Positions 1 through 64,000 of a stretch of DNA of 64,000 bases are shown piece after piece. Under the pieces are notes generated by a model. That model did not search any database. It saw only the letters and a list, made by a program, of their open reading frames with translations, and was not told where the DNA came from. The position numbers were made by a program, and so were the translations under genes. Origin of the DNA: Mixia osmundae IAM 14324 (Eukaryota > Basidiomycota > Mixiomycetes > Mixiales > Mixiaceae); assembly GCF_000708205.1 (NCBI RefSeq), contig NW_014575562.1, positions 1,322,257 to 1,386,256 on the forward strand. Direction: 5' to 3'. The number at the start of each line of letters is the position of its first letter. Position 1 is the stretch's first letter.

Positions 1-869
1 CAGTGGTCTGGCATAGGCGCCAAACACTTTAGATTGTTTATATATTCGGTCAGTCGCGTGTGCCCAATGAATTCATCTGGCCGACTCGTGCGAGCACTGC
101 AGGTTCAGATTCTGGATCCTTGAAGGCCATTCCAAAAGTGCCCGCCTATATATTTGAATTGGGACAGAGTCCAGTGGCGTCAAATTTGCATGATTGCACC
201 GAGTGGACCAATAGCGCAAATATGCTGCTTCGAGCGATTGCGATTAGGCTCCCAGCCGAAAACCATGGCTCGAGTCAAAGAAACAGTCTTCCGATAATCG
301 TTGGTGTCCTGCGAGTAAAACCGCGCCGAGGTCCAGGCTGGATGTTTCTTCTATCGACTCATACTTTCTGACGCTTACTCCGTCCTTACGATACCGCGAA
401 CTCAGCATTCTCATCTGTGCAAATTCATAGCACGCTCAGCGAATGACCGGAACGCAGCTTGTTGTGAATGAGTAGGGCATTTGACGCCCCGTCAGAACGC
501 TTTCGTGTTTTGCGGCGAAGAAGTGCGCGTGGCGCTAGTGCATCATCGAGTTTGAGGAACGGTTCTTGCGGCTGGACGAGTCTGGAAAACAGTTGCGGCT
601 AGACGCTTGCACGCCGGATGCATGCAGATGAGTGATACGCAGGCGAGGAGACACGCTTCGAAGGCTGGCTGTTCATGCTGTCGCAACACATGTATGTCGC
701 CGATCATTCGATCGCGCAGCTGTGCAGTATCGTAAGCATGGCGCGCGCACGAGGTGACATGCATGGCAAGCACACCTACCTCAGATCTCGGCGCCTTCCG
801 CGACATTGAAGACGCAAGGCTATCCCGCAGGAGCTTGCGGTCTGGCAGCTCCTCGACGACAAGCTGACG
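1..869. other. no supported gene (left edge)
   Basis: I see no convincing gene here. The longest open frame (60-371, +) starts at GTG, has no recognisable domain and no splice partner. Overlapping minus frames at 543-973 are rich in Arg, Cys and Ser and look like chance. The stretch just before 870 is presumably the promoter of the small secreted protein that follows. A gene continuing off the left edge cannot be excluded. Confidence 0.5.
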
Positions 870-1454
870 ATGCGGTTCGCTATCGTTCTGTCCCTTGCGG
901 CTGCGACGAGCTTCAGTTCGGCCCAGAGCTCTGGCGATGATATATTCAGTGACTTGTCAAGCTTAGGCAGCAACTTGGCGTGAGTTCCGAGGAGCTAGCA
1001 TTCGGCGCAGACTGAGGACCTTTGCAGCACCTACTTGTCGTCCGCAGGCTCTGATCTGAGTAGCTACTTCGGCACGCTCACCTCTGAAGCTGCAGGCCGT
1101 AAGGCTTTCTTGCTGACCCAAGACCCGAGACTGACAAGAAAGGTGCCTGTGACAGTCGCAACCGATTCGACGGGTTCCCTCGCTTCTCAGAGATCTTCAA
1201 TCGCCTCACAGCTGTCCTCGGCTGGAGCAGTGGTGACCAGTGCAGCCGGATCCGCCGTGCCTGGCTTCAGCTCTATCGTGAGCAGCGCTCTGTCAGCCAA
1301 CTCACTATCGATACCCACTGCTACAGCTTCTATTCCGAGTGCGACCTTCACCCCCACGGGTGCAGCGACTCGAGGCTTCGGTGACGCACCGCTCGTATTT
1401 GCGAGCCTGAGCCTTCTGGCCTGCGTTTTCGTCGGCGCTGTTATCACCGTCTGA
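870..1454 (+). CDS. small secreted Ser/Thr-rich protein, probably GPI-anchored
   Basis: The ATG at 870 opens a typical signal peptide (MRFAIVLSLAAATSFSSAQS). An intron at 980-1027 joins this to a Ser/Thr/Ala-rich body. A second in-frame intron at 1099-1155 (57 bp, donor GTAAGG, internal CTGAC, acceptor GACAG) is likely; with it the product is 159 residues, without it 178. The C-terminus ends in a hydrophobic stretch (about 20 residues finishing ..VFVGAVITV) after a Ser/Thr-rich spacer, as in GPI-attachment signals. I infer a plasma-membrane or cell-wall mannoprotein. I recognise no family domain. A second gene of the same architecture follows 115 bp downstream on the same strand. Confidence 0.6.
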
Positions 1455-1568
1455 ATGCACAGAGTCACGCTCAGACCTGCTCCCGAGCAGCGTTGCCTGA
1501 CGCAAACCGAGCTGAATGTACACGACCAAACTATCCTGCAGCCCTGGTCTCCGTCGAGACGCCGCAGA

Positions 1569-1978
1569 ATGAAAGTCAAAATGGCTTGTCTCGGCCTGCT
1601 CGCGCTGACTGCACTTACAATCGCTGACGATTCCACCGATGAGATTGCATCTGCTATCGCGAGTATCGTCAAAGACAGCAACTCTGGCAGTAGGAGGTCT
1701 TTGATGCTGCTTGACTACGAGCTCACAACGCAAAATCAGACCTAGGGGCGCTACAAGGTGATATCGACAAGCTCACTGGTGCAAGCGTGGGCCTCGGCAG
1801 TAACGCAACCCAAATTGCGTCAGGCAATAAGACCGACTCATCACAAGATCAGTCAGGTGATCCGATCGCACTCCCTGCGAGTGGAGACCAACCGGCCACT
1901 TCAATGGCCTTCAGAACTAGATGCGTGGCGAGCTCGCTGGTTGCCGTCGTCATCGCGTCGACGCTTTGTCAGCTATGA
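1569..1978 (+). CDS. small secreted protein, probably GPI-anchored
   Basis: Two exons joined by an intron at 1690-1739 (50 bp) give 119 residues. It begins with a signal peptide (MKVKMACLGLLALTALTIAD), continues with a short polar region holding possible N-glycosylation sites (NAT, NKT), and ends in a hydrophobic tail (ASSLVAVVIASTLCQL) with no polar residues after it. That is the layout of a GPI-anchored wall protein. The splice is supported because the downstream frame is open only through this junction. It lies directly after another small secreted protein of the same architecture, with little sequence similarity, so the pair may be diverged duplicates. Function unknown. Confidence 0.55.
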
Positions 1979-1995
1979 TGCAATGTCTTGCAGTC

Positions 1996-3744
1996 CTATG
2001 AGCAGCCAACGGGATCGACGGGAGAACAGCATGACCAGGAACTGGCCGCTTTGTTGCCCAATGCATCCTTGAGAGCTATGATCGATGCATAGATGGATAA
2101 GACTGCATGATCGTCAATGTAGACCAAATAAAGTAGGCAAGACTGACACATCGTAGCCGCGGCAAGAATGATCCAGATCAGATTGATAGTATTGATGATG
2201 GGCTGCTGCAGGAAGCCACGCTTCCATCGAGAGAAGTTTCTGAACGTGTCAACACGCTTGACGCCGCCTCCTGGCGTCCACGGATCGTCGGCAAGCATCG
2301 CGCCACAATTGATGTTGTAGGCCAAGTAGAGCAGATTGGGAAAGAGGTAAGAGAACTGGAAGATGGCAAAAGCTGCCACAACGGCAGTCAGCGCTGAAAA
2401 GGCGGGAACACTCACTGCAATGACGAAAGCCAAGAGCCAGTAGCTCACAACGGCAGGCGCCCAAAGCAGCTTGCCGCGAGATGTAGAGGGACTGGGGAAT
2501 GCGAGCATCGTTTCGAGGATGTTATGATAGATCAATTTGACGCCGATGTTGCCGTAGAGACAAGCAGCGATGACGCCACTGATCAAGCTGATGACATTTG
2601 TGACGGTCTGCCAGGCATAATTCGCGATGCCCATGTTGGCGGGATTGACGACATACTGGCCTTGCTTTGCGTAGACAACTTCACCGAAGACGACGTACAC
2701 AACCGCGATGAAAGCTTGTGCAAGGATGAGTGATTTGATGAATGACATGGGCTTGCGCATCTCCGAGAGGAATTCGCAGTAGACAATGCAACCCCCATAG
2801 GCGTAGATAAGGTTGAGCAACGCAGAGAGCTTTTCCTGAAAAGGCGCGGGAACGATAGCGAGGACGGTCTTGTGAGGCCATGATCCATCGGATGACATCT
2901 TGGTCGAATTGGCTCCAAAGTTGACCTCGCCGTCAGACATGGCGATCATGGTGAAGAGGAGTGCGAGCACGTTGAGCCAGATTGCGGCCGAGGCGAGCCA
3001 CGCAAACCTGCGCAGAGTCCTGATCTGAGCGACCGAGATGCCGACAAAGAGCCAGATGAGCGTGCAGATGACAAAACAGAGTCTAAACTTGGTGATCTGG
3101 CTGAATGCCATGCCGGACGACAGTAGGATGATCCCCACATTTGCGACGAGTTGCAAACTCTGCAAGATATTCGACACACTGCGTGCACGCCGACCTAGGA
3201 TGCGTCCAAAGAGATCACCAAAGGCTCGAATGGGATATTCGGCGCTGTCGAGCTTGAGGAAGAGCAGCCAGACAAGCATGCCCGAGTAGAAGGAGGCTAT
3301 GCCGAAGCCGACAAAGGCAGCTGCGCCACCAGTTGAACCGAGAACGGAAACCGAGTAGGGTGCAGATGAGGGGCCGATGATATCGGTGCAGATGAGCCAG
3401 AGGACCGACTGCCAGCTTGCGACGCGCGCTGCTGAGTCTGCTGTTGCTCTCAGACTTGTATCCGCTGACTTGGCCGATTCCTGCGTGCTGGCCGACGTCT
3501 GCCCTGTGTGACTTTGCATCGGTCTACAGATCAGCCTGTCCGCAATTTTGCTGCAAGGGTTCTGCTGGTCTCGCTCGATGTCGTTGCCACTGCGCTCCCT
3601 CTGGCGCTGCAGCTTGGCGTAGTGTAGTATCTCCTCAAGAGGTACGTCGCTCGATTCAGCATAGAAGCGCGAGACCAAGCCGGACGATGTCGCCTGATCT
3701 GTAGCGACTTGCGCATTCGATGACATGCTGGCAGTGTGGATCAC
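1996..3744 (-). CDS. amino-acid transporter, AAAP (Aa_trans) family
   Basis: One open frame of 582 codons. A polar N-terminus of about 110 residues is followed by roughly eleven hydrophobic segments. The first segments (..SWQSVLWLICTDIIGPSSAP.., then a Gly/Ala-rich stretch and ..AEYPIRAFGDLFGRILG..) match the start of fungal neutral amino-acid permeases of the AAAP family (Neurospora MTR type). The expected role is proton-coupled amino-acid uptake across the plasma or vacuolar membrane; substrate cannot be told from sequence. The start at 3744 is the first Met; a second lies six residues on. A short in-frame intron in the hydrophilic N-terminus is possible. It is divergent from the Rho3-like gene. 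Confidence 0.8.
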   Translation of the reverse strand: MIHTASMSSNAQVATDQATSSGLVSRFYAESSDVPLEEILHYAKLQRQRERSGNDIERDQQNPCSKIADRLICRPMQSHTGQTSASTQESAKSADTSLRATADSAARVASWQSVLWLICTDIIGPSSAPYSVSVLGSTGGAAAFVGFGIASFYSGMLVWLLFLKLDSAEYPIRAFGDLFGRILGRRARSVSNILQSLQLVANVGIILLSSGMAFSQITKFRLCFVICTLIWLFVGISVAQIRTLRRFAWLASAAIWLNVLALLFTMIAMSDGEVNFGANSTKMSSDGSWPHKTVLAIVPAPFQEKLSALLNLIYAYGGCIVYCEFLSEMRKPMSFIKSLILAQAFIAVVYVVFGEVVYAKQGQYVVNPANMGIANYAWQTVTNVISLISGVIAACLYGNIGVKLIYHNILETMLAFPSPSTSRGKLLWAPAVVSYWLLAFVIAVSVPAFSALTAVVAAFAIFQFSYLFPNLLYLAYNINCGAMLADDPWTPGGGVKRVDTFRNFSRWKRGFLQQPIINTINLIWIILAAATMCQSCLLYLVYIDDHAVLSIYASIIALKDALGNKAASSWSCCSPVDPVGCS

Positions 3745-4042
3745 AAGCCCTCACGGTAAGCAAGCCACTGCTCATCAAGAAACTCGGTGAGTGACTTGCT
3801 AGACGGCGATTCCTGTCGAGCAAGAGTGTGTCTGACGCTAGACTGTTCCAGGAGGGGATCAAGATGGGTCACGAGACAGCCTTGGGCGAGCTCTAGTGTG
3901 GAGCGTGTGACATGGCAAGGGACGCATGAATGAGATCATGACTGGCGTGACTCGGATCGGATCGCGCTTCGACTTCGACGCCCGGTCCTTACTTAAGCTT
4001 GATCACTCCGTCTCCTTCACGGGCACCGACACTTGTCTCCCC

Positions 4043-4944
4043 ATGACCGACAGGGCTCTCGGGCCGAGGAAGACTGTGAGCAGCCTAGCCGAAGATGCAG
4101 ACAGCGAGCTGATTTCTCTCGGCGTCGCAGTACAGTCGCAAGGTCAGATTGACATCATGGGAGCATCGCAGACGGCTGACGCCTGCAGACTGTCAGATTC
4201 TAGTCCTGGGCGATGGCGCATCCGGCAAGACCTCGCTGCTGACTGTCTATACCAAAGGCTTCTTTCCCGTCGCCTACGAGCCTACCGTCTTTGAGGTCTG
4301 CTCTTGCTCCTCAAACGCCTTTGGTTCGGCTGATCGCGAGACGAGCAGAACATGGTCAAAGACTGCCACCTGGACTCTGACACGACCGTAGAGCTCTCCC
4401 TGTGGGACACAGCCGGTCAAGAAGACTTCGACAGGCTCAGGGCGCTCGCCTACGCGGATACACATATCGCTCTCCTCTGCTTCTCCGTGCGTTCGGACCT
4501 ACTCGCTCGTACTAGACTCACACGACAGGTCCAGGTCGACCAGCCCAACTCGCTCGACAACATCGAAAGCAAATGGATAGGCGAGATCAACCAGCATTGC
4601 GAGGGAATTCGATTATGTCTTGTCGGTGCGCGTCATCACGTCAGGACAAAGTCGTAGGCTGACACGCCAGAAAAGCACTCAAATGCGATCTGCGCGACGA
4701 TCCAAGAACACGCCGAGAGCTCGCCAAGACGGGCGAGCATCCAGTGGAGTACGAGGCTGGCGTCGCCGTCGCCAAAAGGATCAGAGCTTCTCGCTATCTC
4801 GAATGCTCGGCAAAGGAAAACAGAGGCGTCTCCGAAGCGTTTGAGGAAGCAGCACGATTATCTATACTGGCACGGCCCAGCGGCGAATCATCCACCTCGT
4901 CAGGCCTATCGTCACTCAAATCACTCTTTTGCTTTCGCGCGTAG
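4043..4944 (+). CDS. RHO3: Rho-family small GTPase, Rho3 type
   Basis: Five exons (introns 4143-4188, 4296-4348, 4487-4534, 4626-4675) give 234 residues. All G boxes are visible: P-loop GDGASGKT, switch I YEPTVFEN, switch II WDTAGQEDFDRLR, base-binding ALKCDL and ECSAK. The sequence around VELSLWDTAGQ, SKWIGEI and the RIRASRYLECSAKENRGV region is closest to fungal Rho3, which directs exocytosis and polarised growth by binding formin and exocyst. The Ser-rich tail ends in Cys-Phe-Arg-Ala, a CaaX-like prenylation motif with an unusual Arg in the second aliphatic position. The start was placed at 4043; an in-frame ATG at 3926 would add 39 residues. Rho3 proteins often carry an N-terminal extension like this one. 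Confidence 0.88.
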
Positions 4945-5060
4945 TATCTAGTCAGCGCAAGAAAGGTGTCTTGTAGGGTCTGTATCACTCTGTCCACTGT
5001 TGTAGACTAGCCAACGGGCTGCATTTGGATGCACAGCAAGCAGATGCCATCGTTGCGCGC

Positions 5061-6640
5061 TCAGCAAGCCGGCAAACCTTTGAGACCACTTCCGCAGACC
5101 GTGTTGGCCTCGAAGTCGTACTTGTCCGCGTACCCGCCCAGTCGTTTGACATTCCAATCTGGCTTACCAGTCAGCAGCACGGAAGCATATACACGGAAAC
5201 ATACTGATGAAGTTGATGTCTCTGCAGCTTCTCGCGCCAGTGTGACAGTAGATGGACACATCGGGCCGCATCGTCGCATCGAGGGTGCCGCTCCAGTTGA
5301 CGAAGGAGATGTTGCGGTACTGGACGCTGTCGACGGCCAACAATCCCTCATTGAGGCACTGCCGCGGCATGATAGTTTAGGATGGCCGGTATGTATCCTC
5401 TCGAAAGACCCACAGAATAGTCAGTGCCGTGTGCGCAACCCTGCGCGCCAAGGCGCGTGCTGATGACGACTGCTTTGGCGACATTGGTGAGTTGATAGTC
5501 TTCGAAAACGACATCCTGCATCGAGCCTTTCGAGCCAGCGAAAGCTTTGACCATGACGGCCGTGCCAGAATTGATCATCCGCACGCCTTTGTAGTGTACT
5601 CGAGCAATAGAGTCAGTCCCACCCACACCGAATGTGCTGTAGGATAGATGTCAGCTCGTCTCAGAGGGCCTGTTGCGAAGACTGACCCCAGGTTGGTCCC
5701 GCCACTGGGGCTGCAAGTGATGTTTGAGATCAACATATCAGTCCCTGGGTGAACGCCGCCAATGAGCAGCGGATCTCAAGGCTTTGTTCGCGTCCGGCGT
5801 ACCGCTGTGTACCGTGACGCATTCGTCACCATTGCTGACGAACACATTGCGGACCTCATTGAACGAACCTCCGAGATCGACACCGTCTGTCGTGCCGACC
5901 TGATCGGCCACAATGGTCAGACCCTCGATGACGTTGTGCGAGCCATCGATGACGACGTGGAAGCTAGGCGAATTGTTCAGCTTGAGGGCGCCTGTGATGC
6001 GCGAGTTGTCGGTCTGAAAGAATCTGATAAGGCGGGGTCTCGAGAGATCTGCATTGAGTGCGCGATTGGGTCTCCAGGCCGCACCATTGCCGTTGATAGT
6101 ACCCTGGCCAGTGATGACGATATTGTTGCTCCTCTCGAACGTCAGAAGAGTACCATCAAGTGATCTTTCATGGGGCACATTGATGATGCCGTCGATCTGA
6201 AGGGTGACGAATGAAGCAGCGTTGATGACGACATGCGTATGGATGTTGAACGTATGACCTTCGGGCACCAGGATGACCGTATCGAGCGGGTTCGTCTTGC
6301 CTTTCGAGGCCGGCAAGGCGCAGGACAGGTATGCTTGCGTGATCGCCTTGCCGACATCCTGTGCGCCACCAAAGTCGAGGACATTGCAAACTTTCGCGCC
6401 AGGGTCGGCTTCGCAGAGATCACGCTCCCAGAGCTCATCTCGGTCGGCAGAACGCCTGGCAAGCTGATGAGTGAAGTGGTCTGCATCCTGAACGGCATGC
6501 TCGATCGGTTGTGAGGAAGTAGTAGCGAGGGTATGATGGCGCTTGCCAAACTCCTGCGAGCGGCGAGCGGTGACAAAGGAGAGTATGTAGACCACCAGGG
6601 CCATGGATGAGTAGGCCATCATATTTCCTTGACCCTTCAT
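5061..6640 (-). CDS. glycoside hydrolase family 28, rhamnogalacturonase-like
   Basis: Five exons (introns 5745-5802, 5637-5686, 5347-5413, 5159-5204) encode 452 residues. A hydrophobic leader (..MAYSSMALVVYILSFVTA) indicates secretion; start ATG 6640 was chosen, with others just inside. The right-handed beta-helix signature is clear: TTDGVDL (family NTD site), NGDECVTV (second Asp site, here Asp-Glu), and a Cys-rich last turn ending CGSGLKGLPAC. The usual GHG is replaced by a TFGVGG stretch and RIK by VKAF. This pattern fits the rhamnogalacturonan-hydrolase side of GH28 better than endopolygalacturonase. The predicted role is cleavage of pectin side regions outside the cell. It shares a ~950 bp upstream region with the divergent LST8 gene. 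Confidence 0.83.
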
Positions 6641-7596
6641 TCTAAAGGACAGCGTAGTCGACGAAAAAGGCAGTGGACAAGCGAGCACAGCTCAGGGACG
6701 GACACAAGCTGTTGCTGACGCGAACGTCGCTATAGCGTTACGCGTTTCATTTGATCAGCCACGGTGCGCCGAGATCGCACGACCCCTCCAAGCCTGTGAA
6801 TAGGACGCAGCAGAGCCCTACACTGCTTCGTTCTTGCCTGATCATGTCACACGCTGATCGCAATCGCAATGGCCGCCACTATACTCGTCATAAACTGCAA
6901 GACGCTCAGGCCATGGAAGACATGGCCCTTGTCGAGTGAGACAGCGCATCTTTACGCCTGTAGCGAGCCGATAGGTTTGATCCTCTGGACAACGTTGACC
7001 AGACTGCCCGGTACTCGCTTCGTCCTGAATTCAGATCGGGTCGACGCCTCGCCCTAGACCAGGGGAGACATGCTTCCTGCTGTGATTTGCGTGGCGTTGG
7101 ACGTGGTCGCACCTTTGAGCGGAACGACAGAACAGCACGTTGGAACGGACTTCACCAGCAGCAACAGAGACACGAAGATGGCGCCTTTCTTCGAACGCAT
7201 GCTCTATCCACGAGACGGCCGCAAGGTCCTGACCATCAAGCCTGCTCGTGTGGCAGGGCAGCACGCCTGCAAATCTGGCTTGAACAACAGCCGCACGCTA
7301 AAGATGACTGTTGGTGCAGCACTACCGCAGATGCAATCCTTCGCGACTCTGGCGGTGGTGTGCCGATGTCGTGAGAGTTGTCTGGTCAGAGCGTCATCTC
7401 AGATAGCCGGCACAATTCGAGCGTGGAAGTCCAATGAATCGTTGCTGAGATCTTGAGATGGGCGACGAGTACCTTTTGCCCGGAGAATGTCTGAAAACAC
7501 CGAGAACACAGCTCGCGCTCTTAAGACGCGTCATTTAAGCTTTGATCTTGGACCTGGCGCACTTGCGCCTGCCCTGACCTGCCTGCGTGAGCGTCG
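6641..7596. other. intergenic region, no supported gene
   Basis: This is the spacer between the divergent GH28 and LST8 genes. Open frames at 7070-7456 (+) and 7031-7264 (-) overlap each other, have low-complexity or unremarkable composition and no splice-supported extension. I see no tRNA or repeat. It probably holds the promoters of both flanking genes. Confidence 0.5.
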
Positions 7597-9031
7597 ATGG
7601 TAGATGAAGCAGCAGATGCTGTAGGCAGCGCGCATGATGCGCTCTCTGTCATCTTGGCCACCGGCGGCTACGACAATACGATCCGGTAATGCCCTGCCGA
7701 GGATGCCGTCTTTCTTCAACTGACGCTTCTTGCAGCTTCTGGGAGGCTTGGTCAGGTGTCTGCAGCAGGACAATCCAGCATCCCGAGTCCGTCAGTCGCT
7801 CCAGAGATAGCAGCGGGTACGCAAGCTGAAAAGCGACGACAGGCGGTCAATCGGTTGGCAATATCGCCCGACAAGCGATTCCTTGCAGCAGCAGGCAACC
7901 AGCATGTCAGGCTTTACGACGTGCAGCATGCAGGCACAACCAACAGCTCAGGCTCATCAAGCGCAGTCAGTTACGCCGACCTGCTGTGAGGCTCAGCTCA
8001 GGCTGGTACACAGGTCGCGAGCTTTGATGGCCATACGGGCAACGTCACTGCGCTCGCATGGCACTGCGAAGGCAAATGGCTCGTCACAGGCAGCGAGGAC
8101 GGCACACTGAAGATCTGGGATACTCGGTCTGCCGTAAAACTGACGGGCTCAGCTGAGCTGATCAATTCTCGCAGGTCTGCCACAGTGCAGCGTAATTTTG
8201 ACCACAAGTCGCCCGTCAATGACTGCGTCATCCATCCCAATCAGGGAGAGCTTATATCCTGTGATCAATCTGGTGCCATCAAAGTCTGGGATCTCGGCGC
8301 AAACACTTGCACCCACGAGCTCGTTCGTCGCTCGCCTCTCGGCCCGCTATGAGGCTGAAACTATCCGGATAGGTACCTGAAGAAGATGTGCCGATGCGGT
8401 CCGTCTCATTCGCCAGCGATGGTTCATACCTCGTAGGCGGCAATAACAAAGTAGGCAGCAATCCGGTTGGGCGTACACTGTCTGACACGCAGACAGGGCA
8501 ACTGCTACATCTGGACCATCCAGAACGGGCGTGACTTTACAGACTTGCAACCCAAGACGCGCTTCCAAGCGCACAACAAGTATCTCATCCGGTGTCTACT
8601 CAGCCCCGATGTGAAGTGAGTCGCCATGTTTCCTGCCTGACCCCTACTAATCAGGACGTGTAGATATCTTGCCACTTGCTCAGCAGACACGACCATCAAG
8701 ATCTGGTCCCTCGAAGGCGGGCAGACCAAGCTCGACAAAGTCCTCGTTGGCCATCAGCGGTGGGTATGGGACATGGCATTCTCTGCTGACTCTGCCTATC
8801 TCGTCTCCAGTCAGTTGCTCGTACTGGCCTATGTGTCCCGCTGAGACCACCCGCACAGCGTCATCTGATCACACAGCACGCTTATGGGAGCTCGCGAGCG
8901 GCTCAACGGTGCGGCAGTACAGGCCAGTGTATCCTTTTGCACTCCGGCTATACTGACATGACTATCACAGTGGCCATCACAAAGCAGCCGTCTGTATTGC
9001 ACTCAACGATATCAACATCGGGCCTGAATGA
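7597..9031 (+). CDS. LST8: TOR complex subunit LST8 (WD40)
   Basis: Ten exons, nine short introns (7686-7735, 7791-7842, 7966-8013, 8127-8174, 8323-8372, 8451-8496, 8616-8663, 8810-8858, 8923-8970) give 331 residues, the normal LST8 length. The product is WD40 repeats from end to end: the [19 protein letters not shown] start, [64 protein letters not shown] and [11 protein letters not shown] are diagnostic of LST8 (Wat1/Pop3 in fission yeast). It binds the TOR kinase domain in TORC1 and TORC2. The last intron is best read as GC-AG: only that junction restores [12 protein letters not shown]. Its stop lies 118 bp from the convergent GH5 gene's stop. Confidence 0.95.
8923..8970 (+). other. inferred GC-AG intron in LST8
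   Basis: The exon ends ..CAGTACAG and the intron begins GCCAGT and ends ATCACAG (48 bp, internal CTGAC). Splicing here gives Arg-Gln-Tyr-Ser-Gly-His-His, the conserved LST8 sequence. The nearest canonical alternative (GT at 8929) also keeps frame but inserts Arg-Pro-Val in place of Ser and leaves a 42-bp intron, shorter than its neighbours. Confidence 0.65.
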
Positions 9032-9149
9032 GATGTTGTACATGCAATGACGTGTTGATGCTCCCAAAGGTGCGCTGTATACAGACGAAAGTCCCAGGAG
9101 TGCGCTGTATAGTTTGTACAAGTGAGAGTAATCGTATCTCTGTGTCGCG

Positions 9150-12100
9150 TTATGACCAAGCTTGTTCGTGCGTGTTGACGGGCATCGCAGTCGCCTCTGC
9201 ATGTGCCGATCGTTTCCGATTGGCCGCAGCGACTTGCGAGTAAGCGTCTGGGTATGTCTGACCGGCCACAGCAGCTGCAGACGTTGCGTGAGCCACATAC
9301 ATCTGAAGTTGACCGGAGACGTACTGTACCAGCCGGTAGGCACTGTGCCTGCTGTCCAGGCGACTGTGCTCGAGGGCGTAGCTGTGTCTGTGAGCACCAG
9401 GGGAGCGCCAGTCGGGGTGTAAGCCGGCAATCTGGAGCCAACGCCACCGTTGGTGATGGAAGCGGGCGGGAAAGGATATTGCTGCGCATTGTTGCCAGCA
9501 GTTTGACCTGCCCCTTGTCCGCCTGTAGCAGAAGCAGGCATGCCATTATTAGGCGTCTGCGCTGGCTGCGCAACATTGTACTGGGCAGCCATATTCTGGC
9601 ATGTGCCGGGCGCCCATCGAGGATTGGCAGCGACATATCTGTTCCTACACATTAGCAAAGCAGTAGCACAGAGCGAGGCGACTGACCCTTCCCGGAGGCC
9701 GTGCATGTACGACCACATAGGGTTGGGAGACGCGGCAGTGCAAGTAGCCTCGCTGCAGGACTTCCAGGTCCAGAAGAACGTGTTCCCGCCAACGTCCATC
9801 GTCGTCAAAGCAAGCTGAGTCATATAGGCTTTGAAGAGCGGCGTCCAATTTGCAGACATGGTGAAAGCATCACAGTCGCCATAAACTTGCGCGACAACGT
9901 TAGTGCCGCCCGCTGCGCTGTATGTGCCTGAATATCGAGAGCCTTGATTTACACCGTTGACGTATTGACCACAATCGACAACTGCAAGAGACCACTCGCC
10001 GATGTATGCAAATCCATAGCTGTTCATTGTAGTATTGCCTGACCAGCCATTGCAGGGCTATTCAACAGCTGTCAGCGGCTAGAACTTTGGAAAAAGCAAT
10101 CGCGTACCGTCATGACATTCACCGGCATTGCGTTATTGTTCGGCGTGCCGAAACACATATAGGTATGCGAATCGACAGCGAGACGATCCGCACCAGTCAG
10201 AAAGTCATACCAAAGCGTTGGCGATTGAAAGCCGTCGTGCATTGAGATGATTGGGCCATTGCCCATGCCAACGCCTGTGATATCGCGAATGATCTGGTAT
10301 GCCTGCACATAGCTGCGCAGATATTTCGTTAGGGATGCTCTCCGGCGACAAGGGACGGCCCACAATGCTCTCATCTGCGGCGTCCCGATTTGACCGATCT
10401 GAGGCTCATTGATGATGCCGAACATGGGAACGACGTTCCGATACTGAGGCTGAGAGATGAATTCGGCCAGAGTGCGGATGTAGTTGAGCATTCTTTGGGC
10501 GTTGGCAACGCCCATCTGACCCATGAGGAAATTGACTGATCCGTACCGGCCGGAGTGGTTCCAGCCGTTCTGACTGCCGGGAGCGGTGTGCAGGTCCAGA
10601 TTGATGCGGATGCCATACTTTCGCGCCCATGTGATGGCTCTGTGGTATGTTTCAGTACAGCCAAAGAGGAGCGAGGGACGGCAGACTTTAAGAAGTACTT
10701 GAAAGCAACGCCTTCCAGGTAGGGCTCGCCTGGATAAGTCTCGATCATCCAAAATGGCACAGAGAGTCGAATCCAATTGAGACCGGCTCCGGCAATCTGC
10801 GCAAAATCTTGCTCGGTGACAAAGGTATCGTAGTGACTTTCCATGCCGGCTGCATAATTCGTGCCCATGGCGGCGGCGAGCGTCCATTCGTCGATGGCAG
10901 GATTGGCAGTATTTGCGTATTGCTCGTACATGTACGGTGTGATGAAAGGCTCCGGCACAAGCCAGCCACCCAGGTTGACGCCATTGATCCTGGACGTCCT
11001 AGTCAAGTCTGCATGGCGCGCCTGCTGACAAGACTCACCTGCTAGTCTGGAAATCCCAGGGCTGATTGAGAGGCGGTATATCGCTCTGGGGCTGTGCGCT
11101 GTCATTGAAGGGTATAGAGACCCAGAAGCCACCGAAAGTGTTGGTATAGGTAAAGTTGACACCGGTCCTGTCGATCGTGTAAGTAACGGCTTGCAAGGCA
11201 TCATGGGACTCACTCCGTGGTCACCGTCGAGCCATCTCCTCCTTGAGTTACCGGGAGCTGCGGCGTATCGGCGATTGGCGCAGCCGTTGGTGTAGTCCCG
11301 GCCGCATCTGAGCTCGTCGGCCCCGCCGCAGCCGTAGATTTGTGTCCTCGATTAATCATGATCGTCGCCACGCCAATGATGGCAGCCACTGTTTTCTTTT
11401 GAGCACGCGTAGGTCCGGCAGGAGAGAAACGTACGGATGACAGCTGCGGTCAGACCGCCGCATACAAGCTTGCGGCTGCGTGAGCCAAAAAGCGCTGTTC
11501 TGACGTCGGTTTTGCTTGCGCGCTTGCCCTTCTTGTCATCGTACTTCTTTGCAAGACTGGGCGGAAGGTAGCTGTATTCGTCCGAGAGCTTCTCCTTCCC
11601 ATCCTTCTCGTCGAACGACTGATCGCCGACCAGCGTGGTCGAGAAGCTGTTGTCAAGGAGCTGGGAAGTCGAAGCAGCCAAATCGGGGCTGTAGGCGCCA
11701 TATTTATTGCTGTCGTCATCGTTGGCTAGGAGGTTCGTGCTGGAAGAGTTCATGTTGTAGAAAGACGGCGACCTGGATCCCGGCTGGTAGCTTGGAGCCG
11801 AGCTGAGATAGGACAGATGCGAATCAGAAGCGTTAAGACCAGGTCGAACAGGCCCGCCGGCGAGCAAGAGAGGTGACGGCGGTTGAGGCGAGCCAGCATT
11901 GGGCTGAGTGGAGCCTCTCATGGAACCGGTCTGAGTCTGATCAGCAAAGAAGGGCGTAGTCTCATTCTGGCCAAGCAAGGGCGAATAGTGTGATAAGGCC
12001 GGACTGGCTGTGCGTGGCGAGTGCGATGTGTAGTATTGCGGCTGACCTGCGGCAGCGGGCGGGCCAGGATCGGGTGAGGTGGGCGAGCCCCGAGCCTGAT

Positions 12101-12650
12101 GAAGGTGAGGATGCACAAAGATTTGACCGGGCTGAGGCGAGCTTGTCGAAGCGCGCTGTGGAACGGCCTGAAAGATTTTCGGTGAACTCGGCGCGATGTA
12201 AGCCTGGTAGGGCTGCTGAGGCGCGCCGGTAGAACCAAATTGAGCAGAAGAGTCCATAATAGGCGTAGTCATTATACGCGGCAGAGGAGCCTGCTTGGCT
12301 GTGGGCGTACCGTTCTGTGCTTGTGTGGGCGAAGGCAGATCGAACGTAGGATAAGGGCCGGTCGAGAAATCGGCGTCATACAGCGATAGAGCGTCTGCCC
12401 GCATCGCAGCGCCAGCCGAAGGTCTTCGCGTCGCCGTCGGGGCAGGGACCGGCGCCTGTGCTAGCGGTGTCGCAATGTGTGTCGAGCCAGGCGCTGATGC
12501 AGCAGCAGCAGCAGCTACTGCCTGCGACGGCAGCGTCGATTGGGGTCGCAGGCTGCGCGTCGTCGGCAAGCGAGGGGGCATATCAGCCGATGCGGCTAGG
12601 CCAAGGCCAACCATGCTCTGGCGCTCCTCCTCTGGCGTTCTTGACGCCAT
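9150..12650 (-). CDS. membrane-anchored exo-beta-1,3-glucanase, GH5
   Basis: Eight exons (introns 11389-11434, 11168-11213, 10999-11038, 10640-10698, 10313-10363, 10058-10107, 9324-9364) give about 1055 residues. A Pro/Ser/Gln-rich cytoplasmic region of about 400 residues precedes one transmembrane helix (VCGGLTAAVILAAIIGVATIM), so this is a type II protein like glucan 1,3-beta-glucosidase D. The GH5 domain follows: INGVNLGGWLVPEPFITP, WARKYGIRINLDLHTAPGSQ, acid/base Glu in GIINEPQ, nucleophile Glu in YIGEWSLAV. It should trim beta-1,3-glucan at the cell surface. The 10640-10698 junction drops about five residues of a conserved helix, and the donor of the last intron (9364 or upstream) is ambiguous. 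Confidence 0.88.
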
Positions 12651-12905
12651 GACCGTCTGCGTCTGATGCTACACGCAGGCTCTGGTCTGACGAGCAACTT
12701 AGACAGAAAGAGCTTCACGCGCGTTGCGGCTCTTGTTGTTACAGAAAGAGCCACTCCCGCTACATGCGGACTGGTGAATGATCGGGCGGCCCTTGTGCAT
12801 GTGCGCGTGTTGCTATCATCATTATCAAATTTTGGGTATCGAGATCGCGTCGTCGACGCGTTCCGCTGCTTTGCTCGAGTACACGTAGGCAATTCAGGCA
12901 GCCTC

Positions 12906-13354
12906 ATGGACGCTCTCTTGAACGACCTAGTTGACCAGGCCAAGTCGAGGTTCGAGGGCAAGATCGTAGGAGATCGTTCTTTACAGGTGACACGAGCTCG
13001 TTTGATCAGCTACAGCAGGATTTCAATGGTCAGAAGCAAGCTGAGCGGTACCTCCAAGTGCTGCTCATCTCCTTCGGCGTAAGCAGCTCTCAAGGAGCCG
13101 CTTGATCGTTTGACCAAGCTACGCTCGACAGGTGATCGCGTTCCTTGTCGGCTTCACTCTGCAGAACCTGTTGCTAACCTTTGGTATCTTTGCCGGTGGC
13201 TTACTTGTCTCGCTGCTTGTGAGCACTGTCCGATTGCCGCCGGCTAAAGCTGATCTCTCGCATTCAGGCGATCGTACCGGCATGGCCGATGTACAATCAG
13301 CATCCGATCTCATGGCTGCCCTTGCCCGAGGAGGAGATCAGGAAGACTCAATAG
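12906..13354 (+). CDS. SPC1: signal peptidase complex subunit 1 (SPC1/SPCS1)
   Basis: Four tiny exons (introns 12966-13018, 13079-13131, 13219-13267) encode 97 residues. The N-terminus MDALLNDLVDQAKSRFEGK, followed by DFNGQKQAE, two hydrophobic helices (LISFGVIAFLVGFTLQN; LTFGIFAGGLLVSLL) and the motif VPAWPMYNQHPISWLP, are the hallmarks of the ER signal-peptidase accessory subunit SPCS1. It supports substrate selection by the complex at the ER membrane. An apparent longer reading frame to 13398 comes from failing to splice the third intron. It shares a 255-bp intergenic promoter region with the GH5 gene. Confidence 0.93.
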
Positions 13355-13494
13355 CCAGGGCCGATCAGGCCAGCGGACGTAAAGACTGGGCATGCTAGAT
13401 GTTGCTACACTACAGGAGACGAGCTCGCCCAAAGTCCTTGACTAAGATGTTGTCGCATTACGTTGCAGATTGTCGTCGCTCAGGCCTGCCCAAC

Positions 13495-15054
13495 TTAGCG
13501 ACGGCTGCCTCGAGGACCGCCGTATCCGCCTTGCATGCTGTCTAGATCTGCCTCCAGACTGCGCGCAGCATGAGCATGAGCTATTCTCGCACAGCGAATG
13601 GACAGACCTTTTGATCTGCGAGTGCGCTTGCTCGAGGTCTTTGTTAAGACGGTCGCGCTCGGCGATGAGGTGCTGCTCCCACTGTCTGAATCGTGCCTCC
13701 TCGAGCTTGACCTGCTCGGTGAATCTCTTGCGCAACGCCTCTTCCTCCTCCTTAAACTTGGGATTGTCGAGCTTCTTGACTTTGGGCTCGCCAAACTTGC
13801 GTGTCTCCATTTGAGCTTGTCGATAAGTTTCGTAATGGCCTTGCTCAGTCGTATGAATCAAATCGAGCATGTGCGTGCGAATGAGCAGCGAGCGCAGCTT
13901 CTTGAAATCGCAGTGCTCTTCATTTTCGACCTCTGCGACGCCCCACAGGTACTCTCGTCCCTTGACCGTTCGGCCATCCGCCGTCTTGACATCGTCGGTC
14001 GAGCCAATGATAGAAAAGGGCATCATTGACTGCCAGATATCAGCACGGGTCTGAGAAGTAAATCTCACTGACAGTAAGTAGCTTGGCGTGCTCGGCAGTC
14101 TGCTCAGTCTCGCTCGTCTCGATAGGTGGCTGGTAGATCCGGATGCCTTGCGCGGTCAGCACATCACGAACCTGTCGAGACCAACCGTCAGGCCGTACAG
14201 CGACGAGCGCTGGGGGAACACCCACGCGTTCTTTGAAGCCCTGAAGCGCTTCTGGCGTAAGCGTATCTGCCTTTGCAATGACGGGTACGAGATTGACACG
14301 CGTGCCGAGGCGCTTCATGATCTCAATGTCGAGTGGTTTGAGGCTATGGCGAATGTTCAGCGAAGAGCCGAATGGCATCAACTTTGGCGCACGTATGACC
14401 GGTCGGTCGGATGAAATAGAGACAGGCATGGACGCGCATGTCGAGCTTGTCTGAGCGCTGAGGCTGCTGCTCTTGTCTCATAAAGCTCTCATGTTGGTCG
14501 TCCAGAAAGTCGATGATGGGCGTCCATGACTCGCGGTTGTTCACATAGTCTCCAAAGCCGGGAGTATCGATGACGGTCAGCTTGACTTTGAAGTTCTTCT
14601 CTTCGAGCTCGGCACGAATGATGTCAATCTCTGTTTCCTTTGAGAACTGCTTCTGATGGCGGGTATGGTAGGCGCGAGGAGAGGCGAGCTCAGTGGAAAA
14701 GAGTGTATTGATCAGCGTCGTCTTGCCGAGACCGGACTCGCCGACGACCATGAGGGTGAAGTGAGCACCTCGTTGAGCGACTGCAACACCAAACGCATAT
14801 GAGCTCGGGCACAACGAGTGAGGGTATAGCTCGGTCGAGCGAGCCTGGCGCGCGAGGCGAGCACACACGATGGCCATACAAGGTCGCATCACGACTTTGG
14901 AGCCAGTGAAGATCCGCCCGAAGGGTGGGCGAGGTCACTAACCGAGCTTGTGCCGCTGGTTCGGCAAGTTGGCAATCCCTGCTCGAGCTGGCCATCAGCA
15001 CGCCTCTGAGCTCGTTCATGTCTCGCGAGACGCACCGATCCCTCCGTTCGACAT
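13495..15054 (-). CDS. CDC12: septin, CDC12 type
   Basis: Seven exons (introns 14988-15035, 14781-14942, 14344-14392, 14172-14225, 14030-14072, 13559-13607) give 384 residues. The first exon codes only 19 bases (MSNGGI..); the second gives [12 protein letters not shown], a septin polybasic-type start. The GTPase shows [20 protein letters not shown] and AKAD, and the septin unique element is present ([19 protein letters not shown]). A C-terminal coiled coil (about residues 300-370) ends ..[11 protein letters not shown]. The wording around [16 protein letters not shown] and [14 protein letters not shown] is that of fungal Cdc12, a terminal subunit of the septin rod at the bud neck or septum. 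The 162-bp second intron is the longest in the window. Confidence 0.93.
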
Positions 15055-15219
15055 GTCTGCGAATCTCTGACCCAGTGCGGCTGGCCTTCGCTAGGTCCTC
15101 ACTTCGCGCGAGTACTTCGCTTCGCTTCCGGCAGCAGCACCACGTGACGCGCCTCGACCACGACCACGGCCACGGCCACCTCTGGCGATCTGAAGCTAGA
15201 GTCTCAGCCCGAGTCAGGC

Positions 15220-16762
15220 ATGTCATACCGAGGACAGTATCTGCCACGAGGCGCTCGAGCAGCGGCAAGAGGCAAGCCACGCGGGAGAGGCAGAGGCGCA
15301 TGGCAGTCCGCGAACCGCACACTCGTCATCAACAACGCCTCATCGAACCCTGTAGCCAATTCATCAGCACCTGCAGCGCTTGCTGGCATTGACGATCTCG
15401 ATGGAGAGGCAATTAATGAGACGCCGTCGGACGACATACAGCCAGACAAGGATCCTGCGCCGAGTTTGCGCAGTCCGTCAGAGGAAGGAGAAATTGCCGA
15501 GTCCGTCGAGCCAGCCCCACCATTCCACCTCGCCCAACCCGGATCCATCGTCATCAACGACGTCACCTTTGTCAAGCGTGGCAATAAGCTCATTCGCGCC
15601 CGCCAGCCAGGTCCGTTTCGTCCGTTTTCTATGTGACGTATCTCTCGTCCTGAAGCCGGCCCAGGTGGGACCACGGTCCAACCAGTAGCCTCGACGTCGG
15701 CCACAGTAGGATCCCTGACCCCCAAACGCGCTTCCATACAGGGACAGCAATACATTCGCACAAAGACTGGCAATCTCGTCAGAGCGGACGCTTACGCCGC
15801 ACACGTCAAAAGTCAGGCCAATCTCAAAGCTAAAAGAGCGCGATTGGATACACTGGTCGGTCAGCTCGGTCGCGTACAGCCGAGCAGAAAGTACGTCTCA
15901 TGTCTGACCAGCCATCTGCGCGATCTCAGTGCCCGCAGCCGTGGAAGCACAAGGGGCAAGAGAGTGCCCCGACCCGTCATAACAAGACAGAAGATCAATT
16001 CTCTCTGCCCACAGTATACGATACAAGGTACGCGCTCCCATATGGCCCAAACGCTCTTGGTCAGGCCAAGCTGTCGAATCGATCTGAGTCTCGTTCTGTT
16101 TGCGCTTGCGTTTGCCTCCCTTGCATTCTCAAAACGCACAAACAGGTCAATGTACTAAAGGTCTGACGTGTCCATACATCCACGACCCGACGAAAGTGTC
16201 CATCTGCACCAGATTCCTCGCGAACAAGTGCGAACTAGGCGAATCTTGCCTCCATTCTCACTCGACAGACGCCCACAGGATGCCCCACTGCACCCACTTC
16301 CCCCGCTGCAACCGCGGTCGAGACTGTCCCTTCCCGCACGTCGGTTTGCCGGCCGATAGCCCCATTTGCGCTCCCTTCGCCACGCTCGGGTATTGCGAAA
16401 AAGGTCTCGCCTGTCGCGAGCGTCACGTCAGGGAGTGTCCAGAGTTCGGCATCAAGGGCACTTGCACGCGCGCCAACTGCAAATTACCTCACATCCTGAG
16501 GCGCAAAGGTCCCTCCACCAGCGAGTCCATAGTAACTCCTAGCACAACCGCATCTTCGGCACCTCAAGCCGAGCTCATCATAGATCAGAGCGCATCGGAA
16601 GCCAGCGAAGACGAGATAGAGAGCGAAGTAGATGAAGACATGTCAGACGCGAGCGGGGAAGATCTTGAGGAAATGACGTCAAATGAGCATTTTTCCGATC
16701 CGCTGGCAGGCAATGAGGATACCATCCTGTTTGACGATTTTGACTTCGAAAGCACGAGCTGA
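15220..16762 (+). CDS. CCCH zinc-finger protein, ZC3H3/Red5-like
   Basis: Four exons (introns 15611-15664, 15891-15938, 16028-16145) give 440 residues. The N-terminus is Arg/Gly-rich (RGARAAARGKPRGRGRGAW), then an acidic and Ser/Pro stretch. About five tandem CCCH fingers follow, the first being C-x8-C-x5-C-x3-H (CPQYTIQGQC..C..H), then CTRFLANKCELGESCLHSH, CTHFPRC..CPFPH, CAPFATLGYCEKGLACRERH and CPEFGIKGTC. The tail is acidic. This array resembles metazoan ZC3H3 and fission-yeast Red5, nuclear proteins that act in poly(A) RNA processing and exosome-linked decay; that assignment is by resemblance. It is divergent from CDC12, with 165 bp between starts. The acceptor at 15938 could instead be 15929. 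Confidence 0.82.
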
Positions 16763-16951
16763 ACTCAGCAAATTGGGCGGGTGCTTCTTTGTCAATCGTA
16801 CATGGGCAGCACTGACGCAAGAGCTGACAGCAGCTGGTGTTGTTGTTAACAAGAAATGCAGCGAGAGTATGTTGACAACAAGCACTGCGGACGGCAGATA
16901 TTTACGATACTCGTATCACTGAAGGATGGAACTCTGCTAAGTGCAGCCACG

Positions 16952-18088
16952 CTAATTCTTGCTCGACAGCTGCATGCTTGCCAAGCCAGCATTGAGACTA
17001 TTGAGCAGCTGGCAAGCCTGGCAAACTGGTGCTGAGGACATAGAGCTGCACTGTGAGCAGAGCTGCTGTGTTGGCCTCTTGGAGTCTGGCCTGACGATTC
17101 TACTCATTGCCTCGCCACTATAGATCAGATCAAGGATGGCAGATGGTCGTATGCTCTCGAGATCCTTGACGAGGGCGCGAGCATGGCCCCTGTAGGCCGT
17201 AGGCGAGTAGATACACTCGGTCGAATGATACGTCAGCTTCTTGAAGTAGGCATACCTAGTCTGGCGTCAGCTTTCCCGAACTAAAGCGCGTAGAGTTCGG
17301 CTCACATGACAATCTCCTTTTCGTAGGCATACTTGAATGGCTTGCTTCGTTTGACGACATGTGGTAAAGCAGGTTGCGAGCCGTCTGCCTCTTCGTGAGC
17401 ATCTTTGCCGGTCGTGATGGCGGTGCAACGCTCGAGGCGAGCAATGTCGCCCCGCAGGACGTTCATAAGTATTGTTTCTGCCATGTCATCTGCGTTGTGT
17501 CCCGTGACGATATGATCGACTTGCAGGACAGATCCGCCTCTGTCGAGAGCTTGACGCCGGAAGACGCCACAGTAGGTGCAGTTGTTCTTCCTGCCGGTCT
17601 CTTTGACCACTTTGTCCATCGTCCATCCGCCGTACAGGTCGTCGTAGCTCAATATCTTGAGGGGTAGCTTGTATTCCTTGGCATTCGTCTTGACCGTCTA
17701 GAAGTGCGGATCTACTGAGTATAGTGATTCCAGTCATTCGCAAGCAGCTCACCTCGAGCGAATCGTCCCTGTAGCCGCTAATGCCTTCGTCGATGCTGAG
17801 CAGATACAGATTCAATCCGTAGGCATACCGCTCATTGAGGAGCGTCACGATGTGTGCCAGCACTGTAGAATCTTTGCCGCCACTGGCAGCTATGCCGATG
17901 CGCTCACCTGCTCGGAAGAGGCCTTTGCCACTGTTGGCCGCCAAAATGGTGTTGTGCACCTCTGTCTCGAAAGCGAGGAAGAAGCAGTCCCTGCAGACCG
18001 CTTGGCCTGTCTTGGGCCGTCTGAGTATCGCTCTGCTTGGACTTGCCGGCCGCTCTGGTCGGCTCATGCAGAGAGCGCAAGGTGCCAT
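16952..18088 (-). CDS. NCS6: cytoplasmic tRNA 2-thiolation protein 1 (NCS6/CTU1)
   Basis: Three exons (introns 17698-17752, 17256-17305) give 343 residues. It starts [15 protein letters not shown] with paired cysteines, then the PP-loop ATPase motif [15 protein letters not shown], the central Cys motif [33 protein letters not shown], and [17 protein letters not shown]-terminal cysteine set (CSQC..CQAC) binds zinc. With NCS2 it thiolates the wobble uridine of tRNA-Lys, -Glu and -Gln in the cytosol, using URM1 as sulfur donor. Length and motifs are complete. The stop faces the CCCH gene's stop 190 bp away. Confidence 0.95.
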
Positions 18089-18425
18089 TTGAGATTCTGA
18101 GACGTCGACGAGCGCAGAGAATCAGATCAGACGCGACATAGATATCAATGCGCGCATGCACGCCAGGCAATGCAAGCCATGCTTACACGAATGCACGGAC
18201 GGCGCGAATATTCAACAACAGGATTATGCGATGTACAGACCGGCAGTCTTTGACTTATTGTGGCAGCGGCGAAGTCAGAAATGCTTGTGTATCGAGGAGA
18301 TCTTCTTCTGTCGCCGTCGTGCAGACCTCGAGCCTTGCTGCGCCGTGACCGAGGTTACCTCTCTGTATCTCCTTCCTGCAAAATCACGCCATCAATGGTG
18401 TTCACCCGATCGACGACACTGGTGC

Positions 18426-20293
18426 TTACTTTGCGAGGTTGGCGAGGGCTTTGCCGGGGCCCATAAAGGCCATCTCATGCACGCCCGCTTTGCAAAGCGT
18501 ATCGAGGCTCTGCGACCAGAGGACCGGTCGGGAGATCTGGTCGAGTATGTGGTGCTTCACTTCATCTGCTGTACTGATCGTCGTCGCAGTGACGCCCGAA
18601 ACGACAGGCTTCCTAGGTTTATGGACTTGGACTGCCGTGTCGAATGCGATCTTCATGCCCGCTTCTGCTGGTTTCATGAAGCTGCAGTGGAACGGTGCCC
18701 ACACAGGTAAATCGGCAGCTCGAGCGGCTATACCTTCGCGCGTGAGCAAGTCAGAAGCGATCAGGACGGCCGCACGGCTGCCAGACAGGATGACTTGTGT
18801 CGACGAGTTGTAGCTAGCCACTTCGACCATGCCCTCGTGCCCGCTATGCTCGCGCGCCACCTTCTCGACCAACAGCCTCACCTCATCGTGAGTGTGGCCA
18901 GGGTTAATGACGAGTGCCGACATCTGGGCGCGAGACTCCATCGGCGCCTCGACGTTCACGTAGGGATGTAATTTGGCCAGCTGCAGCGTTCTAGATGTCA
19001 GGAGCCCGTGCAGGCGGGTGAGCCTGACGCCATCGGCAAAGCTGAGAGCTCCAGAAGCTACAGCTGCTGTATACTCGCCGCTGGAGTGACCGGCAAAATG
19101 CGAAGCCATTTTGGACGCCGGCGTGCCATATTCGGTCTGCATGACGGTCAGTCATAGACCGATGTGCAGGCGTGATAGAAACATACCTCTTGCACACGAA
19201 GGAAAGCGAGTGAAGTGATGAGAATGGCGGGCTGAGCGTTCGAGCTCCTGGTGAGCTCATCTTGTGGACCCCCAAAGACGATCTTTTGCAGCTCATCGGG
19301 CGAACGCTCCTGCTGCCAGGAAGGCCAGTTGTCGAGATCGAGCTGTCGAATTTGCTCGGATTGTGAAAGTGGGAGATCGCGACGCCAGTGCTCAAAGGTC
19401 GCCAGGGCATCCTCTGCCTCTTCCCACAGCTGTTGGGCAGATTTATACTTGAGCAGGAAGGCGCCCATGCCGACATATTGGGATCCCGAACCAGGAAAGC
19501 AGAGCGCCATGGGACGTTGGATTGCCTCGATGGCACGCTCCACCTGGGTGGAAGCGTCCACTCCGTGCAAGAGGGGCGAAGGTCGCACCATTTCTGCTAC
19601 GCCGGACGGCACACCAGTCGAGCTGGAGTTGTCGGGCGAGCCAGCGGTGCCGCCCATCCAGGCTGTCTCCATCTGTATACGATGGCGTCTCGAGGCGGCC
19701 AGGAGGGCATCTTTGTCCTTAGTCTGCTTTCCTGAGGGCACCGCCGACCGCGAAGGTGCGGCATACTTGTTGACCATCTTGTTTTTTACCTTTGCTTCCT
19801 TGTTGCGATCGTGATCGTGCGAGACCGGATCCCGGTAGCGCGCGTAATAGCTCTCGTCTGTCAAATATGGGTACAGCCTGCCATCTGACTTGAATCCGTT
19901 GGCTGGACCGCTGCGATACTCGTAGGGCGAGTTGTCTGCAGCCGTCGTACCGGCTGCAGCTCCCGATTTGCCCTGACTACTGCCGAGCTTGACGGGCGCA
20001 TCTGGCGAAGGCGAGGAATCTCGAGACGACTGCGCCCTCATGTTCCATTGAGAACGAGTGCCCGAAGGATGAAGTGAGAGCGATGAGTTGGATGCAGAGC
20101 TCACTGCTGCCGGGGGAGGCGTGAAGCTCGGCAATATGGGCTGCGACAGATGGTAGTGGGCATGACGGCGAGGCGGCGAGGCGGCCTGCGGGGGGTGCGC
20201 TCCATCATGAAGCCTTTGATATGTCTCTGACGCCGTGCGAGGCTGCTTCGACCGAATGAGCGAGGCAGGGCTTGTCGGACAACGCGGAGCCAT
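18426..20293 (-). CDS. MCT1: malonyl-CoA:ACP transacylase, mitochondrial MCT1 type
   Basis: Two exons (intron 19137-19186) give 605 residues. The catalytic domain starts near residue 260 with CFPGSGSQYVGMG, has the nucleophile-elbow GHSSGEY, VEVASYNSSTQVILSG and the expected Phe-His-Ser motif (WAPFHCSFM), and ends ..MAFMGPGKALANLAK. This is the FabD-type enzyme that loads malonyl groups onto mitochondrial ACP for lipoate and octanoate synthesis. The first ~255 residues are Ser/Pro/Arg-rich and of low complexity, far longer than a simple targeting peptide. The start ATG 20293 is preceded in frame by non-ATG codons only; a shorter start inside the exon is possible. Confidence 0.88.
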
Positions 20294-20532
20294 CTTGTTC
20301 AAACGCCCGTCCTTGCCAGCCTGACGGCTCCCCGCTGATGTCTCGTGCTGGGCGCTGAATATCGGCCAGTCCTGTACCGTGCCTTGTCAGGATGGGAGCG
20401 TGTGCGACGTCGGAAGGGCGCTCGCTCGCACGTCCGCCCGCCGCCTCTCGGGCTGGGAGTTTGCCGGCGTCGATGACGTGTTTAACGTTTATATACCACA
20501 CAGATAGCGTACCGTCACCAAGCCCAGCTCCC

Positions 20533-22186
20533 ATGATGACGAGCGTGCCTGCGATCGAATCAAGGCAGCGGCCCGAGCGAGCGTACATAGCGCTCAACTG
20601 TCCGCACTGCAGAGCAGCGCTCGAATTTCAGCCGCCGCCATCAAGCAGCTTTTCATCTGCAAGCTCGACGACGCAAGCAAGCGCCCTCCCTTATCCACCT
20701 TGGAAGGACAATTCGCCCCCTTACCGAGTCAGATGCAGCGTATTGAGCTGCAGCAAGCTCATCGATCCTCCCCGACCTGATATCGCCCCTGCGAACACGA
20801 GCACGAGCACGAGCACGAAACCTGCCGTGAATGGCAAGGCCGGCACGAGCAAGAAGAAGGAGAAGACGAGACGGATAGGGACAGACGAGCGACCGCTTGA
20901 GAAGACCTACTATGAGGTGCTCACGAGCGCTACAATTTGTCCAGACGTGCGCTCACGCACAATGCAGACATTGGGCGTCGAGCATACCGCGTCGGTCGCA
21001 GAGATCAAGTCTGCCTATCGGAAGCTCGCCATCAAGTTCCACCCGGACAAAAATCCGGGCAGCAAAGAAGCAGAAGATCGCTTCAAGCAGATCAGCAAAG
21101 CCTACTCAACGCTCTCTGACCCCGATCTCAGAAGGAGATACAATGAGTTTGGCGCGTCGGCACTGCAAGGATCTGGCGAGAGCGCAGAAGAAGGTTCGCA
21201 TTCACGATTTGACATCGTCGCGAGAAATGTGTATGCTCACCTCTGACCGGCTCGCAGGCTTCGTCGATCCGGAATCAGTCTTTGGCTCCCTCTTTGGGGG
21301 CGAGAAGTTCCACGACATAATTGGCGTGATAGCAATGGGCAAAGAAATGAAATCCTCCATGCAGAAAGATGCAGAAGAAGAGGAATCAGATGAGGAGCAA
21401 GGCAAAGACGACTCGGTCAAGAAGAAGAAGAAAGAACTCACCCCCGAGCAAAAGGCAAAACAGGACGCCGAAGAGCGCAAGCAAACTGAAGAGCGCAACA
21501 AGGCCAGGGAGGAGCGAGGTGGGATTTCGTCTTGCTGCACTCTCACGATCGTCTGACGGCGAGCTACAGTCAAATCGCTCGTAGCCGCTCTGAACAAGAA
21601 GCTCCAGATTTTCGAGCGTGAAGCCGATCCTGCCATCGCATCGTCTGTCAAGCAGATTTGGGAGATCGAAGCGGAAGAGCTCAAGAATGAGTCGTATGGC
21701 GTCGAATTGCTTCACTCGGTCGGACACGTTTACTCGGCCAAAGCGAAACACTATGCAGCGTCGCTCAGCACGCCACTCGGCATCGGTGGTTGGATTCACG
21801 GTTTCCGTTCGACTGCTCACGTCTTTAGCGAGACGATGTCCACCCTGTCTGCGGCTAATGAGCTTCGCAAAGTCTTCAACGAGCTGTCCTTGGCCGAAGA
21901 GAAGGGATTGGACGACGCAGCGAAGAAAGAGCTCGAGGACAGGGCAGCACAGAAAGGCGTAGAAGCCCTGTTCAAGGGCACCAAGCTCGAAGTCGAATCT
22001 GTCGTTCGCGAAGTCTGCGATCGCGTTCTGGGCGAGTCTGGCATAACACTCGAGGAGCAGCGCAGACGCTGCGCCGGTCTAGCCATCCTCGGTCAGGTGT
22101 ACGCCGCAGTGCGCAAGACAGACGATGTCAGCAGTGGGGATCGAGACTACGTCAGGATAGACACGAAGAAGGAGGCAACGAAGTGA
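20533..22186 (+). CDS. J-domain co-chaperone with DnaJ-X domain
   Basis: Four exons (introns 20917-20967, 21194-21257, 21519-21569) give 495 residues. The N-terminus has two Cys pairs ([22 protein letters not shown]) that look like a small zinc-ribbon. A Thr-Ser microsatellite and a Lys-rich linker precede the J domain ([19 protein letters not shown], then [12 protein letters not shown]); the HPD that stimulates Hsp70 ATPase is intact. A DnaJ-X domain follows ([34 protein letters not shown]). Such proteins (Caj1, Djp1) act as Hsp40s in the cytosol, at the ER or in peroxisome import. The terminal half is charged and helical. It is divergent from MCT1 (239 bp between starts). Confidence 0.9.
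20792..20818 (+). repeat. ACGAGC microsatellite, coding
   Basis: Four near-perfect copies of the hexamer ACGAGC lie inside the J-domain gene and encode alternating Thr-Ser in the linker before the J domain. It keeps frame at any copy number. Confidence 0.8.
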
Positions 22187-22276
22187 TGTTGTACCCAGCC
22201 ATGTAGGCACCGTCTCCGCTCACTCTCCGCTCGAGCCAGTGTGCAGCGCTGCAGCTCTACAACGGCAGCTAGACTC

Positions 22277-23260
22277 ATGTTGCGCAGCTCATCCCTTCTC
22301 ACGCTGATCGCTGCACTATGTGCACTTCACGCAGGCGCTCATACGTCACGTCAGCACATTGAAGGACACCACTCACACGACGTTGATACCAAGTATCGAG
22401 CGAAAGTATTCGACCCATCGGCTGTTCGCTTCGGCTGGTGGAAAGCCGAGCAGCAAGTCTGCCCTGTCCATCTGGGAATTGCCTGACAGGCTCAGGCAGT
22501 GCCAGCACGATCAGCAAGCGCGATGATGTTGCAGACGATGACGTTCCTCCGACGTTTGACGACCTCGAACACGCCAGCATTACTGGTTTTGTCCTCGTCA
22601 ATGTCTGTCACCGGCCCGAATGTATCTGTCGTTGCCTTTGAGGGCTAATGACTATACGGCTAGTGCACTCGCATGGGTCTCCTCAACCACGGTCTCGTCA
22701 TTTCGTCCCATCAGTCCACTGGCGCAGTCCTCACATATATCGACACCAGCACGCCCGGAGCCATCATCGCTAACCCATTCTACCTCGTCGCTAAGCCGAC
22801 TTCTCGACCGGCTCCTAATGGCGTCTCAATGACGACGGCGACTAACGAGCTCGATCCTTCGCGGCCCGAGCTCGTCCAGCTCCGTTATCCCGTACTGAGT
22901 AAGTTCGGCTGCTGCAACCACCGCGAATGCCATCTGACGTGAGCTCATAGCGGTGGGAGCTGCTTACGACCATTGTATCACGTTTGACAGACTCTCAGGC
23001 CTCTCGCTGGATCGCTGCGACGTATTCGGATCTGCGAAGGGCGCAGCGCAGAGTAACCATAGCTTCTCTGCACTGCACAAAAGCTGACGCAAGCATGCAT
23101 AGCGTACGAAGCTTACAATCATGTGCTCGTGCCACTTGACCAGGCTCGCTCATCGATCGACTCGGCATCCGAAGCTAGCGCGTCCAAACAGATGAATATC
23201 GACGACAAGGACACGATCATGCAGGGCATGCTTATGACGCTCCTCTTCGTACCAGCCTAG
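22277..23260 (+). CDS. secreted protein of unknown function
   Basis: ATG 22277 opens a strong signal peptide (MLRSSSLLTLIAALCALHAG). A plausible model joins five exons: a junction near 22435-22500, one near 22590-22667, then clear introns at about 22901-22950 and 23053-23103. The body contains a GLVISSHQSTGAVLTYID segment, AAYDHCITFDRLSG and TYEAYNHVLVPLDQARSS, and ends TLLFVPA. The hydrophobic end might be a GPI signal. The first two junctions are uncertain because short frames compete. No family recognised. The stop is 23258-23260. Confidence 0.45.
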
Positions 23261-23805
23261 TCATGCAAATGATGACGTCTCATTGATACAAAAAGGACGT
23301 GTCTCTCGCTGATAAAGGATTCGAAAGAACGCGTCGATCTGATTCTGTTCGCTTGGTTCTAATTTCTACGCACAAAAGCGAGCCTTCGAGTTCCCTTCCT
23401 TTCGATCGCGCTCTTTGTGCCACGTCCTTTTGAGTGATCACAGCGAGATGGGCACTCGCCATTCATTGCCTTTGTCGCTATATCGTCTACCGTCACGCAC
23501 GGTAAGGGCGCAGGCTGCTGACTACTTCTTGCTGCTTCACTCATCAAGGCTGCACCATGTCGATCTGGTATACGTCGAGGAACCATGCAAGTTCCTCGTA
23601 CTATCATTGGCGCTGCTGACAATGGTGCACGCAGGACGTATATAACTCAGTAGCTCCTAATCTTCAAGTACAACAGCCCACACCTGACCCAGCTGCTAGT
23701 CTGGATGGCAAACATCTGCTGCAACACAACAAATTAGTATGCAGCGATCTTCAGCAATCAGACGCTCGCTCAGTCTCCTCCTTGGAAGAAGAGGATCCTG
23801 TTATC
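23261..23805. other. intergenic region upstream of HMG gene
   Basis: No supported gene. Open frames on both strands are short and composed of unlikely residues. The region probably contains the promoter and 5' leader of the HMG-box gene, since the HMG reading frame is open some distance upstream of its first ATG. Confidence 0.45.
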
Positions 23806-25712
23806 ATGTCAAGTCGACCACTGTCAGTTGGGCCAAGGAAGCCTAGGCAGATGTCAGGTCACCAGCAGGCTGCAATGGCACGGTATAACGACGACGCGTA
23901 CGAGGCACACTCGTGCATGAGCTTTGGAGATTCTGTGCACGCCCCGGCGGGCAGTGTGCTTGCTCAGGGGCTTGCTCGACATCATCAGCCGCGGGACCAA
24001 GAATGTCGGGATGTGACGTGCTCTCCTTCCACCGATAGTGGTGAGGCAAGTGGTGGCAGTGATGAGGAATATGTTCAACCCTCTCGAATAGCACGCCGTA
24101 ATCCGTCAGCCGCCTCGATCAGCGCCTTGCCGTCGGCACTGGCAAAGGCAAAGATCCGAGTCGTCAAAGCTCCGCGCAAAGAGTCTACGGCTACTCGACA
24201 GCTCACATCAACAGGCAAGCTGTCACATGCCCGCAAAGTCCCCGAAGGTCACATCAAGCGTCCTCGCAACGCATTCATTCTCTTTCGCACGCACGCATGC
24301 GAGATCGATCTGGTTTCCACCGACACAGGCGTCAAAGACCACCGACAGATGTCCAAGCTCATCGGCGAGCTCTGGCGGACTTTACCTGCGAATGAGAAGC
24401 AGATTTGGACAGATAAAGCCAAGGCTGAGCAAGAGGCTCACAAGTTGTGCGTTCAGCTTGCCTTGGTTGCATCCCTGACTGATCGCGCGCCTACTACAGA
24501 GCTCATCCCGACTACCGATACAGACCCGCTGGGCGAGACACGAAGCCATCTGTCAACGTACGCTCCAAAGCGAAAGCTAAATTGTCTGCGAAGTCGCGGA
24601 ATCGTAACGTTCCAGGATCCCACGGATGCTCGCGTACGTCTTCTGCCAACAGAGTGAGCAATCTTTCCAGCGCGAAGCGAGAGATACAAGACTGGCTGCG
24701 CGAATCAGCCTCGCCCTCGCCGAGCTTGACGGACGCATCGATCGAGCTGATGCAACTCGAAAAGCTCGAGCCCTGCAAAACTCTGCAGCCGATGATCCGG
24801 CATAGTGCGTCTTATCTCATGCCCTACAATAGGCTCCATGTCAGCGCGAGTTCCAGCCCTTTTGCCGTCCTGCCATCAAATCCGGAGGATCTCAGCGATA
24901 ATGGTTCGCCGCCTTCGCCTCTGAAGAGGACGCTCTCAAGTCACATGCGATCTACTGCAACGCGCTCTCGAACACATTCTCACGCAGATTCCACAATAGA
25001 GGGGGATGCCCAAGCTTCTGCGCTAGCAATCGGTCTCGGCATCTCTCAGAGTGCTCATCTCGGCAGCTCTCGAGATAAATCGTCGGGCTTTGACGTGCCT
25101 ACCCGCGGCCTGTCGATGACGCGCGCGTCTCGACCAGCCCCTCTGACAGCTCTCACGCCCCGCCGCCGAGCAGGAAATATGACTTGGCCCTTCGACCCTC
25201 ATGCAATGTTCCAGTCTTCGCCGATTTCGCCAAATGGGCAGCCCGTGCTGGCATTGCAGTCCCCCACGCGTTCGCAGCAATCATTGAACACAGCAGCAGG
25301 CGATCTCTATTCGAGCACGCTTTCTCCCTACGCCACTACGTTCGGCATACGAAGCAGGGGCGCAAACGCTATGCTCTTTAGTCCCGCGCAAGTTGACTGC
25401 GAAGCGCGCCGATCAAGCTATGATACATGGATGCTTCCTCTGCCTTCGGCTCGGGGATTGCTGCAGACGCCAAGATTGTCGGCTGCCTTTGAATTTCCAC
25501 AATCCAGTCCCATGGCGTTGCTCAGTCCTCGCATGAACGCTTCTCTTGGGAGCAATCGACGCAACGACTCAATAGACTGGCTCAGAGCGCCTATGACGGC
25601 GCGTGCACTGGCATTGCTCGACTTTCCTGGCCTGTCTCACTGGCAGGGGGAGTTATCGGCTCGCGAGTCATTAAGTAGCGTGATGCTGAGACAAGATTCG
25701 CTGACTCAGTAA
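23806..25712 (+). CDS. HMG-box transcription factor (MATA_HMG type)
   Basis: Two exons (intron 24447-24499, inside the HMG box) give 617 residues from ATG 23806. The box spans about residues 149-222: HIKRPRNAFILFRTHACE, KDHRQMSKLIGELWRTL, then after the splice AHPDYRYRP. This matches sequence-specific single-box fungal regulators such as Rox1, Ste11 and Prf1. The C-terminal two thirds are Ser/Pro-rich with Leu-rich patches and no second domain. It should bind AACAAT-like sites in promoters; whether it governs mating, as Prf1 does, cannot be told here. No pheromone or homeodomain genes lie nearby, so this is not obviously a mating-type locus. Confidence 0.85.
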
Positions 25713-25933
25713 AGACACGTTGCAGCGCGTCGAAAGCAGTAGTCGAGTGTCTGAGCATCAATCCAGGCGAATGGGACTTGTACGAGATCGCGACGCTTAC
25801 CGCCCTGTTATCGCCCTTGCATTTAGCTTACAAAAAAGATCTCGCATTTCCATGAGTGCACATGCTTGCGTAACAATGAGTGTGTGATCGTGGTCTGGCT
25901 GCCATTCAAATATCTCGATGGGTTTTCATCGTC

Positions 25934-27061
25934 CTAATTGCTCAACTGAGGTCGATTGAGTGATGCGGGATCCAGTGTGATGCAGCGGCCTAGTGAGGGT
26001 CTCTGTGAAAGACCATCACCTGTTACCATGCGAGATGGGGATGCGTGTCCGCTTAGCCGCGGCGGTAGGTGACAGTACGGAAAACCGACTGAGTATGAGT
26101 CTAATGCGGCAGCTGGCTGAAATTCGACGGTAGATGACCGCCTGGTCGGACTAGATGTGACCGATGCGCTGCTGGCGGCTGAAGTCATCTGAGAAGCCTT
26201 GCGCGGGCTATGAAAGTCACGATGTAGTGCAGCAGGATTTGCGGCAGCGGCTTCCGAACGCCACATTGCTTGCATATCGTCCAGCTGCTTTTGAGTCGGC
26301 ACAGGCATCGAGTAAGAACGGATCATACTGGGAGCGGCCGATCGGACAGGAGCTGTGCTTGAGGCTCTGACAGAATTCGATCTGCCCAAGACCGATACAG
26401 CTTCCTCGTCGTCTTCCGAATCTGCGTCACCTGCCAGATATAGAGCAAGAGGTGCAATGTGGCTTTGCTCGAAAGGAACGGCAGGCGCAATGTAGCTACA
26501 TGAAGAGATTCTCTGCAAGGGCGCAGGGCGCGTCATCGCCATACTCGAGGTAGGCTCGCTTTTGGCGACCATCTCGGACGGGGATGTCCGCGTCCAGTCT
26601 TGGTAATTGTCGTCGTCGCCCAAGCTCATGATGGTGGAATCAGAAGAGATAGACGTGCGCGAGCTTCGATCGAGACCTGCGCCGGCCTGCGCCTGCTGCT
26701 TTAACCAATCGAGAGAGATCGTAGTCTGGTGTGTGCTCCTGATGAGGAAAGGGTTCTCTTCCTCGTGGTATGTCACACTGGTCTCGTTGTGTAAGCAGCC
26801 AGTCAATGAAGCGGGTGGATGCGCTCACGAGATATCTGAGCGCATAGGACACGGACTCAGCTTTCGCTCGTTAAATGCGGTATCGGGCTGCGAGCTGCGT
26901 GAATCTGACGATGGCGCGACAAAGTCGATAGGCGAGCCGATCGAAGACGAATTTGACGAGCGTCCCGACGAGGGCGACAGAGCAGGCATGTCTTCGTCCG
27001 TGCTACCTTCTGACTCACGCTCAAGACGCCAGCGGAGATCGTCCCCAAATGCGACCGACAT
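25934..27061 (-). CDS. Ser-rich protein of unknown function
   Basis: Two exons (intron 26778-26828) give 358 residues. The splice is well supported: the first exon ends ..SDIS and continues VTYHEEENPFLI in the second. The product is rich in Ser, Pro and acidic residues (..SLGDDDNYQDWTRTSPSEM.., ..GDADSEDDEEAVSVLG.., ..SPTRRSST..), without membrane segments or a recognised domain. It looks like an intrinsically disordered nuclear or regulatory protein. Start ATG 27061 was chosen as the first in frame; an upstream exon is possible. It is convergent with the HMG gene. Confidence 0.6.
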
Positions 27062-28028
27062 CTCGCGACGCGAGGCCAAGCTGCGTTCTGCGAGATAAGC
27101 CGACTGTCTTCAGCCTTGTACGCAGTTCGAGGGAGGCATGATCCACCTGAGACGAGAGCGTGCGGTCGCTTGTGCACTCTGATTGGCCCGAGTGATCCGG
27201 AGACTTCACAGGCGAGCGCTTGCGTGCATTGAGCGTCGAGACGAGCGATCAGGCGGCGCGTGTGTCAGTTGTATCAGGCCAGACAGGCGAATGACTGGCG
27301 GCAGTGCTCTTGCCTTTTATCGGATCAGGAGCACGGCCTCGACGCTCGGGGCGCGACCTGGCTGAGACGCCTTGAGACGCCTTGAGGGATGCGCTCTATC
27401 TTGCCACGCAACGATGAATTTCCCTCGCGGTTTCGCGGAGGAGATCAGCGCTCGGAAATTCTCGACTGGCGATCGAGAGGGGCTGCAAAGTCGATCGCAT
27501 GGAATACATGCGCTCCTCGTGCACGCCTGCGTGTGAAGCTACACAGGTTGAAGCTCTGGCTCCCCGTGGGTTGTCAGGGTGCAGACCGTGCAAATAACAG
27601 CGAGCGGCTAGCCTTGGGAGCTTCGGTGGCCGGCAGAATGCCAAAGGGGCGCCAAATTACAAACGCTCCTTTTCCCACCCCAGACTTGTTCTCTGTTCTT
27701 GAGCATATGCGTATCAGCTAACATCCCCGTCATGCAAGCCGAGCGCAGGCAGAAGCGCGCGCATGAGGGGCGCATCTTCCGATTGCGTACGCTTGCATTG
27801 GCAAGGACCCGTCGAAGAACTGTTGGCTGAGCCGTACTTATATGCCAATGAGCTCTATGCATGCCATGTGTACACAGTTCTGCTTCAATCCAAATGCATA
27901 CAATGGCGGTGAAAGCTGATCGTACGCCTGACGACGACGACGCTGACGAGCCGATCACTCGAAGTCAGTCGGTCATCGCAAACGTACGGCGGACGCGCGT
28001 CGCCTAAAATCTGTCACACGGCGGCGGC
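27062..28028. other. intergenic region, divergent promoters
   Basis: Nearly 1 kb between the Ser-rich orphan and GCN20. Frames at 27389-27721 (+) and 27608-27958 (-) overlap on opposite strands and show no domain. A short tandem of the 10-mer GAGACGCCTT occurs near 27362-27385. Nothing else is supported. Confidence 0.5.
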
Positions 28029-30729
28029 ATGGCATCCCGCATCCTCTACAAGACATTGCCAGGCTTGGATCCGCTGGTGGTCGAGTACATAGCCAGCTTC
28101 GTCGATGACGACACGAATGACGCCGATTCGGAGGAGCTCGATGATTTGGTCAGGCCGACGCTCGAAAGTGAAGGCGTCAGCGAGGCAGACATGGTCACTG
28201 TCTGCACGGAGCTCAGAAGACTTCTGTCCGGCAAGACTACGAACGGCTATCACGTGAATGGCGGTCCCAGGGAACTCGAGCACGTCGTCGCTATGGACGC
28301 TCAGCCTGCAATGTCAAAGAGTGGCCTCATGCTCGGCAGCGTCGACATTGAATCGGCCGGCAAGTCGAGAGAGTCGCAGGTAGACATCCGCAAGCTAGAA
28401 AAGGCAGAGGCCAAGATCAAAGCTAAGATGGACAAGCGATCGAAGAAAAATCTGCCAGAGTTATACGAATCCTCGAAGCTTGTGGACGCTGCCCGGCAGC
28501 GCAAAGAGTATGAGGACCGCTACATGGCTGTCAATCCTTTGCAGACCGGTGCTGCAAAGGGCAAGAGCAAGGACATCCAGCTCGACAACATCGATGTCAA
28601 CTTCGGTAGCAATCGCATCCTCTCCGGCGCAACTCTCACCCTCGCTCACGGACGACGCTACGGTCTCGTCGGCCGCAACGGGATCGGCAAGTCGACCCTG
28701 CTGCGCACGCTCGCGTTCCGTGAAGTTGCTGTGCCCACGCATCTGTCGATCCTATACGTCGAGCAAGAAGTCTTGGGCGATGACACAAATGCCCTGGAGT
28801 CGGTCTTGCAGGCCGACGTGTGGCGTACGAGGCTCTTGCAGGAACAGGAAGAACTTAATGCTAAGCTATCCGGTCTCGAATCACTTCCAAATGGCAACAA
28901 TGGCACTGCAGACATTTCTGAAGCGGAAGGCTCGACGACGAACACGCGCAAGAAAGATGATGCTGCCGTTCGCTTAGGCGAAGTGCATCAGCTCTTGATC
29001 GACATAGAAGCTGAGACTGGCCCATCACGGGCTGCAGAGCTCCTCGCGGGCCTCGGCTTTAGCACGGATGACCAGAGCCGCGCAACACGTACCTTCTCCG
29101 GTGGCTGGCGCATGCGACTCTCTCTCGCTCGCGCACTCTTCTGCAAGCCGGACCTACTCATGCTCGACGAGCCTTCGTACGCTCGCTCATTCGATCCGGA
29201 GTCCCGGTCGCTGACCTCTTCTCATCCACAGCAACAATCTAGATCTCAACGCGCTCGCCTGGCTCGAAGACTATCTGCAAACCTGGCCAAACACGCTGCT
29301 CGTCGTCTCTCACGATCGCGCATTTTGTGTGTCCTGCTATGTGCTTCGAAGTCTATCGCTGACGCTACTTTCCAGTGGACCGCGTCGCGACAGATATCGT
29401 GCATCAACACTCGCAGCGTCTAGACTACTACAAAGGCACGCTTCATTCGACTGCATTGCATGTTTGCTCGCTAACATTCAACAGGCAATTTTACGCAATT
29501 TTATGCAACCAAGAGCGAGCGCAAGAAGAACCAACAGCGAGAATATGACAGTCAAAAACAGTACCGCGAACATCTGCAAGCCTTTATCGATCGCTGGCGG
29601 TACAATGCAAACAGGGCCGCTCAAGCTCAATCGAAAATTAAAATCCTGGAGAAGCTGCCTGATCTCGAACCACCAGAAGACGATGATGTGGTCCACTTTA
29701 CGTAAGCGCATGTCAATGCTGTGAAACACGCGCTCAATAGCCATCTGCAGCTTTGCTGAGGCAGACAAGTTATCGCCGCCATTGCTGCAGCTCAATGAGG
29801 TCAAGTTCAGCTATACGCCCGAGCGCGTGATCGTCGCCGGTGTCAACATCGATGTCGGTCTGGACTCGCGCATTGGCATCATTGGCCCCAATGTACGTCG
29901 TTCGAGGTCTGGATTATGCGAGCTCATGATTGCCGGTAGGGTGCTGGCAAGTCCACTTTGCTCAAAATGCTTATTGGCCAGCTCGAGCCATCTCAAGGGC
30001 AGCTCAATCGAAACGGCCGTCTGAGGATAGGCTGTCAGTCGGTCTGGCAAGCGTTGCGATTCCGCTGACTCAGCGCAGATTTTGCGCAACATCACATTGA
30101 TGCCCTCGATGTTGCTGTCTCGCCTGTTGCTTTCCTCATGAGGCAGCATCCCGGGAGGACGGAGCAAGAGTATCGTGCATTTCTTGGCCACTTTGGTATC
30201 ACTGGCATGACCAGCTTGCAAGTGATTGGGACATTATCAGGAGGTAGACCGCCCACACAAGTACCCTGACTGTACTAACGGAGCTGGTGTAGGTCAGAAG
30301 AGTAGGGTCGCCTTCGCATTGCTCAGCTTGGCCAGACCGCACATCCTGCTGCTCGACGAGCCCACCAACCATCTGGACATCGGTGAGTGCTTCGTGAGGT
30401 ACTCTGACTACGCTTGCTGACCTGCTTTGCAGAGGGCAAGCTGACGTCATGCCATCTGCTTCTGTGCTGACGAATGCGCAGGTTTGGACGGCCTGATAGA
30501 AGGCCTCAGCAAATGGAACGGTGGCGTAATCACCATCAGTCACGACGAACGCTTCATCAACGCCTGCTGTAAGCAGCTTTACATCTGCGCAGATGGCAAA
30601 GTCGAGATCTTTAAAGGAGATGTGTCGGCTTACAAGGTGAGCAAGATCGCCGATCGGTCACACAAGCTGACAAGATGTGCATTCTCGCAGTCACTCATTG
30701 TCAAGAACGCAAAGCTCAAGCCGACTTAG
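28029..30729 (+). CDS. GCN20: ABC-F ATPase GCN20
   Basis: Eleven exons give 735 residues, close to yeast Gcn20 (752). Introns: 29177-29231, 29327-29375, 29436-29484, 29702-29750, 29893-29939, 30034-30078, 30244-30292, 30383-30432, 30436-30481, 30637-30690. The N-terminal region (..[11 protein letters not shown]..) precedes two ABC domains: Walker [12 protein letters not shown], signature [12 protein letters not shown], Walker B LLMLDEPS; then [43 protein letters not shown]. Gcn20 works with Gcn1 on ribosomes to activate the eIF2-alpha kinase Gcn2 under amino-acid starvation. The first Walker B has DEPS-N-N rather than DEPT-N-H. Two introns are inferred GC-AG and one exon is only three bases. 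Confidence 0.94.
29436..29484 (+). other. inferred GC-AG intron in GCN20
   Basis: The exon ends ..TACTACAAAG, the intron begins GCACGC and ends CAACAG (49 bp, CTAAC branch-like site). This junction restores Tyr-Tyr-Lys-Gly-Asn-Phe, conserved in Gcn20. No GT donor nearby keeps the frame with a credible intron length. Confidence 0.7.
30433..30435 (+). other. inferred 3-nt microexon in GCN20
   Basis: The three bases AGG lie between a 50-bp intron (30383-30432, GTGAGT..TTTGCAG) and a 46-bp intron (30436-30481, GCAAGC..GCGCAG). Including them gives LDIEGLDGL, the family consensus after DEPTNH. Skipping them (one 98-bp intron) keeps frame but loses the Glu. Both flanking introns have usual lengths and their own GCTGAC branch-like motifs. 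Confidence 0.6.
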
Positions 30730-30845
30730 GAATGATGTGCTTATACATGCTTTTGACGCAGGCGTCTAGCATGCAGAAGTGGCGCTATAGAGGCGAATGC
30801 TGCAGATCAGCCTGAACAGCCCGTACAATTGCTGGCTGACAGCGC

Positions 30846-31141
30846 ATGCATTTGGCTGCTAGTCTGGTCGGCTTTCTGGGTGATGCAGTGTACACAGCTG
30901 TTCGTCCAACTGGGCGAGTCCACTGGCCAACTGAACGTCCAGCGAAGTGAAGCCAGTGTCATGGAGCTATCGAGCCATCGAGTCAGCCGTCAAAGCGGCG
31001 ACCCCTATCAGATTGCATGCGCCGCGCTGCTTGTGGGGCCGCAATTACTCCAACGTATCGATCGATGGCAATCGTTTCGTTGCGCGTATACATTTCCGTC
31101 TCAAAGCAGACAAGGCGGCTGCACTCAGAGCAAAGTGCTAG
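30846..31141 (+). CDS. possible small protein, unknown
   Basis: ATG 30846 and an intron at 30947-31011 would give 76 residues: a short N-terminus (MHLAASLVGFLGDAVYTAV), then a basic part (..LWGRNYSNVSIDGNRF.. ..RLKADKAAALRAKC). The splice keeps frame and the composition is mildly amphipathic, as in small mitochondrial proteins, but no family is recognised. It sits between GCN20 and the convergent MET8 with 30 bp to the MET8 stop. It may be noise. Confidence 0.3.
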
Positions 31142-31171
31142 GCTGCTGCCAGCCTGAACGTGACGTCGGTC

Positions 31172-32099
31172 CTATCGCTTCAGGCGAATAGTCTGAAAGG
31201 CAAGCGTGCTTGCGATCCCAAATGAGAACCCCATGAGACCGGCGAGGATGCCGAATTGGCCAGCCGCGCGCGAATAGGGACATCGACGCCACAGTGACTG
31301 CCATTTGAGCGAGATGGACGCCAGGGTGGATGCAGACGTGACATCGGCATAGTAGAGCGCCCGATCGTCTTCCCATCCATCCAAGATCTTTTCCCTCATG
31401 GCGTCGTCCATTGCAGCGAGTTGTTCGAGTGACCAACGATCGCAGACTCTGACCATCCATGCCATCCGCCTCTTGCCCTCCTCTTGGGCAGGGGCGCGTC
31501 TCCTCAGTTCGGCACGGAGCGTGCCGACGTTCTCGATAGCTTCGCCGCAGTCGTGCGGCAGAGCGTCCTCGATCATCTTGCGGATCCGGTTGGCTATCCG
31601 TGGACCTTTGCCTCCCGTAGAGACCATGACCTGGAGTGGTCCGCGTCTGATGACAGAGCCGAAGAAGAAGTCACAGAGGGGGATGACGTCGGCTACGTTG
31701 ACGATGATCTTTTGCTGTTTGCAGAGCGAGTGAATGTGTCTGCTGATCGTCGAGTCGTCGAGGGCAGTGAGGACCATGTACTGACCCTTGACGTCGTCAT
31801 CTTGAAAAATGCGGTCGATGTAGGTCAGATGGGGCCACTGCTCGCTGAACAGCCGGTACCTGACTTCCTCGCCCAGGCCAGAGGCAGGTGAGACGAGCGT
31901 CACCTTTGCGTCGGCAGCTAGCACCTGTCTCTCGGGCTTCTCATTCAGGCTTCACGTCGACGAGCAGACAAGGCCGACTCACACAGCGCAGTCGATCTGC
32001 TGCTACCTGACCGCCGCCGACGATGAGCACGGGCTGATCTTTGAGCTGCCATGCCAGGAGCTGGCTCCCGCCTGTCACGATGCGCTCGTACGACGGCAT
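31172..32099 (-). CDS. MET8: siroheme synthase MET8 (precorrin-2 dehydrogenase/ferrochelatase)
   Basis: Two exons (intron 31925-31982) give 289 residues. The N-terminal Rossmann motif PVLIVGGGQVAADRL is split from ADAKVTLVSP by the intron. Then DSTISRHIHSLCKQQKIIVNVAD, FFFGSVIRRGPLQVMVSTGG and the typical Met8 helical domain follow. Met8 oxidises precorrin-2 and inserts iron to make siroheme, the cofactor of sulfite reductase. The C-terminus carries a hydrophobic stretch (GILAGLMGFSFGIASTLAF) before IRLKR, so the protein may be membrane-tethered, as in some fungal relatives. Its start codon is only 41 bp from that of RRP3 on the other strand. Confidence 0.9.
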
Positions 32100-32140
32100 C
32101 CTCCTGTGCTGGGCCGGCTGGCGCTCTCGCGTCGTGCAAG
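32100..32140. promoter_or_regulatory. 41-bp divergent start-to-start interval, MET8/RRP3
   Basis: The ATG codons of MET8 (-) and RRP3 (+) are separated by only 41 bp. Promoter elements of each gene must therefore lie inside the other's transcribed or coding region, or the transcripts must be nearly leaderless. If RRP3 starts at the next in-frame ATG (32186) the gap is 86 bp. Confidence 0.55.
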
Positions 32141-33730
32141 ATGCAAGATTTTGGGTCAGCCTCAGCCTCAGCAGCCGTCGGCGACATGTCAGACGCGGAC
32201 GAGCCGCCCGCCCAAACGGCTGACTTTAGCTCGCTCGGCTTGATTGAGCCCCTCTGCAAAGTATGCGAACAGCTCGGCTACAAGAAACCCTCTGAGATCC
32301 AAGCCCAATCGATCCCATTCGCACTCCAGGGCAGAGACCTTGTCAGTACTGAGCCATGCCAGCTGTCGTGACTGACACATCAGACAGGTCGCACTCGCTC
32401 AGACAGGCTCAGGCAAGACTGCTGCGTTCGCGTTGCCCATTTTGCAGGCCTTATGGAATGAACCATCGCCTTTCTTTGCTTGCGTGCTTGCGCCGACGAG
32501 GTACGCTCATATTCTGCCTGGTCCCGCCCATCGTGCTCACCCCTTTCTGAGCACAGAGAGCTGGCTTATCAGATCTCTGAGCAATTCCAAGCCCTGGGCT
32601 CGACCATCGGTGTCAGATGCGCCGTCATTGTCGGCGGCATGGATATGATGACGCAGTCCATTGCACTTTCTAAAAGGCCTCACATCATTGTCGCTACGCC
32701 AGGCCGTCTCCAGGACCACCTTGAGAACACAAAAGGCTTCTCCTTAAAAGCCATCAAATATCTCGTTCGCTACTTCGCGCTCCAGCGAGATCCGTGCTTA
32801 ATTTGGGTGTGGCAGGTCATGGACGAAGCAGATCGTCTGCTTGACATGGACTTCGGCCCTGTCATCGATACCATTCTCAAGATCATCCCGAGGGAGCGCA
32901 ACACTTTTCTGTTCTCAGCCACGATGACGACAAAGGTCGCCAAACTGCAGAGAGCCAGCTTGAGTAATCCGGTCAAGGTTGAGGTTTCTACAAAGTGTGC
33001 ACACGGCCCGTCTTCATTGGAACTATCGCTGACCACTGGTAGGTACTCGACCGTCGATACGCTTGTACAAGAATACTGCTTCTTTCCCTTCAAGCACAAA
33101 GAAACTTATCTTGTCTATCTCTGCAACGAGCTCGCGGGCAAATCGATCATCGTCTTTGTACGCACAGTCCACGACGCTCAGCGTCTCTCGCTCATCCTGC
33201 GCACGCTCGGCTTCCCTGCCGTACCGTTGCACGGCCAACTGACCCAGTCCAATCGACTGGGCGCTCTCAACAAGTTCAAGTCAGGCGGTCGTCAGATACT
33301 CGTGGCAACCGATGTAGCCTCTCGCGGTCTCGATATCCCCATGGTCGATTATGTCGTGAACTATGATATACCCACACATAGCAAGGACTACATCCATCGC
33401 GTCGGTAGGACGGCCCGTGCAGGTCGCTCAGGCAAGAGCATCACCCTTGTTACTCAATATGACGTTGAACTGCTACAACGTATCGAGGGCGTCGTCGGCA
33501 AGAAGATGTCCGAGTTTGCGCACGACAAGGAAGCTGTCCTTGTGTTGAGCGAGCGAGTCACGGAAGCCGCTCGAGAAGCCGCTCGCGAGATCAGGGAAAA
33601 GGGATTTGGAGGCGAAAAGGGCAGAGATAAGCGTGGCAAGCATGCACGTCATGACGATGAGCAGGACCGCGATGACGACGAAAGAGACGCCTCAGTACCA
33701 AAGCGCAAGTCCAAGAAAGGGCGTCGATGA
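32141..33730 (+). CDS. RRP3: DEAD-box RNA helicase RRP3 (DDX47)
   Basis: Five exons (introns 32342-32387, 32501-32556, 32765-32815, 32995-33042) give 462 residues. All helicase motifs are present: Q motif ([26 protein letters not shown]), [50 protein letters not shown]. The sequence matches Rrp3/DDX47, a nucleolar helicase in 18S rRNA maturation. The tail is Lys/Arg/Asp-rich (..[12 protein letters not shown]). Start ATG 32141 was taken; ATG 32186 inside the acidic leader is an alternative. It is divergent from MET8. Confidence 0.94.
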
Positions 33731-33857
33731 TCGCACCACTCGCTGTGTTGTTGTTCTTATCAAGTATCATACATTACTGTGCAACAACAGGGTATTCTAG
33801 GTACGACGAGCACGACACAGTGCAAGTGGGTTGCATGCTGAGCCCGAGACGGGTCGT

Positions 33858-36377
33858 TCAAGACTCGAAGCGCGTTGGTACAGTCCAAGCTTTCGCCATG
33901 AAGTCGCGTATGAGCCGGCCACCCTCTTCTATGGACTTGCCAGACATATCGTCATTAATGACGAGGAATGTGGGTATACGCGAGGGTGAGAAGAGCACAG
34001 AATTGAGCGAAGCACGAATGCTCCGCCCCTGTGCGCGCAGAAATTTTGTCGGCGTTTCGCCAAAGGAGTGACTGTATCGATGAATCAAGCGAACGCAAAA
34101 GTGCCGCAAAGAGCCGTACTCTTGGATAATCTGCTGACGATCGATCTGTGCGATTGTAATGTTGTCAAAGACCGAACTATCGAACAGGCGAGGCGCGATT
34201 CTATCACCAGCAGACGCAAAGTGGTGTCCTCTGGCCGGCAAGAATGCAGACAACCCCCTGAAGCCGCTCGAATGCGTCAGAGCCACGATGAGACAATCGC
34301 CGCAATTTGGTTGCTCGTAAGCCATGCGCCGGTAGACTGAATTCGCATCAATTGAATTCGTCCCATTGGCAAAGCCAGGCGCGAAGCATGTCGACAAAGA
34401 CAGCTTACACGCTGGTGTCAGCAAACTTGGCGGCTTTCCAGAGCTTGCAAGAGTTGGAAAAGCGCCATAATGTGGCCAGATCGTGGAAGGCGAGCCTGTC
34501 TTGCCGTTGGGCATGGGGAAATTGGTATACGCGTAGCCTTCTTGAGAGTTCCACCGAACGGAAGTGCCTGCAGGGACAGGAAGGTGTGCGTCGCGGTAGA
34601 TTTGATCGAGGCCGGCTTCGCCTCTGATGGGGTACAAGACTGCAAGCTCGTCCTGACTCATCGTGCCCTTCCTCGGCAATGCAGAAGGCGATAGCAAATC
34701 GAGAATGTCTTGCTGTTCGTGCACTGAGTAGACACCGTCGCCGTCGAAATCCATACGGGCTATCAAAAATGACCACAGCAGGGCTTCCCGATGCTTCTCG
34801 ACGATGTAATGGGTCGCGAGAAAAGCCATATTGACTTCCATGAGGCGACCCCGGAATCTGCTTTCCGCGCTCTGACGAAGCTGATCGGGCCAGATCTGAT
34901 CGACCTCGCTGAGGAGCGCCATATTGTATGACTTGCCAGTATGGGTGACGTAGGGACGGAGTCGCTTGCCGAAGCGACGGTCTAAGAGGCCCTCAGCGTA
35001 ATTGATGCTCCGCCATTCGCCTTCCGGGTCATCGTAGATCTCTTCTGGAAGTCTGCCGGTGACGCCAAGACCGCGCTGCATGCGGAAGAGTGGCCCAGTC
35101 AACGGGGAAGTCACGTCGGCTGCCGTGAGGTTGCGCAGGTTAAAGAAGTCATCACAGACATAGAAGACAGATTCTGCGCCTGTCCTGAGATGTGCAAGCT
35201 GACTCTCGATCGACATGGAATTGAATGCTGGCAAAACGCGACTGCGCCATACTTCTGCGGCGTTCTGTGCGACTGGCGAGGTAAGATTGTTCATGTAGAC
35301 CTTGAAAAGATCCCAGAGCGGTGTGACACGCAGCTCGGGCGCTTCTGTGCTCTTTCCGTGCTCAGTCTGAGTATATAGCGCCTTTTGAAGCCAATGCGGC
35401 ACTTGTACTGCGCGCGGATAGGAAGTGTCCAGCTGCTTCTGCGCGAGATCCATAACACGTCCCGGTGGATGCTCGGCTGAAGTGGGTATGTCGGTCGAGA
35501 TGATATGTAGGGTATCGAGCTGCTCTTGCGGAAAGTATTCGAGCGTAGATCGGATTGAATAGCGCTGCAAGTCCCGGTCAGTCCATACGATGCCTGTGAC
35601 TGTATTGCTCACCAATTCGTCATGATTGCGGAAGTGCTTCGGGCTCAAACCGCCAACTTTGGCTTGCGCGTTGATCTTGTCGGGCAGGGATGGCTTGGGA
35701 CGCGTGGCAGGATCAGACAGGTAGCGAGCTCGTTCTATGTCTTCAGTAGTGACATCAATCAGCTGCAGCGCATCTCGCCATGCCTGCATGCGCTGATCCT
35801 CTCCGTCAATCCAGACCCAAGCGACGTCAATCTTTGTGGCGTTGGGGGAGGCGAGTGCGTGCCCAGGCCGCTTGACTTCCTCGCAAAGTGCCGACTGAGA
35901 TATCCAGAGGTCGACACAGTCTGCACTTAAAGCCAGCTGAGACCGCAGAGGCTCAAAATCAGCCGGGTAAATCAGAGGCGAGTCGTCGGGCGCGGCTGAT
36001 TGAAAGGCACGCCAGCCGGTGCGTTGGGCGATGCTCTGAAGCAGTCGCGCGTTCTCTGGCCGCAAGATGGCACTGAAGTCTGACGTATGATCCTTGCGCT
36101 TGATTGTCTCCTCGCCGCCGAGGATGTCTAGCATCTCAAACTTGTGCTCGACGAGGCCTGCAGACAGCGTCTGGCTCGCTAACGTCCTCAAAGGGTCATA
36201 GAAGAGGAGAACGGTGAGCCAGACGAGGCATGTCACGATTGCACCGAGCCTGATGGGATGCGCGAGCGACCATTGTCGGGTACGGGCGAGTACTGCCGGC
36301 TGTTCGGTGTCGCCTTCTTCGAGCGCTTCCAGCTTTTGATAGGATGGCCAATGGCCTGTTGTGCCTCGAGGCGACAT
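33858..36377 (-). CDS. Stealth-family glycan phosphotransferase (Xpt1-like)
   Basis: One uninterrupted frame of 839 residues, unusual here. A cytoplasmic N-terminus and one transmembrane helix (about residues 41-60, RLGAIVTCLVWLTVLLFY) make it type II. Stealth regions are visible: CR1 IDVAWVWIDGED (near 183), CR2 RNHDELVSNTV..RYSIRSTLEYFP, CR3 THTGKSYNMALLSEVDQIW..RFR, and a C-terminal part with ..TFLVINDDMS. An EF-hand-like loop DFDGDGVYSVHE sits near residue 542. The layout matches fungal Xpt1-type enzymes and the GlcNAc-1-phosphotransferase family, which move sugar-1-phosphate onto glycans in the Golgi. Donor sugar is unknown. Confidence 0.88.
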   Translation of the reverse strand: MSPRGTTGHWPSYQKLEALEEGDTEQPAVLARTRQWSLAHPIRLGAIVTCLVWLTVLLFYDPLRTLASQTLSAGLVEHKFEMLDILGGEETIKRKDHTSDFSAILRPENARLLQSIAQRTGWRAFQSAAPDDSPLIYPADFEPLRSQLALSADCVDLWISQSALCEEVKRPGHALASPNATKIDVAWVWIDGEDQRMQAWRDALQLIDVTTEDIERARYLSDPATRPKPSLPDKINAQAKVGGLSPKHFRNHDELVSNTVTGIVWTDRDLQRYSIRSTLEYFPQEQLDTLHIISTDIPTSAEHPPGRVMDLAQKQLDTSYPRAVQVPHWLQKALYTQTEHGKSTEAPELRVTPLWDLFKVYMNNLTSPVAQNAAEVWRSRVLPAFNSMSIESQLAHLRTGAESVFYVCDDFFNLRNLTAADVTSPLTGPLFRMQRGLGVTGRLPEEIYDDPEGEWRSINYAEGLLDRRFGKRLRPYVTHTGKSYNMALLSEVDQIWPDQLRQSAESRFRGRLMEVNMAFLATHYIVEKHREALLWSFLIARMDFDGDGVYSVHEQQDILDLLSPSALPRKGTMSQDELAVLYPIRGEAGLDQIYRDAHLPVPAGTSVRWNSQEGYAYTNFPMPNGKTGSPSTIWPHYGAFPTLASSGKPPSLLTPACKLSLSTCFAPGFANGTNSIDANSVYRRMAYEQPNCGDCLIVALTHSSGFRGLSAFLPARGHHFASAGDRIAPRLFDSSVFDNITIAQIDRQQIIQEYGSLRHFCVRLIHRYSHSFGETPTKFLRAQGRSIRASLNSVLFSPSRIPTFLVINDDMSGKSIEEGGRLIRDFMAKAWTVPTRFES

Positions 36378-37734
36378 TGAGCGCTAGCGGACTCGCGGAG
36401 CTGTGATCACTGTCTGACCATGGCAGACTGCGGCCCTTGTGGTGCTGCGCACTGCTGACAGGCGCCGTGGCAGCTGCGGATATTGGGTCGTGTGCACAAG
36501 GCGCGTTGCTATTCCACAAATAGAACAGCGGCGAGATCTCTAAAGATAAGTAGCTGTCGATCACGATCATCACACCGAGCATGGCTGGATTTGTGGCATA
36601 TATATCTTCCTCTCCGGTCCTCAGGACAGCAAAGGAAGCATCGAAAGAAAGAGTGCCCCGAAAATGGCTCTCACGCGCGACGAGACGCTTGCGACAGGCG
36701 AGTGCAAGGCGGCGCAGTTGAGCCAAACTGCAGACCACAAGGCTGATACAACACCACTGTACGCTGGCGTGATGGTATGGAGGATTGTCAGTGATTATAA
36801 AGGTCGCAATGAGAGGTACATATGAGACGCGCTTGGCGAATGAGTCAAGGTGTCAGGCAAAGGCGTGATTCTACTGCTTGGGGGCGTGAATGCCTCCGCC
36901 TTGCTTGACAGCTTGTGGCCCTCCGCCTCCTGCTATGGGCGGTCCGTTGCCATCCTGCGCGTTCTCCGATCTCCACTGACAGATCGTGCACAGCCTGCAA
37001 TCTGTCTTAAGCTGTCAGGGTTCCGTAGAGTTGGCGACAGACAGACCATAGATGCTTCTTCTTGAACGGCTACGTGGCACCGACGAGTCAGCTCAGTCCA
37101 GATAGCTGTCTCAATGCGTACGATCAAGGGGACTGTGAGCATCTCCATCAGTAATTGCAGCGCGCTGTAGTCTCGGGACGTACTGAAGCAGAACTCAAAC
37201 CATCTTCGGCTACTCGCAGCCGTGATGGAAGGATTGTGGCATCTCTGCTGAGCGATCAGTTGACATTGCGATCTTCCAGCCTTGCCTACAGGACATATTC
37301 TTGTAGCTGACGATGCGCCGACCGATTCTTCCGGGCTGATCTTGGTCGGACAACCGAATTGGAGACCTGTTGATTACGTCTTAAGCTCTTGTGGAAATGA
37401 CATAAGCATCAAGCCGCACATATGAAAGCCATCGCACGTGAGGGCTGCGAATGATCCGCGATGACGGCGGCGTAAGACGCAGGCAGAGCGGGAGGGACAA
37501 CCCGCTCGGCCAAGTACTGGCAGGCGCACTCCTGCCCTGAAAGACACCAAGCAAGCATGATCTTAGCTTTACAGCCTTGCGCCACAGATTGCATAGCAGC
37601 ACGGAATGTCTAGCAGCAAGGCAGCACACCGTAGCCTTTTCATGTCGCAGCTGGGAGGGGCTGCCCGAGCATGAGCTGGCCAACATCCGTCTAGTCCGGA
37701 CTCACGGTGACAGAGAAGGGGTCGCAGGCGGCTG
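36378..37734. other. intergenic region, no supported gene
   Basis: About 1.36 kb with no supported coding sequence. Frames at 36196-36738 (-), 36483-36746 (+), 36850-37065 (+) and 37381-37686 (-) have no domains, no splice partners and conflict with one another. A TATA-like GATTATAAAGG occurs at about 36793. It is one of the largest empty stretches in the window. Confidence 0.45.
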
Positions 37735-38108
37735 TCAATGCCCTCGAGTCTGCATGACTGGACGCAGGCGTATCCGCTTGGGGAGGATGTCAGCCACAGT
37801 CTCCAGATTGACAAAGACGAACAGCGCATAGTTGGCCAACGCAGCGATCGAGACGAAGATGTTGAACAGGAGCATATTGTTGTTATGGTTGGCTTTCTTT
37901 TGCGGCGCTGACGCCCGCAGATGAGATGCAAAGGCGCGAACAGATGGTCGTTGCAGGAGGCGAGGTGATCCCAGACGTGACGCATATGACGCCGGAGTTC
38001 GTCAGACGAGGGAGCTGCACACCATCGGTCACGCAATGATCACAGAGATTGAGAACAGCACGGGCGGTCGCACGCAACGCGAGCTCGTAGCTTGACGCCG
38101 ATAGTCAT
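37735..38108 (-). CDS. candidate small single-helix membrane protein
   Basis: The convincing part is the 3' exon: QKKANHNNN, then a helix MLLFNIFVSIAALANYALFVF, then VNLETVADILPKRIRLRPV, ending at 37735. It is too short for standard ORF cut-offs. A frame-consistent model adds an upstream exon from ATG 38108 through PSSDELRRH with introns near 38006-38047 and 37915-37991, about 84 residues; that part is tentative. The shape resembles small mitochondrial or ER tail-anchored subunits but I cannot name it. It would be divergent from the TOK1 gene. Confidence 0.3.
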
Positions 38109-38328
38109 CTTGTTTGCTGTCGGCTCGCGTAAGATCATGATCTGATAATTCATTGATCGGCAGAGCGCCCGGGGAGATCGAGCTGTCCAATCAGGATCAA
38201 AGATAACGGAATTTGATCATGGGGGGCGAGATCCTGTCCCTCGTCTGCCTTGCACGCTTGTGCGCAAAGAGCATGGGTAGACGTGCAGGGATGTCTGACG
38301 ACACTCAAACGAGGTGACGGCAGGCAAG

Positions 38329-40953
38329 ATGCCAATGTTCAAGCGTATCAGGACCTGGGCGTCCGGCTATTCCTCGTCTGGCGACACGCTCTCAATTTTG
38401 GACGATGATACCACCCTGGCTGAATCGGCCAATTTTAGGGCCAGATTGAAAGGGCCGAAGACCCGCTATCTGCCTCTGCTGTCCGGTACTTTGGTCCCCT
38501 TTGCAATTCTGCTCGAAATTCCAGGCTTGACTCAGCGATGGTACGTCAAGACGGCTAGCAAGTACACCAACGAGGTCCTCGACTCCCAGAAGAACCCAGT
38601 CCTGCTCGATGTCGCGCTTGGCATTAGCATTGGCATGGCCATCATCGCCAATATCTGCCTCGTGATGCGATTTTTAGGCGCGCTGCCTGAACCAGTCGTG
38701 CCCCAGCAATGCTGAAGATGGTATGCAGAGCGGCGTGTCTGGATCACAACCGTCATTGCCTGCATAGCGCTCACGTTCCATGACTGCATCAATATCTCAG
38801 CACTCACCTATTTTGGCGTCGTGAGTATTCGCCACCTGCGAATGGCTCCTTGCAGGCTGACTTGTACACAGGTTCATTCTGTCTCGGACGGGTTCACATA
38901 TGGTCAGCCGTTCTTTATGACTATAGCGAGCACGTCGGTATCGACCGTCTGCAATTTCACATTACTCTACGATTTCTTCAGCACCAAGAACTTTGCGAAC
39001 CACGGCAGCGGTCTAACCGCTAAGCAGAGGCAGCTCGTCATCGCGCTCATCGCTTTCATGTGCTATCTCTGCTTTGGTTCGCTGGTGTTCACTCTGTCGA
39101 TGAGCCTGCACTTTGTCGATGCGCTGTATTTCACGATCGTCACGTGTTCATCTGTCGGCTTTGGCGACATCTAGTGAGTCCCTTGCTCTTGCTCGGATGC
39201 AGAGCTCATCAGTGATCAGTCCGACAAGCATAGCGGTCCGCGTCTTTGACATCTTTTTCGCCACAGGTGGCATCATCTTCTTGGCTCTTCTGATCGCTGT
39301 CGCACGAGAGACGCTCTTGGAATCCTTCCAGCAAGCCTATACGCATCGTAGGAAGCTACTTGTCGAGCGAGCCCGCTTGAGACGCAAGCAAAAGGCGGCA
39401 CATCGAGCTGCTCGGCTCAAAGCGCGGGAGGAAGCACTCGCATCGGGACAGGATGTTCCTGCAGCTTATAAGCCGGGCGGAGGCCGATCTGGAGCAAGGT
39501 CTATGGGCGAACGTCTCGAGTCTCGTAAGATCAAGGTCGGAGTATCAGCAGGCAAGGACTGGATAGACAGTTGGTTTGTCAAATGGGGATGGAAAGACTC
39601 CATCTCGAGCGTGAAGCTCAAGCGCAGCCTCACACAAGAATCGATGGATCAAGACCGCTCGTATCAACATTTCAAAAAGCAGCTTAAGAGTGAAGAGCGT
39701 AGGGAGTTTTGGGTCAAATTGGGATTTGCGCTCGGGATGTTCTTCTTCTTTTGGGGCGTAGGATCCTTCATCTTCACACTCACAGAGGGCTGGGACTACT
39801 TTGACGCATTCTGGTTTGTACGTCAAGCGGCTCTGATTGCGATAAAGCTAATATCCGCGCAGTCATTCGTCTATTTCTCCACGATCGGCTATGGCGATTT
39901 TTCGCCAAAGTCATCTGCCGGCCGTGCCTTTTTCATCTGCTGGGCTCTTCTCGGCATAGCCAACTTGACTCTCGTATGCTCGTCCTGAAGTCTTGATGCC
40001 TAATGCCTAGCTAAACATTCGCGCTGCAGCTCTTCTCCATTCTGACCGAGAGTTGGGGCTCAGTCTTTCAGGCGACGGTCCAGAATAGCGGCACGAGCAA
40101 AATTCGTAGACTCGGCGAGAACGAGGTGCACGACACGGAGGAGGAAGACGCGCACGATGATATCGACGATCTGCCAGACAAGATCACCCACGCTGCCAAA
40201 GAATTCCATGAGCATGCGAATTATTTCCTCAAACAAGGCAGCAAACCTCCAGAAGCTCTTCAAAAGCTGCTCGACGATTCTTCGCAGCTCACCGAGGAGA
40301 ACATTGCCCGCTTACGGGCCAGTACGGGACTGTCGAATGATAGTGATTCGTCTCACTTGCTGTTCATGATCAGCTATGAGCGAAGCTTTGCGAATCTAAT
40401 GGAGTCCTGCACGCTCGTTTCTGCAATGCTGAGGAAACGAGAAGAAGACCTCGCGCGCTTGCGACAGATCCTAGCCGATCTAGACGAGACAAAGCCCAGC
40501 CTGACCCGCACAGACACGATGATATCGCAAGAAGCTCGGCCTCGTGTCGTACGCGTCGTATCTGACATGATTCACTTCAATTCTCGGACGGGCAACCGCG
40601 ATCTCGAATACGGCGAAAAGTCAGACGAGGACGGCGACAAGACTGATCCCGAGGACGAGGAGCCGAGCGAGCCGCGCGAGCCGCAAAGGCGAACGAGACG
40701 GGCAACGATCATACAGGAGGCGCACGATCTTATTTCGACGCTTGACAAAGGTACCGCAGACAGTATAGGCTCGTCTGGCTCCTCGGACGGTATGAGCCCG
40801 GTACAGGCCACTCAGAGCCAGCCATCAGTTGTGCAGAGGGATATGCTTGACGCTCGAACGTCGAGCCTACCGGCACCAATTATAGGGCCCAACGCTCGGC
40901 TGCCCTTAAAGCGCACTCTCACCATTGATGATCCAAAGCCAGCCAAACGCTGA
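38329..40953 (+). CDS. TOK1: TOK1-type two-pore outward-rectifier K+ channel
   Basis: Six exons (introns 38678-38728, 38821-38871, 39174-39219, 39818-39862, 39974-40029) give 791 residues. Eight hydrophobic segments with two pore loops are expected; the filters TCSSVGFGDIYP (near residue 240) and STIGYGDFSPKS (near 455) are both clear. A long charged loop (..RRKLLVERARLRRKQKAAHR..) separates the pores, and an acidic, Ser-rich cytosolic tail of about 300 residues follows. The channel carries outward K+ current at the plasma membrane. The first intron appears to be GC-AG; only that junction gives FLERRVWITT in frame. Confidence 0.93.
38678..38728 (+). other. inferred GC-AG intron in TOK1
   Basis: The exon ends ..CGATTTTTAG, the intron begins GCGCGC and ends GTATGCAG (51 bp). 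Joining yields Phe-Leu-Glu-Arg-Arg-Val-Trp in phase with the next helix. The GT dinucleotides inside this segment give a wrong frame or a very short intron. Confidence 0.65.
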
Positions 40954-41054
40954 TACTCTTGCACGGCTTTGCAGGCTTCGGTTTGTTTCATACGTGGGCT
41001 TATGCGTTATTCTCACCAAAGTTGTTATATGTAGTTGTGGAAATGCATTCTGAG

Positions 41055-42362
41055 CTAATAGACTTGCTCCGCGCTCAGGGTGCCCTGGACCAGATCCAGC
41101 GGATTGATGACACCTGGCAGCCCGACATACGATACCATGATAGGTCGATACAGCCATATTTCGCCTTGCGACAGATTGGCGAGGTCGTACGTCGCTCGAG
41201 AGGGCAAATGACCTCTGCTTTGCTCGATGACGGTAATGCTGCCAAGACTAGCGGTGCTCATCATCGAGCCGTGCTCTACTGGCTCGCGCGGCGGCGAATC
41301 AGCAACGAGGATGGCGGTGTGATCTGGATCGCCCAGTCGAGCCGTTGACATGCTTGCCGAGCTGGAATGGGTGATGATTGCAGTGAGCCATTGAACAACA
41401 TCTCCCCGACGGAGCGCGTTGTCGCCACCGCGCCATTGACCTAGCCGGCCAGCCTTGGCAGTGTAGAGCAGATGGCCGTGGGTCTTGCCGATACAATCCA
41501 AAATGGGCGGACCGAGCTGCGATTGCGACAGACTCGATGCTTCCTTAAGGGCCTCTGCGGCAAGAGTCCAGCATTCGCCATTGCCGACAGACTGGACGCC
41601 TTCGTGTCGCTCGGCAAAACAGGCAATCGCGTTGCCGTACTGTATGTGGGCAGCGTAGAGCGTACCACCATCCAAGGGAGATGGAGCCGGCCGCCAGTCG
41701 CATGAGCGGGCGATCTCAGAATTGACGGGTCGACCTCGATCCCATTGGACTGTCGCTCTGGCCACACTTAGATCGAGAAAGAGAACGGTTTGGGTCCACG
41801 TCTTGCGTTCTGTCATACTGCCCGGAAACCCAAAGGTCTGCGTAGAGCCCGTTGACGCATGGGTGACGTCTGTACGGCCATGAAGCGGCGGCGGCTCCAC
41901 AGGTGAGTGATCGTACCAAGCCGAAGACCAAGCTTCTTTGGCCCTGAAGAAGGAGGCATACGCTGCCGCATGGCAGCACCATCCATCAGATGGTGGTGGC
42001 GGGTAGCTCGACGATGTGAGGTCCGTGCCAGGTGCAAAGCTTGAGACGGGGAGGGGGTCGTTTGGAAGAGCAGCTTTCGCAGGCAAAGCTGCCCGCTGCC
42101 CGCCGAAGAAATCGTCAAGTAGCCCAAAGAAGGCTGCCTTATCTTGAGCAGAAAGGCGCGTGAGCTTGCTCGAGCCTACCCGAGGCTGTTCGCGAGTCAC
42201 GTCAGGCGCTGGCGGCACTCGTCCGCGGTTGAAGGTGTAAGCGGGCTGCTGAGCAGGCACTGGAGCACCGGGCGCCGGCTTGACTGTATTTATCTTCTCT
42301 CTGAGCTGACTGACCGACCCTTCTGCTTGCGCTCGTAGCCGGGCTACGTCAAAGGGAGCCAT
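41055..42362 (-). CDS. BBC1/AIM3-domain protein
   Basis: One frame of 435 residues. A Pro-rich start (..KPAPGAPVPAQQPAY..) and a short helical segment (SAQDKAAFFGLLDDFFGG) lead to SSAWYDHSPVEPPPLHGR and a C-terminal domain with GNGECWTLAAEAL (Cys264) and PDHTAILV (His348). This is the domain found at the end of yeast Bbc1 and Aim3, which has a cysteine-peptidase-like fold; Bbc1 regulates Arp2/3 at endocytic actin patches. No SH3 domain is present, unlike Bbc1 itself, so this is a minimal form. The Pro-rich part could bind SH3 partners. It is divergent from the GNAT gene with 125 bp between starts. Confidence 0.72.
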   Translation of the reverse strand: MAPFDVARLRAQAEGSVSQLREKINTVKPAPGAPVPAQQPAYTFNRGRVPPAPDVTREQPRVGSSKLTRLSAQDKAAFFGLLDDFFGGQRAALPAKAALPNDPLPVSSFAPGTDLTSSSYPPPPSDGWCCHAAAYASFFRAKEAWSSAWYDHSPVEPPPLHGRTDVTHASTGSTQTFGFPGSMTERKTWTQTVLFLDLSVARATVQWDRGRPVNSEIARSCDWRPAPSPLDGGTLYAAHIQYGNAIACFAERHEGVQSVGNGECWTLAAEALKEASSLSQSQLGPPILDCIGKTHGHLLYTAKAGRLGQWRGGDNALRRGDVVQWLTAIITHSSSASMSTARLGDPDHTAILVADSPPREPVEHGSMMSTASLGSITVIEQSRGHLPSRATYDLANLSQGEIWLYRPIMVSYVGLPGVINPLDLVQGTLSAEQVY

Positions 42363-42487
42363 GTCTTGTCTGCAAACAGCATCAGCGCCAGCGCCCGCTC
42401 CGCTCAGCTATCGCTGTCGGCTATCGGCTACGCGACGTGGCAAGCTCAAGCGCTGACAAGCCTGGCTCTACCCCATTTAGACCCGAT

Positions 42488-43535
42488 ATGGCCTACAAGA
42501 ATAGCTCGTCGGTGCCCACAGCGTTGCCGGAGACCAAGGACTGGCATCTCGACACGCCCCTCGAGGCATACGACCTCAATTGGGTCTTTCCCGTCCGTCC
42601 GCTCTCGACGTCCAAACTGAGAGTAGAGCCTTTCATTCCCTCTGTCCATGCCGAGCTTCTCTGGCAGGAGCTGTGTCGATCACCCGCATTGTTCACCTAT
42701 CTGGGCTATGGGCCATTCGGATCGCGCGCAGAGTGGCTCACCTGGCTCGAAGCGACGTGCGTCTGTACTATGATCAGCGCGCAAGGCTGGTCATCTCATC
42801 ATGAACGAGCACGCACAGTATCAGAAGGGACCCTACAGTCACCTTCCTCGCCATCAGAGATCTCACAAAGCAGGCATCAGATGGGAGGCCAGGTAAGATC
42901 GTAGGTAGCATTGCCCTCATGGCGGCCTCGCGCGTCCATCTGCAGATTGAGATTGGCCATGTTCTCATCCTCCCAGAAGCCCAAGTGCGTTGGCGAGGAC
43001 GCAGTGACCGCTGAGCAGCCGCTGACGCTTCCCCCAGCGCACCCATGTGACTACACATGCGACTTGCCTCTTGCTCGCTTATATCCTCAATCCGAGCGAA
43101 ACATCACTTCTGCCCAGCCAAGACGAAGCCAACATGATCGCCATCGACCTAGATTCCCTTTCTGAGCCAGTGATATCGAACGAGGCAGAGCGTCTGCTGA
43201 GGAGTCCAGGACTCGGCTGTAGAAAAGCAATCTGGATCGCGCACGCCATGAATGACCCTTCCAACAGTGCTGCCACTAAGATGGGCTTCTCGCCCGTCGG
43301 ACTACTCGAATATGACAGAGTCATCTCCCCGCACAAGCCCGCCGAGCGCTTCGATTGGCTCGACAATCTGCCTCGAGAGACCACACGGCTCTTCGGTTCG
43401 TCCAGGCGCGGTGCTGGGTTTGGCACACCGGAAGCAGGTGTCATCCGGCATTCCAGGCTATGGCACATCACTTGCAAGAGCTGGGCAGAAGGGCTCAATG
43501 AGACGATAGCAAAAAAGCTAGACAGGGTTATCTGA
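42488..43535 (+). CDS. GNAT-family N-acetyltransferase
   Basis: Three exons (introns 42757-42818, 42985-43037) give 310 residues. The layout is that of RimJ/RimL-like fungal GNATs: LRVEPFIPSVHAELLWQEL at the start, RRDPTVTFLAIRD, GKIVGSIALMAAS, IEIGHVLILPEAQRTHVTTHA (acetyl-CoA site) and NDPSNSAATKMGF near the end. Substrate unknown. ATG 42488 was chosen as first in frame. Its stop codon lies only 8 bp from that of the convergent 543-residue protein. Confidence 0.83.
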
Positions 43536-43543
43536 ATGCAGCT

Positions 43544-45346
43544 CTACAAATCAGATCGTTCCATCTCCTGCTTCACCGCTTTCTCGCAGAGGCAGCTGAC
43601 GGTATGAAGTACAGTCTTCATTGTCAATTTCGCTGTCCTGAGCTTATTATGCGCGTCGGCGTCTTTCTCGAGTCCCTCTGTGCTCTTGTTGACTTGGTAT
43701 CTTGCGCCAGCAATGGCAGTAGCCAGCTCGCCGCCTTGCAAAACCTCATGCAAGGGCTTTTTGGACGCACTGGTCAGGCTGAGTCGATTCCAGAGCAGTC
43801 GCAGGAGACAGGTCTTCAAGAGTACGCTACGAACGTGTGCCAGGAGGCGCAAACGGTCAGATGACTCGTCCGCTTTCCTGGGCGCCACTGCCTCGACAAA
43901 AGTAGCCCGAAAGTACGTCCGGACTGCCTCTGCTGGCGAGGGGACTCTGAAGCCCGTGGCCGATCTGCTGAGAGCGATGGTGGGCTTAAATTTGGGCGAA
44001 GGGCCAGCTCGCGCTTTCGGTCGCTTTCTATCCGGACTATCGAGCAAGGCTGCATCGCTTCTGCCGCTCGCCGATGGCGTAGGTCGATTTGCAGGCGCAG
44101 GCGCCGCCTGGATCTTCGTCGAGCAGTCTGTGATGACAGTGCAGATGAGCTCGATGTAGAATGTCAAGATGTCTTTATTTGCACGATGAGACGTCGGAAG
44201 GCGCTACGGAGCTCGTCAGCCGCGATCGATAGAGACGTACGCAGGGACGGACAGCAAGAAAGCTGTCGAGCGCAAAGTCTGGCTGGCATATCGCTTGCGC
44301 AAAGTCTCTCAGAAGTAGGGGCCCATCTATCTGCTCAGTGAGAGCCAGCTCGATGATCTGAAGTCGTGTCAGCACATCTTGCGACGAGAACATACAGGTT
44401 CAGAGACTCACAAGTGGCCAGAGCTGCAGGATGGTCTGGCAACGAGTCTGCTGCCACGCTAGTTGCGGTACAGAATGTAGGAAAGGATACAGGAGCAGAT
44501 CCAGGAGAGCGCGTGGTGGCTTGCGTGGACCACCCTGTCGAGGTGGAAACTGCGCCAGCAGGTTAATCGAACTCTTGTGGTCATGTCTCGCAGCATCGGG
44601 ATCGCTCGGTCTATCGCCCAGCGACGATTCCGGGCGTGAAAGCAGTGACTCGTCAGACCAGGCATGGACGAGCAGAGCCAGCGCTCGCCAAGCATAGTCG
44701 CATATCCAATCGCTCGACTGATTGCCTACAGTTGGCTGGGTTTTGGCAGGTTCGAGCGCACCTTTGAGGAGCTCCCAGGCGTCCGGTAGGTCCTGAAGCC
44801 TCTCCACAATCGCCCTGAGTGAAGCAGAGGAAGCGGTCTCTTCTGGCTCCGAACTAGCTCTGCTGAGCGGCTGAAGTTGCCTACGCCTCTTCTTTGGCCT
44901 ATCGTATTCTGCGTCCGAATCCGCATGGAGGTCAGCCGCTCTTGGGAGCGTTCTGAGCAGCATTCCGGGACCGGTGGCATCTAGCCAGTCTGCGAGGACC
45001 TCGAGTGCGCGCAGTTGTAGCCAGTCCACGCTGGTATAGAGCGAGTCGCCCAATCGCTGCGCTGACCCGCCTGCCCATCTATTCGTTTGCTCTTCCCATT
45101 GCTCGGCATAGTGAGACACGGGGAGGGCAAGAGCAGGATTGAGGATGAGGGCTAGTAGGATGGCGACGATGCGACGAGGTGGCTTAGTGCCGCGCGACTT
45201 GACGTGCTCGAAGATCTCAATCGCCTCTGATAAGCCGCCCTGATCAGCAACTACTTCCGCAAAGTCCGACTGCTCGAGTCTACGGTCAGCAATGAGGTTT
45301 GTTTGCGTGCTAGCGAGCTGACATAGAGATGAGGCCAGTCCGTCAT
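43544..45346 (-). CDS. 543-residue protein of unknown function
   Basis: Four exons (introns 45270-45322, 44358-44411, 44173-44236) give 543 residues. It starts MTDWPHLYSDFAEVVADQGG, contains a predicted helix-rich region with a basic patch (EYDRPKKRRRQLQPL), LLDLLLYPFLHSVPQLAW, IIELALTEQIDGPLLLRDFA and a helical C-terminus (..HVRSVLLKTCLLRLLWNRL..). The first two junctions are solid; the third (donor GTCTCT at 44236) is the only frame-keeping option I found. The basic patch suggests a nuclear protein built from helical repeats, but I recognise no family. Confidence 0.6.
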
Positions 45347-45514
45347 GGCAGATCAGGCCGCCGCGACAAGACGGACGCGCCCTGGTCCTAGCTGGCGAAG
45401 GAATATCGACGTAGCGTGATACTTATTAAGCGCATTATCAAAGCGCGCGTGACATACATCGACATGTAAAATCGATCGCGCCGAGACCACCAGCAGGTCA
45501 GGGATGCAATAGGA

Positions 45515-46361
45515 ATGAAGCTGCTGGATTTGCCTGCAGAGCTCATCCTGTGCTGTCTAGACTGTTTGACCACGCGAGAGCTTATCGCGACTTCTCTGAT
45601 CAGGTGCACTCGCTCGATGTTTGGCCATGGCTCCGCTTATCAGCTTCAACAGTTCATTTTTTGCCCAGGCCGCAGCGGCGATTGTACGCGCACGCTTTCT
45701 GCTACTCATCGACACCTGCGACGACTTCTCCGACGAATTGACTTTTCAAGCCGCTCTTCCATGGGAGGCTTCACGCACAAGGCGAGATGGCCGAGGCTTA
45801 TCGTTTCAAACGCTCCAGCCAGGCACCTCGCCAGGCAACCAGCACGCTTATTTTTCTATCAATGATCCGGTAGTACTCTATCTGAGCGATCTCGACGCCG
45901 ATGTGGGCCTTCAATTCACTTCGATCTTGTTCTCAGTCCGGTGGAGAAATGCGAAAAGTTTTGCCGATGGCCTCGAGCGTATCTTCCGTCAGCTCTGGCC
46001 GGTCAGAGCGACCGAAGAGGACGCTGTGCTCGATCGAGATTCTTCGGTCGCTTCATCCGCTAGCTCGGACTGGTCGGCAAAGCATGACGATACGCCGAGC
46101 ACATCGCTCGGATCCAAGGACTCAATCTCGATCTGCACTCGAGACAGTCATTCAGATTCGCCTGAGGCGTCAGCGATGCACATGCTGGACATAGAAGGCC
46201 CCCTCGCATCCGTCTCCTACTCAATCAGGATGGACCGCCCGTTCACCGTGGTGTTTGATTCTGTCAAGCTCAATATCGCGCGACTGATCGTTGAAAGCGA
46301 AGACGAAGAGGAGCGCAAACAGAGTCGATCGGTAGCTCTGGTGTGCTTTAGACATGCCTGA
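45515..46361 (+). CDS. F-box protein
   Basis: Two exons (intron 45604-45652) give 265 residues. The N-terminus LLDLPAELILCCLDCLTTRELIA is a standard F-box, the Skp1-binding motif of SCF ubiquitin ligases. The rest contains ARFLLLIDTCDD and a Ser/Asp-rich region (..SSVASSASSDWS..), with no LRR, WD40 or other substrate module, so the target is unknown. A further intron in the middle cannot be excluded. It is divergent from the 543-residue protein (168 bp). Confidence 0.7.
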
Positions 46362-46487
46362 CAGCTACCCGCCTTTACTTGCTCGCAATTTCACGAACAT
46401 TCTTGCCAAATAAATGATCCCGATCCCGCGACGCGCGTCCCTCTGCACGCTCTGTTCCATTTCTCTTCCCATGTATCACATTTCACC

Positions 46488-47985
46488 ATGGTGCGGACGC
46501 GCTCACTCACTCGCGGCACGCTGGCCAGCATTTCTAGTCTCTGGCAGGGCGAGCAGTACAGTCAGATCGCTACTCCTGGCGATGACAGTGTTGACGGTAG
46601 CAAAAGCGAGGGCGAACTCGAGCAGCAAGCATCGCTTCAGCCGTCGCGACGCAGAATCGCGCTCAAGCTTGCCTTGCTTAGTCTTTCAGCCGCTTGCCTT
46701 TGTCCGATAGCGTACATAGCATATAGACATTTGCCGGTATCACTAAACGCGACACGAATCGAGTCAACGCTTTGGCAGATACTGGAGAATATAAATTATG
46801 AGCCTCTTTCTACTGTCGATATAGATCAAACAAGCGACCGAAGTCCGCTAGAATCAGGGCTCCCGGCTCTCCTGTTTCCTGGCAAGGACCGATTCAATAA
46901 CCACGTCTATATAGCCCTGAAGGCTGGCTACCTAGGCCTCAAGACGCGGCGGAGCGTGATTTTGTGAGCTAATTCACACATTCTATGGGTCTTGACTTAT
47001 TCACAGGACGAGCAGCCCCAATCCAGATGGTCCGTTGCCGCTCTCTGCAATTTTTGACCATCAAGGCGCGTCAAAGAAAGCGAGCAGTCCGGTTTCTTTC
47101 GATCTCAGCCACATAACAAACGACACGCTTCGTCTGGGATGCTGGGCTGAGCATGCAGGCGCTAATTTCACCGAGTTCGGAACGCAGATAGCAACATGGC
47201 CGATTCCGTCTATAGAGGGCTATGATGCAAATTCATACGAGCTGGTCGAGCAGATTTCAGCCCGTTTCGAGACCTTCGAGACCACCCTGGACCATCTGGC
47301 GGAGACTGATGAACGCTTCAAGTTGCAACGGCGCCCGTCGGACAAGTTGCTGTGCATGTATCCGGCATTTGGGTTGCACGAGCAAGACTTCAGCAGCATC
47401 CACGGCCGTCCCTACGACAACGACATCATGGCTCTCCAGGATCCTGCCTGGCAGTACTACGGGCGGCATCTGTATTTTTCTCGCGAGATCGAGCGTCTCG
47501 CAGATCTTGTAATCGCATCAACGATAGACAATCCTGCCATACCTTTTGCGACTGTACATATCAGAAGGGGCGATTTCTGTAGCGCCCGCTTCAGCAGAGC
47601 AAATTGCAATCAAGCCCATGCCAAGACACTAGATCACTATGCAGCGGCCCTTGATGGCTTCGCACGTCAGGATGATTGCAATCAAAAGCATGGTTTTCCC
47701 AAAGTGCTCGTTATGACTGACGAACTCGACCCAACCTTCGCGGAAGCAGTCGGTCACCGCGGTTGGCATATGATACGTTCCGAAGCTATCATCGCCGTAA
47801 ATCTTCCGGCAGACTGGCTAGGGCTGAACGTAAAGCCTCGCTTCCTTGCTGGTATAGTAGACGGAGCCATCATGGCCCGGGGTCAAGCCTTTGCAGGGAC
47901 TCACCGAAGTACCATGTCGGCCCTTGCACAACTACGGGTTCAGACCTGGCAGAATGGCTGCAGTGTGCTAGTCAATCCGCAATAG
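46488..47985 (+). CDS. type II membrane protein, O-fucosyltransferase-like
   Basis: Two exons (intron 46964-47006) give 484 residues. A cytoplasmic tail is followed by one helix (IALKLALLSLSAACLCPIAYIAY), as in Golgi glycosyltransferases. The lumenal part contains PGKDRFNNHVYIALKAG, RHLYFSREI and FATVHIRRGDFC, the nucleotide-sugar motif (HxRxGD) of the O-fucosyltransferase superfamily, then VLVMTDE. Donor and acceptor are not known. It is followed, on the other strand, by two tandem GT77-like transferases, suggesting a small glycosylation neighbourhood. Confidence 0.72.
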
Positions 47986-48115
47986 GTATCATTGACATTG
48001 TTGTATACTTTGCAACGGAAGTCACATCATTAGACAGTCGCAGACGTCTGAGGATCGCGTGCAATAAGTGTCATACACACTTCAAGAACGAAGCTGACTG
48101 TTCAGCCGAACCGTA

Positions 48116-49828
48116 CTACACTGGTTTGCCGCACACGCGGAGGCAACCTCCTCCGTTGATGCGGGCCACATACTCGCACAGAGGTAGCATGTCAGTTCCG
48201 CTTGACAAAGCAAATTTCGCGGCGGCCAACGAAAGATCCGGCAACCATGCCACAATCTGTGGGTCGACTCGAGTTATGGCGTCTCTGAGGTCAGCAGTAG
48301 CCGCAATTTTGTGTTCGGGCAAGACAGGCAGTCCTCGTTGTATGCGGATCTCGGTGTACCTGCTCGACACGACGGAATCAAGAAGGTCATCGCTTTCGAT
48401 GTAAAAGGTGTTGTATCCCGTGCGCCGCTGAGTCTGCGTGCCGTTGACGAGCATGACAAACTCGGGAAATATGACCTGTCGCCCAGTCTTCTTTCCGAGC
48501 CAGCGCGCAAATGTCCATTGCTGCCTCAGCTCGTCGATGGTTCCAGTGAGGAGTGGTAGGCGCAGTAATGGTCGAGGTTGGCTATAGTAGCCATCAATGT
48601 CTTGCCAGAGACCCCAGATATGTGCAAATAGCAACCTGCGGAAGCGACATGAGCATGCTATACCCCCTGATGCCGTACTCACGCACTTGACGCTCTTCTC
48701 CACGCATGTGAAGTGAATTGTCGTGGCATTGGCGATCAGATCATTCATACGGCTTGCGTTGCCATATGTGTATTGCCAATGCTCTTGCATCCAGCTCAGA
48801 TTGTTATCGCAAGAGAGAATCTTGATGCGAAACGAGTCAAGACCAGTTGTATCTTCGGCTTCCTTGCGCAATCGTCTATATCTGCGGAATCCTGAGCCAC
48901 TGCATGGTATGCTGAGCGCGCATGGCTTACTCTGTGTTGAATATCGCTTGGTCCCAGACGCGTTTCTTCATCATGCTCTGGAGACAGCTCTCAAAATAGG
49001 CGACCGAGTACTTGGATGCCCGGACGAAATACCAGCCGATGTTCAGCTGGTCGCCCCATCGCTCGAAACTGAATTGAAGGTCCCATGTGTCATTGCCGAG
49101 CGGCAGCATTCCATGCAGGGGATCAAATGCAGGGTTGAGATAGACGTCGCCATCTGCAAAGACAAAGTTATAGCCTGACTTTGCAAGATCGATGTTCGAG
49201 TTCAGCTTGATGTCGGCGACCGTTTGGTTCAGATAGCCATGATAACCGATGAGGCCATGCTCTTCTAAATTGTCGACACAGTCGACTGATAGACACAAGG
49301 TCACGACGGCATCGTCATGACCATGCAGCCTGAGGACGCTGTCAAAGTTGCGAATAGCCGGCACATACGTGTGGTCTGCGATGATGACAAACACTGTGCG
49401 GTCTAGCGGGATCTCGCGTCGCAGCAGGTACCGACCAAGGTGTCCCGCCTGACGATATTGATCACTCCACTCATTTTGGCGCAGTCCAGTATGGCTGAGC
49501 AAATCAGACGGCTGCGAGCGCGACGCTCAACGCGCGATACATGCGAGACCCAGAGGTGACGTACATAGAGCCACCCTGACTGCCCTTGAGCCGTTTCCAC
49601 TACTTGAGCAGACCAGATAGACAATCGTTCGCGCGTCCGTGTCCGTACATCTTGACTGGGTAGCGCCAGGGCAGCCGAAAGAGCCAAGCATGCCGCCAGG
49701 GAGAGCGCGATGAAGCGAAAGGGCCGTCGCAGCCAGTGCGACGTTGGCTTTGTGACGACAGATTTCCTTTCGAGATCGTCGAAAGAGTTATCCGGGGTAA
49801 GCTCGAGCCTGATTCGCGAGTAGGTCAT
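48116..49828 (-). CDS. GT77-like glycosyltransferase, copy A
   Basis: Four exons (introns 49512-49564, 48882-48930, 48636-48686) give 519 residues. A short cytoplasmic tail and one helix (FIALSLAACLALSAALAL) make a type II protein. The catalytic region has AIRNFDSVLRLHGHDDAVV, LCLSVDC and FVFADGDVYLNP, with a DxD metal site in a nucleotide-diphospho-sugar transferase (GT77-like) setting, then LLFAHIWGLWQDIDGYYSQ and a C-terminus with paired cysteines (CLRVCGKPV). Copy B lies 155 bp upstream with the same intron positions. Likely a Golgi enzyme; linkage unknown. Confidence 0.8.
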
Positions 49829-49983
49829 TACTATCTTCGCAATCGTCCTATAAGACGGGATGGTCCCGCGAAAGTCACGACGGAACGCGTTGGCGCGTCA
49901 ATAGTGAGCGCGAGAAGCAGTCACGTGCGTGCAATCTGTGACAATATAATACCATGCCTGTGCGGTCGTTCGACTCTAATTTC

Positions 49984-51674
49984 CTAAGCCGGATTGCCGC
50001 AGACTCGCAAACAGCCTTCGCGAGGCCAATCGATAAATTCGCACATGGGTAGCATCTGCGGACGACTGCTCTCCGCATAAATTCTGGCGGCGACCGAAAA
50101 GTCAGGCAGCACGGCGATAGTCTCCGAGCTGAATCGGCTGATAGCGTCCTTGAGCGCAGCAAGACTTGTGTCTGGTTTCACGTCCTGCTCCGAGAGAGCA
50201 GACAAACCGCGTGCCTCTCGTATCTCGGTGAAACTGCTAGACACGATGGAATGAAGCAGTTCGTCGCCATCGATATAGAACACGCGGAAGCCCGGCCGCT
50301 CCTCCGCCCGAGTATCTAGAAAGAGAGTGACGTATTCCGGAAAGATGACTTGTCGGCCGGTCTCAGTGCCGAGCCGGCGTGCGAATGTCCATTGCTGTCT
50401 GAGCTCATCGACGGTCCCATTGAGGTGAGGCAAGCGTAGCAACGGCCGTGGCCGACTGTAGTAGCCATCCAGATCTTGCCATAATCCCCAAAGATGGGCA
50501 AAGAGCAATCTGTAGCGTGGAGGTCAGTGAGAGCTTTCGGCAAAGCTCAGCGCATACTTGACATTCTTCTCTATGCACGTGAAGTGAATTGTAGTGGCTT
50601 GCGCCACATGTGCAGCCATTGCAGTAGCATTGCCGTATGTAGCTTGCCAGGGTTCGCGCATCCAGCTCATGTTGTTCTCGCAAGATAAGATCTTGATACG
50701 CAGCGTGTCAAGCTCGCCCTTGTACTCGGCTTCCTTGCGCAGACGTTTATACCTGGCACGCAAAAGTCAGCTGGGATGCAGAGGTCTATATCGTCCGTAC
50801 TCGTTGTCGTAGATGGCTTGGTCCCAGCCTGGCTTACGTGTCATCGTTTCCAGACAGCGCTCGAGATAACCGATGGAATAATCTGAAGAGCGGATGAAGT
50901 ACCAGCCGATATTCGTTTGATTGCGGTTGCGTTCCCAGCTCATCTGTATGTCCCAACTTTGATCGCTGAGTGGTAGCATGCCGTGCAAGGGATCAAATGC
51001 AGGGTTCAAGTAGACATCTCCGTCGGCAAACACAAAATTGTAGCCCGTTTTAGCCAGGTCTATGTTGGAATGCAGCTTGATATCGGCGACTGATTGATTG
51101 AGATAGCCATGGTAACCGATAAGACTATGCTCTTCTAGTCTATCGATACAGTCGATCGAAAGGCACAATGTCACGACAGCGTCACTGTGGCCATGCTGCC
51201 TGAGTACCTGATCAAAGTTGCGAATGGCAGGCACGTAGGTGTGGTCCGCAATGATGACGAACAGGGTCCGGTCCAGGGGTACCTCACGTCTTAGCAGATA
51301 TTTCGACAGGTGACCTGCTTGGCGATACCAATCGGGCCAGTCCGATTTACGAGCACTAGCATGACTGAGGACGTCAGCCGGCTGCATAGCCAGGCCTTCA
51401 GCTTGCTGCAGATTTGCGGACCCAAACGACGCACATAGAGGCTTGCGTGCGTCTTCAGACTTTCCACGACACGTAGTAGCTGCTCCGTCGCTCTGGCTTG
51501 TACGTGCTGACTTGGCAATGCCAAGACGGTTGATAGTGCAATGCAGGCGAAGAGGGTGAGCGCGACGAGCTGAGTCGGGCGGCGGAGCCAGCGCGGCTTC
51601 CACGCTACGGATCGCTTCTTCTGCTCACCGTCGAAAGAACTATCAGGCGTCAGATCAAGCTGGATGCGAGACAT
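49984..51674 (-). CDS. GT77-like glycosyltransferase, copy B
   Basis: Four exons (introns 51382-51434, 50753-50800, 50510-50557) give 513 residues. It mirrors copy A: TM helix LVALTLFACIALSTVLAL, AIRNFDQVLRQHGHSDAVV, LCLSIDC, DxD motif in FVFADGDVYLNP, LLFAHLWGLWQDLDGYYS and CLRVCGNPA at the end. Exons 2 and 3 are 581 and 195 bases in both copies, and all three introns fall in the same codons. It is a tandem duplicate that has diverged mainly in the stem region and C-terminal third. No disabling change is seen in either copy. Confidence 0.8.
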
Positions 51675-51771
51675 AAGTAGCGGCTTGCAACAGGTTCGGA
51701 AGCAAAAAGGCCAAGGCGCGTCGCGCGCACACTGAACTTATCACGTGCCAAGCAAACGAGCTCGAATCGGA

Positions 51772-53566
51772 TCAAAGTGCAGTTTCATGGAGCCAAGTAG
51801 AGAACAAAGGACCTCTGAGCCAAGCTGTATAAAATCCTATCGTACCGGCTTGCGCGAGGCTTGGTCGTTGCGGTAACGTGGCTAACCGCATGCGAAACAC
51901 CAGAGGCGAGCCTTGGGATCTCAATGCTTTCAGGAAATCCGTCTCGTGGAAAGCCATTGACCTCTGAGCAGGCGATCGTCGCAGATCAGACACGTAGTGA
52001 GATAGAGGCGCCAAAAAACGCTCCGTCAGCGCGCGAAAATGGCAGCACAGAGCATCGTCTGCGGCAATGAAATTCCCTGCGGCTGCTGCCTGCTCAGCAG
52101 CTTGCAGCACCGCATCATCGCGTCGAGTACAGCGCCGATGCGTGGACGACAGGACGCGTCCATGGCCATCTGCGGCGAAAGTGATCACGTGTGGCCAATG
52201 CTGACACGCCTTGCGAATGATGCCATTGCTTGTTCCGACCAGTAGTCCGGGCCTCGGTTTTGTTTTGATGCACACTTTGGCAAAGTCGTGGTCTTGCAGA
52301 GTCAGATACGGTCGCAGCTCACCGTCGAAAGGCAGCGGCCTGACGAGGCTCCGAAGCCACATGACTGTGTCGCTCGCGCGTGCTGCGTCGCCGGCAGCGT
52401 AAACGAGGATAGGCTCGCCGAGGATGAGTAGCTCCCATATAGTCCAGAGTTCGCTGATGTGGCCCGCGAACACCTGTGAAAGAGGTCTGAGGGGCACATT
52501 GGCGATCACATGGTGCTGCAAGGGAGGCTTTTGCTGGGCTTCAGCAATAGCAGTATTGAGGACATTGAGGTTCTTGCCAAGGAAAGGAACGTTAGCCCAG
52601 CCGCCAAGTTGCGAAGGCGAAGGCCTGGAGCGCGCACCTCAGAATCAGGTTGCCTTAATTAACTGCTTCTAAAGATAGTCACGGACCAATTGATGATATT
52701 TTGTGCTGCGTGGGCTATTGCTGCGGCGCCTTCGGAACGGCCAAGAAAGCGCTGACCCAGTGCGGTCACCAGATAGCTGAATAGTCCGGGAGCATCGACA
52801 CTCGTCCCGATAACAAGCGATCTCTGATGAAAACCTCTTTTCGCGTCGGCTGCTCTTGCGCGATCGAAAAAAACCGCGCCCCAAATGGATTTGCCGTCAT
52901 TGCCGGGCAGCCGCCAGACAAATGTCTGTGCGCCGAGCTGCAATCGCTGACTGGAAGAGTCTGGAAAGGACGCGAATGCGACAGTCATGCGCTCCTCCGA
53001 TGTCAAGGCGTACGGCGGCCAAATGTTGTCAAGCAGCGGCCCGTTGTCTATATCAAACTGGACGGTCATGAAGGCGACGACCCAGCGTCTCAGCCGCGCT
53101 AGGTCGATATCTGACAGGACCTGGGCAGGCAAGGGGATTTTGCGGGCGAGGTAGTCCTGATCTACGCGAAGCGAGGATGTACTTGGTGCGCGACGCAAGG
53201 AGGGTGACAATGCCGAGTCAATGGATGATCGTCGCCGGATGTGACCCCCCGGTCTACGATTCTGTGTGCTGGGAGAGGTCGAGATGAAGGAAGATGCGCT
53301 GGGACCGTTTGATGAGTTCACCGGAGAAGGTCTATGCTGCTCTGTGAAGGTATCTTGAGCGTTGCCAGACTAGAGCGAGGCTCGCTCGCCTGTCGCAGGG
53401 TCGCGCTCGACCCCGAGCCAGGGCAGAGATCGTGCTGTGCATGCTGGAAACGAGATTCAGTGGGTTGAGTGGGAGACAGTGCGCCCAGGTCTAGGCTTGC
53501 GAGTGAGCCCAGATCAGAGTCCTCAGACTCGACGGCCAAGGAGCTGTAGCGCTTGGTCGCCTTCAT
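51772..53566 (-). CDS. DENN-domain protein DENND6
   Basis: Three exons (introns 53269-53321, 52625-52686) give 559 residues. A Ser-rich start precedes the DENN region: RWVVAFMTVQFDIDNGPLLD, WPPYALTSEER, FASFPDSS, then NWPSPSQLGG, VPFLGKN, LWTIWELLILGEPILVYA and HDFAKVCIKTKPRPGLLVGTSN. These are the landmarks of DENND6/FAM116, a Rab14 exchange factor in endosome traffic of animals and conserved in fungi. The second junction splits the Trp codon of NWPSPS and is needed to reach the downstream frame. Start ATG 53566 is the first in frame. It is divergent from polymerase kappa (182 bp). Confidence 0.87.
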
Positions 53567-53748
53567 TTTGCCTGCGTCATACTTCAAAGCAGTCACCGTG
53601 AAGCGAGACTGCCCATGCCGAGTCTATTCGGAGCACACATGGTCGACATGAGTGCGTCGGTCATCGATGATCAGTGACAACCGAAGTCGAGCTCGCGCTC
53701 GCGACCAGGCTCTTGGTTCAGTGCTGAGCGATCGTGCTGCTCAATGGC

Positions 53749-55852
53749 ATGGCCGGACATGCTGTTCCGGAGGAGCTCACGGTAGCCGAGCATCTGCCGG
53801 GCCAGCTTCTCCCCAAGTCAGGACTGAGTGGCAAAGGGAAAGCACGTCAAACACCTCACACAGCCAAAGAAGGAGCCACCGAGTCCTTCCTTCATCGACT
53901 GGCAGGCCCGTCGACCGGGAAGTCAGGCCTGACCCGTGATCCTGCAGAAGTGAGGCAGATCATCTGGGAGGCGAGCAAAGGGTCTGCATTTGCACAGAAT
54001 GAGCAACGCAGGGATGAAGCTACCCAGCTCAAGATCAAGGTCTTGCTCGACCAGCTCAGCAAGCGGGTAGCTCTCACCAATGGCAATCTGCGCGCAGAGG
54101 AGATCATCGTCGAGGCTCAAGTCGAACTGCTCGAAGCAACGCGAGATCTCTCGCAAACCATCGTCGTGGTCGATTGTGATGCATTCTACGCGAGCGTCGA
54201 GGAGCTCGACGATCCGTCGCTCAAGGGAAAAGCGTTTGCAGTCGGCGTTGGAGTCTGCACTACCGCGTCTTATGAAGCTCGAAAGTATGGTGTTCGGTCT
54301 GCACTGGCAGGCTACATCGCAAAGAAGCTCTGTCCACACCTCATTTTTGTCAAGCCAGACTTTACCAAATACTCCCAGGCTTCTGCGCGCGTCATGGCAA
54401 TCTTACGCAAATACGATCCCCACCTCGCTCCCGCAAGTTTGGACGAAGCATACCTGAATATTACTGTCTTTATGAGATCAAGCGGCTTATCAGCAGACGA
54501 TGCCGTGATGCAGATGCGGACCGAGATCAAGGAGACGACAGGCCTGACCGTTTCTGCGGGCATCGCACCCAACACGCTGTTGGCCAAGATGGCCGCTGAT
54601 GTCAATAAGCCAGATGGGCAATGTCGCGTCATGCCAACTCGAGACGCTGTCGTAGAATTCACATCCGCTCAACCGGTCAGAAAGATCTTTGGCGTCGGTC
54701 GCGTGACAGAAGCCTGGCTCGTCGCACTCGATGTACGGAGAATCAGCGACATCTGGGCCAAGCGGGGTATGCTCCACCTCATTCGGACCAGCATTAGTCT
54801 CGACTTCCTCCTCAAAGCCTATCTCGGCTTAGGCTCCTCTCTCGTGTCAGCCAGCACACGCGAGTCACGCAAATCTGTCGGACGTGAGGACACCTTCGGC
54901 AAGCTAGCAGATTACAGCGGCTTCTTGGAGGTCTTGCGTGCGCTAGCAGAGACGCTGGGCAATGATTGCCAGTCTCTGCAATTTGCGGGACGGACCCTCA
55001 CACTTAAATTCAAGCGTACGCCAGCATCCAATGCTCCTAAGTCTGCGCTCAATGGTGCATCGCAGTGAGCACGTATGAGCCGTTCACGCGCGCGAGAACG
55101 ATAGGCCAGCATCACCTGTATCGAGATACAGAGCAATTCTACAAGGTCGGTAAGGAGCTACTCGATGAAGCTATCACGGAACGTCGCAAGCTTTATGACG
55201 ATGGCAAGACGCCCGTGGGCTGTGGGGGGACGCGGGAGATCGAACTCAGGCTCTTGGGTCTGCGCATCACAAACTTGGTGGATCAAAGTGAGGCAGCAAT
55301 CGCCAAACGCAGGGCGCGGACCATCGACCATGTAGGACGCTGGCAGACGTGCGCTTGCCCACAGAACTGACAGCACTTTGTGTCATGCAGTGGGCTGTCG
55401 TATCGCCGAAAGGAGTCGTTACGCCCGTGCCAACCGAGTCGCACAGCAAAAGGAAGAGGAGCGAGACGCCCCTCGCAACGCACACACGTATGGACGAGTC
55501 TGGCGCTATTGTCATCCTGGACGATGAGGAAGTAGACGAACCGCGCGCAACGAGCGTTGGATCAGTCAAGGAGGCGGAAGAAGACGACGACGACGAGGTG
55601 ATCTTCTCATCGATGACATCCACGTCTGGAGCAACTGGGATACAGTGTCCCATTTGCCACAAAAGCTTCTTGCAAGACATGGCTCAACTCAATCGCCACT
55701 TAGATGCCTGCCTGGTCAAGCAAGCCGATGAGAACATAGCAGTCACGCCGGGCTCGGCATTCGACCGACTGATGAAGGCTCAGAAGACGCGCCCGAAGAC
55801 AAGATCAAGGAAACTAGAGCAGATTCATCGCGTCCGGCCGACAAACAAGTAA
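53749..55852 (+). CDS. POLK: DNA polymerase kappa (Y family, UBZ finger)
   Basis: Three exons (introns 55016-55065, 55332-55390) give 664 residues. An N-clasp region (..FAQNEQRRDEATQLKIKVL..) leads into the catalytic core: VVVDCDAFYASVEELDDP, SYEARKYGVRSAL, SLDEAYLNIT, GIAPNTLLAKMAADVNKP and the little-finger segment EIELRLLGLRITNL. Near residue 596 there is a UBZ4-type ubiquitin-binding finger (CPICHKSF..HLDAC). This is translesion polymerase kappa, a DinB relative that is missing from Saccharomyces but common in basidiomycetes. It should bypass bulky lesions at stalled forks after PCNA ubiquitination. Only 33 bp separate its stop from the convergent kinase. Confidence 0.94.
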
Positions 55853-55885
55853 AAGTGTCTATTGTACGAGCGTGTCCCGTCGTTG

Positions 55886-57396
55886 TCATGAAACCTGTTC
55901 ATTCCTAGCCAGCGCTGCTTTCGTGGATGTGATGACCTGTCCATTCGTCAGCCATTTCAACTCGCTTGCCATTAAGACGCACTTGATGGATGTCCGGCCT
56001 GCTCTCAGGATCGACGATAAGCATCGAAGAGATAAGATCCTTGAGAGGCTGAGAATACTTGTCGCCCGACCCAGAAGGAAATTTGTACTGCCCATTCAGT
56101 ACTGCCATGGCGATACTACCGCCTTGTTGCTCTTGCTCTGTCTCGAAAGGTGAATGATGGAACGCTAGTGCAAAGAGCGTGCAGCCGAGCGACCATATGT
56201 CAACTTTTTGGTCAAGATCTTGCCCGGTCTTGACCTACAGATCCTATGAATTTGATCAAAGCGTCAAAAGACAGTCGGACGCACATCGAAGAGCTCGGGC
56301 GCCCGAAAAGGCATGGAACATTGCTCTGCCGCCAAATCTTGTTGCGTGAGCGCGACGGAACGGCTGGGAACTTCTACTCGTGCAGGAGCAGCGCTGCCAA
56401 AATCCATCAAGATTGCATCTTGACCATCATCGGTGACCATGATATTTGCTGCACGATGCTGTGAGCTTAGCTGCGGGCAGCCAAGGATGCACATACCCGG
56501 TTTAATGTCTCGGTGAGCCCAAGGCGTCATCTTACCCCGCTGCTTTGCACCAGTAGAATTGAGATTTGGCGCTGGCTTGGGATCCAAGGAGCCCAGGGTG
56601 TCGCCCTGATCGCTGAGTTGAGCGACTGCGCTCGTGCTTGCCTCTGGCGCATTGTTGGACTCGAGTATGCCACCAGACATCTCTGACGTCCTGATCAGGG
56701 GCGCATCTTGCTCGTCGTCTTCTCCGCCATCTAGGGTCTCTTCCAGAGAATGGGCAGACGGCACTCGCATCCGGCTGACTCGCTGTTGAGGTGGCGGATA
56801 AGTTGATTCGTCCTGCGCGAGCTGCGCCGTGCCTGAAGAGCCTGGGACGTAGGTGTGCATCGCTCTTACGGCTTCGCATGTCTTGAGAAATAGCCTGAGC
56901 ATCTCGCGCTCGCCAAAGCGACTGCCTGACGTCTATGGCTCACCACATGAGCTTTGATGAGTGCGGTAGCATGATCACGCACGACATGGTCATTGATGGC
57001 GTCTTGCAGGTTGCCGCGCTTGTAGAATGGCAGGAAGAGGCTATCTAGCGTGGTGAATTACAGCTGTACTGCACTGAGTACGGAGACGCACTAGATGACT
57101 TGGCCCTCTTCGTCCTGAATGACGCAAGAGTCGAGGCAGCGGATGCAGTAAGGATGTCGAAAGCGCTTGTATGCTTCCACTTCCTTCATAGCGATCCTGT
57201 AGCCCTCTGAGCTCTGACATCGGATCTTCTTGAGCGCAAATTGTCGGCCCGAGCTCGTGTCCTCTGCCAAATAGACAAAGGCGAAACCGCCTTCGCCGAG
57301 GAGTCTGACGATTTTGAACGTTCGTCCGTTGAGCTTGACATCCTTGCTCGGCGCACAGAGCGCTGTGCACGCCAAGAGCTGCTGTACAAAGTCCAT
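55886..57396 (-). CDS. Ser/Thr kinase, STK16/Env7 family
   Basis: Six exons (introns 57041-57091, 56926-56978, 56449-56496, 56235-56284, 55937-55982) give 420 residues. The kinase shows LLGEGGFAFVYLAED, the Lys of FALKKIRC, YKRGNLQDAIN, the catalytic AHRDIKP, DFGSA, RAPELFDV and DIWSLGC. A Ser/Glu/Asp-rich insert of about 100 residues sits between helix E and the HRD loop. The N-terminus MDFVQQLLACTALCAP has cysteines suited to palmitoylation, as in STK16 and yeast vacuolar Env7. These kinases act at Golgi or vacuole membranes. The second junction was chosen because it restores RSRFGEREMLRLF. Confidence 0.88.
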
Positions 57397-57596
57397 CTCT
57401 GGATGTCAGCGCATGTCAGCGCTTCAGCAGGCGTTCGTTGCCAACCGCGTCACGATGCACGACGACGCGACTCATCATGCCATCATCAATCCATGATCAC
57501 CGGCACCTAGCTGTTCAGGCCACCAGCGCAAAAGCACTCGACGCAGGATTTCGAGTCATCAACACCAGTCTGACGCACAGTGACGTGCAATCTCAT

Positions 57597-58733
57597 TCAC
57601 ATGAAGCCGTATTTGCGTCTTGCCCCGCGCTCGATGACATTCGGGATGATCACATGTAGCAGTCTGGCGTACCAGTAGAAGGAGGGCACGAAGCTGTGGC
57701 GCTGCTCGTGATCGATGGCCGAGATAGTGGCACGTGCGACGTGATCAGGCGAGAGGCCTTTGCTAGATCCGCTCGGCTTGTGACCATCAGGAGCGAGATG
57801 CATATCTGCGGCTTGCTCGCGGAGACCGGTCTCTACTGTGGCTGGAGAGATGACTGTCACGCCGAAAGGATGCCCGTTTCTGCCGTTCCTGCTTTTGGCT
57901 GTCGGCCAGCCTTGCATTTCGATACGAAGAGCTTCCATGAGCATTGTTCCGGCGCTCTTGCTCGACGCGTAGATCGCACGCGTCGGCGCTGGGATGCATG
58001 CGGCGACGGACGAGATCAGTGCGATGCGGGGCGCATGCGACTTTGCAGCCATGAGAGGCGCAAACGTGAGCGTGGCCAAGAGCGGCACCGTCGCGTTGAG
58101 CTTGACCATCTTATCGTAGACGGCTGTCGCTTGCTTGAGTTCCTCTGCTGATACTGTATCTCTAACGACGTGCAAAGGCGAGGCAGGATCGATGGAGCCG
58201 GTCAGTGCAAACGCAGGCAAGACAGCGAGCGCGCCGACGCTGCATTGCTATCAGCCTGATCCTTGCCGCTCGAGCGTTGCTCACCAGATGATCAACGTGT
58301 CGACACAGCCCCAAAGCTCTTTTGCCTTTTGGTGGACAGCGAGCAGGCCCTCTTCGCTCGCTACGTCTGCTTGGACGGTCTCTATGCCTCTCGAGGGGTT
58401 CAGCTTGAGCTGAGAATGTCTTGGCTTGATCGCTCGGCATGCTTGGGCGGTCGCCTCGAGTTCGACTGAATCTCGCGCAACGAGCATCACTCTCGCTCCT
58501 CGCTCAGCGTATGCTAAAGCCAGAGCCTTGCCGATGCCCTTTGATGCACCGAGAATGACGACCCATTCTTTGTGCACTGGCAGGGCTCGCCGTCGAGTGT
58601 CTTGCTTGACGACGAGACCATAGACGATGTAGCAAGCGAGCAGGACGAGGATGGTCGCATTGACCGTCAACTGATCGAGCTTGAAGCCCAGGTTGATGTC
58701 GAAGCGAGGCATGGCATGATGTATGAGGGGCAT
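57597..58733 (-). CDS. membrane short-chain dehydrogenase, possibly Tsc10/KDSR-like
   Basis: Two exons (intron 58240-58284) give 363 residues. An N-terminal helix (ATILVLLACYIVYGLVV) is followed by the SDR cofactor motif LGASKGIGKALA, CVGALAV, the catalytic Ser in ISSVAA and the YxxxK site YASSKSAG. Membrane anchoring and size resemble 3-ketodihydrosphingosine reductase of the ER, but SDR paralogs are many and the assignment is tentative. The end ..IERGARRKYGFM is basic. ATG 58733 was taken; ATG 58712 is an alternative. It is divergent from the WW/FF gene (136 bp). Confidence 0.75.
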
Positions 58734-58869
58734 CTTGTCGAGACCTCGACACACGCAGCAAGCGCTCGCAGGAAGCCGTGCCGTCGCGATGTCGTCGACT
58801 TGTCATCGGCCTGGCGACCCGTCATGACGGCTTGCTCGCCAGTTCATCACCCGACAGCCTCTAGCTGAC

Positions 58870-61200
58870 ATGGCAGATCAGAAGCAATCTCTGGCACCTG
58901 GCTGGACAGAGCATTTCTCTCCCAAGGGCGTGCCTTACTACTACAACGCCGAGACAAAGAAGAGTACCTACACTCGTCCTGTCTCTGTGCTGCCAACNGT
59001 CACGCCCGACAAGCCACTCCATCTGGGCAGCTCGCAACCCGTCGCACAGCCAGACCGTGTCAAGCGAAAGAAGGAAAAGCCCTTGACGAAGACGCCAATA
59101 GGTGACACNCCTTGGCTGAGGATNGTCACGACAGCTGGCAATGTCTTTTACACGCACTCTGAGCACAAGACGTCTGTTTGGACGGCACCGGAGGAGATCA
59201 GCGGACAAGTCGCTCGGCTAGAGGCTGAAGAGAAAGAAGCCAGATACAACGGCACGCCTTTGACAGCCATCACAGAGCCCGTTACATCCACTTCTCGTTC
59301 AGCTACTGCAACCTCAACTGCTCCGCCAGCGAAGCGAACGCCGGATGAGACAGCACCTGGCGTCAGCAAGAAGAGCAAGAGGGTCCACGCGCTTGCCGAT
59401 CTGGACATCGAAAGTCAGCAAAAGGTTGCCTCTGAACTGGCAGCTCTGGACGCGAATGAAGGCGCCTCGCTCGGACCACCCCCAGCTAGCGCGACAGATG
59501 AGCTTTCCAGCGACGAGAACAAGGCACTCTTTCGCGTGTGTCATCCTATGCTTCCTTGGAAAAGTGTCTGATAGGTGCGCAGTCCATGCTCGCCGAGACA
59601 GACATCTCGCCTCTCGCCCCCTGGGACATGGAGCTGCCCAAATTTGTCAACGACCCTCGCTACAAGGGTGCGTACACGGCTACATTGAGTCGCGCAGGAG
59701 ATCTGAAGATCTGTGGACCAGCTGTGAAGCAGCTTCGCGAACGCCGTGAGCTGTTTGACGACTTTTGCAAGGAAAAGATACGAGCACAGCGCGCACGGGG
59801 GGCGGCGCCGAAGCAAGATGTAAGAGCAAGTAGATGCCTCCTAGTAGAGCTGATGGTCCTTCTCAGCCCATCGCTGCTTACCGTGCCTTACTCGTCGCAC
59901 ATGTCACCTCGACGAGAACACATTGGGACGACTTTCGGCGGGACCACAAAACTGACGTACGCTTTCGCAACTACGGCAGAGATGACCGTGAGCGCGAGAA
60001 AGCTTTCCGATCCTGGCTCAAGGATCTCGGCGAATGTCTGCTCTTTGTTGGCCCTCTTTACGATGGAAGCTGATCGAGTGCGCAGTGAAACGGGCGGATG
60101 CAGAACAGGCACAGCAAGCATTTGACAGGCTATTGACCGAGCAGACCGACCTCACGCCAGCGTCAAAATGGGTAGACGTAAGTCACTTGATCGTCAGTCG
60201 GCTCGGCCTGACNTTTGCCGCGCAGGTCAAAGGGAGGCTCAGCGTTGACCCACGCTACGACGCCATCAAGTCTGCATCGACAAGGGAAGCTTCATTCAAA
60301 GCGCATCTTCAGCGCCTGGCAGAAGCGCCGCTGGAATCTGTACAAGAACGTGCTGCAGCAAAAGCAGAGCGTGCACGAGCCAGTCTGCTGGCAAGGCAGC
60401 ACGAGGTCGAAGCGCATCAAGCTCAGACAAACCAAGTCGTACATGCCAGTCGACAGAAGCTCGCCACCGAGGAAGCCGAGCGCAGCTTCAAGGCCGTCCT
60501 CATTGACAACATTCGAGATCCCAGCGTGAGTCAGTGCGACACCTCTCGCTGTCGATGCTGACTCGTAGTCGGCGTACAGATCAGCTGGCCCGAAGCGGTC
60601 GAGACCATGACCTTTGACAAACGCTACGAGGAATGCTGCCGTATCTTGTCACTAGAAGAGCGCCGCAGAGCATGGTCCACGCACGTCGCCGAAGTTCACG
60701 CCAAATGGCTGGACGGGCTGCATACTTTGTTCGAGCAAAACGCGCCTTTCCTCGATACGCCCTTTTTGTCCATCTTGCCCAAGATCTATGATCATCCACT
60801 GGCTACCCGAGTATCCAGCGATGCAGACAAGCTGGAGCACTTGTTTTGCGACTGGCAACAATTTCGTCAAGCACGGGCACGCACAGACTTTGATCGCATG
60901 CTTGGCGAGAGCGCATTTGTTGACTTTTGGGGTCGCATGTCGAAAGAATCTGCAGACGAAGGCGATGTCAAGCGCATCCTCGACGACGATCTCGTGAATG
61001 TGGAAGAATCCGGTGATGCTTCTGTCAGCCTCAAGGCAATGGCAGCGACTATCAACCTAGATTCAATCCATTCGGTGCTTCAGTCTGACAGACGCTATCG
61101 CGCCTTTGATCACGAACCCGAAGCAAGAGAACAGTGGATGCGAGACTATCTCTCGCGTTTGAGCGCACCTGCAGCCACTGTCCATCAACGGCAGTCTTGA
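58870..61200 (+). CDS. WW/FF-domain splicing-transcription factor, TCERG1-like
   Basis: Six exons (introns 59536-59582, 59820-59866, 60036-60085, 60178-60225, 60526-60579) give 694 residues. Two WW domains come first (GWTEHFSPKGVPYYYN; then TTAGNVFYTHSEHKTSVW), then several FF domains: SMLAETDISPLAPWDMELPK..DPRYK, LLVAHVTSTRTHW..FRNYGR, RLSVDPRYDAI, ISWPEAVETMTFDKRY and a last repeat ending ..RRYRAF. This is the architecture of TCERG1/CA150 and fission-yeast Dre4, which couple the spliceosome to RNA polymerase II. Single N bases at 58998, 59109 and 59124 fall in coding sequence and one at 60213 in an intron. Confidence 0.88.
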
Positions 61201-61239
61201 TCGGATACTCCACTATGCATGCGTGTCTCTCGACAAGCT

Positions 61240-62171
61240 CTATTGCGCCCATGCATTTAGCTCTTTCAAGGCGATAACACGCTTGCTTGTCCAGTCGACA
61301 CTATCGAGATAGGCAGTCGTGTGGTCGATAGGCGTGAAGAGAGCATTTGACTTGGCCGTTACATCGGCCACTGGCGGCACTTGCTTGTCTTTCGCTCTGC
61401 TCGCCGTCGGCGTGGTCGATGACAGACGCCCGCTAACCGACGACGGTCTGCTGAGCGATGGCGAGGCCACGCCCGTCCCAGTATCAGTGACCGAAGCTGA
61501 AGCCTTTTCGAAAGCTGCACTAGCTTGTATGTCTGCCAATGCACGTCTTGGCTTCTTTGTTGGCGTTTGTGGCTCGATTGTGCCTCTCTTTTTGTATTGT
61601 ATCCTTGTCTTGGCCGTGCGGGCTTCACTTGCTGACGCGATGCCATCATCAGAAAGATCCTGCCCGGGCGCAGGCCTCATTAGTTTCTGCCGTGCAACAT
61701 CCTTGCTCGGACTCTCGCTCTGGCTGCGTCTGACGGGGCGAGCTGACCGGCTCGGTGAAGCGCTACTGATCTTTCGTGACGTGCGTCTCGCTGGACTCGT
61801 TATCTTTGCAGANTGATCATCAACGGCTTTTTGGCACTTGCCGAGTGCTAATNTGAAATTGGCAGCTGTNACACTGGCTGCTCGGTGATATGCTACCGAA
61901 TCAAGCGTCGCCTCGATTTGTCTGCTGCTCATGAGCGAGTCTCCCTGGTCGATATCTCGACGTACCCTTGCTGGACGATGTACAGAGCTACTGCAGCTAG
62001 CAACACACTGTTACCGCAAAGTCGAGCCGGCAGCTCGTAGACTGAGCCCTTGCCTGTCCATGCACACAGCCGTCCATATAGTACTCTGGCCTCGTTGATT
62101 ACATCATCTCGCGCAGACGTCATCAGTCCTCTCAGCGGTGTCCATGCAAGCTGCTCTGCCCTCGACGGCAT
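61240..62171 (-). CDS. possible origin recognition complex subunit 6
   Basis: Two exons (intron 61922-61965) give 295 residues. The N-terminus is a helical domain (WTPLRGLMTSARDDVINEA, LPARLCGNSVLLAAVALYI, LALGKCQKAVDD) with the feel of the cyclin-like fold of Orc6. A long basic, Ser/Thr-Pro-rich linker follows (SPARRTSRKISSASPSRSA; TPTKKPRRALADI), typical of CDK-regulated replication factors, and a short C-terminal helix (VDWTSKRVIALKELNAW) that could be the Orc3-binding element. The identification is by overall shape, not by a diagnostic motif. N bases at 61813, 61853 and 61870 are within the coding sequence. Confidence 0.45.
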
Positions 62172-62559
62172 CTGATGAAGGTGTTGACGGAGACGAAACC
62201 TGTGAGGGACAGCCGATAGTCCCTCCAGCTTATCTCAGATACATCCGTCGCGTGACGCGTTACGCAATGCATCGCATCTCTTCGTGTAGCATGCCACGTA
62301 CCGCACAGCAAAGATGCACATGCATGGTAGTATGCACTAGTAAGCAGGAATTGCGATGCCGGCGCTTATGACTCTGTTGTAGTATGGTGTCAGCCCAGCA
62401 GCCAAGACTTCAATCTGCCTACTTGGCATGCATATCGCCGATCTGCACGAAGCATCAGCCCGGACGAGCCCGAGCACGGGTTACATACCGCAACGGAGTT
62501 GATGCCGACATTGCAACTCGGCACCTCGAAAAAAGAGAATCGGTCAGAGCCGTATTTGC
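62172..62559. other. no supported gene
   Basis: Nothing convincing was found between the ORC6-like gene and the possible secreted protein. Short frames on both strands (for example 62384-62629, +) have no domain and no splice continuation. Confidence 0.4.
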
Positions 62560-62957
62560 GGTGCAAAATTACATCCATGACAGCCAGCGCACGAACGACT
62601 GCTCCCAATTCTTCATTCTGATCGAGTGAAAGATCAAAGTAGCGTACGAGTGAGCTTGTACGTTGCCCCACCGCGGGCGTCACGATTGGTCTCGTGCCAA
62701 GACAANTGTACGTCGGGCGGCAAATTGCCCGCAATCAAGACCTACGCAGCGTTTGAGCAATCTGTGGTCCATCATGCGAGACGCACGTTGTTCGAAAGGT
62801 CTACTCTGAAGCTGAGAGCGACATCAAGACAATGATCTGCGGCTATGCGTGTTGGCAACCATGGTCCATAGTCATCCCGGCCAAACAGCCGCGCCGGCGA
62901 AGCAGAAGTCGACACAACTTGGAAGAGCGTAAGCAGTAGCGCGAGACAGGTGATCAT
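62560..62957 (-). CDS. possible small secreted protein, structure unresolved
   Basis: ATG 62957 gives a signal peptide (MITCLALLLTLFQVVSTSAS) and a short mature start (..LFGRDDYGPWLP..). An intron at 62742-62822 would join it to VLIAGNLPPDV..SWHETNRDARGGAT, and a further junction near 62645 is likely. An N at 62706 and the lack of homology prevent a full model. The 5' exon is the credible part. Confidence 0.35.
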
Positions 62958-64000
62958 CTGGCAGTGAATCTCTCGAGATTGTCAATTGCAGCAGGGGACA
63001 AGCTGGCAAGAAGAAATGACCACGCACGGAAAAGCCTGAGACCATGTCTCCAACGCGTCCGTCGCCGTGTCACAGACATCACACTGTGTCACTCTTACGT
63101 GCGACGCCGAGATTCTGCTTTAGTGCTGGTTGACTGCCCGCACTGATCTGCCGCAAGCGCTGTCTTGTAAGAGTCTTGCCCGTGCATTCACCACCATGTC
63201 GATTGATGATCAAGACCGGGCTAGCAAGGCAGCTGTCCATATTGCTCGTACACATGCAAGAATGGATAAGATTACTTCTTCCCTGGACACTACCGATCGA
63301 TGCTCCCGTCGCAGGCATTGTCTCATATGTATTACTGGCAAACAGATGACATTGTGTTCTTCGAGTGCAAGAGATTGCGCATGCAAGCTGTGGAGTAAAC
63401 AAAAGCTGGTTACTGATGAGATGTTCACGCGGCTGACTCCGAGCCGGCCTGGCTCACCGCGGTCTGCGAATAGACGAGTGCGCTCCTTCAGGACGGTAGC
63501 CTGTATGAGAAGCGCTTTGATCGGAGGGTCTCCTCTAGTGATACGATGCAGTACCGATTACTGACTGCTCTGGCATATGGTCGCAGTAGTATGTCGGACT
63601 CGGTGTGATGGAGCCCAAGTCGAGCAGGTGAGTCAGCTGGCCCAGAAGACAAATCCCGGCAATGAGAAATTGAACTGGCAATACTGGACTCGCCCATTTC
63701 GCCAATTGATCAAATAAATAAATGTGACTTTTGGCGGCGCTATACAACGCGACTATCAGCAATTCAAGATATGCAACCGCNAGAGTGGCCCCGCCTTTCC
63801 TGCGCAGCGANATTAGCCATNATGACGCACGCGGNTCACTTTGTTTGTATGAANATTCCCGCCGATCGCTTTGTTTGTATGCGCATTGCCTGACGGCTTC
63901 CTACTCGTCACTGACAGAGAGGTACTGCTCTTACTGTCTATCGACACATTCATGTATATCGACCAGGTCCCTCGCTTTATCCGCCCATCGTCGCTTCACT
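62958..64000. other. right end, no supported gene
   Basis: No coding sequence is supported. Frames at 63130-63564 (+) and 63079-63402 (-) overlap on opposite strands and look random. Five N bases (63781, 63811, 63821, 63835, 63854) cluster near the end. Confidence 0.45.
63839..63881 (+). repeat. 13-bp direct repeat
   Basis: CTTTGTTTGTATG occurs twice, 30 bp apart, at 63839-63851 and 63869-63881. The surrounding N bases make the exact unit uncertain. It may be part of a small tandem repeat at the edge of an assembly block. Confidence 0.5.

What the first reader, a model, noticed from the sequence alone, without database searches (positions are those of the whole stretch)
30383..30481. Three-base microexon in GCN20
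Sequence shows two introns of ordinary length (50 and 46 bp), each with its own branch-like GCTGAC, flanking the bases AGG. Including AGG gives LDIEGLDGL right after the second Walker B, matching the ABC-F consensus; skipping it keeps frame but deletes the Glu. The downstream intron would be GC-AG. A 3-nt exon is near the lower limit known for spliceosomes, and optional use would give two isoforms differing by one residue next to the ATPase site.
Basis: partly seen in the sequence, partly recalled or inferred. Interest (0 to 1): 0.72.

Follow-up and report, generated by a model that had tools for sequence, protein, structure and literature searches.

The report
Three-base exon in fungal GCN20 gene
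A probably fungal gene for a translation-control protein very likely contains an exon of only three bases, needed to supply one amino acid whose place its relatives keep; such tiny exons are known in animals and plants, so this is a rare but recognisable gene structure that still needs an RNA test.

Summary
Within 30383-30481 lie two complete introns, 50 nt (GT-AG) and 46 nt (GC-AG), flanking AGG at 30433-30435. The inner acceptor plus branch site is not exceeded by any of 94 introns in a strict catalogue made from 264 kb of this genome, and no null sequence reached the observed pair of scores. A single 99-nt intron would be unusual: 93 of the 94 are 45-64 nt, though a looser, noisier list holds more long ones. 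Skipping AGG shortens a stretch that is 28 residues long in 103 of 103 distinct ABC-F segments from bacterial and viral contigs; Glu is the commonest residue there, 39 of 103. In the 24 NCBIfam models shown for both forms, the skipped form scores lower in all 24. The GC donor is ordinary here, 11 of 94 introns. A scan of 264 kb for 1-24 nt exons ranks this first of two hits. I read it as a constitutive 3-nt microexon spliced by intron definition. Regulated skipping has no support. No RNA evidence was available.

The parts
28029..30729 (+). GCN20-type ABC-F gene, 10 introns, 735 aa with the microexon included
   Evidence: Exon joining gives one open frame of 735 aa and a stop with ABC_tran in two stretches and an ABC_tran_Xtn match
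30293..30382 (+). Upstream exon, ends ...CTG GAC ATC G (phase 1)
   Evidence: holds Walker B and D-loop of the second ATPase domain (motif names recalled)
30383..30432 (+). Intron 1, 50 nt, GTGAGT...CAG
   Evidence: site score 20.6 bits, 87th percentile of 94 catalogued introns
30417..30421 (+). Branch-like CTGAC of intron 1
   Evidence: acceptor plus branch 15.1 bits, not exceeded by any of 94 catalogued introns
30433..30435 (+). 3-nt microexon AGG, completes GAG (Glu)
30436..30481 (+). Intron 2, 46 nt, GCAAGC...CAG
   Evidence: site score 15.7 bits, 45th percentile of 94 introns; 5 of the 11 catalogued GC donors score lower than this one
30467..30471 (+). Branch-like CTGAC of intron 2
30482..30636 (+). 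Downstream exon, starts GT TTG GAC GGC CTG
29436..29484 (+). A second GC-AG intron of the same gene (49 nt)
   Evidence: its removal joins the frame through [13 protein letters not shown]

Best explanation
AGG at 30433-30435 is a real 3-nt coding exon, included in the main GCN20 transcript. The spliceosome recognises the two short flanking introns one at a time by intron definition. The strong GT-AG intron 1 is probably removed first, because U1 and the 3' splice-site factors cannot sit together on 3 nt; the GC-AG intron 2 then follows. The exon supplies the Glu just after the D-loop of the second ATPase domain and keeps the spacing of that domain. Shown by sequence: the signals, the lengths, the frame and the conserved spacing. 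Inferred: actual inclusion, the order of splicing, and that inclusion is constitutive.
For: Both introns match the genome's own intron model: 50 and 46 nt where 93 of 94 strict introns are 45-64 nt, and 88 of 93 are 40-64 nt under a flat length prior. Site scores 20.6 and 15.7 bits. Inner acceptor plus branch not exceeded by any of the 94; null 0 of 20,000 shuffles and 0 genomic grafts. Neither flanking intron is in the strict set; of this gene only 29702-29750 is. NHLD-to-SHD stretch 28 aa without gaps in 103 of 103 distinct segments (159 of 160 loci usable), Glu the commonest residue. Of the best 25 NCBIfam models listed for each form, 24 are shared; all 24 lose 1.8-8.8 bits on skipping, and with X in place of Glu all 24 score above the skipped form. 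Scan of 264 kb, both strands: 2 hits, this one first; four sham-donor controls gave 1, 0, 0, 0. The other eight introns of the gene are 45-55 nt.
Against: No RNA reads, cDNA or eukaryotic orthologues of related species could be searched. A single 99-nt intron is also in frame, with good outer sites (17.8 bits before the length term). Long introns are rare only in the strict set: the unfiltered list of the same gene finder has 67 of 415 in the 85-134 nt bins, which I take for false bridges between genes but did not check one by one; with a flat length prior 3 of 93 strict introns are 80 nt or more. The intron 2 donor is weak (3.4 bits, about the 9th percentile of all donors). The Glu itself is not invariant (39 of 103). 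The homologues were found partly by a DEPTNHLD pattern, and the first ATPase domains of two EF3-type genes of this genome have 29 residues there, one more, not one fewer. The Pfam ABC_tran match is the same with and without the residue, because it ends before it. The scan's coding cut-off was lowered after a first try missed this very locus. Exons this small are rare a priori.
Confidence: 0.9

Rival explanations
1. One 99-nt intron, 30383-30481: AGG and the inner signals are chance, and the protein lacks one residue after the D-loop.
For: In frame, GT-AG, good outer sites, 17.8 bits before the length term. My own gene finder chose it when exons under 20 nt were forbidden. Its unfiltered list holds 67 of 415 introns at 85-134 nt.
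Against: 99 nt lies outside the length range of the strict introns (93 of 94 are 45-64 nt). The stretch would be 27 residues where 103 of 103 segments have 28. Inner acceptor and branch are too strong for chance.
Confidence: 0.05
2. Cassette microexon: both forms are made and the choice tunes the ATPase of GCN20.
For: Skipping keeps the frame and has usable outer splice sites. A switch-like 20-nt microexon is reported in Trichoderma (PMC11121469, passages).
Against: The donor at 30383 favours the near acceptor by about 8 bits. The skipped form is one residue short where all 103 segments agree in length. No RNA evidence; I did not search for regulatory elements.
Confidence: 0.04
3. A nested arrangement such as a spliceosomal twin intron, where one intron must be removed to create a splice site of the other.
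For: Two introns 3 nt apart in a probable fungus; twin introns are described in fungi (PMC5639578, start of abstract and passages).
Against: Both introns have complete donor, branch and acceptor in the unspliced sequence, and neither interrupts a site of the other.
Confidence: 0.01

Closest known systems
3-nt microexon of Drosophila homothorax (PMC7392893, passages)
   Same: 3-nt spliceosomal exon in a coding region
   Different: That one is the first 3 nt of an alternative 48-nt exon in an animal; this one is free-standing, in a probable fungus, and predicted only
1-nt exon of plant APC11 (PMC4674806, abstract; PMC8831610, passages)
   Same: Constitutive ultra-short exon that annotation tends to miss
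   Different: 1 nt, plant, confirmed by RT-PCR sequencing; here 3 nt and unverified, with a GC-AG downstream intron
20-nt microexon of Trichoderma Xlr2 (PMC11121469, passages)
   Same: Fungal coding microexon
   Different: 20 nt, seen in transcripts and switch-like; here 3 nt with no sign of regulation
Microexons of Phanerochaete P450 genes (PMC1184071, passages)
   Same: Microexons among small introns of 45-55 bp in a basidiomycete
   Different: Shortest given there is 6 bp

Membership tests
Spliceosomal microexon (3 nt) | Complete introns on both sides with donor, branch and acceptor of the host's type | tested here: met
Spliceosomal microexon (3 nt) | Needed for the conserved protein | tested here: met
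   103 of 103 segments keep the length; 24 of 24 shared NCBIfam models, among the best 25 listed for each form, drop on skipping
Spliceosomal microexon (3 nt) | Present in mature RNA | not testable with these tools
   no transcripts held
Spliceosomal microexon (3 nt) | Conserved in related species | not testable with these tools
   the record has no relatives here; the ARB1-type and two EF3-type genes of this genome read through the D-loop of the second domain without an intron
GC-AG intron | GC donor with otherwise normal consensus and a real host population of such introns | tested here: met
   11 of 94, with a hand-set 3% share for C in the donor matrix, against 1 of 86 (GA) and 1 of 85 (GG) under the same share; 8 of the 11 GC junctions were tested, 6 fall inside a Pfam match and 2 do not
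GCN20/ABCF3 (ABC-F) | Two ABC domains with the ABC-F linker | tested here: met
   ABC_tran in two stretches and ABC_tran_Xtn
GCN20/ABCF3 (ABC-F) | Distinct from ARB1 | tested here: inconclusive
   Another gene of this genome matches ARB1 clearly better than ABCF1 (215.8 against 172.6 bits); the window gene scores 222 and 217.3; no entry named GCN20 or ABCF3 is among the 60 PDB hits listed of 63, so GCN20 is by elimination
GCN20/ABCF3 (ABC-F) | N-terminal Gcn1-binding region (recalled) | tested here: inconclusive
   181-residue N-terminal stretch present; its only PDB match has E 0.15

The most novel reading that the evidence does not exclude
A free-standing 3-nt exon, perhaps the smallest coding exon reported in a fungus, is spliced by intron definition alone with a GC donor, and its in-frame skipping yields a second GCN20 isoform with altered ATPase timing, linking splicing to the amino-acid starvation response.
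Probability: 0.06. Interest if true: 0.72.

Novelty: new member of a known kind. Interest (0 to 1): 0.45.

Why it matters
If RNA confirms it, this would be among the smallest coding exons known in a fungus, half the shortest in the fungal papers of which I read passages (6 bp, PMC1184071). Flanking introns of about 50 nt make a simple test of whether intron definition alone can handle exons too small for exon definition, an idea discussed for PRP-40 (PMC8378409, passages). It also warns that automatic annotation may drop the residue: my own gene finder with a 20-nt exon minimum did so. Searches for microexon with fungi (61 papers, 20 listed), microexon with basidiomycete (9, all listed) and microexons with fungal genomes, 3 nt and RNA-seq (0) showed no 3-nt fungal exon in the listed titles and starts of abstracts; the library is open-access only and I looked into few of these papers.

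Tried and rejected
One search failed on an import and was repeated. A first gene-finder run and two self-trained versions ran away into contig-long genes; none was used. The model used keeps the coding table fixed and its strict set counts only introns with strong coding flanks that break the frame if retained. Its unfiltered list (415 introns in genes scoring 50 or more, 67 of them in the 85-134 nt bins) still contains runs through intergenic stretches, as its GCN20 gene, chained on to the next gene, shows, so I did not use it for rates. A first microexon scan with too strict a coding cut-off found nothing, not even this exon; one search showed why, and one search repeated it with a lower cut-off chosen after that.

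Alternative splits: acceptor 30434 (1-nt exon) shifts the frame; splits with exons of 5 and 7 nt score 4.7 bits for the second intron; retention of either intron or both gives a stop. Intron duplication: 22% of 5,000 random pairs of catalogued introns align as well as these two or better. Introner copies: the 141-base stretch 30360-30500 has one match in the genome, itself.

Other 3-nt exons genome-wide: the pattern searches gave 12 GT-type matches (reversed-pattern control 9) and 55 GC-type matches (control 22), this site among the latter. I fetched 18 stretches: 11 of the 12 GT type and 7 of the other 54 GC type; 48 were not looked at. Of the 18, 16 had no pair of introns both above 15 bits; L204 and L206 did. 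In L206 the sequence after the first acceptor reads on as plausible coding sequence, so I take it for one ordinary intron. In L204 the more protein-like upstream frame meets a stop a few codons past the junction while another frame stays open, so it is doubtful rather than excluded (my reading by eye).

Full report
What is there. The gene at 28029-30729 reads through ten introns of 45-55 nt into a 735-residue ABC-F protein with two ABC_tran stretches and the ABC_tran_Xtn linker. Near the end of the second ATPase domain the frame leaves exon 30293-30382 at ATC G, and the homologous sequence resumes at 30482. Between lie 99 bases that hold two complete introns, 30383-30432 (GT-AG, 50 nt) and 30436-30481 (GC-AG, 46 nt), with AGG between them. 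Each has a CTGAC with 11 or 10 bases left to its 3' end.

Intron catalogue. No file of the genome is given for this record, so I took 200 kb of contig C1 with the 64-kb window and trained an intron model on them. The seeds were nine introns of this gene, intron 1 among them but not intron 2, plus made-up consensus strings; the matrices were then re-estimated from strict introns, that is introns with strong coding flanks that break the frame if retained. The final strict set holds 94 introns, of which only 29702-29750 belongs to this gene: 93 are 45-64 nt and one is 101 nt; 11 have a GC donor, with the share of C in the donor matrix set by hand to 3%. With a flat length prior the set is 93, with 88 at 40-64 nt, 3 at 80 nt or more, and 9 GC donors. 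Against this stands the unfiltered list of the same run, with 67 of 415 introns in the 85-134 nt bins; I take most of these for false bridges, without having checked them.

GC donors. Sham second donors under the same share gave 1 of 86 (GA) and 1 of 85 (GG). Of 8 of the 11 GC junctions checked, 6 lie inside a Pfam match, including two in one Ras-family protein (Ran-like, my naming), and 2 lie outside. So GC-AG is a normal class in this genome; the average in fungi is about 1.0% (PMC7072748, passages).

Scores. Intron 1 has 20.6 bits of site score (87th percentile of the 94), intron 2 has 15.7 (45th), and the single 99-nt intron 17.8. With the length term they are 16.8, 11.6 and 8.9. The inner acceptor plus branch, 15.1 bits, is not exceeded by any of the 94.

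Chance. Neither 20,000 dinucleotide shuffles of the interior nor the grafted genomic stretches (20,000 draws, those with N skipped) gave any exon of 1-30 nt with both scores as high. At lax cut-offs, 3-nt splits occur in 195 and 112 of these, so a weak split would have meant little; this one is not weak. A scan of both strands of 264 kb for exons of 1-24 nt gave two hits, this one first, and 1, 0, 0, 0 in four controls. The coding cut-off of that scan was lowered after a first try found nothing, so it is unbiased in place but not in threshold. Genome-wide, a strict 3-nt pattern with GT donors is not clearly enriched over its reversed control (12 against 9), which suggests that such exons are not common here.

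Protein. From NHLD to SHD the included form has 28 residues. Of 160 relatives from bacterial and viral contigs (the best 80 kept in each), 159 cover the stretch; they give 103 distinct segments, all 28 long without a gap; the residue at the spot is E in 39, D in 27, A in 14, Q in 8 and others in 15. In the PDB alignments shown, ARB1, ABCF1 and YheS have no gap there. In this genome the ARB1-type gene and the second domains of two EF3-type genes also have 28, and the first domains of the two EF3-type genes have 29; none has 27. None of these has an intron at the D-loop of the second domain. Skipping lowers all 24 NCBIfam models that appear in both lists of the best 25 by 1.8-8.8 bits; with X in place of Glu all 24 score above the skipped form, and one of them slightly above Glu, so the length matters more than the identity.

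Mechanism. With introns near 50 nt, pairing across the intron is the expected mode; exon definition on so few bases is proposed to be sterically infeasible (PMC8378409, passages). I expect intron 1 first because of its stronger signals, then the GC-AG intron 2. Failure of either gives an in-frame stop. Skipping is in frame but disfavoured by pairing scores and by the protein. Inclusion, order and constitutive use are inferred, not shown.

Identity. The gene is ABC-F by domains and relatives. That it is GCN20 rather than ARB1 follows from a separate, better ARB1 match at C1:820 kb and is not proved; no entry named GCN20 or ABCF3 is among the 60 PDB hits listed of 63. The host is probably a fungus (EF3-type genes, 13.5 Mb genome; inference); I name no species.

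Standing. Exons of 3 nt and even 1 nt are known in animals and plants (PMC7392893, passages; PMC4674806, abstract; PMC8831610, passages). Fungal microexons in the passages I read are 6 nt or longer (PMC1184071; PMC11121469). I therefore file it as a new member of a known kind, strongly predicted and awaiting RNA.

Noticed in passing
strict intron catalogue, window plus own genome C1:200001-400000 (L169-L188): About one intron in nine of the strict catalogue has a GC donor (11 of 94; 9 of 93 with a flat length prior), roughly ten times the fungal average of 1.0%; two of ten introns of GCN20 are GC-AG as well.
   Followed up: partly
own genome C1, about 308711-308832 (+): Candidate 24-nt exon AACTACACTGCAGATCTCGTCCAG between two 49-nt introns, the second hit of the microexon scan.
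   Followed up: no
window 64000: The window ends exactly at the end of contig C2 (1386256 bases); by eye no telomere-like repeat in the last 600 bases, which hold several N.
   Followed up: no
L206 (own genome C5:575380-575710): A 3-nt pattern match with good scores that on reading looks like one ordinary intron followed by continuous coding sequence; a warning that signal scores alone mislead.
   Followed up: partly
L204 (own genome C3:522630-522960): Two good introns around CCC (16.3 and 17.3 bits) in weakly coding flanks; the frame does not clearly carry through.
   Followed up: partly
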